A stretch of 64,000 nt of DNA from Streptomyces sp. CNH099. Its GTDB lineage: Bacteria; Actinomycetota; Actinomycetes; Streptomycetales; Streptomycetaceae. Numbering within the stretch: the first letter of the stretch is position 1; each line of letters opens with the position of its first letter. The notes beneath the pieces are model-generated. The model had not been told where the DNA came from, made no database searches, and saw only the letters and a program-made list of their open reading frames with translations. Location of the stretch: NCBI GenBank assembly GCA_000514715.1, contig AZWL01000008.1, positions 124,001 to 188,000 on the forward strand, in the 5' to 3' direction. The position numbers and the translations under genes were made by a program. Shown piece by piece: positions 1 through 64,000 of the stretch.

Positions 1-674
1 TTCCGCAGGCGCTCCGCTCCCGTGCTCCTTCCCCGCTCCCCGGCTCCCCCCGCCGCCGCCTGTCTCAGCAGGTCCGCCAGCTCCGTCGCCGGGCCGCGGC
101 CGTCGAGCGCGCGCAGCGCCGCCCGCAGCGCCGCGCGGGCGATCCAGAAGCCGCTGCCCTCGTCGCCGAGGAGCCAGCCGTGGCCGTCCGTCGTCGCCGT
201 CTGCCGCCGGTCCGCGATCCGCGCCGCCGCCGCGCCGGTGCCCGCGACCGCGACCACCCCGGACGCCGGCGCGCCCGGGCCCGACGCGAACGCGATCTCG
301 GTGTCGCCCCACAGCCGCACCCGCGCCTCCCCCGCCCCGGCGCGCCGCAGCGCCGTGCGCAGGGCGGCGTGCGCGCGGCGCGTGCCGGCGTCGTCGGGGT
401 TGCGCGGGTCCGCGCCCGCGACCCCGGCGACCACGGCGATGACCCGCGCACCCGGGTCCCCCGCACCTCCCGCGCCCGGCGACGCTCCGGCCGCCGCCTC
501 CGCCAGCGGCGCCACGCACGCCGTCAGCCGCTCCGTCAGCACCTCCGCCGGCACCGACCGCGGGTTCCCCGCCCCCGCCGACGCCGTGCACAGCACGCCT
601 CCCCCGGCCGCCGGGGCGAGCGCCGCGCGGATGCTCGTGCCGCCCATGTCGATGCCGATGACCAGCTTCTCCAT
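1..674 (-). CDS. nagK: N-acetylglucosamine kinase, BadF/BadG ATPase family (3' end outside window)
   Basis: The ATG at 674 opens a frame that stays open to the left edge (224 codons seen), so the C-terminus is missing. The N-terminus carries the ASKHA phosphate-1 motif VIGIDMGGTSIR (residues about 5-16). Further on are an adenosine-type glycine motif (VAVAGTGAAA) and GWLLGDEGSGFWI near residue 165, typical of GlcNAc kinases of the BadF/BadG/BcrA family. These phosphorylate cytosolic N-acetylglucosamine to GlcNAc-6-phosphate. The gene diverges from a SIS-domain gene, and a DasR-type dre-like operator lies between them, which fits aminosugar use. The kinase family is clear; strict GlcNAc specificity is inferred from context. 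Confidence 0.82.
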   Translation of the reverse strand, partial: MEKLVIGIDMGGTSIRAALAPAAGGGVLCTASAGAGNPRSVPAEVLTERLTACVAPLAEAAAGASPGAGGAGDPGARVIAVVAGVAGADPRNPDDAGTRRAHAALRTALRRAGAGEARVRLWGDTEIAFASGPGAPASGVVAVAGTGAAAARIADRRQTATTDGHGWLLGDEGSGFWIARAALRAALRALDGRGPATELADLLRQAAAGGAGERGRSTGAERLR

Positions 675-709
675 TGCCCGCTCCCGATGGTCGGCGCCGC
701 GTCGCACCC

Positions 710-738
710 TTGACGACTCGTGCGCGACTGCCTGAGAT
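710..738 (+). promoter_or_regulatory. Possible promoter of the SIS-domain gene
   Basis: TTGACG (710-715) is followed after 17 bases by TGAGAT (733-738), a fair -35/-10 pair for the principal sigma factor. It reads toward the SIS gene, whose ATG is at 786. The -10 has G instead of A at its second position, so this is only a candidate. The dre-like site just downstream would place a repressor near the transcription start. Confidence 0.4.
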
Positions 739-755
739 TGACCCCGCGTACGGCA

Positions 756-771
756 TGTTGTCCAGACCACT
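756..771. promoter_or_regulatory. dre-like DasR operator
   Basis: TGTTGTCCAGACCACT matches 13 of 16 positions of the GntR/HutC-type DasR consensus AGTGGTCTAGACCACT, with the right half perfect. It lies 14 bases before the start codon of the SIS gene and about 80 bases before the divergent GlcNAc kinase start, so one bound dimer could act on both. DasR represses aminosugar genes in Streptomyces and is released by phosphorylated glucosamine derivatives. The assignment is by sequence similarity and context only. Confidence 0.62.
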
Positions 772-785
772 CTCCGGGAGCACCG

Positions 786-1547
786 ATGACCCACAAGCCG
801 ATCAGCGCGGCCGCCTTCACCGCCGCGGCCCTGGCCTCGCTGCGGCGGGTGGCGGAGGGGCAGCGCGCCGAGGTCGACGCCGCCGCCCGGGTGTTCGCGG
901 ACGCGCTGGACGGCGACGGGGTGATCCAGGCGTTCGGCACCGGGCACTCCGAGTCGCTGGCGACCGAGATCGCGGGCCGCGCCGGCGGCTTCGTACCGAC
1001 GAACAAGATCGCCCTGCGCGACCTCGTGATCTACGGCGGCGAGCCCCCGGCGCTGCTCGCCGACGCCCGGCTGGAGCGCGACCCCGGCACCGCGCGCCGG
1101 CTGTACGAGCTGGCCGCGCCGCGCTCCCGGGACGCCTTCGTCATCGCCTCGAACTCCGGCATCAACGGCTGCGTCGTGGAGATGGCCGCCGTCGTCAAGG
1201 AGCACGGGCACCCGCTGGTCGCGATCACCTCGCTGGCGCACGGCGCCCGCGCCGAGTCCCGGCACCCCTCGGGCGGGCGGCTGGCCGACCACGCCGACGT
1301 CGTGCTGGACAACGGCGCCCCCTTCGGCGACTCCGTGCTCGCGCTGCCGGGCGGCGGCACGGCCTGCGCGGTGTCGTCGATCACCGGCGCGCTGCTGGTG
1401 CAGCAGGTCGTCGCCGAGGCGGTCCGGCTGCTGCTGGAGCGCGGCGCGACACCGCCGGTGTACCTGTCGGCGAACATCCCCGACGGCGACGAGCACAACG
1501 CCGCGCTGGAGGCCCGCTACGCGGGCCGGATCCGCCGCGGCGCGTAA
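786..1547 (+). CDS. SIS-domain sugar-phosphate-binding protein (UPF0309-like)
   Basis: A 253-residue cytosolic protein with a single SIS (sugar isomerase) fold. The phosphosugar-binding stretch FGTGHSESLATEIAG is near residues 46-60 and a second loop, IASNSGINGCVVEMA, follows. Relatives in actinomycetes are annotated UPF0309 or sugar isomerase; the exact reaction is not established, and an etherase or aminosugar isomerase-like role is possible. The start is the ATG at 786 behind GGGAG. The gene is divergent from a GlcNAc kinase with a dre-like operator between them, pointing to aminosugar phosphate metabolism. Its last 31 bases overlap the convergent phosphatase gene. Confidence 0.8.
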   Translation: MTHKPISAAAFTAAALASLRRVAEGQRAEVDAAARVFADALDGDGVIQAFGTGHSESLATEIAGRAGGFVPTNKIALRDLVIYGGEPPALLADARLERDPGTARRLYELAAPRSRDAFVIASNSGINGCVVEMAAVVKEHGHPLVAITSLAHGARAESRHPSGGRLADHADVVLDNGAPFGDSVLALPGGGTACAVSSITGALLVQQVVAEAVRLLLERGATPPVYLSANIPDGDEHNAALEARYAGRIRRGA

Positions 1548-2577
1548 CGCAGCAGCACCAGCGCCGAGTCGTCGTGCAGCTCGGGCGTCCAGTCCGCCAG
1601 GTCGCGGCGCAGCGCGCCAGCACCTCCGCGGGCGGACCGTGCCGCGGCCCGCGGGCGTAGTGCTGCGGCAGCGGGAAGAACTCGCCCGTCGCGTTGCGCG
1701 CCTCCAGCACGCCGTCGGTGGCCAGCAGCAGCTCGTCGCCCTCGGCGAGCACCACGGTGCTCTCCTTCACGTCCGCGACGCGCTTCGCCAGGCCGAGGCC
1801 CAGCGGCGGGCCGCTGTACACGTCGGTCTCGCGTACGCGCCCGGCGGCGGTGCGCAGCAGCGGCGGCGGGTGGCCGTGGCTGAGGGCGCGGCACACGCCC
1901 TGCGGCGAGATCGTCAGCAGCAGCACGGTGGCGAAGCTCTCGGGGCCGCCGTCCCGCGCCAGGCTGCGGTCCATGCGGGCGGCGATCCGGTCCAGCTCCG
2001 GCTCGTCGTACGCGGCCTCGCGGAAGACGCCGATGACCATGGCGGTGGTGGGGATGACGGAGAGGCCGTGGCCGCGGACGTCGCCGATGACGACGCGCAC
2101 GCCCCAGCGGGTGCTGAGCACCTTGTAGAAGTCGCCGCCGATCATCGCCTCGTCCGCGGCGGAGCGGTACGAGTGCGCCACCTGGACCGGCCCGACGCGT
2201 CCCGGCGGCGCAGGCAGCAGGGCCCGCTGGGCGACGTTGGCGACCCGGGTGACGTTCACCAGCCGCCGCTCCCGCGCGAGGCGCTCGTGGTGCACGGCCA
2301 GGCCGATGCCGACCGCGATGACGATGGCGGCGACGCGGGCCCAGAACTCCAGGTCCAGGTGGAAGTTCCACCAGCTCAGCAGGGCGGTGACCGGCAGCGC
2401 GACCGCCCCGGAGACGAGAATCGCGGTCCGGGAGCCGTTGACCGCGATGAACACCGGCGCGACCGCGAGCAGCGTGGCCATCGAGTGTCCGCGCCCGGTC
2501 GCCAGGTCGACGGCGGTGGCGGCGGCGAAGTACAGGCCCACGATCCAGTAGGACCAGGAGGAGGTTCCGCGCAGCAC
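1517..2577 (-). pseudogene. Membrane-bound PP2C/SpoIIE-type serine phosphatase, frame broken near its 3' end
   Basis: The N-terminus has about four hydrophobic segments (residues 10-100). A PP2C/SpoIIE domain follows, with recognisable GGDFYKVL, IGDVRGHG, ALSHGHPPP and LLATDGVLEAR motifs, so it probably controls an anti-anti-sigma factor. The frame that begins the protein runs off after LPPAEVLAR-like residues. The expected ending (RRDLADW, then HDDSALVLLRYAP) is in the next frame and stops at 1517. One missing base in the GC run at about 1610-1617 explains this. Start: GTG 2577 with GGAGGG six bases away; ATG 2583 abuts that site. The restored length of about 353 is normal for the family. 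It may be intact if the deletion is a sequencing error. Confidence 0.75.
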
Positions 2578-2643
2578 CCGCATCCCTCCAGGCTGCCGCG
2601 CGGCCCTCCGCCCCGCGAGCCGAACGCCGCCGGACGCCGCAGG

Positions 2644-4314
2644 TCAGCGCCCTCGCAGCGCCCGGTAGGCGTCGACGAGCGCGACGGTCGAGCCGTCCAG
2701 CCCGGGCACCTCCGCGCCGTCGGCGCCTTCCACGAGGGCCGGCTCCAGCCGCTTGGCCAGCACCTTGCCCAGCTCGACGCCCCACTGGTCGAAGGAGTCG
2801 ATGTCCCACACCGCGCCCTGCACGAACACCTTGTGCTCGTACAGCGCGACGAGCTGCCCCAGCACCGAGGGCGTGAGGCCGTCGGCCAGGATCGTCGTCG
2901 TCGGGCGGTTGCCGGGGAACGTGCGGTGCGGCACCTGTGCCGCGGGCACGCCCTCGGCCGCCACCTCCGCCGCCGTCCTGCCGAAGGCGAGCGCCTGGCC
3001 CTGGGCGAAGAGGTTGGCCATCAGCAGGTCGTGCTGCCCGGCGAGCCCGGCCGGCCCGCCCAGCTCGGCGACGGGCCGGGCGAAGCCGATGAGGTCGGCG
3101 GGGATCATCTTCGTGCCCTGGTGCAGCAGTTGGTAGTAGGCGTGCTGGCCGTTGGTGCCGGGCGTGCCCCAGACCACCGGCCCGGTCTGCCAGCCGACCC
3201 GCTCGCCGCCGCGGTCGGTGGCCTTGCCGTTGGACTCCATGTCGAGCTGCTGCAGATAGGCCGTGAACTTCGACAGGTAGTGGCTGTACGGGAGGACGGC
3301 GTGGGACTGCGCGTCGAAGAAGTTGCCGTACCAGACGCCGAGGAGCCCCAGCAGCAGCGGCGCGTTCTCCTCCGGCGGCGCGCCGCGGAAGTGCTCGTCG
3401 ACGAGGCGGAAGCCGGCCAGCATCTCCCGGAAGGCGACCGGGCCGATGGCGACCATCAGGGACAGGCCGATGGCGGAGTCGTACGAGTAGCGCCCGCCGA
3501 CCCAGTCCCAGAACTCGAACATGTTGTCCGTGTCGATGCCGAACTCGGCGACCTTCGCGGCGTTGGTCGACAGGGCGACGAAGTGCTTGGCGACCGCCTC
3601 GTCGCCGGCGCCGAGGCCCGCCAGCAGCCAGCGCTTGGCGGCGGCGGCGTTGGTGAGGGTCTCGACGGTGGTGAAGGTCTTGGAGGCGATGACGAACAGC
3701 GTGGTCTCGGGGTCGAGGTCGCGCACGGCCTCGTGCAGGTCGGCGCCGTCGACGTTGGAGACGAAGCGGACGGTCAGATCCCGCTGCGTGTACGCGCGCA
3801 GCGCCTCGTACGCCATGGCCGGGCCGAGGTCGGAGCCGCCGATGCCGACGTTGACGACGGCGCGGACCGGCTTGCCGGTGTGGCCGCGCCAGTCGCCGGA
3901 GCGGACCCGGTCGGCGAAGGTGGACATGCGGGTCAGCACGTGCTGCACGCCGGGGACGACGTCCGTGCCGTCCACCTCGATCGACTCGGCGCTGGGCGCG
4001 CGCAGCGCGGTGTGCAGCACGGCGCGGTCCTCGGTGATGTTGATCTTCTCGCCCCGGAACATGGCGTCGCGCAGCCCGGCGACGCCGGTGGCGGCGGCCA
4101 GGTCGCGCAGCAGCCGCAGCGTCTCGTCGGTGACGAGGTGCTTGGAGTAGTCCAGGTAGAGATCGCCGACGCGGAGCGTGTACCGGCGGCCGCGCTCGGG
4201 GTCGGCGTCGAACAGCTCGCGCAGGTGTGTGGCGCCGAACTCCTCGCGGTGCCTGGCGAGCGCGTGCCACTCGGGGGTCTGGTCGAGCCTGGTGCGTGAC
4301 GTGGTGTCGGCCAT
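2644..4314 (-). CDS. pgi: Glucose-6-phosphate isomerase
   Basis: A 556-residue cytosolic enzyme interconverting glucose-6-phosphate and fructose-6-phosphate in glycolysis and gluconeogenesis. Both family signatures are visible: [15 protein letters not shown] in the first SIS half, and the C-terminal stretch [18 protein letters not shown] with the catalytic lysine region. GNRPTTTI and [15 protein letters not shown] are also typical. Length matches other bacterial long-form PGIs. The start is ATG 4314; a TTG at 4323 in the same frame is less likely. It begins 10 bases after the stop of the upstream MFS gene and may be co-transcribed with it. Confidence 0.97.
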
Positions 4315-4324
4315 GGCACCCAAC

Positions 4325-5614
4325 CTAATTGATCCCGGAGCGCGCCGCCGGTCCGAGTGCGGCCGTCCCGAGGGCGACGAGGACGGCGGCGGCGAGCGCG
4401 GGGGTGTTGCGCCCCAGCGAGCCGGCGAGGACGCCGCCGAGCACGGCGCCGAGCGGCACGACGGAGACCGACAGGGTACGGAACGCGGCGCTGACCCGGC
4501 CGACGGCGCCGGCGGGGCTGCGCCGCTGCAGCACGGTCACCTCGGTGGCGTTCCAGAGCATCCCGGCGAAGCCGAGGACGGCGAGCGCGGCGCCGGCCGC
4601 GGGCAGGCTGCGTACCGTGCCGAAGGCCGTCAGGCAGCCGGCCTGGGCGAGGCCCGCGCAGACCAGGGTGCGCGGGGTGCCGAGGGCGGCGGCGACGCGG
4701 CCGGCGGTCACGCCGCCGGCGACGCTCCCGGCGCCGTACGCGGTGAGCGCGAGGGCGTAGCCGGTGGTGCCGGCGCCGAGCCAGCCGGTGAGGTGCAGCA
4801 CGAGGGTGGCGACGAGGGCCCCGAAGCCGGTGTTGGCGACGACGGTGGCCGCGCAGACGCCCCGCAGCACCGGGTCGCGCCACAGGGTGCCGAGGCCCTC
4901 GGCGACGTCGTGGCGCAGCAGGGGGTGCCCCCGCGCCCGCAGGCCGTAGGGGGAGGCCCGGGGCCGCGGCGCGGCCGGGCGGGGGCGCGGCGGCAGGCCG
5001 GCGACGAGGACGGCGGCCAGCAGGTACGTGGCGGCGTCCACGGCGTACGGCACGGCCGCCCCGGCGCCGACGAGCACGGGCACCAGCGGGGTGCCGGCGA
5101 AGCGGTGCACGGCCTCCTGGCCGGCCAGCAGCCGCCCGTTCGCGGTGCCCAGCGCCGCGGGCGGCACGACGGCGGGCAGCAGGGCGGTGGCGGCGTTGTC
5201 GAAGACGGTCTGCAGCGTGGTGAGCGCGAAGGCGAGCACGAGGAGCAGGGCGATGCCCGCGCGGTCCAGCCACACCGCGAACGCGAACGCGGCCATGAGC
5301 AGGCCGCGCAGGACGTCCACGGTCCACATGGCGCGCCGCTGGTCGACCCGGTCGGCGAGGGCGCCGCCGAGCAGTCCGAAGAGCAGCCAGGGCAGGAAGC
5401 CGCAGGCGGTGACGAGCGAGACGAGCAGCGCGGAGTCGGTCAGCTCGACGGCGAGCAGCGGCAGTGCGGCGCCCCGCAGGGCGTCGCCGAAGCGGGAGAC
5501 GACGGCGGCCGTCCACAGCCGCCCGAACCCTCCCCCGAGGCCCTGCGGGCGTGGGGGTACCCCCACGCCAGGGCGGTGCGGCGGCGTGCCGCGGGGATGT
5601 GGTCTCGGATGCAT
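4325..5614 (-). CDS. Major facilitator superfamily exporter
   Basis: A 429-residue integral membrane protein of the drug/siderophore-exporter branch of the MFS. The MFS motif A appears as [14 protein letters not shown] in the loop between helices 2 and 3, with about 11-12 hydrophobic helices in total. Substrate is unknown. The first 30 residues are an odd Pro/Gly/Arg-rich leader, partly encoded by a 35-base palindromic repeat; a second inverted copy codes for part of the central loop (about residue 220-230). The true start could therefore lie downstream of the annotated ATG 5614, for example near the GGGFGRLW stretch. Its stop lies 10 bases before pgi. Confidence 0.85.
4921..4955 (+). repeat. 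Interspersed palindromic repeat, copy 1
   Basis: A 35-base element starting GGGGGTGCCCCC and ending AGGGGGAG, lying inside the coding sequence of the MFS exporter. It matches the inverse complement of 5531-5565 at 30 of 35 positions without gaps. Small GGGGGTACCCCC-type elements of this kind recur in Streptomyces genomes. Here the element is translated in frame as part of the central cytoplasmic loop. Confidence 0.6.
5531..5569 (-). repeat. Interspersed palindromic repeat, copy 2
   Basis: Inverse copy of the element at 4921-4955 (30 of 35 identical). Its end forms a perfect 20-base palindrome, GCGTGGGGGTACCCCCACGC, at 5550-5569. It codes for the Gly/Pro-rich leader of the MFS exporter and may fold in the mRNA near the start codon, or mark where the annotated N-terminus is artificial. 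Confidence 0.62.
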
Positions 5615-5698
5615 GCCGGGACCGTAGGTGCGCCGCGGCGGGGGGCGCCTCGGGCGGTTGCCCTATCCGCCGCCTCAGATGGGGATGCCGGCCCGTCG

Positions 5699-5745
5699 GC
5701 GGGCGGCTCAGCGCACGCGGTGCCGCGTGGCCCGGTGCCGCCCGC
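5699..5745 (-). terminator. Large hairpin downstream of rbpA
   Basis: Outer arms GCGGGCGGC (5699-5707) and GCCGCCCGC (5737-5745) pair perfectly. Inside them CACGCG (5714-5719) pairs with CGCGTG (5724-5729). It lies just past the rbpA stop and before the MFS gene. There is no U-tract, as is common for actinomycete hairpin terminators. Confidence 0.55.
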
Positions 5746-5761
5746 AGGCCCGGCCGGAGGG

Positions 5762-6097
5762 TCAGATCTCGCCGCGGAGCTTGGCGAGCGCCTCGGCGAG
5801 GATGGCCTCGCCGTCGGCGTCGCTGCGCCGCTCGCGCACGTACGCCAGGTGTGTCTTGTACGGCTCCGTCCGCGGCGGGTCCGGCGGGTTGTCCCGGTCC
5901 TGGCCCGCCGGGAAACCACAGCGCGGGCAGTCCCAGCTGTCCGGGATCTGTGCGTCGGAGGCGAAGCTGGGCCGGGTCTCGTGCCCGTTGGAGCACCAGA
6001 AGGAGACCCGCAGGCGCGGCGCTGACTCGCCCCGCTCCGCCTCGCCCATCGGCCCGGCGCCGACCCGGCTTCCCCGGATCGCGTTGCCACTTGCCAC
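5762..6097 (-). CDS. rbpA: RNA polymerase-binding protein RbpA
   Basis: A 111-residue actinobacterial transcription factor that binds the sigma subunit and the beta subunit of RNA polymerase and helps open-complex formation at housekeeping promoters. The N-terminal tail (ASGNAIRGSRVGAGPMGE), the core with WCSNGHE and CPRCGFPAGQ cysteine pairs, the basic linker and the C-terminal sigma-interaction helix (RSDADGEAILAEALAKLRG) are all complete. The start is GTG 6097 with GGGAG nine bases upstream. Length is normal. It reads the same way as secG and pgi. Confidence 0.95.
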   Translation of the reverse strand: MASGNAIRGSRVGAGPMGEAERGESAPRLRVSFWCSNGHETRPSFASDAQIPDSWDCPRCGFPAGQDRDNPPDPPRTEPYKTHLAYVRERRSDADGEAILAEALAKLRGEI

Positions 6098-6153
6098 GGT
6101 CGTAACTCCCTGCGTGAAATGCGGCGAGGCATCGTCGGCGACCCCGCCGCGGG

Positions 6154-6159
6154 CGCCCT
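6154..6159 (-). promoter_or_regulatory. Candidate -10 of rbpA
   Basis: On the minus strand TAGACT appears about 57 bases before the rbpA GTG and matches the actinomycete -10 consensus well. No convincing -35 was seen at 17-18 bases, and no sigma-R type GGAAT/GTT pair was found. Confidence 0.3.
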
Positions 6160-6189
6160 AGTCTACGTACCGTCAGCCGTTGTGGTGGC

Positions 6190-6426
6190 TCAGCTGTCGA
6201 ACTTCATCAGCAGGCCCAGCACGATGATGATGGCGAACCAGACCAGCCCGACGACCACGGTGATCCGGTCGAGGTTTCGCTCGGCGACGGAGGAGCCGCC
6301 GACGGAGGACTGCATGCCGCCGCCGAACATGTCGGACAGGCCGCCGCCCTTGCCCTTGTGCATGAGGACGAGCATCATCAGCAGTCCGCTGAAGATGATC
6401 AGGGCGATGGAGAACGCCACAGTCAC
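6190..6426 (-). CDS. secG: Preprotein translocase subunit SecG
   Basis: A 78-residue membrane protein, the small partner of the SecYEG channel. Two hydrophobic helices (about residues 4-20 and 55-74) flank the glycine-rich loop MHKGKGGGLSDMFGGGMQ, which is diagnostic of SecG. The position downstream of tpiA is the usual one in actinomycetes. The start is ATG or an alternative initiator at 6426; length is typical. Confidence 0.95.
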   Translation of the reverse strand: MTVAFSIALIIFSGLLMMLVLMHKGKGGGLSDMFGGGMQSSVGGSSVAERNLDRITVVVGLVWFAIIIVLGLLMKFDS

Positions 6427-6515
6427 GGCTTTTCCAACTCTCTCGGTGACGGTCGGGTACGGAACGGGGCCGACGCGGTCGTGCTGCGCGACCCCCGCCA
6501 GCCTACGACGAACAG

Positions 6516-6563
6516 GCGGCCCGGGCCTACTCCCCGGCGTGCGGCGAAGAGGCCCGGGGCCGC
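6516..6563 (-). terminator. Hairpin between tpiA and secG
   Basis: GCGGCCCGGGCCT (6516-6528) pairs with AGGCCCGGGGCCGC (6550-6563) with one bulged base, enclosing a 21-base loop. It lies immediately after the tpiA stop and could end or attenuate transcription coming from gap-pgk-tpiA before secG. Confidence 0.55.
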
Positions 6564-6570
6564 GGGCGCC

Positions 6571-7356
6571 TCACTGGTCGCGGTAACGGACGATCTTGAC
6601 GAACTCGTCGGCGTCGAGCGAGGCGCCGCCGATCAGCGCGCCGTCCACGTCGGGCTGCGCCATGATCGCGGCGACGTTGCCGCTCTTGACGGAGCCGCCG
6701 TACTGGATGCGCACCGCGGCCGCCACCTCGTCGCCGTACAGCTCGGCCAGCCGCGTGCGGATCGCGCCGCAGACCTCCTGCGCGTCCTCCGGGGTGGCGA
6801 CCTCGCCGGTGCCGATGGCCCACACCGGCTCGTACGCGACGACGATGCTCCCGGCGTCCGCCGCGGCGACGTCCTGCAGCGCCCCGTCGAGCTGGGCGAG
6901 GGTGTACGCGACCTGCTCGCCGGCCTTGCGCACCTCCAGGCCCTCGCCGATGCACAGGATCGGCGTGATGCCGTGCCGGTACGCCGCCTTGACCTTGGCG
7001 TTGACGAGCGCGTCGTCCTCGCCGTGGTACTGCCGCCGCTCGGAGTGGCCGACGACGGCGTACGTGCAGTGGAGCTTGGCCAGCATCGGCCCGGAGACGT
7101 CGCCCGTGTACGCGCCGGACTCGTGCGGCGAGATGTCCTGGGCACCGTACTTGATCTTCAGTTTGTCGCCGTCCACGAGGGTCTGCACCGAACGCAGGTC
7201 GGTGTACGGCGGCAGGACGGCGACCTCGACGGCCTCGTAGTCCTTGTCGTGGAGCGCGAACGCGAGCTTCTGGACGTGCGCGATGCCCTCAAGGTGGTTG
7301 AGGTTCATCTTCCAGTTGCCCGCCATGAACGGGATGCGGGTCGGCTTGTCGGTCAT
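6571..7356 (-). CDS. tpiA: Triosephosphate isomerase
   Basis: A 261-residue TIM-barrel enzyme interconverting dihydroxyacetone phosphate and glyceraldehyde-3-phosphate. Catalytic landmarks are all present: the lysine in GNWKMN near residue 16, the histidine in VVGHSERR near 98, and the glutamate with the flexible loop in [11 protein letters not shown] near 170. The phosphate loops QYGGSVK and IGGASL are also present. It starts nine bases after the pgk stop, so the two are probably one transcript. Confidence 0.98.
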
Positions 7357-7365
7357 CGTTTCGGG

Positions 7366-8586
7366 TCAGTCCTCCAGTGCGGCAAGGCCGGGGAGCGTCT
7401 TGCCCTCAAGATATTCGAGGCTGGCGCCGCCACCGGTCGAGATGTGGCCGAACGCCTTTTCGTCGAAGCCCAGGATCCGGACCGCGGCGGCGCTGTCACC
7501 GCCGCCGACGACGGTGAACGCGGAGCTGTCCACCAGGGCCTGCGCGACCGCGCGGGTGCCCGCGGCGTAGTCGGGGTGCTCGAACACGCCCATCGGCCCG
7601 TTCCAGAAGACCGTGGCGGCGTCGGCGATCTTCGAGGCGAAGAGCCGGCCCGACTCCGGGCCGATGTCCAGCCCCATCATGTCGGCGGGGACGGCGTCGG
7701 CCGGCACGGTCACCGGCTCGGTCGGGGCCTGCGCCGCCACGTCCGGGAACTCCCGGGCCGCGACCACGTCGACGGGGAGCACGAACTCCACGCCGAGCTT
7801 CTCGGCCCGCGCCAGGTACTCCCGGACCACGGGCACCTGCTCCTCCTGCAGCAGGCTGGAGCCGACCTCGTAGCCCCTGGCCCGGAGGAAGGTGTACGCC
7901 ATGCCGCCGCCGATGAGGATGCGGTCGGCCTTCTCCAGCAGGTGGTCGATGACCCCGAGCTTGTCGGAGACCTTGGCGCCGCCGAGCACGACCGCGTACG
8001 GCCGCGCGACGTCCTCGGTGAGCCGGCGCAGGACGTTCACCTCGGCGGCGATGAGGTAGCCGACGCAGTGCGGCAGCCGGGCCGGCAGGTCGTACACCGA
8101 GGCGTGCTTGCGGTGCACGGCGCCGAAGCCGTCGCCGACGTACACGTCGGCCAGCCGCGCCAGCTCGTCCGCGAACGCGCCGCGCTCGGCGTCGTCCTTC
8201 GCGGTCTCGCCGGGGTTGAACCGCAGGTTTTCGAGCAGCGTGACCTCGCCGTCGCCGAGCCCGGCGACGGTGGCCTTCGCGCTCTCGCCCACGGTGTCCG
8301 TGGCGAACTCCGTCTTCTTCGCGGAGTCCCCGAGCAGTTCGCCCAGCCGGCGCGCCACCGGCGCGAGCGAGAACGCCGGGTCGGGGGCGCCCTTGGGGCG
8401 GCCGAGGTGGGAGGCGACGACCACCCGCGCGCCGGCCTCGGCCAGCTTGGCGATCGTCGGGGCGACGGCGCGGATACGGCCGTCGTCGGTGATGGTGGTG
8501 CCGTCCAGCGGCACGTTGAGGTCGGCGCGGACGAAGACCCGCTTGCCGGCGACCCCTTCGCTGAGCAGTTCGTCGATTGTCTTCAT
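7366..8586 (-). CDS. pgk: Phosphoglycerate kinase
   Basis: A 406-residue two-domain glycolytic kinase making ATP from 1,3-bisphosphoglycerate. Seen are the N-terminal substrate-binding stretch [27 protein letters not shown], the nucleotide domain with LGGAKVSDK and [10 protein letters not shown], and the C-terminal GGGDSAAA followed by [11 protein letters not shown]. The start is ATG 8586; a longer open frame runs upstream but begins outside the conserved protein. It follows gap, separated from it by a strong hairpin. Confidence 0.98.
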
Positions 8587-8614
8587 GACTCTTCCGTCGT
8601 CTCCGGGTCGGGCA

Positions 8615-8653
8615 GCCGCCGGGGCCCGTGCGGTGCGCACGGACCCCGGCGGC
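8615..8653 (-). terminator. Strong intercistronic hairpin between gap and pgk
   Basis: GCCGCCGGGG (8615-8624) and CCCCGGCGGC (8644-8653) pair perfectly. They enclose CCGTGCG/CGCACGG around a three-base GTG loop, with one C-A mismatch between the two stems: 17 pairs in all. With no T-run it may act as a partial terminator or an mRNA stabiliser that sets the gap to pgk ratio. Confidence 0.6.
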
Positions 8654-8672
8654 ACGGCACGGTCGGCCCGTC

Positions 8673-9794
<1,122 letters not shown>

Positions 9795-9804
9795 TCACGC
9801 GGAC

Positions 9805-9840
9805 GGCGGCCCGTACCCCTCGGTAGGGTTGCGGGCCGCC
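9805..9840 (-). terminator. Hairpin terminator downstream of the carboxypeptidase gene
   Basis: GGCGGCCCG (9805-9813) pairs with CGGGCCGCC (9832-9840). ACCC (9815-9818) pairs with GGGT (9826-9829) around a seven-base loop. It separates the carboxypeptidase gene from gap on the same strand and so protects gap from read-through. Confidence 0.7.
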
Positions 9841-9878
9841 GCCGCGGTCCGGCGTCGTCGCCGGTCAGCGGGCCTGTG

Positions 9879-12874
9879 TCAGCGCCTCAGATGGGACAGG
9901 GCACGGCTCAGAAGAGCGGCGCGATCCGCCCGGTCGGCCAGGTGCTCGACGCCGAAGCCGACGAGCACGGTGTCGCGGGTGGTGACGGCCCCGTAGCTCT
10001 CCAGGAGCTTGCCGGAACGGGCCCAGTCGCCGTCGGCCGCGGGGCTGCCCGGCGGCGGGCCGGGCGTCGACCAGGCGCCGAGTCCGCTCTCGAAGCCCTC
10101 GGCGTCGCCCCCGGCGCCGCCGACGACCACGGCGGTGTCGTCGGCGAAGACGCCGCTGCCGCCGGTGCCCGGGTCGGTGACGTACGACAGCGACAGCTCG
10201 ACCTGCCCGCCGGCGTAGGCGGAGAGGTCGTACGAGACCTCCTGCCAGCCGCCGGAGGAGCCCGTCAGGCCGTGCCAGGCGCCGCTGGTGCCGGCCGCGG
10301 TGCAGCCGTCGGCGCCCTGGGTGAGGTACTGCCGCAGGAACGGGTGGGTCCGGATGAAGAAGCCCTCGCCGCACTCCGTGGGCACCGCGTCCGTGGTGGC
10401 CCCGCCGGCCTCGGGCAGCGTGGTCCAGTCGTCGCCGCCCGGGGTGCGGGCCTCCATGAGCACGAAGTCGTAGCCCCGCTCGGCGTCCCAGTTGAGCGCG
10501 GTACGCAGTGCGGGCGCCTCCGCGGCGGTGACGCCGGTGAGGTCGACGGTGCGGGTGAGCCGCTGCCAGTTCTCGTCCTCGTGCTCGGCGACGGCCATCC
10601 ACTCGCCCTCGTACGGCGCGTACGGGTTGAGGCCGCCCGCGTACGACCCCGCCTGCGCGGAGCGGAACTGCGGGAACTCCGCCGGCGGCAGCGCGCCGGA
10701 GGTGACGGTGTACGCCCCGGCGCCGTCGAGCGGGTTGCCCGCGGCGTCGCTGAGACTCCCGCCCGCGCCGCGCAGGGCGCCGGCGCCGGCGAAGCCGTCG
10801 GGGCCGACGGTGGCGGAGCGGGAGTAGGCACCCAGGTAGTACTGGCTGAAGTCGTCGGTCCGGGCCCGGCCGACGAGCGCGTCGCCGCCGGCCTGCTCGC
10901 CGGCCTCGACCAGCTTGCCGCCCTCGTTGAGGTAGGCGCGCAGGGCGAGCTGGGTGTCGCCGCCGGGGGCGCCGGCGCCGGTGTAGTGGACGACGCTGCG
11001 GAAGTGGCCGAGCACGCCCAGCGCGTGCGGCGGCCCCTGCGTGGCGACGTCCCAGACGGCCGCGGAGCGGCCGGAGGCGCGCAGGGCGTCGACGTAGGTG
11101 CGGGCGTGCCGGGCCTCGGCGCCCTCCTCGGCGACCACGAGGGTGCCGGCGCGGGGGCGTTCGGCGACGGTGAAGGTGAAGTGCTCGCTCGCGGTGCGCT
11201 TGCCGGCGCGGGTGCGGCCGGTGAACCAGACCTCCACCTCGTCGCCGGGCCGGACGTTCTCGACCTCGGCGCGATACTCGTCGAAGCGGATGTTGTCCTC
11301 GCCGCCGTAGGTCTCGCCGCCCCGCCAGCGCTCCACGTCCTCGTCGCGGGTGCGGCCGCCGTTGACGCGGTAGTTCAGCTCCTTGTCCCGTACGGACTTG
11401 CGGGCGACGACGGAGACTTCTTGATCGGCTCCGCCGGCCCTTCCGCCGCGGTGCCCGCGGCCGCGGGCGTAGGAGACGTCGAAGTCGTCCACGGTGAAGT
11501 CGGGGGCCTCGATGCCGACGGGGGACGACGGCCGGTCGGGGTGAGCGGCGGTCTCGGCGACGGAGAGGGCGAAGGGGACGTTCTTGGCGAACTCGTCCTG
11601 GATCAGCTTCTCGTCGTCGGGGAAGTTGAAGCCGGACTGGCAGTCCGCGGGGTCCCAGGCGTCGTCCGGGTCGAGTTCGGACGCCGTCCTGCACGTGGTC
11701 ATCTCCGGGGTGAACATCATCATCCCGTTGACGTTGGCGGCGTGGCCGTCGGACTCGCCGTTGGTGGTGTACAGCTCGGAGGAGACCTGGGGGCGGTAGC
11801 CGGGCACGGCGGGGTTCTCCGGGGTGCCGGCGAGCGCGCGGTACAGCACGTCGTCCGGGGTGTCGGTGGCGACCTGCCAGCCGACGCCGTAGAGGATCAG
11901 CTCGGCGGCGGAGTGGTAGTTGATCCCGAACTCGAAGCCGATGCGCTTCTGGAAGGCGTCGAGGGCCCGGGTCTCGGGCTCGGACATGGGCCCGGGTCCG
12001 CGGTAGGTCTGGCTGGCGGGATTCGGCGAGGAGCCCTCGTTGTCGTAGCCCCACCGGTAGGCGAAGTTGCGGTTCAGGTCGACGCCGTCGCCGGTGGTGT
12101 ACCGGCCGTCGCCGTTCATGTCGCGCATGTTCTTGCGCCAGAGGCGCTGGCCGTCGGGGTCGTGGGTCCAGTCGTAGCCGTCGGGGTTGGCGGACAGGAC
12201 GAACCACAGCTCGGTGGAGTCGACGATCCGGGTGAGCCTGCGGTCCTTGCCGTAGCCGTCGAGGTAGTGGTGCAGCAGCCGGCGGGTCATCTCCGGGGTG
12301 ATCCACTCGCGGGCGTGCTGGTTGGACAGGTGGAGGACGGCGGGCTTGGCGCCGTCCCGGACCCGCTTGGCGCCCCGGGTGAGCTTCAGCGCGAGGATGT
12401 CCCGGCCCTGGACGGTCGTGCCGATGGACACCAGCTTGGTGAGCTGCGGATGCTGCCGGGCGATCCCGACCAGTTCCTCCCGGAGCCCGCCGGGACCGCT
12501 GTACGGCCGGTAGACGCCGTCGGACGCGGCCTCGACGCGCGCCTGCGCGCGGGCGGGACGGTGCGCTCGGCGAGGTCGACGCCCTGCTCCGCCAGGTCCG
12601 CCGCCTGCGCGTCGGTCAGGAACAGCTCGACCTCGGCGGTGCCGCGGGCCGGGGCCCGCTCGCCGAGTTCGTGGGCGTCCTGCCCGGCCGCCAGGAGCAG
12701 CGGGATCTGGTCGCGGGTGACGTCCGCGGTGAAGACCTTGATCTCGTCGCCGGCGTCGGCGGCGGTGGCGGCCGGGCCCGGACCGCCGTCGGCGGCACCG
12801 GCCGTGGGCGCGGCGGCGAGGCCGCCGAGCAGCAAGGCGGCTGATGCGAGGATCGCGCTCGCTCTTCGTCTCAT
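9879..12874 (-). pseudogene. Secreted zinc carboxypeptidase (M14), frame broken near its 5' end
   Basis: The protein begins at ATG 12874 with a clear Sec signal peptide (MRRRASAILASAALLLGGLAA, cut near AGA-AD) and a propeptide. The frame shifts in the GC run at about 12545-12565. The rest (from ARVEAASDGVYRPYSG) is in the next frame down to 9879. The M14 zinc site is seen as NQHAREWITPEM, with NPDGYDW, DLNRNFAYRW and NYHSAAE following. A long C-terminal half holds beta-sandwich and jelly-roll-like segments. It would degrade peptides outside the cell. One missing base restores about 998 residues, a normal size for Streptomyces homologues. Whether this is decay or sequencing error cannot be told from the sequence alone. 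Confidence 0.82.
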
Positions 12875-12916
12875 GTGCCCCTCTTCGGTTGTCTGTCTCG
12901 TGGACGAACAGCAGCA

Positions 12917-12945
12917 AGGCTGCGGTGGACCCATGTCCACGTCAA
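12917..12945 (-). promoter_or_regulatory. Candidate promoter with internal operator for the carboxypeptidase gene
   Basis: On the minus strand TTGACG (12940-12945) and CAGCCT (12917-12922) are 17 bases apart. The spacer is almost filled by the perfect inverted repeat GTGGAC-4-GTCCAC (12925-12940), a position expected for a repressor site. The -10 is weak. The gene begins at 12874. Confidence 0.42.
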
Positions 12946-12967
12946 GATGCCGGAAGGTGTGAAGAAA

Positions 12968-13014
12968 CCCGCGCGGAGCGCCGCGGGCGGGGGGCCGCCG
13001 GGACGGGCCGGCGG
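12968..13014 (-). terminator. Two tandem hairpins downstream of whiA
   Basis: CCCGCG/CGCGGG (12968-12987) and the perfect seven-pair CCGCCGG/CCGGCGG with a six-base loop (12995-13014) sit 25-70 bases past the whiA stop. They probably end the uvrC-rapZ-yvcK-whiA transcript. Confidence 0.6.
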
Positions 13015-13038
13015 GGGAAACGGGGAGCGGACGGGGCG

Positions 13039-14016
13039 TCAGCCCACCATCTCCTCCGTGAGGTTGGCCTCGGTGCCGGGGACGCCCAGGTCGCCGGCCC
13101 GCTTGTCGGCCATGGCGAGCAGCCGGCGGATACGCCCCGCGACCGCGTCCTTCGTCAGCGGCGGGTCGGCGAGGGCGCCCAGCTCCTCCAGCGACGCCTG
13201 CTTGTGCTCCATGCGCAGCCGGCCGGCCGCCGCCAGGTGCTCCGGCACCTCGTCGCCGAGGATCTCCAGCGCCCGCTGCACGCGCGCGCCCGCCGCGACC
13301 GCCGCGCGCGCCGAGCGGCGCAGGTTGGCGTCGTCGAAGTTGGCGAGCCGGTTGGCCGTGGCGCGCACCTCGCGGCGCATCCGGCGCTCCTCCCAGGCCA
13401 GCACCGACTCGTGCGCGCCGAGCCGGGTGAGCAGCGCGCCGATGGCGTCCCCGTCCCGTACGACCACGCGGTCCACGCCGCGCACCTCGCGGGCCTTGGC
13501 CGGGATGCTGAGCCGGCGGGCGGCGCCGACCAGGGCGAGGGCCGCCTCCGGGCCGGGGCAGGTGACCTCCAGCGAGGAGGAGCGGCCGGGCTCGGTCAGC
13601 GAGCCGTGGGCGAGGAAGGCGCCGCGCCAGGCGGCCTCGGCGTCGCAGGTGGCGCCGGAGACGACCTGCGGGGGCAGCCCGCGGATGGGCCGGCCGCGGC
13701 CGTCGACCAGGCCCGTCTGCCGGGCCAGCTGCTCACCGCCGGCGACCACCCGGACCACGTACCGGCTGCCGCGGCGCAGCCCGCCCGGGGCCATGACGAT
13801 CATCTCGGAGCCGTGCCCGAAGATCTCCAGGATGTCCTTCTTCAGCCGGCGCGCGGCGACCCCGGTGTCCAGCTCGGCCTCGATCACGATCCGGCCGCTG
13901 ACCAGGTGCAGCCCGCCGGCGAACCGCAGCGTGGCGGAGACCTCCGCCTTACGGCAGCACGTCCGGGTCACGGGGAGCCGGGAGATCTCGTCCTTCACCG
14001 CTGCCGTCATCGCCAT
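13039..14016 (-). CDS. whiA: Sporulation regulator WhiA
   Basis: A 325-residue DNA-binding protein needed for sporulation septation in Streptomyces, acting with WhiB. It has a LAGLIDADG-homing-endonuclease-like N-terminal half (from [20 protein letters not shown] to LVGAARRL) without nuclease function, and a C-terminal helix-turn-helix (about residues 240-310). The sequence [30 protein letters not shown] is almost invariant in the genus. Start ATG 14016 overlaps the 3' end of yvcK by 10 bases, implying translational coupling. Confidence 0.97.
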
Positions 14017-15041
14017 GGCCCGATCCTTCCATGCATCCGAAAAATACGGTCGTACGCGGCGGCCAGCAGCTCCGGATCGTGCCGGGGAGTCCCGTCGGTC
14101 CGCGCCACCGGCGCCAGCTCGACCGAGCCCGCAAGCTCTTTCGCAGCCTCGCGCAACCCGTCGCGCTCAGCCGCACCGGGCACTGCATCCTTGTCGGCCA
14201 GCACCACGTCGAGGGCGAGTTTAGGGGCGTGTCGTCGCAAAACCTCCAAATGACGCTGCGGGGAAAATCCGTCCGTTTCCCCCGGCTGCGGGGCGAGGTT
14301 CAGGGAGAGGACCTTGCGGGCCTTGGTCTCCACCAGGGTCTCGTGCAGCTCGGGCACCAGCAGGTGCGGGATGACGGAGGAGAACCAGGAGCCCGGGCCC
14401 AGCACCACCCAGTCCGCCTCGCGGACGGCCTCGACGGCGGCCGGGACGGCCGGCGGGTCGGCGGGCACCAGGTGGACCCGCTGCACCTCGCCCGGGGTGA
14501 GGGCCACGGTGGCCTGGCCGGCCACGGTGACGACCTGGTCGGGGCGCTCCGGCGCGTGGCCGCGGACGTCGGCGCGCAGCTCCAGCGGCACCGCGGACAT
14601 CGGCAGCACCCGGCCGTGCGCGCCGAGGAGGGTGCCGACCAGGTCGAGGGCCTGGACGTGGTCGCCGAGCTGCTCCCACAGCGCGACGATCAGCAGGTTG
14701 CCGACGGCGTGGTCGTGCAGCTCGCCCTTGCTGGTGAAGCGGTGCTGGATGACCCGGGACCAGGTCTGGCCCCAGTCGTCGTCGCCGCACAGCGCCGCCA
14801 GCGCCTTGCGCAGGTCGCCCGGGGGCAGCACGCCCAGCTCGTCGCGGAGCCGGCCGGACGAGCCGCCGTCGTCGGCGACCGTGACGACGGCGGTGAGATC
14901 GCCGGTGATCCGGCGCAGCGCGGCGAGGGAGGCGGACAGGCCCATTCCCCCGCCGAGCGCGACCACCTTCGGCTGCGAACCCGGCCGACGGGCGACCCGG
15001 CGGCGCAGCCGGAGGTTCCGGCCACCGGCGATCCGGCTCAC
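14007..15041 (-). CDS. yvcK: YvcK/CofD-like gluconeogenesis factor
   Basis: A 344-residue cytosolic protein with the CofD-like Rossmann core. Motifs seen are [20 protein letters not shown] near residue 26, [14 protein letters not shown], and [15 protein letters not shown]. YvcK proteins bind UDP-sugars and link carbon supply to cell-wall synthesis. A basic leader ([14 protein letters not shown]) precedes the fold. Its start overlaps the rapZ stop by four bases and its end overlaps whiA, so it is firmly within the operon. Confidence 0.94.
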
Positions 15042-15994
15042 TCGCGCCCCATGTCCCGGTGGACGACGACGGTCTCGATGCCGTCCGAGGCGAGCCGGCG
15101 GGCCAGCCGCTCGGACATCGCGACGGAGCGGTGCTTACCGCCGGTGCAGCCGACGGCGACGGTCACGTACCGCTTGCCCTCGCGCCGGTAGCCCTCGGTG
15201 ACCAGGTGCATCAGCTCGGCGTAGCCGTTGAGGAACTCCTTGGCGCCGGGCTGGTTGAAGACGTACTGCGCGACGTCCTCGTTGAGGCCCGTGAACTGGC
15301 GCAGCTCGGGGACCCAGTGCGGGTTCGGCAGGAAGCGGCAGTCCACCACCAGGTCGGCGTCCACGGGCAGGCCGTACTTGTAGCCGAAGGACATCACCGT
15401 GGCACGCAGCTCCGGCTCCTCGCCGCCGGCGAACTGGGCGTCCATCTTCGCGCGCAGCTCGTGCACGTTCAGGCTGGAGGTGTCGATCACCAGGTCGGCG
15501 TCGCCGCGCAGCTCGCGCAGCAGGTCGCGCTCGGCGGCGATACCGTCGAGGATCGTGCCGTCGCCCTGCAGCGGGTGCGGGCGGCGCACGGACTCGAAGC
15601 GGGCCACCAGCGAGTTGTCCGACGCCTCCAGGAAGACGATGCGCCGGGGGACCTGCTTCTCCTTCAGGTCGGCCAGGGACTCCTTCAGGTTGTCGAAGAA
15701 GCGCCGGCCGCGGACGTCCACGACGACCGCGATCCGCGCCACGTTCCCCTGCGAGCGGGCGCCCAGCTCCACCATGGTGGGGATCAGGGCGGGCGGCAGG
15801 TTGTCCACGACGAACCAGCCGAGGTCCTCCAGGCACTTCGCGGCCGTGCTCCGGCCGGCGCCCGACATCCCGGAGATGATCACCAGCTCGGGGATGCCCG
15901 TCTGCCCGGAGTCCGCCGCCCCGCCCGGCCCGGAGGCCGGGTCACCGGCGGTCCCGGCGGTCTGGTCCGTCTCGTCTGTCCCGTTCTCGTTCAT
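15038..15994 (-). CDS. rapZ: RNase adapter RapZ / nucleotide-binding protein YvcJ
   Basis: A 318-residue P-loop protein. The Walker A is present as IISGMSGAGRSTAAKCLED near residue 40, followed by the family stretch DNLPPALIPTMVEL. The C-terminal half has GCTGGKHRSVAMSERLA. In other bacteria RapZ controls aminosugar synthesis through small RNAs, and YvcJ binds nucleotides and GlcN6P; in Streptomyces its role is not settled. The first 35 residues are a low-complexity acidic, Gly-rich leader. It starts 18 bases after the uvrC stop. Confidence 0.94.
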   Translation of the reverse strand: MNENGTDETDQTAGTAGDPASGPGGAADSGQTGIPELVIISGMSGAGRSTAAKCLEDLGWFVVDNLPPALIPTMVELGARSQGNVARIAVVVDVRGRRFFDNLKESLADLKEKQVPRRIVFLEASDNSLVARFESVRRPHPLQGDGTILDGIAAERDLLRELRGDADLVIDTSSLNVHELRAKMDAQFAGGEEPELRATVMSFGYKYGLPVDADLVVDCRFLPNPHWVPELRQFTGLNEDVAQYVFNQPGAKEFLNGYAELMHLVTEGYRREGKRYVTVAVGCTGGKHRSVAMSERLARRLASDGIETVVVHRDMGRE

Positions 15995-16012
15995 CGCTCT
16001 GTCCCCCGGTCC

Positions 16013-18100
16013 TCATTCGTCCATGATCTCTCCGGTGGCGGTGTTCACCGCCGGTGCGGCCGGTGCCGCCTGCGCGAGGGTCGCGGCGATGGTTTCGGCC
16101 GTCTTGCGGCCGATGCCGGGAACCTCACAGATCTGATCAATAGTCGCAGCTCTGAGCCGTTTCACCGAACCGAAGTGCTTCAGCAGGGCCCGGCGGCGGC
16201 TCTCCCCCAGGCCGGGCACCGCGTCCAGCGGCCCGGCCTTCATGCTCCTGGCCCGCTTCTTGCGCTGGTAGGCGATGGCGAAGCGGTGGGCCTCGTCCCG
16301 TACCCGCTGGAGCAGGTACAGGCCCTCGCTGCTGCGCGGCAGGATGACGGGGTCGTCGCTGTCCGGCAGCCACACCTCTTCGAGGCGCTTGGCCAGGCCG
16401 ACGACGGCCACGTCGTCCACGCCCAGCCCGTCGAGGGCCTTCTTGGCGGCGGCGACCTGCGGCTGACCGCCGTCGACGACCACGAGCTGGGGCGGGTACG
16501 CGAACTTCTTCGGCCGCCCGGTGTCCGGATCCCGGCCGGCGGACCCGTCCGCGGGCGCGGCGTCCGCGACCGCGGGCCCCGGCACTCCCGCGCCGGCCGC
16601 GGAAGCGCCGTTCCCGCCGCTCCCGCCGGCCTCGCCGCTCCCGGCCCGGCCGCGCTCGACGGCGGCCTCGGCCTCCGGGTCGCCCCACTCCCCCGTCTTC
16701 TGCTTCTCCTGCACGTAGCGCCGGAACCTGCGGGTGACCACCTCGTGCATCGCGCGCACGTCGTCCTGGCCGGTGAACCCCTTGATCTCGAAGCGGCGGT
16801 ACTCGCTCTTGCGGGCGAGGCCGTCCTCGAAGACGACCATGGAGCCGACGACGTCGTCCCCCTGCAGGTGGGAGATGTCGTAGCACTCGATGCGCAGCGG
16901 CGCGGAGTCCAGCTCCAGCGCCTCGGCGATCTCCTCCAGCGCCCGGGAGCGGGTGGTCAGGTCGGAGGCGCGCTTGGTCTTGTGCAGGGAGAGGGCCTGC
17001 TGGGCGTTCCGCGCGACCGTGGCGAGCAGGTCCTTCTTGTCGCCGCGCCGCGGCACCCGCAGGTCCACCCGGGCGCCGCGGCGCTCGGCCAGCCACTCCC
17101 GTACCGGCGCGGCCGGCTCCGGCAGCGCCGGGACCAGCACCTCGCGCGGGATGCCCTCGCCCTGCTCGTCGCCGTACAGCTGCTGCAGCGCGTGCTCGAC
17201 GAGGCCGGCGGTGTCGACGGCCTCCACCCGGTCGGTGACCCAGCCGCGCTGGCCGCGGACCCGGCCGCCGCGGACGTGGAAGATCTGCACCGCCGCCTCC
17301 AGCTCGTCCTCGGCCAGGGCGACCAGGTCGGCGTCGGTGGCGTCGGCGAGGACCACGGCGTTCTTCTCCATGGCGCGCTTCAGCGCCCCTATGTCGTCGC
17401 GCAGCCGGGCCGCCTTCTCGTACTCCATCTCCTCGGCGGCCTCCTGCATCTGCCGCTCCAGCCGCCGGAGGTACGCGCCCGTGCGGCCGGCCATGAAGTC
17501 GCAGAACTCCTCGGCCAGCTCCCGGTGCTCCGCGGCCGTGACGCGGCCGACGCAGGGCGCGGAGCACTTGCCGATGTACCCCAGGAGGCAGGGCCGGCCG
17601 ATCTGCGCGCTGCGCTTGAACACCCCCGCGGAGCAGGTCCGCACGGGGAAGGCGCGCAGCATCAGGTCGACGGTCTCGCGGATGGCCCACGCGTGCGCGT
17701 ACGGGCCGAAGTAGCGCACGCCCTTGCGCTTGGGGCCGCGCATGACCTGCACCCGCGGATACTCCTCGTTGAGGGTCACGGCGAGGGAGGGGTAGCTCTT
17801 GTCGTCCCGGTACTTGACGTTGAACCGCGGGTCGTACTGCTTGATCCAGGTGTACTCCAGCTGGAGCGCCTCGACCTCCGTGGCCACCACGGTCCACTCC
17901 ACCGAGGCCGCGGTCGTGACCATCGTGCGCGTGCGCTGGTGCAGCCCGGCGAGGTCCTGGAAGTACGACGAGAGGCGCTGGCGCAGGCTCTTCGCCTTGC
18001 CGACGTAGATGACCCGGCCGTGCTCGTCGCGGAACCTGTAGACCCCCGGGGAGTCGGGGATCTGTCCGGGCTTGGGACGGTAGCTGGACGGATCGGCCAT
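16013..18100 (-). CDS. uvrC: UvrABC excinuclease subunit C
   Basis: A 695-residue nuclease that makes both incisions in nucleotide excision repair. In order: a GIY-YIG nuclease domain ([24 protein letters not shown]), a cysteine-rich region and UVR motif near residue 205, an RNase H-like domain ([13 protein letters not shown]), and C-terminal helix-hairpin-helix repeats ([23 protein letters not shown]). A Gly/Ala/Ser-rich insert (about residues 505-560) splits the RNase H-like half, as seen in Streptomyces. The start is ATG 18100; longer upstream initiators lie outside the conserved protein. First gene of the uvrC-rapZ-yvcK-whiA operon. Confidence 0.97.
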
Positions 18101-18111
18101 GGTCCCCACCC

Positions 18112-18174
18112 TACTGTCGCCCACCGACGCCGGGCGGTCCGTCCACACCCGTGTACCGAGCCCGCGACAGTCCG
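18112..18174. repeat. Long-spaced inverted repeat upstream of uvrC
   Basis: ACTGTCGC (18112-18119) and GCGACAGT (about 18167-18174) are perfect inverse complements about 47 bases apart, between the uvrC start and the end of the next gene on the same strand. It could be a regulator half-site pair or chance. Confidence 0.3.
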
Positions 18175-18188
18175 GTGACATCCGGGGC

Positions 18189-19113
18189 TCAGCGCGGCCC
18201 GGCCGTCTCCGATTCCGCCTCCTGCACGTCGAAGGAGAAGGTGCGCCCGATGTGCGCCAGCCGCTCGGAGTACGAGTCGAGGAGGTAGACCGACGGCGTG
18301 GTGAGGGTGACGTACACGCAGTAGTCGCTCGGCGCGGGGACGATCAGCTGCAGGGAGGCGAGGGGGAACACGTTTCCCTCCGGCCGGTCCGTGTCCCTCA
18401 GCGTGAGCGAGCGCAGCGAGGTGGACATCACGCCGGGCCCGCAGGGCAGCTTGACCGCCAGCAGCATGTCCTGGCTGCCCTGCACGCCCTTGCCCGCCTC
18501 AGCAGCCCCGCCGAGAGGCGGTCGTCACCGTCCACTTCCTCGGTGCCCAGGCACATGGCCAGGGCGAAGCCGATGTCCTCGTGGGAGAAGACCCAGGGCA
18601 GGTACTTCCGCATCTGCCCACCGGCGAACTCCTGGTACTCCTCGTCACCGCCGGGCAGCAGCCTGGCCATCGCCTCGGAGCTGAGCGCCGCGGAGGCGTC
18701 GAACCCGCGCGGCGCCGCGCTGCTCGCGGGCTCCTGCTGGAGCCCGCGGAAGTCGGAGATCGGCCCGAGGACGGGAACGTCGGAGAGATTCAAGTCGCCG
18801 TCCAGCCACCGCTGGGGATTGAGGTTGGACCCGCCGGCGAGCCCCAGGCCGGAGAACAGGCCGCCCTTGTCCAGAAAATTGCCCCGGGAGACGAGCCGCT
18901 GCCCTTCCGCGATCACCCGCGCGCCCTCGTCCACCCCGCCCTGCGCCGCGCTGACGCGTTGCCCGCACCGATCTTCTTCAGCTCGGCCTGAGCCGACTCG
19001 CCCTCCCGGACAACCCTGCGGACGGTGGCGACCAGGCCCCGCAGAGCTTCCACATCTCCCGGTGCCGGGTTGAACCCCAGGTCGGAAAGTCCGAATCCGA
19101 CGTCATCAGACAT
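18189..19113 (-). pseudogene. Hypothetical protein, split by two apparent frameshifts; N-terminus resembles type VII-secreted proteins
   Basis: Three open segments on the minus strand (19113 to about 18920, 18934 to about 18480, 18485 to 18189) join into one protein of about 307 residues if one base is restored near 18945-18960 and one near 18490-18500. The N-terminus (FNPAPGDVEALRGLVATVRR) resembles the alpha-helical leader of actinobacterial WXG/type VII-secreted proteins. The middle and end have no motif I recognise. No signal peptide or membrane helix was seen. Alternatively the first segment is an unrelated remnant, and the second starts at GTG 18934 as a separate gene. Divergent from the next gene. 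Confidence 0.5.
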
Positions 19114-19219
19114 CCCTTCCGCACACTGTGACCGTCATCTGTTGGAAGCTATCGGAGGCAGGTCCGGTTCCGCTGTGCCGTGCGAAAGTCAGGGCTGCGA
19201 CGCTGTCGGGGAGGCCCGG

Positions 19220-19867
19220 ATGGCAGTGCAGCGGGAACTCGCATCCCTCCTTCGCAGCGCTCGGCAGGGCAGCGCGACACATCACCTGCGGAGTCCGTGG
19301 GTCAGACCACGGAGGCTGGCGGCCTTTGTCTACGTCGCCGAGCAGCACGGCTACCGTTACGACGGCATCGCCTCCCATCCCGCGGCCTCCGCCCCGACCC
19401 TCGTCCTCAGGCGCCTCCCGGATGCCGCCGACCGTCTGGACCGCACCGCACAGATCCACCCGGACGCAGACCGCGGCGGACGGCTCCCGGGCATGCGCCC
19501 CGGACGTCGGCGTCTGGTGCCCCTTCCGGAGGTCAAGCCCGAAGTCGACCTGCTGTTCGCGCGGTTCCAGCTCGATGCGACCGAGGCGTCTCATCACACG
19601 AGGAAGAGGCGTCACTTCGTGGTCACCATGGCTCTGTTCATGTTGCTCGTCGCGGTCGTCGGCGGCTTCTACGCGGATTCCGTGCGCGGCTATCTGAAGG
19701 CGGTCCTCGTCATCGACGGCATCGTCGCCGCACTCCTGATCACCGTCATGTCGTCAAGCAAGATCACCACGCGGCGCACGCGGGACAGAGCGAGCCGACT
19801 GCTGGCGGAGGCAGGCATCGCCTGGCCGCCGGACCGCCCCGGTCGCCGGCGCGGGCGGCTACGCTGA
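19220..19867 (+). CDS. Hypothetical membrane protein
   Basis: A 215-residue protein starting at ATG 19220 behind a good GGGGAGG site. The N-terminal 135 residues are basic and soluble, with no recognised domain. Two hydrophobic helices follow (VVTMALFMLLVAVVGGFYAD near 142-161 and AVLVIDGIVAALLITVM near 168-184), then a basic C-terminal tail. The arrangement suggests a cytoplasmic domain tethered to the membrane. It runs divergent to the split gene and three bases ahead of a 41-codon ORF with related context. No function can be assigned. Confidence 0.6.
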   Translation: MAVQRELASLLRSARQGSATHHLRSPWVRPRRLAAFVYVAEQHGYRYDGIASHPAASAPTLVLRRLPDAADRLDRTAQIHPDADRGGRLPGMRPGRRRLVPLPEVKPEVDLLFARFQLDATEASHHTRKRRHFVVTMALFMLLVAVVGGFYADSVRGYLKAVLVIDGIVAALLITVMSSSKITTRRTRDRASRLLAEAGIAWPPDRPGRRRGRLR

Positions 19868-19870
19868 AAC

Positions 19871-19996
19871 ATGTCGTTCCTGAGGTTCGCATTCGACGAA
19901 GTCAAGGAAATGGTCACGACCCTCGAATCGAGCGGGAGCAGGATGAAGGGCGCCTCGAAGGAGCTGCTGCGCGCCGACACGGGCACGAAGGAATAG
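19871..19996 (+). CDS. Short WXG/ESX-leader-like ORF, 41 residues, possibly a truncated remnant
   Basis: ATG 19871 to TAG 19994-19996, starting three bases after the previous stop, so probably translated by coupling. The peptide (MSFLRFAFDEVKEM, then TTLESSGSRMKGASKEL) looks like the first helix of small helical WXG100-type proteins. It ends at residue 41, before the WXG turn and second helix would come. It is either a cut-down remnant of a type VII secretion substrate or a genuine small protein. Codon use is normal for the neighbourhood. Confidence 0.42.
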   Translation: MSFLRFAFDEVKEMVTTLESSGSRMKGASKELLRADTGTKE

Positions 19997-20080
19997 GGCT
20001 GCGCCCCGGGCACGAAACGGGCGGCGGTCCGGAGGGTGACGGGCATCCTGTGCCGCCGGGATGCGGTCATACTGAGGCGC

Positions 20081-21025
20081 ATGATCGTGGTTGGTGGAGA
20101 GGCTCTGATCGATCTCGTACCGGCCGGGGGCGGGGGTGTGCTGCCCGCGCTGCAGCCGGTGCGCGGCGGGGGGCCGTACAACACGGCGGTGGCGCTGGGG
20201 CGGCTCGGGGCGCCGGTGGCGTTCGCCTCGCGGGTCTCGACGGACGCCTTCGGGGCGGCGCTGATGGCCGGGCTCGACGCGGCGGGCGTGGACACCGCCC
20301 TCGTCCAGCGCGGCCCGGAGCCCACGACGCTGGCCGTCGCCGACGTCAGCCCGGACGGCTCCGCGGGCTTCGGCTTCTACGTCGAGGGCACCGCCGACCG
20401 GCTCTTCCGGGCGCCGGACGCGCTGCCCGCGGGGGTGCGGGCGCTGGCGGTGGGGACGTGCTCGCTGGTGCTGGAGCCGGGCGCGACCGCGTACGAGACG
20501 CTGCTGAAACGGGCCGCGGCGGACGGGGTGTTCACCCTCCTCGACCCGAACATCAGGCCCGGGCTGATCGCGGACGCCGACGCCTACCGGGCCCGCTTCC
20601 GCTCCTGGCTGCCGCACGTGGCGCTGCTGAAGCTCTCGGCGGAGGACGCCGAGTGGCTCGCCGGCGGGCGGCCGTGGGCCGAGGCGCTGCCGGAGTGGCT
20701 GGCCGCGGGGCCGCGGGCGGCGGTGCTGACCCGCGGCGGCGAGGGGCTGACGGCGCTGACCGCGGCGGGCCCTGAGCGGTACGACGTGGCCGCGCCGCCG
20801 GTCGGCGTCGTCGACACGATCGGCGCCGGCGACACCGTCAACGCCGCTCTCCTGCACTGGCTCGGCGCGCACGGCGCCCTGGCCCCCGGCGCCCTGGCGG
20901 GCCTGGACGGCGCCGGCTGGCGCGCCGCGCTCGGCCACGCCGCCCGGGCGGCGGCGATCACCTGCTCGCGGGCGGGCGCCGAGCCGCCGTACGCGGCGGA
21001 GCTGGCGGAGTTCGCGGACGGCTGA
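20081..21025 (+). CDS. PfkB-family carbohydrate kinase (fructokinase-like)
   Basis: A 314-residue cytosolic sugar kinase of the ribokinase fold. The N-terminal GGEALIDLVP and GGGPYNTAVALGRLG form the sugar-binding signature. The C-terminal DTIGAGDTVNAALL (about residues 247-260) holds the catalytic aspartate and anion hole. Sequence pattern is closest to fructokinases, but the substrate is not proven. The start is ATG 20081. It is convergent with the NAGPA-phosphatase gene, with a bidirectional terminator between. Confidence 0.9.
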   Translation: MIVVGGEALIDLVPAGGGGVLPALQPVRGGGPYNTAVALGRLGAPVAFASRVSTDAFGAALMAGLDAAGVDTALVQRGPEPTTLAVADVSPDGSAGFGFYVEGTADRLFRAPDALPAGVRALAVGTCSLVLEPGATAYETLLKRAAADGVFTLLDPNIRPGLIADADAYRARFRSWLPHVALLKLSAEDAEWLAGGRPWAEALPEWLAAGPRAAVLTRGGEGLTALTAAGPERYDVAAPPVGVVDTIGAGDTVNAALLHWLGAHGALAPGALAGLDGAGWRAALGHAARAAAITCSRAGAEPPYAAELAEFADG

Positions 21026-21026
21026 A

Positions 21027-21054
21027 CCCCGGCGCCGCGGCCCCGGCGCCGCGG
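21027..21054. repeat. Perfect 14-base tandem duplication
   Basis: CCCCGGCGCCGCGG occurs twice in direct tandem (21027-21040 and 21041-21054) directly after the PfkB stop codon. It adjoins the terminator hairpin and looks like a recent slippage duplication. Confidence 0.7.
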
Positions 21055-21093
21055 CGGCGGCCGCGGGGCCCGCAGGACCCCGCGACCGCCGCC
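21053..21093. terminator. Bidirectional hairpin terminator
   Basis: GGCGGCGG (21053-21060) with CCGCCGCC (21086-21093), and CGCGGGG (21062-21068) with CCCCGCG (21078-21084), form a 15-pair stem with a single C-A mismatch and a nine-base loop. It lies between convergent genes and can serve both. Confidence 0.7.
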
Positions 21094-21100
21094 CGCACCG

Positions 21101-24100
21101 CTACCGGGTGACCGTCACACGGTCCCCCCGCGTGACGCCGTTGACGGTCACCGTCAGCGTGACCGTCCCCGGCCGCAGCCCCGTCACCTCGCCGGTGGCC
21201 GGGTCGTACGCGGCGATGTCGCGCCGGCCCGCCTCCCGCGGCGGGCCGATGTGCAGCCGGTCCGTACCGGACCAGTCCGCGCTGACCGGCCAGGCGACCG
21301 GCACCTGCCGCGCGCCCTGCGCGACCGACGCCGTCGCCGGCGCGGAGCGGCCGGCGCGGACCTCCTCGGGCGCGGTCACCGCCAGCCCGTCGACGTGCGG
21401 CCGGGTCTGCACGGAGACCCAGTCGGGCAGCCCGCGGTGCGGCGCGCGCCGGGCCCGGTGCTGCTCGCCCCACGAGACGCGGTCGACGCCGACCAGCGAC
21501 CAGCCGGAGAACCCGCCCTCGCCCGGCGGGGTGGCCGGGGCCTTCCCGGAGTTGCCGTTGATCAGGTACGGCACGCCGTCGACGCGCTCGGCGTGGAAGG
21601 TGCCGACGTGCCCGCCGACGAACGCCGCGCCCTTGCCCGTACGCGCCCGGAAGTCCGCCAGCCAGTCCTCCAGCACCCGCGCCTCCTTGCGGTCGCTGAG
21701 CTGGCTGGCGCGCTGCGCCGTCGGGTCGCGCGGCGGGACGTGCTGGACGACGGTCACCGAGCGCACCCACGGGTCCTTCGCCGCCGCCGCCAGTTGCCGC
21801 TTCAGCTCGGCGATCTGCGCGTAGCCGCCGCCGCGGAGCGTCAGCGAGGAGGTGTCGAGGGTCAGGAAGCGGGTGCCCTTGTGGTCGAACGTCCGCTGCG
21901 CGGGGCCGAACTCGGCGACGAAGTTGCCGATCGAGCCGCCCATCACCTCGTGGTTGCCCGGCACGTAGTACCAGGGCACGGCGTCGCCCAGCTCCTCCTC
22001 CAGTATCCGCCGGGCGAACGTCAGGTCCTCGGGCGAACCCTCGTCGACCAGGTCGCCGTTGACGATGAGGAAGTCGGGCCGGGCCGCCCTGATCTCCCGC
22101 AGCGTGCGCCGGGTCTGCCGGACGAGGGGGCTGTCCGGCTCGCGGGCGACGAACTGCGCGTCGGACATCACCGCGTACTGCCAGTCCCGGTCCGCCGTCC
22201 CGGCGCCGGAGTCGATCAGCGGGTCGCGGTGGGCCGGCGTGCGCGGCAGGTCGACCTCGGGCGGGCTCTGCGCGGTCAGCTCGTCTATGACCACCTCGCT
22301 GCTGTACTGGCTGGCCGGCCTGGTCTCCGCCAGGTAGAAGCGGAAGACGGACAGCGGGTACTGGGTGCCCTCCGGCACCTCGAAGACCAGCTGCCTCCAG
22401 CCCTGCCAGGTGACGTGGTCGCCGCGGAGCACGAGGTTGGCGCCCGCGCCGTCCTTCAGGTGCAGAGACGGCCAGGCGCCCTCGCCGTCGCCCTTGACCC
22501 ACAGCCCGAAGCTCAGCGGCTGGCCGGGGATGTCGATGCCCTGCGGCGGCGTCACGTACGCGGCGCGGGTGGCGGTGGACCGGGAGAAGTCGTAGCTGAT
22601 CTTCAGGCCGGCGCCCGTGTGGCCCGCGGGCTCCGGGGCGAGCGAGCCGGTGGCGCGGGCGGTGGAGAACGTCCAGTCGGCCGCGTCGTCGAAGTCCGCC
22701 AGCGCCGCCTCGGTGAGGCCGACGGTGAGCGCGACGTGCGTGACCTTCCCCTGCACGGTGGCCTTGAGCACGTCGGACGCCGTGGGCTCGGCGGTGCGGG
22801 CGCGGACGGTGAAGCCGCCGCTGCGCGGGGCCGGTTCGACGTCGAAGAGCGCGCGGTCGTAGTCGAGGCGTACGTCGGCGGGGTCGACGGGGGCGCTGGC
22901 GCCGTGGGCGTCGCGGCCGACGATGCCGAAGGACGCCTCGTCCCGCGGGTCGGCGAGGCCGACCCGCTCGCCGGTGGGCGTGATCCGCTCCAGCCGGTCG
23001 AGGACGGTCAGCTCGATGCTCCCGGACGCGCCGCCGCGGCGGGCGGTGACCTTCGCGGTGCCGCCGCGGCGGGCGGTGAAGGTGCCGTCGCGGTCGACGG
23101 TGCCGACGCCGGGCCCGGTGCTGTACCAGTGCGGGCGGCCGGCGGCGGGGCCGTACGTCTCGTCGTAGCCGGCGGCGTCGAGGTCGCGGGTCAGGCCCGG
23201 GAAGACGCGGTCGGGGCGGCCGCCGGGCACCGGGGCGACGCCCGGCGCGAGCGCGGGGTCGGCGGCGGTGGTGACGCGGAAGTCCTTCAGCTTGCCGCTG
23301 CCGCCGGGGGCGGTGAACGCCAGGCCGTTGGGGACCTCCCGCTCCTCGCCGTCGGACGGCGAGTTCTCCACGAACCGCTCGTCGGAGCCGGGCGCGCGGG
23401 CGACGAGGGTGGAGGAGCCGCCGCCGTCGAGGTTCAGCGCGTCGTACGCGCCGAGGGCGTCCATCATCCGCGCCAGCTGGGTGAGCGTCACGCCGCCGGC
23501 GTCCGCCTGGCGGCCGTCGACGGTGAGCACGTGCATGGTGCCCCCGTCCCGGGAGAAGCCGACCGCGGTGCGGGGGGCGGCGGTGTTGTTCGGCCGGCCC
23601 TCCCAGTCCTGCGGCACGCCGTCCTCGACGAGGACGCCGCGGCCGCCGACCGCGGTACGGGGCACGGGGCTGCCGTCGTCGGTGCGGACGTCGTACTCCA
23701 CCTGCGCTCGGTCGCCGGGCCGGAGCCCGGCGAGGATCTTGGCGCCGGTGCCGCGGCCGACGAGCACGGTGGTGCCTTCGGCTATCGCGCCCTTCCCGGG
23801 CCCGTCGGCCACCTCGGTGACCGTGCCGTCGACGACGGCGACCTCGGTGACCTCGGTGGCGCCGTCGACCGTCAGGGCCCGGTCGGCGGTGCCCCACCGG
23901 GCGTTGTACGCGCCGATGCCGTCGGCGGGCACGTTGGCGGCGTTGTGGCCGCCGAGGGGGTGCTCGCCGTCGGGGAGGGTGAGGGTGCCGTCGAAGTACA
24001 GGTCGAGTACGCGGCCCGCCTGGTCGGGGCCGACGCCGACGGCCTCGGAGACGCCGGCCGCGGGCGAGTGCGTGACGCGGCCCTCCGCGACGCCGGGGCC

Positions 24101-24532
24101 GAGCGGCGCGCCGGTCTCGTTGATGTCGAAGAAGTCGGCGTTGATGGCGGCGACGGTGGTGCGGCCGGGGCCGGGGTCGTGCTCGGCGGCCAGTTCGGAG
24201 ACGGGCGCGCGGTCGGAGACCGCGCCGCCGAGGTAGTCGACGCGGGTGCCGGCGCCCAGGTCGACGCTGAGCGCGTCGGCCTTGAGCCACTTGTCGGTCT
24301 CCAGCCGCTCGAAGGACGTCAGCTCCATGCCGGGGGCGACGGGCCGGGAGGTGGAGGCGATGTCCATGCCCTCGCCGGCGGGCACGGAGACGAGGCCGGC
24401 CGCGCCGGCGGGGGCGGCGGGCCGCTCCTGGCCGACGGCGACCGCGGGCGCCCCGAGGAGCAACAAGGAAGCCGCCGCTGCCGCGACGGCCCTGGGTCGG
24501 AAGGGTTTACTGCGTACTCCCGCTCTGAGCAC
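21101..24532 (-). CDS. Secreted phosphodiester glycosidase (NAGPA-like)-metallophosphatase fusion
   Basis: A 1143-residue exported protein. The start is GTG 24532, chosen because AAGGAG lies five bases upstream (24538-24543). A signal peptide follows (AVAAAAASLLLLGAPAVAVG). Domain order: a NAGPA-type phosphodiester glycosidase (about 60-400; INADFFDINETGAPLG, LTVDGRQ, LNLDGGGSSTLV), Ig-like/bacterial Ig segments (about 420-640), a carbohydrate-binding-like jelly roll (about 640-770), a calcineurin-type phosphatase (about 785-1010; SDAQF, NGDLVDEG, VPGNHEVMGG, GGHVGTFH), and a final Ig-like domain. The first phosphatase motif has Gln where His is common. NAGPA relatives release GlcNAc from phosphodiesters, so the second domain could remove the exposed phosphate. 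A dre-like site lies 70 bases upstream. Confidence 0.88.
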   Translation of the reverse strand: MLRAGVRSKPFRPRAVAAAAASLLLLGAPAVAVGQERPAAPAGAAGLVSVPAGEGMDIASTSRPVAPGMELTSFERLETDKWLKADALSVDLGAGTRVDYLGGAVSDRAPVSELAAEHDPGPGRTTVAAINADFFDINETGAPLGPGVAEGRVTHSPAAGVSEAVGVGPDQAGRVLDLYFDGTLTLPDGEHPLGGHNAANVPADGIGAYNARWGTADRALTVDGATEVTEVAVVDGTVTEVADGPGKGAIAEGTTVLVGRGTGAKILAGLRPGDRAQVEYDVRTDDGSPVPRTAVGGRGVLVEDGVPQDWEGRPNNTAAPRTAVGFSRDGGTMHVLTVDGRQADAGGVTLTQLARMMDALGAYDALNLDGGGSSTLVARAPGSDERFVENSPSDGEEREVPNGLAFTAPGGSGKLKDFRVTTAADPALAPGVAPVPGGRPDRVFPGLTRDLDAAGYDETYGPAAGRPHWYSTGPGVGTVDRDGTFTARRGGTAKVTARRGGASGSIELTVLDRLERITPTGERVGLADPRDEASFGIVGRDAHGASAPVDPADVRLDYDRALFDVEPAPRSGGFTVRARTAEPTASDVLKATVQGKVTHVALTVGLTEAALADFDDAADWTFSTARATGSLAPEPAGHTGAGLKISYDFSRSTATRAAYVTPPQGIDIPGQPLSFGLWVKGDGEGAWPSLHLKDGAGANLVLRGDHVTWQGWRQLVFEVPEGTQYPLSVFRFYLAETRPASQYSSEVVIDELTAQSPPEVDLPRTPAHRDPLIDSGAGTADRDWQYAVMSDAQFVAREPDSPLVRQTRRTLREIRAARPDFLIVNGDLVDEGSPEDLTFARRILEEELGDAVPWYYVPGNHEVMGGSIGNFVAEFGPAQRTFDHKGTRFLTLDTSSLTLRGGGYAQIAELKRQLAAAAKDPWVRSVTVVQHVPPRDPTAQRASQLSDRKEARVLEDWLADFRARTGKGAAFVGGHVGTFHAERVDGVPYLINGNSGKAPATPPGEGGFSGWSLVGVDRVSWGEQHRARRAPHRGLPDWVSVQTRPHVDGLAVTAPEEVRAGRSAPATASVAQGARQVPVAWPVSADWSGTDRLHIGPPREAGRRDIAAYDPATGEVTGLRPGTVTLTVTVNGVTRGDRVTVTR

Positions 24533-24537
24533 GTTTT

Positions 24538-24543
24538 CTCCTT
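24538..24543 (-). promoter_or_regulatory. Ribosome binding site fixing the NAGPA-fusion start
   Basis: AAGGAG on the minus strand, five bases before GTG 24532. It decides against the longer frame that would begin upstream at 24586 and that lacks a good site. Confidence 0.75.
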
Positions 24544-24601
24544 GGAACGACACGGGAACGCACGCTTCTTGCGCACGGCGGGCCACAGCCTGGCAGCGGA
24601 A

Positions 24602-24617
24602 AGTGGTCTACACCAGA
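24602..24617. promoter_or_regulatory. dre-like DasR operator before the NAGPA-phosphatase gene
   Basis: AGTGGTCTACACCAGA matches 13 of 16 of the dre consensus AGTGGTCTAGACCACT and 11 of 12 in the core TGGTCTAGACCA; TGGT-4-ACCA is a perfect palindrome. It ends 70 bases upstream of the GTG start, a usual operator position. Because the downstream enzyme has a GlcNAc-phosphodiester glycosidase fold, control by DasR is biologically sensible. Inferred from sequence only. Confidence 0.62.
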
Positions 24618-24701
24618 GGGCGCGCGCAAACTCCGGCCGAACAATTGCCGCCGCGGGTCCGCCATTTGAGACCGGGTCAGGCAGGTCCGTACCAGGTGGG
24701 A

Positions 24702-24722
24702 TGCCGTGTGCCGTGTGCCGTG
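24702..24722. repeat. Three tandem copies of TGCCGTG
   Basis: Three perfect contiguous heptamers, 24702-24708, 24709-24715 and 24716-24722, in the uvrA downstream region. Probably slippage; no function evident. Confidence 0.7.
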
Positions 24723-24806
24723 TGTCAGCGTGTCGGCGTGACAGGGCCGTGCGCGGGCACCGCGCGGCGCGGTAGGGGGCGACCGGCGCGCCCCGAGGCG
24801 GGCCGA

Positions 24807-24827
24807 CGGGCGGCGACCGGCCGCCCG
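24807..24827 (-). terminator. Hairpin terminator downstream of uvrA
   Basis: CGGGCGGC (24807-24814) pairs perfectly with GCCGCCCG (24820-24827) around a five-base loop, 14 bases past the uvrA stop. Confidence 0.62.
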
Positions 24828-24840
24828 CCGGGCCGCCGCG

Positions 24841-27816
24841 TCAGCCGCGCCGCTTGGCCGCCGTCTTCTTCGCGGCCGTCTTCTCCGCCGCCTTCTTCAC
24901 GGACCCCTTCGCGGCGGGTGCCTTGGCCGCCTTCTTCGCGGTCACCCGCTTCCGCACCGGAGGTGAGTCGCTCACCCGGTCGCCCAGGATGTCCCGCAGG
25001 AACTTCCCGGTGTGGCTGGCCGGCACCGCCGCCACCTCCTCGGGCTGCCCCTCCGCCACCACCAGCCCGCCGCCGCTGCCGCCCTCGGGGCCGAGGTCGA
25101 CGACCCAGTCTGCGGTCTTGATGACGTCCAGGTTGTGCTCGATGACGATCACCGTGTTGCCCTTGTCGACCAGCCCGGACAGCACTCCGATCAGCTTCTT
25201 GATGTCCTCGAAGTGCAGTCCCGTCGTGGGCTCGTCCAGCACGTACACCGTGCGGCCCGTCGAGCGCTTCTGCAGCTCGCTCGACAGTTTCACCCGCTGC
25301 GCCTCGCCGCCCGACAGCGTCGGCGCCGGCTGGCCCAGCCGCACGTACCCGAGGCCCACCTCGTTGAGCGTCTTCAGATGGCGCGCGATGGCCGGCACCG
25401 CCTCGAAGAAGGCGAGCGCCTCCTCGATCGGCATGTCCAGCACCTCGGCGATGGACTTGCCCTTGTAGTGCACGTCCAGCGTCTCGCGGTTGTACCGCGC
25501 GCCGTGGCAGACCTCGCACGGCACGTAGACGTCCGGCAGGAAGTTCATCTCGATTTTGATCGTGCCGTCGCCCGAGCAGTTCTCGCAGCGGCCGCCCTTG
25601 ACGTTGAAGGAGAACCGGCCCGGCTGGTAGCCGCGGACCTTCGCCTCGGTCGTCTCCGCGAACAGCTTGCGGACGTGGTCGAAGACGCCGGTGTACGTGG
25701 CGGGGTTGGAGCGCGGCGTACGGCCGATGGGCGACTGGTCGACGTGCACCACCTTGTCGACGAGGTCGTCCCCGTCGACCCGGGTGTGCCGTCCGGGCAC
25801 GTTCCGCGCGCCGTTCAGCTCGCGCGCCAGGTGCGTGTACAGGATGTCGTTGACCAGCGTCGACTTCCCCGACCCCGAGACCCCGGTGACCGCCGTGAGC
25901 ACCCCGAGCGGGAACGCCACGTCGATGTCGTGCAGGTTGTTCTCCCGCGCCCCGCGGACGACGAGCTGCCGCTCGCCGTCGACCGGCCGCCGGATCTCCG
26001 GCGTGGGGATCTCCTTCTTTCCCGACAGGTAGTGCCCGGTGACCGACCGGTCGTTGTCCAGCAGCTCCTTCAGCGGGCCGCTGTGCACCACCTCGCCGCC
26101 GTGCTCGCCGGCGCCCGGGCCGATGTCGACGACCCAGTCGGCGGTCGTGATGGTGTCCTCGTCGTGCTCGACGACGATCAGCGTGTTCCCCATGTCGCGC
26201 AGCCGGACCAGCGTCTCGATCAGCCGGTGGTTGTCCCGCTGGTGCAGCCCGATGGACGGCTCGTCCAGCACGTACAGCACGCCGACGAGGCCGGAGCCGA
26301 TCTGCGTGGCGAGCCGGATGCGCTGTGCCTCGCCGCCGGAGAGGGTGCCCGCGGCGCGGTTGAGCGACAGGTAGTCCAGGCCCACGTCGACCAGGAAGCG
26401 CAGCCGCTCGTTGACCTCCTTCAGCACCCGCTCGGCGATGGTCTTGTCCCGGTCGGTCAGCTCCATGGCGCCGAGGAAGTCGGCGCAGTCGCTGATCGAC
26501 ATCGCCGAGATGTCGGCGATCGACCGGCCCTGCACCGTGACCGCGAGGACGACCGGCTTCAGCCGGGTCCCGTTGCAGGTCGGGCAGGGGACCTCGCGCA
26601 TATACCCCTCGAAGCGCTCGCGGCTGGCGTCGCTCTCCGCCTCCGCGTGCCGCCGCTTGACGAACGGCACGGCCCCCTCGAAGGACGTGGTGTACGACCG
26701 CTCGCGCCCGTACCGGTTGCGGTACCGCACCTCGATCTTCGTCCGGTGCCCCCGCAGCAGCGCCTTCTGCGCCCGCTGCGGCAGCCCGGCCCAGGGGATG
26801 TCGGTACGGAAGCCGAGGTCGTCGGCGAGCGCGCCGACGAGCCGGGCGAAGTAGTCCCTGGTGTGCCCGTGCGACCAGGGGTGGATGGCGCCGTCGTCCA
26901 GCGACTTGTCCGGGTCGGGGACGATCAGCTCCGGGTCGACCTCCATCCGGCTGCCGATGCCCGTGCAGTCGGGGCAGGCGCCGAACGGCGAGTTGAAGGA
27001 GAAGGAGCGCGGCTCCAGCTCCTCGAAGGACAGGTCGTCGTACGGGCAGTAGAGGTGCTCGGAGTACATCCGCTCACGGTCCGGGTCGTCCTCGTCCAAA
27101 TCGACGAAGTCGAGGATGACCATGCCGCCCGAGAGCCCGAGGGCGGTCTCCACCGAGTCGGTCAGCCGGCGCTGGGCGCTCTCCTTGACCGTGAGGCGGT
27201 CGACGACCACCTCGATCGTGTGCTTCTCCTGCTTCTTCAGCTTGGGCGGGTCGGTCAGCGTCGACGTCCGCCCGTCGACCCGCGCCCGGCTGTAGCCCTT
27301 CGACTGCAGGTCGGAGAAGAGGTCCACGAACTCGCCCTTGCGCTCGCGCACCAGCGGCGAGAGCACCTGGAAGCGGCTGCCCTCCGGCAGCGCGAGCACC
27401 TTGTCCACGATCGCCTGCGGCGACTGCCGGGTGATCGGCCGGCCGCACTCCGGGCAGTGCGGGTGGCCGATGCGGGCGAAGAGCAGCCGGAGGTAGTCGT
27501 AGACCTCGGTGATCGTGCCGACCGTGGACCGCGGGTTGCGCGAGGTGGACTTCTGGTCGATCGAGACGGCCGGCGACAGGCCCTCGATGAAGTCGACGTC
27601 GGGCTTGTCCATCTGGCCGAGGAACTGCCGGGCGTAGCTGGACAGGGACTCCACGTAGCGGCGCTGGCCCTCGGCGAAGATCGTGTCGAACGCCAGGGAC
27701 GACTTGCCGGACCCCGAGAGTCCTGTGAAGACGATGAGGGAGTCGCGGGGCAGGTCGAGCGAGACGTTCTTCAGATTGTGCTCGCGAGCGCCACGGACGA
27801 GGAGACGGTCGGCCAC
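24841..27816 (-). CDS. uvrA: UvrABC excinuclease ATPase subunit A
   Basis: A 991-residue damage-recognition ATPase with two ABC modules. Walker A motifs [10 protein letters not shown] (near 31-40) and [10 protein letters not shown] (near 640), LSGGEAQRI and LSGGEAQRV signatures, and zinc cysteine pairs ([22 protein letters not shown]) are present. The start is GTG 27816; the frame continues upstream, but [16 protein letters not shown] is the conserved N-terminus. The last 36 residues are an unusual Lys/Ala-rich tail ([18 protein letters not shown] and on), like histone H1/Lsr2-type DNA-binding tails. Single gene with its own terminator. Confidence 0.97.
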
Positions 27817-27999
27817 GCCGGTCGGACCTTTCGTGATGAAGCGGCGGGGACCGTCCGGGCGGGCGGCACCCCTTGTCAAGCGTATGGGGGCGGCCACGGA
27901 CCTGTCCGCGGCTTTCTCCCATCGAGCCACACGCTAACGTCTGGGTCTGACAACGCCGTCCGGCCCAGCATTCCCATCCACCTGCCTCCGGGGGTTCCG

Positions 28000-28731
28000 A
28001 TGACAGAAAACGCAGGTCGCACGCACGACCCCGTACGCGACATGGCCACCGTGCGAGCCGCCACCGACGGCCTCCTCGACCGCGCCGCCGGCCTCGGCGC
28101 CCTCGGCGACGACGCGGTCCGCGCGCCCAGCGCGCTGCCCGGCTGGACCCGCGGCCACGTGCTCACCCACCTCGCCCGCAACGCGGACGCCCTGGTCAAC
28201 GTGCTCTCCGGCCGCCCCATGTACGCGAGCGCCGAGGCCCGCGACGCCGACATCGAGGCCGGCGCCGCCCGCCCGCTTGCCGAGCAGCTGGACGACGTGC
28301 GCGCGACGGCCGCGCGGCTGGCGGAGACCGCCGCGGGCATCCCGGCGGACGGCTGGTCGGCCCGCTGCGAGCTGCGCGGCGGTGTGACGGACGTCATGGC
28401 GCGCATCCCGTTCCGGCGGCTGGTGGAGGTGGAGCTGCACCACGTCGACCTGGACGCGGGCTACACCCTGGACCAGCTCCCGGACGACTTCGTGGCCCGC
28501 GAGATCGACTTCCTCACGGCCCGCTTCGCGGGCAACGACGAGGTCCCGCCGCTGTCGCTGTCCACCCCCGCCGGCGCGACCTGGACCACGGGCGCCCGGG
28601 AGTCCGCCGGCGGCCCGGTGCGGGTCACCGGCGCCCCGTACGCCCTGATGGGCTGGCTCGCCGGCCGCACCACCGGCACGGGCGTACACGCTCTGGACGG
28701 CGCCGTACTGCCGGTCCTGCCCCCGCTCTGA
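28000..28731 (+). CDS. Maleylpyruvate isomerase-family mycothiol-dependent protein (DinB-like fold)
   Basis: A 243-residue cytosolic protein of the actinobacterial MDMPI family. The N-terminal four-helix DinB-like domain holds the metal-binding histidine in LPGWTRGHVLTHLARNADAL (near 46-65) and the second site, LVEVELHHVDLDAGY (near 140). A small C-terminal domain follows. Members isomerise maleylpyruvate using mycothiol, but many have unknown substrates. The start is ATG 28000. It diverges from uvrA and precedes an MBL hydrolase by 12 bases, probably one transcript. Confidence 0.87.
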   Translation: MTENAGRTHDPVRDMATVRAATDGLLDRAAGLGALGDDAVRAPSALPGWTRGHVLTHLARNADALVNVLSGRPMYASAEARDADIEAGAARPLAEQLDDVRATAARLAETAAGIPADGWSARCELRGGVTDVMARIPFRRLVEVELHHVDLDAGYTLDQLPDDFVAREIDFLTARFAGNDEVPPLSLSTPAGATWTTGARESAGGPVRVTGAPYALMGWLAGRTTGTGVHALDGAVLPVLPPL

Positions 28732-28743
28732 GAAGCTGGGCCC

Positions 28744-29400
28744 ATGTCGTACACGGGCAGGGTCACCGTCGGCGGCGCCGCCGACGTGCACGAGCTGACT
28801 GATCTGATGATCTCCAAGGTCGCCGTCGGGCCGATGGACAACAACGCCTATCTGCTGCGCTGCCGCGCCACGGACGAGCAGCTGCTCATCGACGCCGCGA
28901 ACGAGCCCCACACCCTGCTCACCCTCGTCGGCCCCGACGGCATCGCCTCCGCCGTGACCACCCACGGCCACGGCGACCACTGGCAGGCCCTGGCCCCGGT
29001 GGTCGCGGCCACCGGCGCGCGCACCTACGCGGGCCGCGCGGACGCCCCCGACATCGACGTCCCCACGGACGTCCTCGTGGACGACGGCGACACCCTCACG
29101 GTCGGCCGCATCCCCCTCACCGCCCGGCACCTCGTCGGCCACACCCCGGGCTCCATCGCCCTGGTCTACGACGACCCCCACGGCCACCCGCACCTCTTCA
29201 CCGGCGACTGCCTCTTCCCGGGCGGCGTCGGCAACACCTGGGGCGACCCGGAGCGCTTCGCCTCCCTGCTGCACGACGTGGAGACGAAGATCTTCGCGGA
29301 GCTGCCGGACGAGACCTGGGTCTACCCGGGCCACGGCCACGACACCACCCTGGGCGCGGAACGCCCGCACCTGCCGGAGTGGCGCGAACGCGGCTGGTAG
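28744..29400 (+). CDS. MBL-fold metallo-hydrolase (glyoxalase II-like)
   Basis: A 218-residue metallo-beta-lactamase-fold enzyme. The zinc motif THGHGDHWQAL is near residue 79, followed by HLVGHTPGSIALVY, the bridging aspartate in FTGDCLFPGGVGNT and the last ligand in YPGHGHDTTLG. These are the ligands of glyoxalase II-type hydrolases, which split thioesters such as S-lactoylglutathione. In a mycothiol producer the substrate is perhaps a mycothiol conjugate. It follows the mycothiol-dependent isomerase-like gene by 12 bases, which supports a linked thiol-chemistry role. Confidence 0.9.
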   Translation: MSYTGRVTVGGAADVHELTDLMISKVAVGPMDNNAYLLRCRATDEQLLIDAANEPHTLLTLVGPDGIASAVTTHGHGDHWQALAPVVAATGARTYAGRADAPDIDVPTDVLVDDGDTLTVGRIPLTARHLVGHTPGSIALVYDDPHGHPHLFTGDCLFPGGVGNTWGDPERFASLLHDVETKIFAELPDETWVYPGHGHDTTLGAERPHLPEWRERGW

Positions 29401-29412
29401 GGCCCCGGCCCT
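29399..29412. terminator. Short hairpin between convergent genes
   Basis: AGGGC-CCCG-GCCCT overlaps the end of the MBL gene and fills the 15-base gap before the convergent XRE/TPR gene. It is the only terminator-like structure available to either. Confidence 0.4.
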
Positions 29413-29415
29413 GGT

Positions 29416-30534
29416 CTACCGCGCCGCCTCGGCCTTCTCCAGAGCCGCCACGTACTCCCGGTTCCAGGCGGCGCCGCGCAGCTCCTCCGGCAGTCCCGCC
29501 AGGCCGTTGCGCAGGTGGTCGGCTGCCTCGTCGTACCGCCCCAGGGCCAGCGCAGAGAGGCCGAAGGACAGCCTGCTGAACTCGGGCGTGAGCCAGTACG
29601 CCGTGGCCGGAGGGGGCAGCTTGCCGGCCTCGTCCATCAGCCGCGCGCCCTCGTCCAGCATCCGGAGGGCTTCGTCCCGCTTGCCCAGGTGTCCGAGCCC
29701 GGCAGCCGCCTGCAGGAGGTCCCCCAGCCGCTGGGCGGGGTGCGCCCCGGGGGTGTACGCGGCTGCGGTGAACCAGCGGGCAACGGCCTGCTGCCGGCCC
29801 TGCTGCCGCGCCAGGTATCCCTTGAAGTTGAGCGCCTGCGCGGCGAGCGTGCCGTTGCCGATCTCGTCGGCGAGGTCCACGGCGTCGTCCAGGAGCTGCA
29901 CGGCCTCGCCGTCCCGCCGCAGCTCCGCCAGCAGCCACCCGCCGAACTGGACGAACTCCGATGCCACCGCGGCGAAGGCGTCGCGATGCGGTCCGCGCGC
30001 CTCTTTGAGCATGCGCGTGACCTCCGCCAGCTGCACGAGCGTCGCCGGGAGCACGGCCTCCGGCCTCGCGGAGTCGTCGAGGCGGCGTAACGCGGCCAGA
30101 ACGCCGGCCGTGGCCTCGACGGTTCCCGCGTCCATGCGGGACGGCCGCCCGGCGGCGCGGGCGACCCGGTGGGAATCGTCGGGGTGCATGAGGGTTCCGG
30201 CGAGCGCACCCCCGGCTCCGACCAGACCGTCCAGATCCTTCGCGATCTCTGTCGAGGGCTCACGCACCCCGGCGAGGATGCGGCCGAGTTCCCCGGGGTC
30301 CTGGTCGATCGCGTGGGCGGCGTCGCGCACCGAGTAGCCGCGGTCACGCAACGCCCGGCGGGCCAGGTCGGCGAAATCAGCCACGGTGAACCTCAGCAAC
30401 TTCGAGCGGGGACTTCCAGCGTACTCAACTCGCCCCGGGCCGCCCTCGATCACGACAGTCTGAGCCTGGATCACCGTGTGGGCCCGGACGTCCTCCGCCT
30501 GGTTGCGGACGTCCTCGCTGGCCTCCGCCGCCAC
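29416..30534 (-). CDS. XRE-like regulator with TPR-type helical repeats
   Basis: A 372-residue protein. The start is GTG 30534 with GGGAG five bases upstream and eight bases after the stop of the small upstream gene. After a short leader containing VRAHTVIQAQTVVI, an XRE-like helix-turn-helix is seen (about 48-105; GYSVRDAAHAIDQDPGELGRILAG). About 200 residues of helical, TPR-like repeats rich in Ala and Leu follow (LAAQALNFKGYLARQQG, GLGHLGKRDEALRMLDEG, SALALGRYDEAADHLRNG). Such proteins are signal-sensing regulators or adaptors. It forms an operon with the small upstream gene, with which it shares a V-x-QxQTV motif. Confidence 0.75.
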   Translation of the reverse strand: MAAEASEDVRNQAEDVRAHTVIQAQTVVIEGGPGRVEYAGSPRSKLLRFTVADFADLARRALRDRGYSVRDAAHAIDQDPGELGRILAGVREPSTEIAKDLDGLVGAGGALAGTLMHPDDSHRVARAAGRPSRMDAGTVEATAGVLAALRRLDDSARPEAVLPATLVQLAEVTRMLKEARGPHRDAFAAVASEFVQFGGWLLAELRRDGEAVQLLDDAVDLADEIGNGTLAAQALNFKGYLARQQGRQQAVARWFTAAAYTPGAHPAQRLGDLLQAAAGLGHLGKRDEALRMLDEGARLMDEAGKLPPPATAYWLTPEFSRLSFGLSALALGRYDEAADHLRNGLAGLPEELRGAAWNREYVAALEKAEAAR

Positions 30535-30542
30535 GCGACTCC

Positions 30543-30920
30543 CTACGGGTTCGTGTTCCAGGTGACGGTCTGCCCCTGCACGAGATTCGTGACCCGGGCG
30601 TTTCCTGCGACGATGTTGGTGGTCACGTGGGTGGGCCGCAGCGCCGCCTCGTTTTGCCGGCACCACTCGGTGAAGTCCGCCGCGAACGCCGGGTCCTGCA
30701 GTGCCCGGGCGTAGATCAGGGCAGACAGGGACCGGACCTGGTTCTCGTCCTGCGGCTCCAGCGGGAGCGGCGGCCGCTCCTGCTCCGCCGTTCCCCGGCC
30801 GAAGGCCCGGCGCACCAGCGAGGCGAGGGAAGCCCAGGCCTGCCGTCCGGCCTCCGACCCGCCGCCCTGGGCAGCCGCCGTCACCGCGGCCTGGACGGTC
30901 TCTAAGCTCGCTGCGTCCAT
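30543..30920 (-). CDS. Small helical protein with a C-terminal NIVAGNARVTNLVQGQTV-type motif
   Basis: A 125-residue protein with no recognised enzymatic domain. The first 90 residues are helical, with a charged linker (RGTAEQERPPLPLEPQDENQ) in the middle. The end carries THVTTNIVAGNARVTNLV, then QGQTV. Similar beta-rich, Gly/Asn/Val/Gln motifs are found in Streptomyces conflict-system proteins next to TPR or NACHT modules; I know of no fixed function. The next gene begins eight bases later and has AHTVIQAQTVVI. A two-gene sensor/effector unit is inferred. Confidence 0.6.
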   Translation of the reverse strand: MDAASLETVQAAVTAAAQGGGSEAGRQAWASLASLVRRAFGRGTAEQERPPLPLEPQDENQVRSLSALIYARALQDPAFAADFTEWCRQNEAALRPTHVTTNIVAGNARVTNLVQGQTVTWNTNP

Positions 30921-31165
30921 GGCGGCCCCCGCTTCACCTACGACACGGATACATCCGGCTACCGAGTGTAGGGGTCGGATGCCGCCGAGTCACTCGCTCC
31001 GCCCGTTGGCCGCGGAGAACAGTCCGGCGGGAGCGGGTCGGGAGCAGGGCGACGTCGTCGCGCGGGGTGGGCGGCCCGGACACTTCCCGGCGACCCGGCG
31101 CGCTCGGCGGCGGAGGTAACCTGTCGCAGCCCCGCGCCGGCGGGAGGGACCGTGGAGGGGAGCCG

Positions 31166-32020
31166 GTGGACGCCTCGGACGACGTCGAGCGGGCCGTGCG
31201 CCCCCAGACGCTTCTGCTCGCCCTCTTCGGCGACCAGGTGCTGGGCCGCGGCGTGGCCGTCTCCGCGGGCAGCGTCATCGCGGTGCTGAACCGGCTGGGG
31301 GTCGGCGAGCACGCCACGCGGGCCGCCGTGACCCGGATGGCCCGCCGCGGCCTCCTGCGGCCGGTACGCAGTGGCCGTCAGGTCTTCTTCGGGCTGGCAC
31401 CGCGCGGGGTCGCGGTGCTGCGCGACGGCCTGCGCATGCTGGAGGCCGAGATCGTGGACCGGGAGTGGGACGGCCGCTGGACTCTGCTGGCGTTCTCCGT
31501 GCCGGAGACGCGGCGCGCCGACCGGCACGCGCTGCGGACCCGGCTGGGGTGGGCCGGATTCGCCCCCCTGCGCAGTGGGCTGTGGGTCTCGCCGGGCACG
31601 GCGAATGTCTCGCAGGTGCTGTCCGAACTGGACCTGCTCGACCACGTGACGGTCTTCCGGGGCGAGGCGGCGCTGGGGAGCGATCCGGCGAAGATCGCCC
31701 GGGAGGCGTGGGACCTGCGGGCGCTCGCCGCGGGCTACCGGGGGTTCCTCGACCGCTGGTCGGGCGGTGCCTTCAGTGAGTGGGACGCGTTGTCGCAGCG
31801 CACGCGGATGACCGCGGAGTGGTTGCTGCTGATCCGCCAGGACCCGCGGCTGCCGCCGGCGCTGCTGCCGCCGGAGTGGCCGGGTGTGCGGGCACAGGAG
31901 ATGTTCCGGACCCTGCAGGCCGAGCTGACCGGTCCCGCGGACGAACTCGCCGCGGCGCGGCTCTCGACCATCGCCGACACCGCCGACACCGAGGCACAGC
32001 ACCCTTCGGCCAATATTTGA
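31166..32020 (+). CDS. PaaX-family transcriptional regulator
   Basis: A 284-residue regulator. The winged helix (LLALFGDQVLGRGVAVSAGSV to [22 protein letters not shown], about 15-85) is followed by the PaaX central domain (WDGRWTLLAFSVPETRRADRHALR) and C-terminal domain (AGYRGFLDRW, EWLLLIRQDPRLPPALLPPEWPG). PaaX members repress phenylacetate and other aromatic-acid genes through CoA thioesters; the ligand here is unknown. The start is GTG 31166 with GGAGGGG five bases ahead. A strong promoter for the following secreted esterase starts eight bases after its stop. Confidence 0.85.
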   Translation: MDASDDVERAVRPQTLLLALFGDQVLGRGVAVSAGSVIAVLNRLGVGEHATRAAVTRMARRGLLRPVRSGRQVFFGLAPRGVAVLRDGLRMLEAEIVDREWDGRWTLLAFSVPETRRADRHALRTRLGWAGFAPLRSGLWVSPGTANVSQVLSELDLLDHVTVFRGEAALGSDPAKIAREAWDLRALAAGYRGFLDRWSGGAFSEWDALSQRTRMTAEWLLLIRQDPRLPPALLPPEWPGVRAQEMFRTLQAELTGPADELAAARLSTIADTADTEAQHPSANI

Positions 32021-32027
32021 CACATCA

Positions 32028-32056
32028 TTGACGGTCGTTTCAAAGTTGCCTAACTT
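32028..32056 (+). promoter_or_regulatory. Promoter of the secreted esterase gene, with operator-like repeat
   Basis: TTGACG (32028-32033) and TAACTT (32051-32056) are exactly 17 bases apart. The perfect inverted repeat AAGTT-GCCT-AACTT (32043-32056) covers the -10. Binding of a regulator there would block transcription; the neighbouring PaaX-like protein or a MarR-type protein are candidates. The start codon is at 32087 after AGGAGG. Confidence 0.6.
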
Positions 32057-32086
32057 GATGCGGGCGGGGCCAGAACAGGAGGCAGC

Positions 32087-33025
32087 ATGACTCGCATCAG
32101 AGCCGCACTCGCCGCCATCGGCAGCGGCTTATTGATCGCCCTCGCCGGCATCGCCGTCCCGGCGCCGGCAGCCGCGGCCGAACTCGTCGAGGTGACCAAC
32201 TTCGGCGACAACCCCGGCAATCTGCGCATGCACATCTACGTTCCGGATTCCACGCCCGCCAGCCCGGCGATCGTCGTCGCCATGCACGGCTGCGGTGGCT
32301 CGGGTCCGGGCTTCGCCGGGTCCAGCGAGTTCATCTCGCTCGCCGACCAGCACGGGTTCGTCGTCATCTTCCCGACCGCGACGAAGCAGACGGCGATGGG
32401 CAACTGCTTCGACGTGTGGTCACCGGAGTCCAAGACCCACGGCGGCGGCAGCGATCCCGCGTCGATCGTCTCGATGGTCGGCTACGCGGAGCAGCAGCAC
32501 GGCGGCGACCCCGGACGGGTCTTCGCCACCGGCAGTTCGTCCGGCGGAATGGAGACGCAAGCCCTGCTCGCCGTCTACCCGGACGTGTTCCAGGCCGGGG
32601 CGTCGTTCATGGGCGTTCCCTTCACCTGCTTCGCCAACGAAGCGGATTTCCCGCCCTGGACCAGCCAGTGCGTCAACGGCAGCATGGACAGGACCCCGCA
32701 GCAGTGGGGCGACGCGGTCCGCGCGGCGTACCCGGGCTACACCGGTGACCGCCCCCGGGTCCAGCTCTGGCACGGCACCGCAGACCCCCTCGTGCCGTAC
32801 CAGCTCCAGGGGGAAGCGGTCGATCAGTGGACCAACGTCTTCGGGCTGAGCCGGACCCCGACCTCGACGGACCAGCCGCAGCCCGGCTGGACGCGCGACC
32901 GCTTCGCCGACTCGGGCGGGACCGTGCAGGTCGAGGCCGTCAGCGTCCAGGGCGCCGGCCACAGCCTCCCCATGGGCGGCATGGGCGCCGCGGCCGTGTC
33001 GTTCTTCGGCATCGACGGCACCTGA
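32087..33025 (+). CDS. Secreted PHB depolymerase-type / acetylxylan esterase (CE1-like)
   Basis: A 312-residue extracellular alpha/beta hydrolase. The signal peptide (MTRIRAALAAIGSGLL and on) ends around PAPAAAAE. The nucleophile sits in ATGSSSGGM (about residue 150). The acid is in HGTADPLVP (about 230) and the histidine in QGAGHSLPMGG (about 290). The oxyanion stretch is AMHGCGGSG. It most resembles acetylxylan, feruloyl and PHB depolymerase-type esterases, so plant polymer de-esterification is likely. It has no separate binding module. Codon 15 is TTA (32129-32131), implying bldA control in Streptomyces. Confidence 0.87.
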   Translation: MTRIRAALAAIGSGLLIALAGIAVPAPAAAAELVEVTNFGDNPGNLRMHIYVPDSTPASPAIVVAMHGCGGSGPGFAGSSEFISLADQHGFVVIFPTATKQTAMGNCFDVWSPESKTHGGGSDPASIVSMVGYAEQQHGGDPGRVFATGSSSGGMETQALLAVYPDVFQAGASFMGVPFTCFANEADFPPWTSQCVNGSMDRTPQQWGDAVRAAYPGYTGDRPRVQLWHGTADPLVPYQLQGEAVDQWTNVFGLSRTPTSTDQPQPGWTRDRFADSGGTVQVEAVSVQGAGHSLPMGGMGAAAVSFFGIDGT

Positions 33026-33231
33026 CCGCCTGCGGCGGGGCGTGACGGGGGGAGTCGCTGTGCGGACCCGCACTGACGGCTCCCCCCGGCCCTCCGCCTG
33101 AAGCGCGCCTGGTGGCAGCCGAAGCCACTCTGGTGGGGTGACTTGAGAGGGGCGAATTTCGACTTCACAGGGTAGTCGGACGATTACGCCAATAGCCTGG
33201 CCGTGTCGGCATCTCACGAAGGGCGACGAGC

Positions 33232-34101
33232 ATGGGCGAGGACGACCGCGAGCAGGCGAGGCGGCAGCGCAAGCCGGAAAAGAGAGCCAGGAGGGACAAG
33301 GACGCGGTACCACCCATCTGGGTCGCATACGCAAAGCTGCTCAAACTGCACCGCGAACGCGCGGGCATCACGCAGCCCCAACTTGCCGTCGCGGTGGGCT
33401 ACTCCTTCGACACGGTCGCCGCCATCGAACAAGCCAGACGCCCGGCGAAGCTGGCCTTCACGCGGGGCGCGGAGCGGGAACTCGACGCACAGGGCACGCT
33501 GATGGTGCTCCAGGATGACGTGGACCGGGCGAAGCTGCCGCAGTTCTTCCGGAACGTGGCGCTTCTGGAAGAAGAGGCGCTGAGCAGGTACGACTGGGAC
33601 CCGCTGCTGGTGCCGGGGCTGTTGCAGACGGAGGAGTACGCGCGCGCGTTGTTCTCGGCGCACTGTCCGCCGCTGTCGGAGGACGAGATCGAGCTGAGCG
33701 TGGAGGCCCGTCTCGCGCGGCAGAGGTTACTCACGCGGAAGAAGCCGGTGGAGCTGTGCTTCATCATCGGCGAGGCGGCGCTGCGCAACCCGGTGGGCGG
33801 GAAGCGAGTGCAGCGGGAGCAGTTGGAGGCGCTCGGGAAGCTTGCGGAGCTGCCGCATGTGGAGATCCAGGTGATGCCCTGGACCTGCGGCTTCCACCCC
33901 GGGCTCAACGGGCCCATGGTCGTCATGGAGACGGCGGAGCACGAAATGGTGGGGTACGTGGAATCGCAGGAGGCCGGGTTCGTCGTCTCCGACCCGGAAC
34001 AGGTCAGCGCGTTCGCTCACCGGTATGGAAAGATGCGCTCACTGGCACTGAACCCCGATGAATCGGCACGGTTCATCGGCCGCGTCGCAGGAGAGCTATG
34101 A
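33232..34101 (+). CDS. XRE-family regulator with DUF5753 (Scr2-like)
   Basis: A 289-residue DNA-binding protein. A charged leader is followed by a helix-turn-helix (about 40-95; RERAGITQPQLAVAVGYSFDTVAAIEQARRP). The DUF5753 domain then begins with LSRYDWDPLLVPGLLQTEEYARAL and contains LCFIIGEAALRNPVGG and VMPWTCGFHPGLNGP. Streptomyces has dozens of these, each paired with a DUF397 protein. Some pairs affect antibiotic production and behave like toxin-antitoxin modules. Its stop overlaps the DUF397 start by four bases. TTA codon 166 (33727-33729) suggests bldA dependence. Confidence 0.92.
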   Translation: MGEDDREQARRQRKPEKRARRDKDAVPPIWVAYAKLLKLHRERAGITQPQLAVAVGYSFDTVAAIEQARRPAKLAFTRGAERELDAQGTLMVLQDDVDRAKLPQFFRNVALLEEEALSRYDWDPLLVPGLLQTEEYARALFSAHCPPLSEDEIELSVEARLARQRLLTRKKPVELCFIIGEAALRNPVGGKRVQREQLEALGKLAELPHVEIQVMPWTCGFHPGLNGPMVVMETAEHEMVGYVESQEAGFVVSDPEQVSAFAHRYGKMRSLALNPDESARFIGRVAGEL

Positions 34102-34319
34102 ACGTGGATCAGGCTGCGGACACCAGCAGTTCGCATGAGTTGGCGTGGGTGAAGAGCAGCTACAGCGGATCGGGCGGCGGCAACTGCATAGAGGTGGCCG
34201 CGGCAGCAGAGTGCGTACATGTACGCGACTCCAAGGACCCCGCCGGCCCCGTCCTCACGGTCTCACCCGAGGCATGGACCTCGTTCCTCGCCTTCGCGGC
34301 CACCCAGGAGCCCGGCTGA
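34098..34319 (+). CDS. DUF397 protein (Scr1-like partner)
   Basis: A 73-residue protein with the DUF397 core: LAWVKSSYSGSGGGNCIEVA, then VHVRDSKDPAGPVLTVSPEAW, SFLAFA. It starts inside the end of the XRE gene (ATGA overlap), so translation is coupled. In studied pairs the DUF397 protein antagonises or partners the XRE protein. A hairpin terminator follows. Confidence 0.92.
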   Translation: MNVDQAADTSSSHELAWVKSSYSGSGGGNCIEVAAAAECVHVRDSKDPAGPVLTVSPEAWTSFLAFAATQEPG

Positions 34320-34335
34320 CGCCGTGAGTCGTGCG

Positions 34336-34367
34336 TGCCCTGCCCCGGACGCCCTCCGGGGCAAGGC
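34336..34367. terminator. Bidirectional hairpin terminator
   Basis: GCCCCGGA (34342-34349) pairs perfectly with TCCGGGGC (34355-34362), extended by partial pairing of TGCC/GGCA. It lies in the 64-base gap between the convergent DUF397 and HEPN genes. Confidence 0.7.
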
Positions 34368-34383
34368 ACCTCGGCGACATCCG

Positions 34384-35163
34384 TCAGCCCAGGACCTTGG
34401 CGATGGCCAGCGCGGTGCGCTCCAGCCAGTCCACGGCGTCGGTCACATCACCCTCGGTGATCGGGCGCCGCTGCTTGAGGTGGCCCTCGACGAGATCGGC
34501 GTCATGGGCGATCTTGTTGCGCCGCTCCATGATCTCGACATATCGCTTCTTCAACGTCTGGGCCGTGAGAGACGTGCGGCCGTGGTTCCACTCGTTCATC
34601 TGGACGGCGGCCTTGGCCCAGATGTCTTCCTCCGTCACCAGCTTCAACGCCTCGCTGATCTTGCGAGGGTTCTGAAGCGAGGCGTTGCTCCACTTCGCCT
34701 TCACATGCTCGGAGACGGCATCAGCAAGCGTCGTGTCACCGCGGCGGATCTCCTCGACCATGGCGAGCGGGAGCTCAAACCTCGTGAGCTGATACGGCAT
34801 GTCATCGCTGTCCTGCCCCGCCAGCACGGCGACGCGCCGGTACAGCTCTTCGTGGAACCAATGATCGATGGCGCTGACAGCCTGGACCCAGGCGGCCCGG
34901 TAGAAGTCACCGATGTCCAAGAGCGGCGACTCAAAGGCCGCCAGGTTCTTACCCGCGGTGATCATCTTCCGGGCGTAGTCGAGATTCGTCGTGAACGCCT
35001 GGAACTCGCGCGTCTGTGGGCGCTGAATGGGCAAACCGAGCACTCCCGTCTCACCGAGCTTCGGCGTCAAGATTTCCGGTGAGACGGTGAGCGGGTCAAC
35101 TCGATTGAGGATCCGCTGCCTCAGTTGGCTGGATCTCGTCCGTATCGGCCGTAACTTCGCCAC
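34384..35163 (-). CDS. HEPN-motif protein encoded at the end of the type I RM operon
   Basis: A 259-residue, mostly helical protein with no membrane segment. The stretch MERRNKIAHDADLVEG near residue 215 carries the R-x4-H motif of HEPN ribonucleases, followed by conserved acidic and basic helices. The start GTG 35163 gives a 68-base overlap with hsdM; GAGG lies six bases upstream of it. If that start is right, codon 4 is TTA (35152-35154). A later initiator cannot be excluded. HEPN proteins beside restriction genes are often RNA-cutting back-up effectors or antitoxin-controlled toxins. Function here is inferred, and no nucleotidyltransferase (MNT) antitoxin partner was seen. Confidence 0.68.
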   Translation of the reverse strand: MAKLRPIRTRSSQLRQRILNRVDPLTVSPEILTPKLGETGVLGLPIQRPQTREFQAFTTNLDYARKMITAGKNLAAFESPLLDIGDFYRAAWVQAVSAIDHWFHEELYRRVAVLAGQDSDDMPYQLTRFELPLAMVEEIRRGDTTLADAVSEHVKAKWSNASLQNPRKISEALKLVTEEDIWAKAAVQMNEWNHGRTSLTAQTLKKRYVEIMERRNKIAHDADLVEGHLKQRRPITEGDVTDAVDWLERTALAIAKVLG

Positions 35164-36676
35164 CGAGGGCCTCGGCGATGGCGGCGAACTCGCTCAGCGC
35201 CGCCTGAAGATCCTCCACGATCTCCTGGGCGATGACCTCCGGCGGCAGCAGGCTGTCCGCGTCCTCCAGGGCCGGGTCCTTCATCCAGGTGATATCGAGA
35301 TTGACCTTGTCACGGGCGATGAGTTCGTCGTAGGTGAAGCTCTTGAAGCGCTCATCGTCTGTCTCGACGCGCTCGGAGCGCGGCCGGCCGGGTCGGTAGG
35401 CCTCGACGAACTCGTCGAGGTCGGCTCGACGCAGCGGGTGCTGCTTGAGAGTGAAGTGCTTGGCGGTGCGGAAGTCGTAGACCCAGAGTGTGGTGGTGTT
35501 GGGCTGGCCGCCGCCGCGCGGGGGCTTCTTCTCGAAGAAGAGCACGTTGGCCTTGACCCCGCCGGCGTAGAAGATCCCGGTGGGCAGACGCAGGATGGTG
35601 TGCAGATCGAACTCGTCGAGGAGCCGCCGGCGGACCTTCTCTCCGGCACCGCCTTCGAAGAGGACGTTGTCGGGGAGGACCACCGCGGCACGGCCGTTCA
35701 TCTCCGTCAGCGACATGATGTGCTGGAGGAAGTTGAGCTGCTTGTTGGTGGTCGTGGCCCGGAAGTCCTCGCGCTCGTAGGAAATGTCCTCCCTCTCGGC
35801 CTTGCCGTCCGTGCCGATCACGGTGATGGCGGACTTCTTACCGAAGGGCGGGTTGGCGAGGACGAGCGAGGCATGGTCGCCCGGCTTGTCGGCGAGGGCG
35901 TCGCCGACCGTGATCAGACTCGGGCCGTCGGCATCGCCGATACCGTGCAGCAGCATGTTCATGGCGGCGAGGCGGGCCGTGCCGGTGACCAGCTCGTTGC
36001 CCCAGATCTTCCCTGAGCCGAGCGCGAGGCGCTGCTCTCGAGAGAGGTCCTGCATGTGGTGCTGGCGGATGTAGCTGTGGGCGGAGATGAGGAAGCCGCC
36101 GGTGCCGCACGCGGGGTCGGTGACGGTGTCGTCGGGCCGCGGTTGCATGACGTCGACCATCGCGTCGATGAGGGCGCGTGGGGTGAAGTACTGCCCTGCA
36201 CCGGTCTTGGTGTCCTCGGCACCCTTGGCAAGCAGCCCCTCGTAGGCGTCGCCCTTGAGGTCCGTGCCCTGGATCGTCCAGTCTTCCTTGCCGATCAGAT
36301 CGACGACCAGCTTCTCCAGGAGGGCGGGCTCGGTGATGCGGTTCTGGGACTTGGCGAAGATCGTGCCGAGGGTGGTCCCGGGGTTCTGGGCAAGCTCGGT
36401 GAGGACGTTGCGATAGTGGACTTCGAGATCAAGACCCCTCTTGGCTGCGAGCGACTTCCAGTCGTAGCCGGGAGGGACAACGGCTTTTGCATCGGCCTCG
36501 GTGAAGGGGTCGGAAGCGATCTCGTCCGCCATCTTCAGGAAGAGGAGGTACGAGAGTTGCTCCACATACTCAATAGTGGACAGCCCGTTGTCCCGGAGAA
36601 CGTTGCAGTAGTTCCAGAGCTTCGCAACGAGCGTATCGGTCTGCGCGCTGGTCTGGGCAGGGATCGTGGGTGTCAC
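35096..36676 (-). CDS. hsdM: Type I restriction-modification DNA methyltransferase subunit
   Basis: A 526-residue N6-adenine methyltransferase. The helical N-terminal domain (LWNYCNVLRDNGLSTIEYVEQLSYLLFLKM) precedes the SAM motif TDPACGTGGFLISA (about 185-198) and the catalytic VLANPPFGKKS motif (about 270-280). The C-terminal recognition-subunit contact region ends at 35096. It starts with a four-base overlap on hsdS and is the third gene of hsdR-hsdS-hsdM. Together with HsdS it methylates the host site; with HsdR it forms the restriction complex. Confidence 0.96.
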   Translation of the reverse strand: MTPTIPAQTSAQTDTLVAKLWNYCNVLRDNGLSTIEYVEQLSYLLFLKMADEIASDPFTEADAKAVVPPGYDWKSLAAKRGLDLEVHYRNVLTELAQNPGTTLGTIFAKSQNRITEPALLEKLVVDLIGKEDWTIQGTDLKGDAYEGLLAKGAEDTKTGAGQYFTPRALIDAMVDVMQPRPDDTVTDPACGTGGFLISAHSYIRQHHMQDLSREQRLALGSGKIWGNELVTGTARLAAMNMLLHGIGDADGPSLITVGDALADKPGDHASLVLANPPFGKKSAITVIGTDGKAEREDISYEREDFRATTTNKQLNFLQHIMSLTEMNGRAAVVLPDNVLFEGGAGEKVRRRLLDEFDLHTILRLPTGIFYAGGVKANVLFFEKKPPRGGGQPNTTTLWVYDFRTAKHFTLKQHPLRRADLDEFVEAYRPGRPRSERVETDDERFKSFTYDELIARDKVNLDITWMKDPALEDADSLLPPEVIAQEIVEDLQAALSEFAAIAEALGGEVTADTDEIQPTEAADPQSS

Positions 36677-38163
36677 AGCGGCAACTCCGTCTGAACGGCG
36701 GCACGGGGAGCAGGTGTCGGTGCTGGGGCAGGTGCCGACTGGACCGCTGCTCCTCTCTGGCGGGGCTGGCGGGACGGCTGAGACCGAGGGCTCTGAGCTT
36801 CGCGCTCGGCACGAATCCGGCCGAGCAAAACGGAGGCAGGCTCATCGGCGGGGTTTTGCGAGACGAGTCGCCCTGTGAAGGCTTTCTCAAAAAGTGCCTG
36901 TCGCAGTCGATCCGCCCGCCTCAAGGCAGCTTCGAGTTGAGCACGACAATGCCTGAGAGACACCGTAAGCTCATCGGCCTGATCCACGATAGCTCGTTGA
37001 GTCGCCAGCGGAGGCAAGGGGACAGGAATAGCCTTGACCTTAGATTTATTCAGCGCGGGTTGATTACCTCCAGAACTAGCCCTCCGCGATTCCAGGTAGC
37101 GCTGTTCGAAGACGAGATAAATATACTCGGGAAGAATCCGCGTCTCTGAGACACGAACTGAGGCACAGTTCTGATTATGCGACGCCTCAATGTCAAGGAT
37201 CGCAGCTTGACCACGCGTCTTGCCCTCGCCGATCATCGCGATCATGACGGTACCCGGCGGGTGAAGCCGCGTGCTCCGATTTCCGACAGCCCTTTCGCTG
37301 ATGTGCTCCCGGGTGCTCGAAATCCGATTGAAGCTCACCTCGCCACTTGAGACCCATGGGATCGACCCGGACCAGTTCTCTGGAACCTTTCGATTGGGGG
37401 TGGCACCGACATACACATCAAAGATGTCACCAACCGTCACCCAGAGCCATCCATCCGGGATCGGCCACGGTTGCTGGCTCTCAGAAAGTGGCTTGTGGCT
37501 ACTCGGGTTCCGCATCAAGTCCTGCGCGGTGCCCTCGTCCAGCGAGAGCGCAACCCCATCGCCCGACAAGAGGCGCGTAACGAGCGACTGCCGAAGGTTC
37601 ACTGCCCTCTGGACCGCAGAGCGCAACACTCCGCAGGATTTTTCGATGCGAGACAGATGGCCTTCGAGCACCTCGACGATACGAGTCTGCTCTGCCGCGG
37701 GCGGCACTGGGATAGAATTCTCGAAGACATCAGTGTCACGTACTGCCGGATAACTTACTCCCCGCTGCTTCGGGAAGAGCTGAGCTTCAAATTTCTGACT
37801 CTGCACGGCATAGAAAACGTAGCGTGCTTCCATGGCGTGATGCGGCCGGATTACCGCGAATCCAGTGGAAGCAATATGCCCTCCGAGTTCTGGAGCGACC
37901 TGAGCTACTTTCCTCAGATAAGGGCGCACGGTCGAGTAGAGCACATCACCGGGCATGATTACCTGCCGAGCCCTGCCGGGGGCCTCTGCAGATTCCATCC
38001 AGTCTGCGCTGGCAACCCGCCGATCCTCGCCACTTACAGAACTGATATCAACATATCTAAAGCGCGTCATGGGAAAATTCCCCCGACTCACTTTATCCAC
38101 TGGGATGCAAATTTCACTCAGCGGAACATTCTTCCACCCTGTAGGGGTGCCTCCGTCACTCAA
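36673..38163 (-). CDS. hsdS: Type I restriction-modification specificity subunit
   Basis: A 496-residue protein with the two-repeat HsdS layout. TRD1 is at about residues 8-160, then a helical spacer (VEVLEGHLSRIEKSC). TRD2 is at about 230-390 (PDGWLWVTVGDIFDVYVGATP), then a second helical spacer. The tail is a Pro/Ala/Gln-rich low-complexity stretch of about 50 residues. The two target domains decide the bipartite DNA site. Base composition in the TRDs falls visibly toward 50 percent GC against over 70 around it, a sign of horizontal exchange. Four-base overlaps with hsdR and hsdM. Confidence 0.95.
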   Translation of the reverse strand: MSDGGTPTGWKNVPLSEICIPVDKVSRGNFPMTRFRYVDISSVSGEDRRVASADWMESAEAPGRARQVIMPGDVLYSTVRPYLRKVAQVAPELGGHIASTGFAVIRPHHAMEARYVFYAVQSQKFEAQLFPKQRGVSYPAVRDTDVFENSIPVPPAAEQTRIVEVLEGHLSRIEKSCGVLRSAVQRAVNLRQSLVTRLLSGDGVALSLDEGTAQDLMRNPSSHKPLSESQQPWPIPDGWLWVTVGDIFDVYVGATPNRKVPENWSGSIPWVSSGEVSFNRISSTREHISERAVGNRSTRLHPPGTVMIAMIGEGKTRGQAAILDIEASHNQNCASVRVSETRILPEYIYLVFEQRYLESRRASSGGNQPALNKSKVKAIPVPLPPLATQRAIVDQADELTVSLRHCRAQLEAALRRADRLRQALFEKAFTGRLVSQNPADEPASVLLGRIRAEREAQSPRSQPSRQPRQRGAAVQSAPAPAPTPAPRAAVQTELPL

Positions 38164-41100
38164 GCCAGTTCTCGATTCAGCTCACTCACCAACGACCGCA
38201 CATCCCGCTCCGGGAACGCCGCCGCGAACCCGCGCCCGCCACCCCTCCCTCGGAAGGGCTCCACGTTGAAGTCCGCCGCCCCCACACCCGCGTCCTTCGC
38301 CACCACGTCCCGCACCGACCGCAGCCACCACAGCTGCTCCTCCGTGAAGTCCGCTCCCGCCTGCTGCTGCCGCAGCAGCCAGCCCTCGAAGCGTTCCTCC
38401 ACCGTTGCCCGGTACGGCCTCAGTTCTTCGTCCACGCCCAATTCATACCGGATCAGCGAGATCAAATCAGTCAGCCCCGCCTCGCGCCCCCCGTGCCCAA
38501 CCGCCGCACCCAGGTCCTCGTAGTACGTCCACAGCACCTGCGGTGTCCAGGCGTACTTCGGGCGATGGATCTCTGCTGCCAGCTCCTTCAGCGCAGCGTA
38601 CGCCTCTTCCGGCGAGACGGAACGCGGGCTGCTCATAGCGATGTTGACCGCAGCGATCCGGTCGCGCTCCTCCTTCAGGAGCCGACTCCACCTGCCGATC
38701 TCCTCCCTCGCCCGTTCCTCTCGCGGAACCTCCTCGACATCCTCAAGCCGCACTTCTGTGAACTCGTCTATGACATAGTCCTTGTCCCTGCGGATCTCAA
38801 GGATCTGCCGCCGCAGCTCCGGCAGCTCGGTCAGCGGGGCGATCGCCGCCTCGACCAGCCGCCGCGCCGCCGCCGGGCCGCCCTCCTCGCGCGCCCGCTC
38901 CTGGCGGTCGGGGTCGACCGCCTTCACGATCCCGCCCGCGATCTCAGAAAGCGTTCGCCCCCCGGCCGCCTGCGTCAACTGCTCCCGCTCGTCACCCGTG
39001 AGCTGCTGATTCAGCCGGGCCAGCCGACCCGCCAGAATCTCCGCTTCTGACGTGCTGATCGACTTCGTACCGGCCTTGTCCAGCAGCTTCGCCAGCGACA
39101 CCTGCCGCTCACTCGCCGGCACCAGCGGCTTGGCATCGACCAGCGGCGAGTTCGTAACGCCAACCGCGTCGATAAGGACGAAACGGTCCTTCCTCACACG
39201 GTCGTCCGCCTCCGGCGTGACCTCCTGCAGTTCGGTCGCGTCGATGGTCCGCGCGCCGCGCCCCTTCATCTGCTCGAAGAGCACCGCGCTCCGCACCTCA
39301 CGCAGGAAGATCACGCACTCCAGCGCCTTCACGTCCGTGCCCGTGGCGATCATGTCGACCGTCACGGCGACGCGCAGCCGCGGCGACGTTCGCAGCGCGC
39401 GGATCAGCTCGTCCGGGTCCTCACCCGCCTGACGGCTCTTGTAGGTGATCTTCTTGGCGAAGTCGTCGCCTCGACCGAAGACCTCCTTGACCTGGGCGAG
39501 CACATCCTCCGCGTGGTCCTCACCCACCGCGAAGATAAGCGTCTTCGGAAGATCCTGCCGATCTGGGAACCACCGCTTCCAGTTGTCCCGGTACGCGATG
39601 AGCACGGCGCGGATCTCGTCGATCGTGACCACCGACCGGCCGATCTGCCGCGTCGAGTACGTGAAGTCGTCGTCCAGCTCCTGGTAGCGCTGGGTCCGGG
39701 TCTTGCGGTCCTTGATCCGGACCGTCGTGCCCGACTCGATCGTCGCCGCGCCCTTCTCCCGCAGATCCGTCCGCATCCGGACAACGTCGAAGTCGACGTT
39801 CACGCCATCGGCGACTGCCTGCGGATACGTGTACTCGGACACGAGGTTGCGGCCGAAGAACCCGAGCGTCTGGAGCGTCGGAGTGGCGGTGAGGCCCACC
39901 AGATGGGCGTCGAAGTACTCCAGCACACCACGCCACAGACCGTAAATGGACCGATGGCACTCATCGACGACGATGAGATCGAAGGACTCAATCGGCACGG
40001 CCGGGTTGTACGTGACCTCGATGGGCCGGTCCGTCTCGTAGGTCTCCTCCAACGCCGCGCTGTCCGCAACCTCGTCCGCCGCGTCGTCGTCGATGAGCGT
40101 TTCGCCACGCAGCAGCGAGTACATCTTCTGGATCGTGCAGATGACGACCGCGGAGGTGTCCTTCAGCCCGGCGGCACCGAGCCGGTCCACGTTGTAGATG
40201 TCGGAGAGCTTTCGGCCGTCGTCAGGAGTCGTGTACTTCCGGAACTCGTCGAAAGCCTGCTTGCCCAGGTTGTTCCTGTCGACGAGGAAGAGCACGCGCC
40301 GGGCCTTGGCGTACTTCAGCAGCCTGTAGGTCTGGGCCACCGCGGTGAAAGTCTTTCCGGCTCCCGTGGCCATCTGGATCAGGGCGCGTGCCTGATCACG
40401 GGCAAGCGAGTCCTCAAGTCCGGTGATCGCGTCGACCTGGGCGAGGCGCAGCCCGTTCGGCTCCAGTGCCGGCAGTCGGCGAAGACCCGCACGCAGGGTC
40501 GGGGCATCCGGCGTTTCCTCGGCTCGCCGCATCCACGCCGAGACCGTCTCGGGCCGGTGGAAGGTGAAGACCTCGCGGGAGCGGGCGTCGGGGTCGAGGC
40601 GGTTCAGGAAGTACGTCTCGGCGCCGGTCGTCGCGTAGCGGAAGGCGAAGGGCTCGTCCTCCTGCCAGACGGCGAGTCGGTGCTCGGCGAGGACGCCGGC
40701 GGCGTAGCGGTCGTTCTGCTCGACGGCGCTACTGAGGTGGTCCCCCTCGCGCTTGGCCTCGACCACTCCAACGATCTTGCCGTCGACGTAGAGGACGTAG
40801 TCGGCCCGCCCGGTGGCCAGGGTGAACTCGCGCACCGCAACGCCTGTGCCGGCCGCGGGGTTGATCTCGTCCCGGTTCTGGACGATCCAGCCGGCGGCCT
40901 GGAGCATCTCGTCGATGGCCTCGCGGGCTTGCACCTCGTTGAGCGGCGCGGGCCGCTGCGCGCGGTGGATGATCGCGTCGCGGGCCTGGGCGTCGACCTT
41001 TCGAGGTGTGCGGCGCACCACGTCGTACGCGGCTTGCTGGGCGCTCCGCAGCTCCGTGATCTCCACGGTGAGCTGCTCGACCCGGGCACGCAGATCACGC

Positions 41101-41729
41101 TTGTTCGCCTGGGCGCTGGCGATGAGACGTTCCGCCTCCGCCCGTGCCCGGCGTTCCGCTTCGAGCTCGTCGGCCGATGCGGCAAGCCGCGTCCTGGCCT
41201 TGGTCAGGGCCTCACGGTGGCCGTCCAGAGCTTCGCGCAGCTCGGCGAGCTCGGCCGGATCGGTGATGTCCGCTGTGTCATCGGGATCGACCGGTGGAAC
41301 GAACTCGGCGACCGTACGCCGACCGGTGAGGGCGTCGTGGAACCAGAGGCCGAGCTTGTAGCACGTCTGAACGGCGGCGAGAGCGCGCGTCCTGTCGAAG
41401 AGGTGACTGTGCGCGGCGGCGTTGCGCTCACGCCGAAGCTGGTCGAAGTCGTCCCGGATGTCGGCGACGAGTACACCGGCACGTGAGAGAGCGTTCAAGC
41501 GGTCGATCTGCCGAGTGCCGTCGACACGCATGCCGGTACGGCTGATCAGTTCCTCGGCCAGCACTTCCCCGAACTGTCCCGACTGCACCAGGGACGAGTT
41601 GGGGTTCGAGACGACTACAGCCTCCGCCTGGGCGCCGTACAACGAGAGCAGCGGTTGATGCTGGAAGAGCAGCCCGAAGTTCGGGGATGCCTTGGCAACG
41701 TCGCGCAGCCGCTCGTCCAACTCGGTCAC
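38160..41729 (-). CDS. hsdR: Type I restriction endonuclease/translocase subunit (EcoEI-like)
   Basis: A 1189-residue motor and nuclease subunit. Order: an N-terminal DUF4145-like helical domain (about 1-130, with RRERNAAAHSHL), a coiled coil (about 165-230), a PD-(D/E)XK nuclease (GRADYVLYVDGKIVGVVEAKREG, about 310-330), and an SF2 helicase core (QMATGAGKTFTA; DECH box in VVDECHRSIYG; SRQAGEDPDELI and GRGARTID). An EcoEI-type C-terminal domain binds the methylase. The start is GTG 41729, whose RBS is poor; TTG 41720 is an alternative with GGGAG better spaced. First gene of the operon. Confidence 0.95.
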   Translation of the reverse strand: MTELDERLRDVAKASPNFGLLFQHQPLLSLYGAQAEAVVVSNPNSSLVQSGQFGEVLAEELISRTGMRVDGTRQIDRLNALSRAGVLVADIRDDFDQLRRERNAAAHSHLFDRTRALAAVQTCYKLGLWFHDALTGRRTVAEFVPPVDPDDTADITDPAELAELREALDGHREALTKARTRLAASADELEAERRARAEAERLIASAQANKRDLRARVEQLTVEITELRSAQQAAYDVVRRTPRKVDAQARDAIIHRAQRPAPLNEVQAREAIDEMLQAAGWIVQNRDEINPAAGTGVAVREFTLATGRADYVLYVDGKIVGVVEAKREGDHLSSAVEQNDRYAAGVLAEHRLAVWQEDEPFAFRYATTGAETYFLNRLDPDARSREVFTFHRPETVSAWMRRAEETPDAPTLRAGLRRLPALEPNGLRLAQVDAITGLEDSLARDQARALIQMATGAGKTFTAVAQTYRLLKYAKARRVLFLVDRNNLGKQAFDEFRKYTTPDDGRKLSDIYNVDRLGAAGLKDTSAVVICTIQKMYSLLRGETLIDDDAADEVADSAALEETYETDRPIEVTYNPAVPIESFDLIVVDECHRSIYGLWRGVLEYFDAHLVGLTATPTLQTLGFFGRNLVSEYTYPQAVADGVNVDFDVVRMRTDLREKGAATIESGTTVRIKDRKTRTQRYQELDDDFTYSTRQIGRSVVTIDEIRAVLIAYRDNWKRWFPDRQDLPKTLIFAVGEDHAEDVLAQVKEVFGRGDDFAKKITYKSRQAGEDPDELIRALRTSPRLRVAVTVDMIATGTDVKALECVIFLREVRSAVLFEQMKGRGARTIDATELQEVTPEADDRVRKDRFVLIDAVGVTNSPLVDAKPLVPASERQVSLAKLLDKAGTKSISTSEAEILAGRLARLNQQLTGDEREQLTQAAGGRTLSEIAGGIVKAVDPDRQERAREEGGPAAARRLVEAAIAPLTELPELRRQILEIRRDKDYVIDEFTEVRLEDVEEVPREERAREEIGRWSRLLKEERDRIAAVNIAMSSPRSVSPEEAYAALKELAAEIHRPKYAWTPQVLWTYYEDLGAAVGHGGREAGLTDLISLIRYELGVDEELRPYRATVEERFEGWLLRQQQAGADFTEEQLWWLRSVRDVVAKDAGVGAADFNVEPFRGRGGGRGFAAAFPERDVRSLVSELNRELA

Positions 41730-41745
41730 TCCCTGCTCTGCCGCA

Positions 41746-41770
41746 CACCACGTGGTGGGGGCCGAGTTTA
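41746..41770 (-). promoter_or_regulatory. Palindrome and -10-like box upstream of hsdR
   Basis: CACCACGTGGTG (41746-41757) is a perfect 12-base palindrome 17 bases before the hsdR start. On the minus strand TAAACT (41765-41770) lies just upstream, so the palindrome would fall at the transcription start. No good -35 was seen. Restriction operons often have controller sites here, but no C-protein gene is present nearby. Confidence 0.4.
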
Positions 41771-41817
41771 CGCAAGCCGGTCAGTCAGGGGCGGCGATGC
41801 CGTACATCCCGTAGCCG

Positions 41818-42819
41818 TCAGTCGTGGCCCGTGCCGGGGCGGCGGGCCGTTTCCGCCGGGTGCTCCTTCTCCTCCGCGTCGATGCGGCGGGAGGCGCGGA
41901 GGCTGGTGATCGTCGTGACGACCAGGACGCCGCCGATGACGCTCAGGGACACCGCCGTGCTGATCTCGGGGACGTGGACCCCGGACTCGTGCAGGGCGTG
42001 GAGCACCAGCTTCACGCCGATGAAGCCGAGGATGACCGACAGGCCGTACGAGAGGTGGACCAGCTTCTTGAGCAGGCCGCCGATCAGGAAGTACAGCTGC
42101 CGCAGGCCCATCAACGCGAAGGCGTTGGCCGTGAAGACGATGTACGGGTCCTGGGTGAGACCGAAGATCGCGGGGATGGAGTCCAGCGCGAAGAGCAGGT
42201 CCGTCGTGCCGATGGCCAGCATGACGACCAGCATCGGCGTGATCAGCCGCTTGCCGTTCTCGGTGATGACCAGCTTCGTGCCGTGGTACGTGTCCGTGGC
42301 CGCGAAGCGCCGCTCGACGGCCTTGAGCAGCCGGTTCTCCTCCCACTCCCCTTCCTCCTCCTCGTTCCTGGCCTCCTCGATGAGCTTCCAGGCGGTGTAG
42401 ATGAGGAAGGCGCCGAAGATGTAGAAGACCCAGGAGAACGACGCGATCAGCGCGGCGCCCGCGGCGATGAAGGCCGCGCGCATCACCAGCGCGATGAGGA
42501 CGCCGACCATGAGCACGCGGGCCTGGTACTGCGGGGGGACCGCGAACTTGCCCATGATGAGCACGAAGACGAAGAGGTTGTCGACGCTCAGGGACTTCTC
42601 GGTGACGTAGCCGGCGAAGAACTCGCCGGACGCCTGGCCGCCGCCCCAGATCCACAGCCCGATGCCGAAGAGCCCGGCGAGGACGATCCAGATGACCGTC
42701 CAGGTGCCGGCTTCCCGCAGCGACACCTCGTGGGGTTTCCGGCCGACGAAGAAGTCGGTGCCGATCAGTGCGCACAGGCCCACGATCGTGAGCACCCACA
42801 GGGTCAGCGATACGTCCAC
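41818..42819 (-). CDS. terC: TerC-family integral membrane protein
   Basis: A 333-residue protein with about nine membrane helices. The TerC signatures GTDFFVGRKPHEVSLREA, EKSLSVDNLFVFVLIM and GTTDLLFALDSIPAIFG (with acidic in-membrane residues thought to handle metal ions) are complete. A cytoplasmic acidic loop (EEARNEEEEGEWEEN) is near residue 160. Family members aid tellurite resistance or load metal (manganese) onto secreted proteins. The start is GTG 42819 with GGAGGA ahead; the frame upstream lies in the promoter. It shares the locus with terD-type genes. Confidence 0.94.
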   Translation of the reverse strand: MDVSLTLWVLTIVGLCALIGTDFFVGRKPHEVSLREAGTWTVIWIVLAGLFGIGLWIWGGGQASGEFFAGYVTEKSLSVDNLFVFVLIMGKFAVPPQYQARVLMVGVLIALVMRAAFIAAGAALIASFSWVFYIFGAFLIYTAWKLIEEARNEEEEGEWEENRLLKAVERRFAATDTYHGTKLVITENGKRLITPMLVVMLAIGTTDLLFALDSIPAIFGLTQDPYIVFTANAFALMGLRQLYFLIGGLLKKLVHLSYGLSVILGFIGVKLVLHALHESGVHVPEISTAVSLSVIGGVLVVTTITSLRASRRIDAEEKEHPAETARRPGTGHD

Positions 42820-42847
42820 TCGTCCTCCGCGGCTGGTCCGGCACTTG

Positions 42848-42876
42848 ACTGTATAGAACGAGCCAATAGAAGGCAA
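42848..42876 (-). promoter_or_regulatory. Promoter of terC
   Basis: On the minus strand TTGCCT (42871-42876), 17 bases, TACAGT (42848-42853), about 29 bases ahead of the GTG start. The surrounding 60 bases are unusually AT-rich for this genome. Confidence 0.6.
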
Positions 42877-42934
42877 AATGTAGATCAAATACCGAGGTCA
42901 CCGGGGTCGCCGGCCGTCGACGGGCGCACACGCG

Positions 42935-42967
42935 ACCGGCCCGCAGGCAACGTGCCTGCGGGCCGGT
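42935..42967 (-). terminator. Perfect 15-pair hairpin terminator
   Basis: ACCGGCCCGCAGGCA (42935-42949) and TGCCTGCGGGCCGGT (42953-42967) pair without a mismatch around a three-base loop, 32 bases past the stop of the TerD-fusion gene. It insulates terC from read-through. Confidence 0.85.
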
Positions 42968-42998
42968 GCGGCGTGGGCGGGTCAGCCGCCGGGGGCGG

Positions 42999-45062
42999 TC
43001 AGCGGCGCAGGGCGCGGCGGGCCGCCGCGACCTGGGCCAGCACCTGTTCCAGCACCCGGCTGCCCCGGGGGGCGCGGGCCGGCTCGTACGTCCAGGCGTG
43101 GCCGATCCAGGGGTCGGCCAGGTGGTCGTCCGGGGTGGGGGTGAGGCGCAGCATGCCGCGCCAGAGCGGGTCCAGCAGCGGGCCGTAGCCCTTCGCGTCC
43201 TCGCGGTCGGCGACGATCAGCAGGTGCACCCCGACCGAGGGGCCCTCGTCGGCGAGGTACCGCAGCTGGTTGATGGCGCGGTCGTCGAAGCCGTGCGGAA
43301 AGTCGTTGACCACGAGGAGCTGCTGCGCCGGGTCGAGGTCCGGGGGCAGCGCGTCGGCGGCGCCGCTGCGCAGGGCCATCTGCACCAGGTCGATGCGCTC
43401 GGTCAGCCGGGTGAGGGTGTCGGTGACGGCCGCGGCGCCCTTCGGCGGCGGCTCGGCGAGGACGCCGGAGTGGAGCAGCGGGGTGAGCGCCGCGGTGGCG
43501 GTGCCGCCCGGGTCGATGAAGTGGACGTTGAACTCGCCCGCCGGGTGTACCGACAGCAGCCGTGCGGCGTGCGCCACGGCGGTGTCGAGCGCCAGCGCGC
43601 GCCGCTCCGCGGAGTCCGGGAAGGCGCGCCCCGGGTCGGCGTCGAGCGCGCCCGGGCCGAGCGGGGACGCGCCGCTGTCCACCCACAGGCCGCGCTCCAG
43701 CGGCAGCCGTACGAGCAGCGGAATGCGCAGCTCCGTGTGCTCGGGGAGGTGGAGGTCGCCCAGGCGCAGGGCCATCGGGGCGTCCTCGGGCACCTCGTAC
43801 TCGTGCCACACCGGGCTGGCCCAGGAGGCGTACGCGGGCGGCAGCGCGGGCTCGACGACCCCGGCCTCGGCGACGAGCTGCCCGAGGTCGCGGTCGAGGA
43901 CCTCGCGCGCCCGGTCGACCAGGGTGGAGTGGCGGGCGAGCACCTCGGCGCGCGCCGAGTCGGCGACGGAGCCCATGCGGGCGCGCGGGTCGGCGAGGAG
44001 CCGGTCCAGCTCGCGGTCCATCCGGGAGTCGGCGAAGTCGACGGCGCTGCGGTACGCGGCGACGGTGCGGGCCAGGTCCTCGAACATGGCCCAGACCTGG
44101 TTGTAGAGCCGCTCCGCCATGCTCCAGCCGGCGGCGTCGCCGGCGACCGGCTCGGCGGACCCGGCGGCGGAGCGGTCGGACTGCGGCGGTACGCCACCGC
44201 CGCCCGCGGGGGCGGACCCGGCGCCCTGCCGTGCTCCCCCCGCGGTGCTGCCGGCTCCGACGCCGGGGGGCGGTGCGGACGGCGGCGCGGCGGCGGAGGC
44301 GCGCGGCGCACCGGACGTGCCCGACGTACCGGACGTGCCGGAACCGCCGTTCGCCGCGCCCGCGGAGCCCGCCGCGGCGGCGCGGCGCGGGTGGCGGTAG
44401 TCGACGGGACCGGCCTGTGCCTGCCGCCCCTCCGCCGGCGGCTGCGCGCGGCGGGCGCCCGCCCCGGTCTGCTGGCCGGCGGCCGGCGGCGCCGGGGCGA
44501 CGGCGCGGGCCAGCCCCTCGGCCACGGCCCGTTCGATGTCCGCGGCGAGCTGCTGCGCCTCCGGCAGGCCCTGGTCCGCGAGCATGGCGGCGAGCCCGCC
44601 CGCGTACCCCTGGCCCACGGCTCTGATCTTCCAGGCGTCGCCCCGCCGGTACAGCTCCACGGCGGTGACCGCCGACTCGCTGTCCAGGCCGGTGATGACG
44701 AACCGCGCGATCGCCGTGCCGTCGAGGCCGGTGACGGCCACCGACGGCGGTGCGATGGCGCCGAAGCTCCGCGGCCCCGGCACGCCGGCGGGCAGCGCCA
44801 GCAGCACGTGCACGCGCTCCACGTCCGGCGGCATCACGTCCAGGTCCACCGCCAGCCGGTGTGCCACCGCTGCCTGGCCGGGCACTTCGAGGCCCGGCAG
44901 CTGCGGCGCACCGGGGTGCGCGATCCGGCCCGGGTCGCTGACCCGGCCGTCCTCTCCGCCCAGCGTGGCGCCCGGCGTCACCGGGCTCCCCGCCGAAATC
45001 CTGATCTCCACCCGGGTCTGCGGCAGCGGATGATTCTGCCCGCGGACCAACTCGGCCGTCAT
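42999..45062 (-). CDS. TerD-domain protein fused to a degenerate FtsK/HerA-like domain
   Basis: A 687-residue cytosolic protein. Residues 1-190 are a TerD-like beta sandwich (VEIRISAGSPVTPG; VDLDVMPPDVERVHVLLAL; AVTAVELYRRGDAWKIRAVGQGY). A Pro/Gly/Ala/Thr-rich linker of about 110 residues follows. The C-terminal half (about 300-687) has a helical part, then strand patterns like FtsK/HerA ATPases: LLVVNDFPHGFDDRAINQLR in the Walker B position and GPSVGVHLLIVADRED after it. No Walker A lysine is seen, so ATP use is doubtful. It follows terD by 74 bases. TerD proteins bind calcium and act in membrane stress complexes. Confidence 0.8.
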   Translation of the reverse strand: MTAELVRGQNHPLPQTRVEIRISAGSPVTPGATLGGEDGRVSDPGRIAHPGAPQLPGLEVPGQAAVAHRLAVDLDVMPPDVERVHVLLALPAGVPGPRSFGAIAPPSVAVTGLDGTAIARFVITGLDSESAVTAVELYRRGDAWKIRAVGQGYAGGLAAMLADQGLPEAQQLAADIERAVAEGLARAVAPAPPAAGQQTGAGARRAQPPAEGRQAQAGPVDYRHPRRAAAAGSAGAANGGSGTSGTSGTSGAPRASAAAPPSAPPPGVGAGSTAGGARQGAGSAPAGGGGVPPQSDRSAAGSAEPVAGDAAGWSMAERLYNQVWAMFEDLARTVAAYRSAVDFADSRMDRELDRLLADPRARMGSVADSARAEVLARHSTLVDRAREVLDRDLGQLVAEAGVVEPALPPAYASWASPVWHEYEVPEDAPMALRLGDLHLPEHTELRIPLLVRLPLERGLWVDSGASPLGPGALDADPGRAFPDSAERRALALDTAVAHAARLLSVHPAGEFNVHFIDPGGTATAALTPLLHSGVLAEPPPKGAAAVTDTLTRLTERIDLVQMALRSGAADALPPDLDPAQQLLVVNDFPHGFDDRAINQLRYLADEGPSVGVHLLIVADREDAKGYGPLLDPLWRGMLRLTPTPDDHLADPWIGHAWTYEPARAPRGSRVLEQVLAQVAAARRALRR

Positions 45063-45136
45063 GCGGCCCTCCCCTGCACTCGCTGCGGCCGTCGACGTCG
45101 CGTCATGCCTCGGAAACCGGTCGCCCCGTCCCCGCC

Positions 45137-45715
45137 TCAGAGAAGCGGCTGGATCGACGGCATGAGGTCCTGGAAGGTGCGGCCGTTCGCCGGCGAGCCG
45201 AGGGCGGTCATGCCCCAGCCGGATCCCGTCCGGTGCACCTTGGCCATGATCTGGGCGGTGTACGTGCCGCCGCCGGTGAGGGTGTAGCGCGCCAGCTCCT
45301 GGCCGTTGGACTCGTCCACCAGCCGGCAGAAGGCGTTCTGCACCTCCGCGAAGGTCTGGCCGGTGAAGGAGTTCACGGTGAAGACGATCTGGTCGATGTG
45401 CACCGGTACGCGCTGCAGGTCGACCAGGACCGACTCGTCGTCGCCGCCCTGGCCGGCGCCGCCGACGAGGTTGTCACCGGTGTGCCGCACCGAGCCGTCG
45501 TCGCTCACGAGGTGCTGGAAGAAGACGACGTCCACGGGCTGCTTGTCGGCGAAGAGCACGGCGGAGGCGTCGAGGTCGATCTCGCGCGTCCGCTTTCCGA
45601 AGAGGCCGCGGCGTTCGGCGGCCTGCCAGCCCAGCCCCATGCGTACCGCGTTGAGGGAGCCGCCATCGGACTTCTGCAGGCTGATGGCCTGACCCTTGGT
45701 CAAGTTGATCGACAC
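45137..45715 (-). CDS. terD: TerD-family calcium-binding stress protein
   Basis: A 192-residue stand-alone TerD domain. Landmarks are VSINLTKGQAISLQKSDG at the start, MGLGWQAA, EIDLDASAVLFA, RHTGDNLVGGAGQGGDDESVLVDL (with the DD calcium ligands) and FTVNSFTGQTFAEVQNAFCRL. The start is GTG 45715 with AGGAGGGGA ahead; the longer frame to 45898 lies in leader sequence. TerD proteins bind two calcium ions with a beta-sandwich and are tied to tellurite, oxidative and differentiation stress. It is followed by the TerD-FtsK-like fusion and terC. Confidence 0.95.
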   Translation of the reverse strand: MSINLTKGQAISLQKSDGGSLNAVRMGLGWQAAERRGLFGKRTREIDLDASAVLFADKQPVDVVFFQHLVSDDGSVRHTGDNLVGGAGQGGDDESVLVDLQRVPVHIDQIVFTVNSFTGQTFAEVQNAFCRLVDESNGQELARYTLTGGGTYTAQIMAKVHRTGSGWGMTALGSPANGRTFQDLMPSIQPLL

Positions 45716-45907
45716 GCTTACGTTCCCCTCCTGTCCGAAACACGCCATGACCGGCGCGTTGCCCCGCACATTACGCAGGACAGCGGCCCTGTGCTCCCCC
45801 CGGGGGAGGATTTGTGGCTCTCCTGCTACACAGCACCGGTTGTGCGCTCCCGGCGGCCGCGCTCCGCGCACGCCCGGCGGGCGCCCGGCCGCCCGCACGA
45901 CCCGGTG

Positions 45908-48046
45908 CTACGACAGCCCCGCCTCCTTCATCTGCCGCAGCTCCTTCTTCATCTCCGCCACCTCGTCCCGCAGCCGGGCGGCCACCTCGAACTGCAGCTC
46001 CGCGGCCGCGGCCCGCATCCGGGCGGTCATGTCCTCGATCTGCGCGGCGAGGTCGGCGGCGGGCGTCTCGGTGGGCGCGCTCCCGGCGGCGGCGCCCCTG
46101 CCGGGCCGGCCGGCGGGCTTCGTCTGCTGCCGCAGCTCCGGCACCGGCGCCTTCGCCGGGGCCTCGGGCTGCGTGGCCCGGTAGCCCGTGCCGAGCAGCG
46201 CCTCGGTGTCGACCTCCTCGCGGGCGATCTGCGCGACGATGTCGTTGATCTTCTTACGCAGGGGTTGCGGGTCGATCCCGTGTTCGTCGTTGTACGCGAT
46301 CTGCTTGGCGCGGCGCCGGTTGGTCTCGTCGATCGCCTTCTCCATGCCCGGCGTGATCTTGTCCGCGTACATGTGCACCTGGCCGGAGACGTTGCGCGCG
46401 GCGCGGCCGATGGTCTGGATGAGCGACGTGCCCGACCGGAGGAAGCCCTCCTTGTCCGCGTCGAGGATGGCGACGAGCGAGACCTCGGGCAGGTCCAGGC
46501 CCTCGCGCAGCAGGTTGATGCCGACCAGTACGTCGAACTCGCCGGCGCGCAGCTCGCGCAGCAGCTCGACGCGGCGCAGCGTGTCGACGTCGCTGTGCAG
46601 GTAGCGCACCTGGATGCCCAGCTCCAGGAAGTAGTCGGTGAGGTCCTCGGCCATCTTCTTCGTGAGCGTGGTGACGAGGACGCGTTCGTCCTTCTCCGCG
46701 CGCGTGCGGATCTCGTGCACCAGGTCGTCGATCTGGCCCTCGGTCGGCTTGACGACGACCTCGGGGTCGACGAGCCCGGTGGGCCGGATGATCTGCTCCA
46801 CGACGCCGTCGCCGCGGGACAGCTCGTACGGCCCGGGGGTGGCGGACAGGTAGACGGTCTGGCCGATGCGCTCCAGGAACTCCTCCCACTTCAGCGGGCG
46901 GTTGTCCAGCGCGGACGGCAGCCGGAAGCCGTGGTCGACGAGGGTGCGCTTGCGGGAGGCGTCGCCCTCGTACATGGCGCCGATCTGGGGGACGGTGACG
47001 TGCGACTCGTCGATGACGAGGACGAAGTCCTCCGGGAAGTAGTCCAGCAGGGTGTGCGGTGGAGAGCCGGTCTCGCGGCCGTCCATGTGCAGCGAGTAGT
47101 TCTCGACGCCCGAGCAGGTGCCGATCTGCTGGAGCATCTCCAGGTCGTACGTCGTGCGCATGCGCAGCCGCTGCGCCTCCAGCAGCTTGCCCTGCTTCTC
47201 CAGCGCCCCCAGCTGCTCGCCCAGCTCGGTCTCGATGCCGGCGACGGCCTTGGCCATGCGCTCGGGGCCGGCGATGTAGTGGGAGGCGGGGAAGACGTAC
47301 AGCGCGTCGTCCTCGCTCATCACCTCGCCGGTCAGCGGGTGGAGCGTGGACAGGGCCTCGATCTCGTCCCCGAACATCTCGATGCGGACGGCCAGTTCCT
47401 CGTAGACCGGGAAGATCTCGACGGTGTCGCCGCGGACCCGGAACGTGCCGCGCGTGAACGCCTGGTCGTTGCGCGTGTACTGGATGTCGACGAAGCGGCG
47501 CAGCAGCTGGTCCCGGTCGATCTCCTCGCCGACCTTCAGCGGCACCATGCGGTCGACGTACTCCTGCGGCGTGCCCAGGCCGTAGATGCAGGAGACGGAG
47601 GCGACCACGATGACGTCGCGGCGGGTGAGCAGCGAGTTCGTCGCGGAGTGGCGCAGGCGCTCCACCTCCTCGTTGATCGAGGAGTCCTTCTCGATGTACG
47701 TGTCCGTCTGGGGGACGTACGCCTCGGGCTGGTAGTAGTCGTAGTACGAGACGAAGTACTCCACGGCGTTGTTCGGCAGCAGCTCGCGGAACTCGTTCGC
47801 CAGCTGGGCCGCCAGCGTCTTGTTGGGCGCGAGGACCAGCGTGGGCCGCTGGAGGCGCTCGACCATCCAGGCCGTCGTCGCCGACTTGCCCGTGCCGGTG
47901 GCGCCGAGCAGCACGACGTCCCGCTCGCCCGCTCTGATCCGCCGTTCCAGCTCGTCGATGGCGGCGGGCTGGTCACCGCTGGGCTGGTACGGGCTGACGA
48001 CCTCGAAGGGCGCCGTGGTGCGTTCGATGTCTGTGACGGGCCGCAT
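45908..48046 (-). CDS. uvrB: UvrABC excinuclease helicase subunit B
   Basis: A 712-residue damage-verification helicase. Walker A is [13 protein letters not shown] (near 49-61). The beta-hairpin stretch [16 protein letters not shown] box [12 protein letters not shown], motif [11 protein letters not shown] and the C-terminal UVR motif ([24 protein letters not shown]) are all present. The start is ATG 48046; the longer frame is outside the conserved protein. A Pro/Ala/Gly-rich insert precedes the UVR motif, as in other Streptomyces. No LexA box was recognised in the 300-base upstream region. Confidence 0.97.
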
Positions 48047-48345
48047 GGTCCCACCGTACGACCCGCCACCGACAACGCGGATCGGATCGCCCGTGCGCCC
48101 TCGCCGACCTGGCCCAATACCGCAGGCCCCGTTCCGCCGACCAGATGATTTCCAGCCGGGCCGGCGGCGGCCGGGTGCGGGCAGTAAGCGCTTCCCCAAG
48201 CCTCTCACCTGCGTCGACGGGAGTGCGCCGGCGTTCACCGCGCCGATATCGGCGTTCAATCTCTGTCCATCCCCGGCCTCGTACTCTGTCGCCTGCCACT
48301 GGGACCCTGCGGCGACAAGTGATCACCTCTAGCCGAGGAGACTGC
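48047..48345. other. Divergent intergenic region between uvrB and the GDPD gene
   Basis: 299 bases, without an ORF of coding character or a convincing hairpin. It must hold both promoters, but no clear -35/-10 pair, SOS box or other known operator was found. Confidence 0.4.
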
Positions 48346-49284
48346 ATGCCCTCCCGCACGCTTACGCGCGCGTCCGGCGCCCTGACGGCCCTGGCCGGCA
48401 TCGTGCTCACCGCGACCGCCACGACCGCCACCGCGACCGCAGCCGAGCCCGCTGCCGGCACCGCCGCCGCCCCGGCCGCCGCCGCCCCGGTCGTGACCGT
48501 CGCGCACCGCGGCGCCTCGGCGGTCGCCCCGGAGAACACCCTCGAAGCCGTCGACGCGGCCCATCAGATGGGCATCGACTGGGTCGAGAACGACGTGCAG
48601 CGCAGCAAGGACGGCGAGCTGGTCGTCATGCACGACGACAACCTCGCCCGGACCACGAACGTGGAGGAGGTCTACCCCGACCGCGCCCCCTGGAAGGTCG
48701 CCGACTTCACCTGGAAGGAGATCAGCAGGCTCGACGCCGGCGGCTGGAAGGGCGAGGAGTGGGCCGGCGCGCGCGTGCCGACCCTGAAGCAGTACATGAA
48801 GCGGGTGACGCAGAACCGCCAGAAGCTGGTGCTGGAGATCAAGAAGCCGGAGCTGTACCCGGGGATCGAGAAGGAGATCCTCACCGAGCTGCGCAGGACG
48901 GGCTGGCTGAGCCGGGCGGCCGTGCGGAACAAGCTGGTCGTGCAGAGCTTCGGCGCCGACTCCATCAGGACCGTGCACAAGCTGCGGCCGGACGTGAAGA
49001 CCGGCTTCCTCGGCACCCCCGCCGTGGCGGACCTGCCCGCGTACGCCGCCTTCTCCGACCAGATCAACTCCAACCACGGCACCGTGTCCGCGGACTACTA
49101 CGCGGCGGTGCACGCGCTTGAGGGCCCGCACGGCAAGCGGCTGGAGAGCTACACGTGGACCGTCGACGACCCGGCGCGGGCCGTCGAGCTGGCCGGGTGG
49201 GGCGCGGACGGCATCATCACCAACAAGCCCGACGTGATCGCCGAGGCGCTTGAGGACGCCGGCTTCGGGGTCGCCGCGCGGTAG
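48346..49284 (+). CDS. Secreted glycerophosphodiester phosphodiesterase
   Basis: A 312-residue exported TIM-barrel enzyme that splits glycerophosphodiesters to glycerol-3-phosphate and an alcohol. The signal peptide (about 1-33) is followed by the catalytic HRGASAVAPENT (general-base His), VENDVQRSKDGELVVMHDDNLART (metal ligands), LVLEIKKPEL, and WTVDDPARAVELAGWGADGIITNKPD. All active-site groups are present. The start is ATG 48346 with GAGGAG five bases ahead. It is divergent to uvrB, convergent with the MHYT gene, and ends in a bidirectional hairpin. Confidence 0.94.
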   Translation: MPSRTLTRASGALTALAGIVLTATATTATATAAEPAAGTAAAPAAAAPVVTVAHRGASAVAPENTLEAVDAAHQMGIDWVENDVQRSKDGELVVMHDDNLARTTNVEEVYPDRAPWKVADFTWKEISRLDAGGWKGEEWAGARVPTLKQYMKRVTQNRQKLVLEIKKPELYPGIEKEILTELRRTGWLSRAAVRNKLVVQSFGADSIRTVHKLRPDVKTGFLGTPAVADLPAYAAFSDQINSNHGTVSADYYAAVHALEGPHGKRLESYTWTVDDPARAVELAGWGADGIITNKPDVIAEALEDAGFGVAAR

Positions 49285-49295
49285 CGCCCCGGGGG

Positions 49296-49312
49296 CGGTC
49301 CGCTACGGACCG
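49296..49312. terminator. Hairpin between convergent GDPD and MHYT genes
   Basis: CGGTCCG-CTA-CGGACCG, seven perfect pairs with a three-base loop, 12 bases after the GDPD stop and 30 before the MHYT stop. Confidence 0.65.
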
Positions 49313-49341
49313 GGCGCGGCGGGCCGTGGACCCGCCCGCGG

Positions 49342-50229
49342 TCAGCCGCCGTGCCGGCCGCCCCGCTCGAAGTACGTCGCCGCTCCCGAGCCCGCCGGCT
49401 CGGGGGCGGCGGCGCTCCCGCCGAGGGCGCCCCCGCCGACGGCGGCCTCTCCACCGAAGGCGGCGTCCTCGTCCTCGACGGACGCCCGCCACTCGTTCTC
49501 CAGCGGGTCCATGCCGACGAACAGCCCGACGAACACCAGGAGCAGCACCGGCCCGATCAGGATCGGCGCCAGGATCTCCGCCGGGCTCTTGCCCTCCGCC
49601 GCCCCGTTCACGGCCTGGGCCTGCACCTCCAGCGCCGCCATCCCCGTGTAGTGCATGCCGGAGACGGCCACGCCCATGATCAGCGCGGCACCCACCGCGA
49701 CGCCGAACCGCTTGACGGTCATCGCCAGCCACAGCGCGGCCGTGGCGGCGACCACGGCGATGAGCACGGACAGCGCGACGACCATGCCGTCGTACTCCAG
49801 CCGCCCGCGGTCCATCTTCATGCCCGCCATGCCCAGGTAGTGCATGGCCGCGACGCCGAGGCCGGTGATGACGCCGCCGGTGGTGAGCGCGAACGCGGTA
49901 CGGCCCAGGTAGCCGACGATGAAGACGCCGACGCCGACCACCAGGACGGCGACGCCGAGGCTCGCCAGCGTGATCGGCACGTCGTAACCGATGTGGACGG
50001 AGTCGGCGGTGAAGCCCATCATCGCGATGAAGTGCATGGTGAAGATGCCCGTGCCGATGGCCACCGCGCCGAGCAGCAGCCAGCCGGCCCGGCGCGCGGG
50101 CTCGACGGTCAGCGCGCGCATGGTGCAGCGAAGCCCCAGGGCGCTGCCGACCGCGGCCATGACGAAGGCGGTGACGGGGGTGAGCAGGCCATACGTGAAC
50201 CCGTCGACGGGCACGGGGGCAGCGAGCAC
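49342..50229 (-). CDS. MHYT-domain integral membrane sensor
   Basis: A 295-residue membrane protein with seven predicted helices. Three MHYT-type motifs are seen (MHFIAMMGF, MHYLGMAGMKM, MHYTGMAAL), each at the outer edge of a helix; their Met/His/Cys residues are thought to bind copper and sense O2, CO or NO. The family usually ends in a GGDEF, EAL or kinase domain. Here there is only an acidic, Ala/Gly-rich cytoplasmic tail of about 70 residues (DPLENEWRASVEDEDAAF). The start is GTG 50229 with GGGAG ahead. The output partner is unknown. Confidence 0.9.
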   Translation of the reverse strand: MLAAPVPVDGFTYGLLTPVTAFVMAAVGSALGLRCTMRALTVEPARRAGWLLLGAVAIGTGIFTMHFIAMMGFTADSVHIGYDVPITLASLGVAVLVVGVGVFIVGYLGRTAFALTTGGVITGLGVAAMHYLGMAGMKMDRGRLEYDGMVVALSVLIAVVAATAALWLAMTVKRFGVAVGAALIMGVAVSGMHYTGMAALEVQAQAVNGAAEGKSPAEILAPILIGPVLLLVFVGLFVGMDPLENEWRASVEDEDAAFGGEAAVGGGALGGSAAAPEPAGSGAATYFERGGRHGG

Positions 50230-50470
50230 GGAGTGACTCCCGGGTCTACTGATGCGTCTACAGACGTGTCGACAGATGTACAAGGCAACCAGAGGAAATC
50301 GTAGGTCTGTGCGAGTCGGGATCGGAACGTCCGTCCCGCGGTCGGCACAGCCGATACGCAATCGGTACCTGCCCGTCTGCGGCGCGGAACGCGAACGGAG
50401 CCGGGCCGGGCGGTGGGCGATCGGGGGTGGCCGGGGGGCGGTTGTCGGTGCCGTGTCCTACGCTCGCGGC

Positions 50471-50995
50471 ATGGACGCCACCGATGCCCTCGTGCCCCGG
50501 CAGGTCCGCCGGGTGGTCGACTCGCCGATCGGGCCGCTGCTGCTCGCCGCGACGGACCGGGGGCTGGTCAAGGTCGGGTTCCACGCGAAGCCGGGGGCCG
50601 CGGGAGGCGGCGCGGCGGGGCCGGCGGGTCCCGCCGGGCACATAGCCGCGGCCGAGCGGCAGTTGCGGGCGTACTTCGCCGGCGACCTGAAGGACTTCCG
50701 GCTGGAGCTGGACTGGTCGCTGTCCGACGGCTTCCACCGGCGGGTGCTGGAGGAGCTGGCGGCCGCGGTGCCGTACGGCTCGGTCGTCAGCTACCAGTTC
50801 CTCGCCGACCGCGTCGGCGAGCCTGGTGCGGCGCAGGCGGTCGGGCGGGCCATGGCGTCGAACCCGTTGCCGGTCGTGGTGCCCTGCCACCGCGTCGTCG
50901 AGAGTGACGGCGGCCTGGGCGGCTTCGGCGGCGGGCTGGAGACGAAACGGAGCCTGCTGGCGCTGGAGGGCGTGCTGCCGGAGCCGCTGTTCTGA
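50471..50995 (+). CDS. ogt: Methylated-DNA-protein-cysteine methyltransferase
   Basis: A 174-residue suicide repair protein that removes alkyl groups from O6-methylguanine. The acceptor cysteine is in VVPCHRVVESDG (about residue 141). The helix-turn-helix stretch VPYGSVVSYQFLADRVG and RAMASNPLP precede it, and the C-terminal GFGGGLETKRSLLALEG follows. An alanine/glycine-rich insert sits near residue 40. Start ATG 50471. It precedes a DUF1697 gene by 88 bases on the same strand. A repair role matches the uvr genes nearby. Confidence 0.95.
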   Translation: MDATDALVPRQVRRVVDSPIGPLLLAATDRGLVKVGFHAKPGAAGGGAAGPAGPAGHIAAAERQLRAYFAGDLKDFRLELDWSLSDGFHRRVLEELAAAVPYGSVVSYQFLADRVGEPGAAQAVGRAMASNPLPVVVPCHRVVESDGGLGGFGGGLETKRSLLALEGVLPEPLF

Positions 50996-51083
50996 CGCGA
51001 TGAGCGCGCGGACGGGCCGGGTGCGCCCCGGGCCGCCGGGCCGAACGGGCCGGCACGACGGACGTACGAGGGAGGCCCCGGGC

Positions 51084-51626
51084 GTGGGCAAGCAGATCGC
51101 CCTGCTGCGCGGCATCAACGTCGGCGGCAGGAACAAGGTCCCCATGGCCGGGCTGCGCGCCGCGCTGGCCGACCGCGGCTTCGGCGGCGTCGCCACGTAC
51201 GTCGCCAGCGGAAACGTCGTCTTCGACGACCCCGGCACCCCGCCGGAGAAGACCGCCGAGGCCGTCGAGGCGGCCGTCGAGGAGGAGTTCGGCCTGCGGG
51301 TGGGGGCCGTCGTCCGCACCCGGGACGAGATCGCCGCGGTCGTCGCCGCCAACCCGCTGCCGGAGGGCGCCGCGGAGCCGGCCCGCTTCCTGGCCGTGTT
51401 CCTGTCCGGGCCGGCGCCGGCGGACGCCTGGTTCCGTACCGCCGACCCCGCGGCGTACGCGCCCGACCGGTACGAGATCGGGGACCGCGTCGTCTACGTC
51501 TGGTGCCCGGGCGGGCTCGGCCGGTCGAAGCTCGCGGCCGACTTCTCCGGCCGCAGACTGGCGGTGACGGCGACCGCGCGCAACTGGAACACGGTCCTCA
51601 AGCTGCTGGAGCTGGCGGACGGCTGA
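51084..51626 (+). CDS. DUF1697 protein
   Basis: A 180-residue cytosolic protein of the widespread DUF1697 family. It shows the conserved opening IALLRGINVGGRNKVPMAGLR, the stretch TYVASGNVVFDD, and the closing ATARNWNTVLKLLELA. The start is GTG 51084 with GGGAGG eight bases upstream. No biochemical function is established; the two ferredoxin-like lobes suggest a small ligand- or nucleic-acid-binding role. It probably shares a transcript with ogt. Confidence 0.92.
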   Translation: MGKQIALLRGINVGGRNKVPMAGLRAALADRGFGGVATYVASGNVVFDDPGTPPEKTAEAVEAAVEEEFGLRVGAVVRTRDEIAAVVAANPLPEGAAEPARFLAVFLSGPAPADAWFRTADPAAYAPDRYEIGDRVVYVWCPGGLGRSKLAADFSGRRLAVTATARNWNTVLKLLELADG

Positions 51627-51671
51627 CCCCCGCGGGGCACGGCCGGGCCCGCCCAGCCGGCCCGGCGCGGC

Positions 51672-52268
51672 TCATCCGGGCGTATCCGGGCCCGTCCCGG
51701 GCCGCCCGCGGTCCAGCTCCCGCGCCCACGCCTCCAGCGCCTCGAAGTCCTCCTCCACCAGCCCCCGCGCGGGGTTGATCTGCCGCAGCAGCGCCTCCCC
51801 CGCGTGGTGCTCGGCGATCCACTCGGCGTCGGCCGCCGTGATCTCGTCGTCCACCCAGGCGAACGTCCGGCCGGCGGCCCAGGCGGCGACGTGCCGCGTC
51901 TTCCAGTACAGCCCGTCCGGGTCGTCGGTGGTGAACATCGTCGGCCACTCGATGACCGGCAGCGGCGGCAGCCCCAGCACCCGGTCGCCGATGACGGTGT
52001 TGGCCTCGTGCATCCACGTCGTCGCCCACACCAGTCGGTACGGCAGCGACAGCAGCCGCTCCCCGTGCGCCGGCCGCAGCCACAGCCGAAGCGGCCCGGC
52101 GGGCATCCCGGTGACCACGTACTCGCCGTACCCGGGCGGCTGGGCCCCGGCGGCGTACGGATTGAGGGGGCCGTCGACGTCGAGCAGGAGGAGAGGGCGT
52201 TCCGGGGGGTCGGAGGAGGCGGCGGGCGGAGCGGCGTCGGAGTCGGCGGCGCGGTCAACGTCGTCCAT
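51672..52268 (-). CDS. HAD-like protein of unknown substrate
   Basis: A 198-residue protein with a HAD motif I, LLLLDVDGPLNPY (near residue 31), and a later FAWVDDEI pair in the motif IV position. The stretch VWATTWMHEANTVIGDRVLGLPPLP is typical of an actinobacterial HAD-like family often annotated as hypothetical. Proline in place of the second aspartate after DVDG means phosphatase activity is doubtful. The start is ATG 52268; GGAGG abuts it, so translation may begin elsewhere. Divergent from the next gene. Confidence 0.72.
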   Translation of the reverse strand: MDDVDRAADSDAAPPAASSDPPERPLLLLDVDGPLNPYAAGAQPPGYGEYVVTGMPAGPLRLWLRPAHGERLLSLPYRLVWATTWMHEANTVIGDRVLGLPPLPVIEWPTMFTTDDPDGLYWKTRHVAAWAAGRTFAWVDDEITAADAEWIAEHHAGEALLRQINPARGLVEEDFEALEAWARELDRGRPGTGPDTPG

Positions 52269-52398
52269 CCTCCGAAGGTAGGCGCTGCCGCCGCCGGTGC
52301 AGAGGCCCGCGCGTGCGCCCGTTCCGCGAGACACTGCGACGGCCGCCGCGCCGGGGCCCGGCTGCCGGCCGTTCCGCCCACCCCCTAGGGTCTGGGCC

Positions 52399-52884
52399 AT
52401 GGCGATCCCCGAGGTCATCCCGATACGTCACGAGCCCGGCTACCGCACCGAGAACATCGGGCGTTACGCGGACGGGCAGTTCCTGGCCTCGATCACCGCC
52501 GCGTACCCGCCCGGCTACCGCATGGGCCCCGACTGGCTGGAGCACCGCCGCTGGTTCGCCGTCCTGCACCGCTTCGACGCCGAGGGCCGGCACACCGGCT
52601 CCGACATCTGGACCCCGGGCCCCGGCGTCCCCGCGGACGGGCGGCTGGACGCGAAGATGGAGGGCTGGCTCGACGAACTGCCGGGGCTGGTCTTCGGCGA
52701 CATCGCGATCAGGCCGTTCGAGGTCACGGTGGACGGGATCCGCTTCGGGCTGGTCGCCGAGCGGCACGCGGAGCCGGGTGCCGGTGACGGCGGCGGCGCC
52801 GGAGAAGACGAGCCGGACTGGGCGGAGTTGTACCCGGACCGGCTCGGTTTCCACGCGCCGTGGGACGGCCTGTACGACACGTAG
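52399..52884 (+). CDS. Conserved actinobacterial hypothetical protein
   Basis: A 161-residue soluble protein with no recognised domain. The opening (AIPEVIPIRHEPGYRTENIGRYADGQF) and WFAVLHRFDAEGRHTGSDIWTPG look like Streptomyces proteins sometimes labelled HycA-like, a label I do not trust. An acidic, Gly-rich loop (PGAGDGGGAGEDEP) is near residue 130. The start is ATG 52399, following TAGGG. It reads toward psuG, 39 bases ahead. Confidence 0.7.
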   Translation: MAIPEVIPIRHEPGYRTENIGRYADGQFLASITAAYPPGYRMGPDWLEHRRWFAVLHRFDAEGRHTGSDIWTPGPGVPADGRLDAKMEGWLDELPGLVFGDIAIRPFEVTVDGIRFGLVAERHAEPGAGDGGGAGEDEPDWAELYPDRLGFHAPWDGLYDT

Positions 52885-52923
52885 GGGCTGATCACCGGGG
52901 CCCGGCGGCCGTACGGTGGGCGC

Positions 52924-53823
52924 ATGCACCTGACCGACGAGGTCCGCGACGCGCTCGCGGACCGGCGCCCGGTCGTCGCCCTGGAGTCGACGATCATCGC
53001 CCACGGCCTGCCCCGCCCCCGCAATCTGGAGGTGGCGGCGGAGCTGGAGGACATCGTCCGCTCCGCCGGCGCCGTGCCCGCCACCGTCGCCGTGCTCGAC
53101 GGCATCCCGCACGCCGGCCTCGGCGGGGCGCAGCTGGAGCGGATCGCGTCCGACGACACCGTGCGCAAGCTGACCGTGCGCGACCTCGCGCCGGCCGCCG
53201 CCCTCGGCGCCAGCGGCGCGACGACCGTCGCGGCCACGGCGTTCCTCGCGGCCCGCGCGGGGATCGGCGTCTTCGCCACCGGCGGGCTGGGCGGGGTGCA
53301 CCGGCGGTGGACGGAGGCGCAGGACGAGTCGGCGGACCTGCGGCTGCTCGCGGAGACGCGGATCGCGGTGGTGTGCGCGGGGGTGAAGTCGATCCTGGAC
53401 GTGCCGGCGACGCTGCAGCGCCTGGAGACGCTGGGCGTGACGGTGCTCGGCTACGGCACGGCGGAGTTCCCGGGGTTCTATCTGCGGACGTCCGGTGAGC
53501 CGGTGGAGTGGACGGTCCGTACTCCGGCGGAGGTCGCGGCGGTGCTGCGCGCCCAACGGGACCTCGGCGTGCCGCCGTCGGCGGTGGTCGTGGCCAACCC
53601 GGTGCCGGCCGCGGAGCAGTTGGACCCGGCGGTGCACGACGCGGTGCTGGCCGACGCCCTGCGCGAGGCGGACCGGCGGGGCGTGCGCGGGCAGGCGATC
53701 ACGCCGTTCCTGCTGGGGTATCTGACCGAGCACACGCGCGGGGCGTCGCTGGAGGCGAACCTCGCGGCGGTACGGGGGAACGTACGGCTCGCCGCGGAGA
53801 TCGCGGTGCAGGGCGGGGCGTGA
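52924..53823 (+). CDS. psuG: Pseudouridine-5'-phosphate glycosidase
   Basis: A 299-residue enzyme reversibly splitting pseudouridine 5'-phosphate to uracil and ribose-5-phosphate. Signatures are VVALESTIIAHGLPRPRN, IGVFATGGLGGVHR, CAGVKSILDVPATLQRLETLG (with the catalytic lysine) and ITPFLLGYLTEHT. Length is standard. No pseudouridine kinase lies next to it, unlike the usual psuK-psuG pair; the PfkB kinase at 20 kb is a possible but distant partner. Confidence 0.95.
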   Translation: MHLTDEVRDALADRRPVVALESTIIAHGLPRPRNLEVAAELEDIVRSAGAVPATVAVLDGIPHAGLGGAQLERIASDDTVRKLTVRDLAPAAALGASGATTVAATAFLAARAGIGVFATGGLGGVHRRWTEAQDESADLRLLAETRIAVVCAGVKSILDVPATLQRLETLGVTVLGYGTAEFPGFYLRTSGEPVEWTVRTPAEVAAVLRAQRDLGVPPSAVVVANPVPAAEQLDPAVHDAVLADALREADRRGVRGQAITPFLLGYLTEHTRGASLEANLAAVRGNVRLAAEIAVQGGA

Positions 53824-53855
53824 GGGGCGGCGTGTGACGTACCGGCGGTGAGCGG

Positions 53856-53877
53856 GCCGCGGGGCGCGCTCCGCGGC
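53856..53877. terminator. Hairpin between convergent psuG and the next gene
   Basis: GCCGCGG (53856-53862) pairs with CCGCGGC (53871-53877) around an eight-base loop, in the 62-base gap between the two stop codons. Confidence 0.6.
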
Positions 53878-53885
53878 GCACCCGG

Positions 53886-54737
53886 TCACGGGACGCGCCT
53901 GCGCCACGGCCGCGCGCGCAGCCGGCCGGCGACCCCGCCGTGCGGGGCGGCGGCGAGCGCTTCGCGGACGGCGGCGGTGAAGCTCTCCGGTTCGCGGAAG
54001 AGCTGGCGTGGTGTGGTGTGGACGAGGTGCAGCCCCAGCGATTCGAGGGCGTTGTGGTGGTCCACGGTGCCGTCGTCGTCGCGGTACGGCGGCTCGGCGA
54101 GGTGGAGCAGGACGCCGGTGCGGGGCCAGTGGGCGTGCGGGGTGGTGAGCCAGTAGCCGTCGAGGTGCAGGTGGGTGCGCCAGAGCGGGGGCGGCAGGCC
54201 CGCGGCGCGGAGCACGCTGCGGGCCCGGATCTCGGCGGGTGCGCGGTCGGCGGGGCCGAGGGCGGCGAGCACCGGGGCGACGTCGGGGCGGGTGTGCAGG
54301 CCGGCGGCGCGGAGCGCGGCCGCCAGGGCGGCGGGCGCAGTGCCGTGGGCGTCCCGCAGTTCGCCGAGCAGGGCGGCGGTGCGGTCGCGGTCGAGCCCGC
54401 CGTGCGCGCCGCGCAGGGCGCGGACGGCGTCGACGGCGGCGTGCAGCGGCGGGGCGGCGGGGAGCCCGGGCGGCAGGCGGACGGGCGGCGGCAGGCGCCG
54501 CGCGGGGCGGTGGACGCGCACCCCGGGCGGCGGGGTGAGGCGCCGGGCGGCCGGTACGAGCACGTCGACGACGCGCACGTCCGCGGCGGCGGGCACGCAG
54601 CGGAACCCGTACAGCGCCAGCGCCGCGGAGCCCGTCAGCAGCGCCTCCCCGCGGCCGCCGGCCCGCCCGAGCGCGGCGCGGTAGCGCGTCTCCCAGCCGC
54701 CGTGCGGGCTCCCGGCGGGGGCGTTCGTGTGCGTCAT
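53886..54737 (-). CDS. Hypothetical protein, AbiEi/DUF559-like architecture
   Basis: A 283-residue protein beginning at ATG 54737. It contains LLTGSAALALYGFR near residue 33, a phrase used by AbiEi-type and DUF559 (Vsr-fold) proteins to start their core, then a long Pro/Arg-rich stretch. Near residues 190-250 is LHLDGYWLTTPHAHW and HHNALESLGLHLVHTTPRQL, which resembles the C-terminal nuclease-like fold of DUF559 proteins, with the usual catalytic residues not clear. No antitoxin-like partner follows. Divergent partner: none; the next gene is the XRE regulator on the same strand. Confidence 0.55.
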   Translation of the reverse strand: MTHTNAPAGSPHGGWETRYRAALGRAGGRGEALLTGSAALALYGFRCVPAAADVRVVDVLVPAARRLTPPPGVRVHRPARRLPPPVRLPPGLPAAPPLHAAVDAVRALRGAHGGLDRDRTAALLGELRDAHGTAPAALAAALRAAGLHTRPDVAPVLAALGPADRAPAEIRARSVLRAAGLPPPLWRTHLHLDGYWLTTPHAHWPRTGVLLHLAEPPYRDDDGTVDHHNALESLGLHLVHTTPRQLFREPESFTAAVREALAAAPHGGVAGRLRARPWRRRVP

Positions 54738-54834
54738 GGCTGCGCCATGCCCGCCGCCGGCCGCGGCTACGGCGTGCCGGCGGCGGACTCACCGGGTCGG
54801 GTGGCGGTGCGGGTACGGGAGTTGACCGTGCGCG

Positions 54835-55119
54835 CTACGCCGCGTCGGCCGCGGGGTCCGCCGGGGCCTCCGGTCCGGGCGCGGTGCAGGAGCCGGCCAG
54901 GGCGTCGAGGGAGATGCCCAGGGCGGCGGCCAGGGCGGCGATCGTGAAGAAGGCCGGGGTGGGGGCGCGGCCGGTCTCGATCTTGCGGAGGGTCTCGGCG
55001 GAGATGCCGGCCGCCGCGGCGACATCGGTCATGCTGCGCTCGCCCCGGGCGGCGCGCAGCAGGGCGCCGAAGCGCTCGCCGCGGCGGCGCTCCTCGGGGG
55101 TCAGTGGAGTGCGAACCAT
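54835..55119 (-). CDS. XRE-family helix-turn-helix regulator
   Basis: A 94-residue DNA-binding protein with a helix-turn-helix (about 17-72; LLRAARGERSMTDVAAAAGISAETLRKIETGRAPTP). Following the HTH is only a Pro/Ala-rich tail, so it is a minimal repressor. Its ATG 55119 lies eight bases from a -10-like TAGTAT, implying a leaderless mRNA, and a near-perfect palindrome spans the divergent promoters. It faces the methionine aminopeptidase gene, whose regulator it probably is. Confidence 0.88.
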   Translation of the reverse strand: MVRTPLTPEERRRGERFGALLRAARGERSMTDVAAAAGISAETLRKIETGRAPTPAFFTIAALAAALGISLDALAGSCTAPGPEAPADPAADAA

Positions 55120-55127
55120 GAGCGTGA

Positions 55128-55146
55128 TACTAATACCGGTATAGTA
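55128..55146. promoter_or_regulatory. Divergent operator/promoter of the XRE-map pair
   Basis: TACTAATACCGGTATAGTA, with ATACCGGTAT (55133-55142) as a perfect core palindrome and TACT/AGTA arms displaced by one base. TATAGT (55140-55145) is a good -10 for the rightward map gene and TAGTAT (minus strand, 55127-55132) a -10 for the regulator, so one bound dimer would repress both. Confidence 0.65.
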
Positions 55147-55173
55147 ATTGGGAAACCGAGGGAGAGCCACGCC

Positions 55174-63871: not shown

Positions 63872-64000
63872 GAGCGTGTAACACCCCGCGTGCCCGCGGT
63901 GATTCCCGGTGACGCGAACGGATTGTGCGCACCGCCGCCGTGCGGCCGGCCGGCGCCGCTGCCGCCGCCGGGACACCGGCTGGAGCAATCTGGATCAACG

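Follow-up and report, generated by a model that had tools for sequence, protein, structure and literature searches.

A predicted HEPN ribonuclease gene with its own conserved leader accompanies a single clade of type I restriction systems in actinomycetes

INTRODUCTION

A second, RNA-cutting layer beside restriction-modification (R-M) is not a new idea in general terms, as Anantharaman et al. (2013; PMC3710099, in the part of the article available) proposed that R-M-linked HEPN genes provide a self-directed layer acting at the level of RNA. A functional model is PrrC of the type Ic system PrrI, where a HEPN ribonuclease gene lies beside hsdMSR; as described in the accessible text of PMC3710099, PrrC consists of a HEPN domain joined to an ABC-type NTPase. 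HEPN domains also occur in HEPN-MNT toxin-antitoxin pairs (i.e. MntA-HepT) and at the start of HsdR subunits (i.e. DUF4145-HsdR fusions). A different kind of precedent is provided by the transposase genes of IS10 and IS50, in which read-through RNA is kept silent by folding over the ribosome-binding site whilst RNA from the gene's own promoter lacks the upstream arm of the fold.

Here, a HEPN gene adjoining a type I operon is described for Streptomyces sp. CNH099 (GCA_000514715.1, contig AZWL01000008.1), in which a stretch of 64,000 nt (the window) was analysed with a focus on positions 34,384-41,729. A literature search of titles and abstracts found no description of this branch of HEPN proteins alongside type I systems, or of its leader. 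The locus provides a concrete and widespread actinomycete case for testing the 2013 idea that an RNA layer backs up the DNA layer, with natural contrasts among genomes in the form of systems with or without the HEPN gene and of HEPN copies that decay once the restriction genes are gone.

RESULTS AND DISCUSSION

A complete-looking type I operon is followed by a HEPN gene

Family domains of HsdR, HsdS and HsdM were all present above the curated Pfam cut-offs (Table 1), an NPPF motif was located at residue 275 of HsdM, and PADLOC labelled the genes as REase_I, Specificity_I and MTase_I. The hsdR-hsdS-hsdM genes thus form a complete-looking type I restriction system for which methylation and cleavage are predicted. 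Coordinates confirmed the overlaps of exactly four bases between hsdR and hsdS and between hsdS and hsdM that were described in a first-pass annotation of this DNA. The same annotation had assigned 259 residues to the HEPN protein and placed up to 68 bases of its gene within hsdM. The open reading frame carrying the RRNKIAH motif (R-x4-H) extends over 34384-35163 on the minus strand, 3' of hsdM; however, in relatives with inspected 5' ends the protein begins at approximately codon 44 of this frame (MA.PQTREF). The matching start in the window is TTG 35034, with GGGAG 8 nt upstream, and is the most likely start codon, giving a protein of 216 aa and a gap of 61 bp after the hsdM stop. The overlap was rejected as an artefact because the reported start codon had been placed too far upstream.

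Table 1. Genes and leader elements of the hsdRSM-HEPN locus (window positions)
Feature	Position	Strand	Description
hsdR	38160..41729	-	type I restriction subunit, 1189 aa; ResIII, HSDR_N and EcoEI_R_C above cut-off
hsdS	36673..38163	-	specificity subunit (496 aa; start codon TTG); Methylase_S above cut-off in two stretches
hsdM	35096..36676	-	modification subunit, 526 aa; N6_Mtase and HsdM_N above cut-off
-35-like element	35094..35099	-	TTGACC; overlaps hsdM stop TGA (35096-35098); TTG invariant in 16 adjacent-layout leaders
Hairpin 5' arm	35077..35091	-	CTCACCGTCTCACCG, one bulge; fold, covariation, arm-swap test
-10-like element in hairpin loop	35069..35075	-	AAATCT/AATCTT; only A2 and T6 conserved
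Hairpin 3' arm	35043..35056	-	CGGTGAGACGGGAG; contains Shine-Dalgarno GGGAG (35043-35047)
HEPN-domain protein gene	34384..35034	-	216 aa, TTG start set by comparison; RRNKIAH at residues 171-177

The R-x4-H motif picked out at first pass was confirmed by aligning 32 family members, the window protein among them and the most distant sharing 26% identity with it; in this alignment R171, R172, I175, H177 and D180 (216-aa numbering) were invariant and the R-x4-6-H pattern of the HEPN superfamily was represented by R172-x4-H177. All 32 members matched the Pfam profile HEPN_RiboL-PSP (PF18735) at E <= 0.1, but the window protein scored 20.6 bits and so falls below the curated cut-off of 28.4, which two distant relatives exceed (L066, 30.8; L025, 29.4); no Pfam domain other than HEPN was matched by the window protein. 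The Ribo L-PSP-HEPN entry in the available part of PMC3710099 differs from the window system, comprising an endoRNase L-PSP fusion and an operon with ParB rather than R-M. A structural model of the window protein (pLDDT 93.3, pTM 0.87) was all-helical, and the top 16 of 50 rows obtained with VIA-align were HEPN domains with Z scores of 10.0-7.9, although VIA-align warns that helical bundles scoring below a Z of about 13 may match through their arrangement only. MntA-HepT, which shares the HEPN fold and R-x4-H, was among the best structural rows, and the 16 HEPN rows include 5yep and 1jog. No match was obtained with the model in Foldseek at E <= 0.001, PDB sequence searches found no HEPN relative, PADLOC has no model for the protein and NCBIfam gave a single chance-level match (E 0.094). 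The HEPN fold suggested at first pass is supported by the predicted model, and the product of the fourth gene is predicted to have the HEPN fold, with an RRNxIxH-type motif that is invariant, and to cut RNA. Some HEPN domains are non-catalytic, according to the accessible text of PMC3710099, and the protein could instead regulate the restriction genes by binding RNA or protein; this is highly improbable, as no part of the family is more constant than its catalytic-type residues and dN/dS for HEPN (0.01-0.18 in 14/16 comparisons) is as low as for HsdM, values that point to purifying selection.

The HEPN gene accompanies one hsdM clade

Searches for the hsdRSM-HEPN order identified 16 named loci in Streptomyces, Micromonospora, Saccharothrix and Dactylosporangium with hsdM directly before the HEPN gene, 15 of which also contained hsdR and hsdS; the contig of the other begins at hsdM. 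The length of HsdM in the loci L030 and L031 implies an hsdM-HEPN gap of 75 bp. Among 392 Streptomyces genomes (the genus sample), the HEPN gene was present in 18 of 22 genomes with this hsdM clade as compared to 6 of 370 others (Fisher 1.8e-22, uncorrected for relatedness), and 17 of the 18 HEPN-hsdM pairs shared one contig at distances of 65 bp to 8.8 kb. These data support a conserved partnership and resemble the R-M-linked HEPN proteins of PMC3710099, as far as its available text goes, in placing a HEPN gene in a conserved R-M neighbourhood. The first-pass annotation had conceded that absence of the gene from most related operons would count against its reading. The outcome was mixed: the gene was missing from 4/22 related operons in the genus sample but from 4/5 in a class-wide sample, in which the one HEPN-positive genome with an HsdM of at least 73% identity was the window's own.

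It is quite unlikely that the HEPN gene, as a defence or toxin gene in its own right, shares these defence islands with no functional tie to restriction. Such independence would fit the second layout, in which as much as 8.8 kb, including other genes (Septu PtuAB in L044, for example), separates the HEPN gene from hsdM, as well as the solitary HEPN genes of G057 and G223, the six complete-looking operons without HEPN (G058, G344, G318, G042, G645 and G530) and the class-wide result. It sits poorly with co-occurrence that is exclusive to one hsdM clade, there being no HEPN match in 16 genus-sample genomes that had only an HsdM of 52-65% identity, and with the direct hsdM-HEPN adjacency in a diverged copy (G605; HEPN 37-38%, HsdM 66%) that keeps the order hsdR-S-M-HEPN. 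Co-decay also argues against independence: among sampled genomes, a broken HEPN gene was seen in 5/7 without this hsdM but in none of 19 with an hsdM partner (Fisher 0.0003). Furthermore, HEPN distances across 20 loci tracked those of HsdM (r 0.84) and HsdR (r 0.85; 0/2000 permutations each), to which vertical descent alone could contribute, and did not follow HsdS (r 0.08). Mobile carriage was represented by weak relatives only, i.e. one plasmid record, two phage records and five viral contigs, all at most 30% identical.

The same observations bear on a strict PrrC-like latency, whereby the HEPN protein would always be made, silenced through contact with the Hsd complex and released by phage anti-restriction proteins, with a minor role for any leader hairpin. 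PrrC-PrrI is a published precedent, and the 2013 proposal, in the part of PMC3710099 available, includes reversible inhibition of linked HEPN RNases by R-M subunits. Breakage of HEPN where this hsdM is gone would be expected if loss of a restrainer were harmful, and evolution with HsdM and HsdR but not HsdS is likewise compatible. Nevertheless, we consider this latency unlikely. Three loci (G057, G223 and L043) keep an intact HEPN gene and RRNxIxH-type motif without a complete restriction system, although L043 still encodes the HsdR N-terminus. The window protein is a HEPN domain alone, not fused to an ABC-type NTPase, and lacks an ATPase/sensor domain such as that of PrrC; the Hsd proteins also differ in type from those of PrrI.

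A conserved leader precedes the HEPN gene

The HEPN leader contains a hairpin and, lying across it, a promoter-like pair (Table 1). The window leader had a folding energy of -31 kcal/mol (z -2.74). Across 16 leaders, 92% of cells were paired, and the covariation was equalled in 0/500 shuffles. The leaders' own arms paired better than swapped arms (0/5000), with no significance for the second-layout group alone (313/5000), in a test for which the leaders of L016, L017, L015 and L044 were cut too short. The hairpin was absent from L039, L040 and G605. In 36 loci, a covariance model located four second-layout HEPN leaders outside its training set and nothing else on which it had not been trained; at E <= 0.01 in 121 genomes only the window's leader was found, though several of these have a second-layout HEPN gene. 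No Rfam family matched within 34000-42500 at E <= 1. A link between the hairpin and the DNA target of the system was rejected by inspection because HsdS diverges widely while the leaders stay alike.

The promoter-like -35/-10 pattern occurred in 33/39 HEPN leaders as compared to 24/731 control upstream regions, p-values being approximate because the starts of the control genes were set crudely by longest ORF and some of the loci are near-duplicates. The -10-like element matches TATAAT at 3/6 positions, its A26 and T30 (leader numbering) are invariant in leader alignment A5, and a generic sigma-70 scan did not report a promoter in the leader. The predicted unpaired fraction of the Shine-Dalgarno was 0.18 in read-through RNA and 0.44 in RNA from the gene's own promoter, as compared to 0.39 and 0.43, respectively, for controls. 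With a covarying hairpin over the Shine-Dalgarno, the gene is predicted to be insulated from read-through, and the leader looks built for silence when neighbouring genes are read.

The inverted repeat adjoins the promoter-like element and, instead of forming a translational hairpin, could act as a DNA operator or could end transcription between hsdM and HEPN as a U-less terminator. Terminators without a U-tract exist in actinomycetes, and a terminator would affect read-through similarly. Either role is somewhat unlikely given that in every case the 3' arm extends over the Shine-Dalgarno, that wobble-type changes (C-G to U-G) preserve pairing, that a terminator scan found none at the leader, and that the arms lie about 20-30 nt apart, which is long for a simple dimer site.

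The first-pass annotation had suggested that control may come from the R-M complex itself. At least one further control is indicated because the conserved leader accompanies HEPN also where the gene lies away from hsdM and because intact HEPN genes occur without a complete restriction system.

Proposed function

Our preferred explanation, in which confidence and doubt are evenly balanced, is that the HEPN protein is an accessory effector of one actinomycete type I clade, acting as an RNase from its own insulated expression cassette. HsdRSM would mark self DNA and cut foreign DNA. The linked HEPN protein would be a metal-independent endoribonuclease with RRNxIxH as its active site; if restriction were evaded or overwhelmed, it may cut host and/or phage RNA and so stop growth or phage production. 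The protein may also contact Hsd subunits. In messages arriving from upstream (i.e. from hsdRSM or other island genes), the hairpin would form over the Shine-Dalgarno and therefore little HEPN protein would be made. The putative promoter has its -10 in the hairpin loop; transcripts initiated from it would begin beyond the 5' arm and so have a free Shine-Dalgarno. In this way the amount of RNase would be uncoupled from transcription of the operon.

Such behaviour would resemble that of the IS10 and IS50 transposase genes, differing in that it is predicted for a defence-linked RNase gene and not a transposase. For R-M-linked HEPN genes, the accessible part of PMC3710099 mentions no leader element, unlike the window HEPN gene. 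The leader suggests how a possible suicide enzyme can sit by a transcribed defence operon without harm from read-through, a type of control that is invisible to coding-gene searches.

HsdR itself begins with a second HEPN-like domain (DUF4145) of approximately 140 residues containing the motif R102-NAAA-H107 (RN-x3-H). DUF4145 was matched by 22/22 homologous HsdR N-termini at E <= 0.1, the N-terminal 200 aa of the window HsdR scored 24.2 bits against a cut-off of 23.1, and the best PDB row for the predicted fold was the HEPN structure 2hsb (Z 13.2). The operon is in this respect like known DUF4145-HsdR fusions but also holds a separate HEPN protein. Kinship by sequence between the two was rejected, the profile comparison not being significant (probability 2%). 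A tentative extension of the preferred explanation, less probable than that explanation itself, is a self-contained, read-through-proof toxin cassette: the RNase would be silent however strong operon transcription is and would be produced solely upon activation of its own promoter, e.g. after restriction failure, and the HsdR-fused and free HEPN domains could meet as partners.

In line with the first-pass report of no visible MNT antitoxin neighbour, and in contrast to MntA-HepT, none of the flanking genes covered by the Pfam scan had an MNT domain. An XRE (DUF5753)-DUF397 pair adjoins HEPN in the window and many other loci and is absent near HEPN in about ten. It was rejected as a dedicated antitoxin, having 32-44% identity between loci as compared to 50-80% for HEPN, and was treated as island content; DUF397 has 45 matches in the window's genome.

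The HEPN protein

The HEPN frame can be extended up to a GTG at 35163, and the first-pass annotation had given it 259 residues and an overlap with hsdM. In relatives with inspected 5' ends the start lies about 43 codons downstream of this GTG, so the start was revised to a likely TTG at 35034, with GGGAG 8 nt upstream, a 216-aa product and 61 bp separating the gene from the hsdM stop. The R-x4-H motif noted earlier was borne out by a 32-member alignment, in which R171, R172, I175, H177 and D180 never vary and N173 is almost constant. The predicted structure (mean pLDDT 93.3, pTM 0.87) agreed with a HEPN fold: the 16 top VIA-align ranks (Z 10.0–7.9), to which the program's warning on helical bundles applies, were all HEPN domains, among them 5yep and 1jog, which we take to be HEPN. 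Foldseek alone returned no match at E ≤ 0.001. Pfam HEPN_RiboL-PSP matched 32/32 family members at E ≤ 0.1, with the window's protein at 20.6 bits, below the cut-off of 28.4; for this protein PADLOC gave no match and NCBIfam only one, at chance level. Selection on the HEPN gene was computed as dN/dS, with values of 0.13–0.18 against seven relatives of adjacent layout (hsdM directly before HEPN), 0.01–0.14 in seven closer pairs and 0.34–0.40 against the loci L110 and L104.

The restriction genes

The described four-base overlaps were confirmed: the hsdR, hsdS and hsdM frames are uninterrupted, adjoining genes share 4 bases, and each matches its family in Pfam. Walker A and DECH motifs are visible in HsdR and NPPF in HsdM; a GRADYVLY-to-VVEAK stretch of HsdR would fit a PD-(D/E)xK nuclease. 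By predicted fold, HsdR begins with a second HEPN-like domain (best row 2hsb, Z 13.2), and DUF4145 was matched there in 22/22 homologous N-termini (E ≤ 0.1). Its RNxAAH motif (RN-x3-H) is retained in the examined HEPN-linked operons and lost in genome G042 (L114), an operon without a separate HEPN gene, where it reads GNEAVH.

Features discussed in the text
Feature	Sequence	Coordinates	Strand
XRE (DUF5753) + DUF397 pair	window	33232-34319	+
HEPN gene	window	34384-35034	-
Hairpin 3' arm	window	35043-35056	
-10-like element	window	35069-35075	
Hairpin 5' arm	window	35077-35091	
-35-like element	window	35094-35099	
hsdM	window	35096-36676	-
hsdS	window	36673-38163	-
hsdR	window	38160-41729	-
HsdR N-terminal domain	window	41130-41729	-
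TerC, two TerD-domain genes, uvrB	window	41818-48259	-
Locus with hsdR-hsdM deletion (Marinitenerispora)	L043	7855-10000	+
Septu-like PtuA-PtuB	L044	5790-7939	+
Fic/DOC gene (G605)	L138	3605-4696	-
Weak HEPN relative, phage Pf1	L121 (AY324828.1 381-923)	3001-3543	-

Linkage to one restriction clade

The hsdRSM-HEPN order was looked for in other genomes. In 16 of 19 HEPN loci in named genomes hsdM directly precedes HEPN (L027–L042; Streptomyces, Micromonospora, Saccharothrix and Dactylosporangium), with hsdR and hsdS seen in 15 of these 16 and the L037 contig starting at hsdM. In L043 a deletion cuts hsdR after ~536 residues and takes most of hsdM, and HEPN and its leader are intact; in L044 and L045 HEPN lies some kilobases from hsdM (layout 2).

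HEPN matches occurred in 29/392 Streptomyces genomes (24 at ≥50% identity) and HsdM matches at E ≤ 1e-150 in 38/392 (22 at ≥73%). Both occurred together at these identities in 18 of the 22 (Fisher p 1.8e-22, a statistic that ignores relatedness; 17/21 minus the window's own genome), and none of 16 genomes with only 52–65% HsdM had a HEPN match. The two genes share a contig in 17/18 genomes (separate contigs in G261): 5 pairs are adjacent, 1 is spaced at 0.5 kb, 1 at 2.3 kb with a transposase gene in the gap, and 10 at 3.3 to 8.8 kb. In layout 2, the interval from hsdM to HEPN contains, among other genes, the Septu-like pair of L044 (PADLOC E 1.5e-183, 2.1e-89), an nSTAND-WD40 gene in L016 and a Uma2 gene in L017.

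The pairing was not universal. In a sample of 394 genomes of the class, HsdM at ≥73% was found in 5 and HEPN with it in the window's genome only: G708 and G590 keep hsdS-hsdM without a full hsdR, and G645 and G530 have hsdR, hsdS and hsdM. Four Streptomyces genomes (G058, G344, G318, G042) also carry the operon without HEPN. In G605, a more distant genome, the genes run hsdR-hsdS-hsdM-HEPN-Fic (HEPN 37–38%, HsdM 66% identity), so this arrangement extends beyond close relatives; the Fic/DOC gene of G605 is a possible third layer.

HEPN copies of ≥50% identity in genomes without this hsdM (the ≥73% clade) were scored for decay. Two are intact (G057, G223); G357 and G668 carry a stop (G668, the one copy from the class sample and not the Streptomyces sample, also has an ambiguous base in its locus), G313 is split between frames, and G238 and G276 (assembly 81% complete only) hold fragments. 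Thus 5/7 were broken, as compared to none of the 19 copies that have an hsdM partner (the 18 above and G605); Fisher's test gave 0.0003, and 0.0007 with L043 counted as an intact copy.

Across 20 non-redundant loci, HEPN distances track those of HsdM (r 0.84) and HsdR (r 0.85), as compared to r 0.08 for HsdS (289/2000 permutations as high); host co-descent may contribute to the HsdM and HsdR correlations. L104, with HsdM 87% yet HEPN 56% identical, points to HEPN being exchangeable.

The leader hairpin and a putative promoter

A predicted hairpin lies between hsdM and HEPN, with the Shine-Dalgarno inside its 3' arm. In 16 adjacent-layout leaders 92.0% of cells paired (85.9 shuffled; 39.5–48.5% for slid pairings), 14 cells had changed on both sides (5.3 shuffled) and the covariation score was 0.308 (0.194 shuffled; 0/500 as high). 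The RNAalifold covariation term was modest (-0.9 kcal/mol), and eight single-leader folds gave z from -1.05 to -4.46. Own arms paired better than swapped arms in the adjacent layout (n=12; -29.2 versus -23.8 kcal/mol, 0/5000) and over all 29 loci (0/5000); the layout-2 mca group alone (n=12) was not significant (313/5000). A covariance model trained on the 16 leaders gave six matches at E ≤ 1 in 36 loci (670,688 bases): two training members and the untrained HEPN leaders of L120, L109, L117 and L016 (E 0.014–0.68). Nothing outside HEPN leaders was matched in these loci, and the remaining untrained HEPN leaders were missed. In the window's genome its own leader alone scored well (E 1.6e-10; next 0.54), and in 121 Streptomyces genomes, under stricter filters, no other match reached E 0.01. 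The hairpin is absent from L039, L040 and G605, with gaps of 10, 30 and 21 bp.

Additionally, without exception the 16 leaders have a TTG at the head plus an A and a T which, like those of TANNNT, stand five positions apart. The pattern TTG-N-xAxxxT with 16–19 spacing occurred in 33/39 HEPN leaders versus 24/731 control upstream regions, and in 27/31 leaders of a reduced set versus 0.8 expected by shuffling, figures that are descriptive because the pattern was chosen after the alignment was seen. A generic sigma-70 scan did not list it. The window's -35-like TTGACC overlaps the hsdM stop codon, and RNA from this candidate promoter would start near 35063, 3' of the hairpin's 5' arm. The Shine-Dalgarno region had a predicted mean unpaired probability of 0.18 in read-through RNA, against 0.39 for controls; for own-promoter RNA the value was 0.44, against 0.43 for controls.

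Proposed mechanism

From the computed results on its fold and motif, its linkage and co-decay, and the selection and leader of its gene, we infer that the HEPN protein most likely serves this restriction clade as an RNase effector. It would be silent under operon read-through, owing to the leader, and be fired from its own putative promoter; IS10/IS50 are the comparison case for leader-silenced read-through. Possibly, Hsd subunits additionally restrain it. Anantharaman et al. 2013 (PMC3710099) linked at least 16 HEPN clades to R-M systems and proposed suicidal RNase action restrained by R-M subunits. Under Ribo L-PSP-HEPN they give just two contexts, a fusion to endoRNase L-PSP and an operon shared with ParB.

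Neighbours and distant relatives

The XRE/DUF397 pair is convergent with HEPN. Such pairs occur near HEPN in many relatives but are diverged, and the window's genome has 45 family matches. The TerC-to-uvrB genes lie upstream of the restriction operon. Distant HEPN relatives in L021, L022 and L023 (~390–410 aa) have a C-terminal extension without a Pfam match at E ≤ 1. A diverged relative (28%) on contig C1 of G091 (L013, L014) is present as inverted copies ~8.5 kb from either chromosome end. In phage Pf1, an unannotated open frame encodes a protein weakly related to HEPN (28% identity, motif RRNSIVH) and adjoins the ParA-like Orf317.
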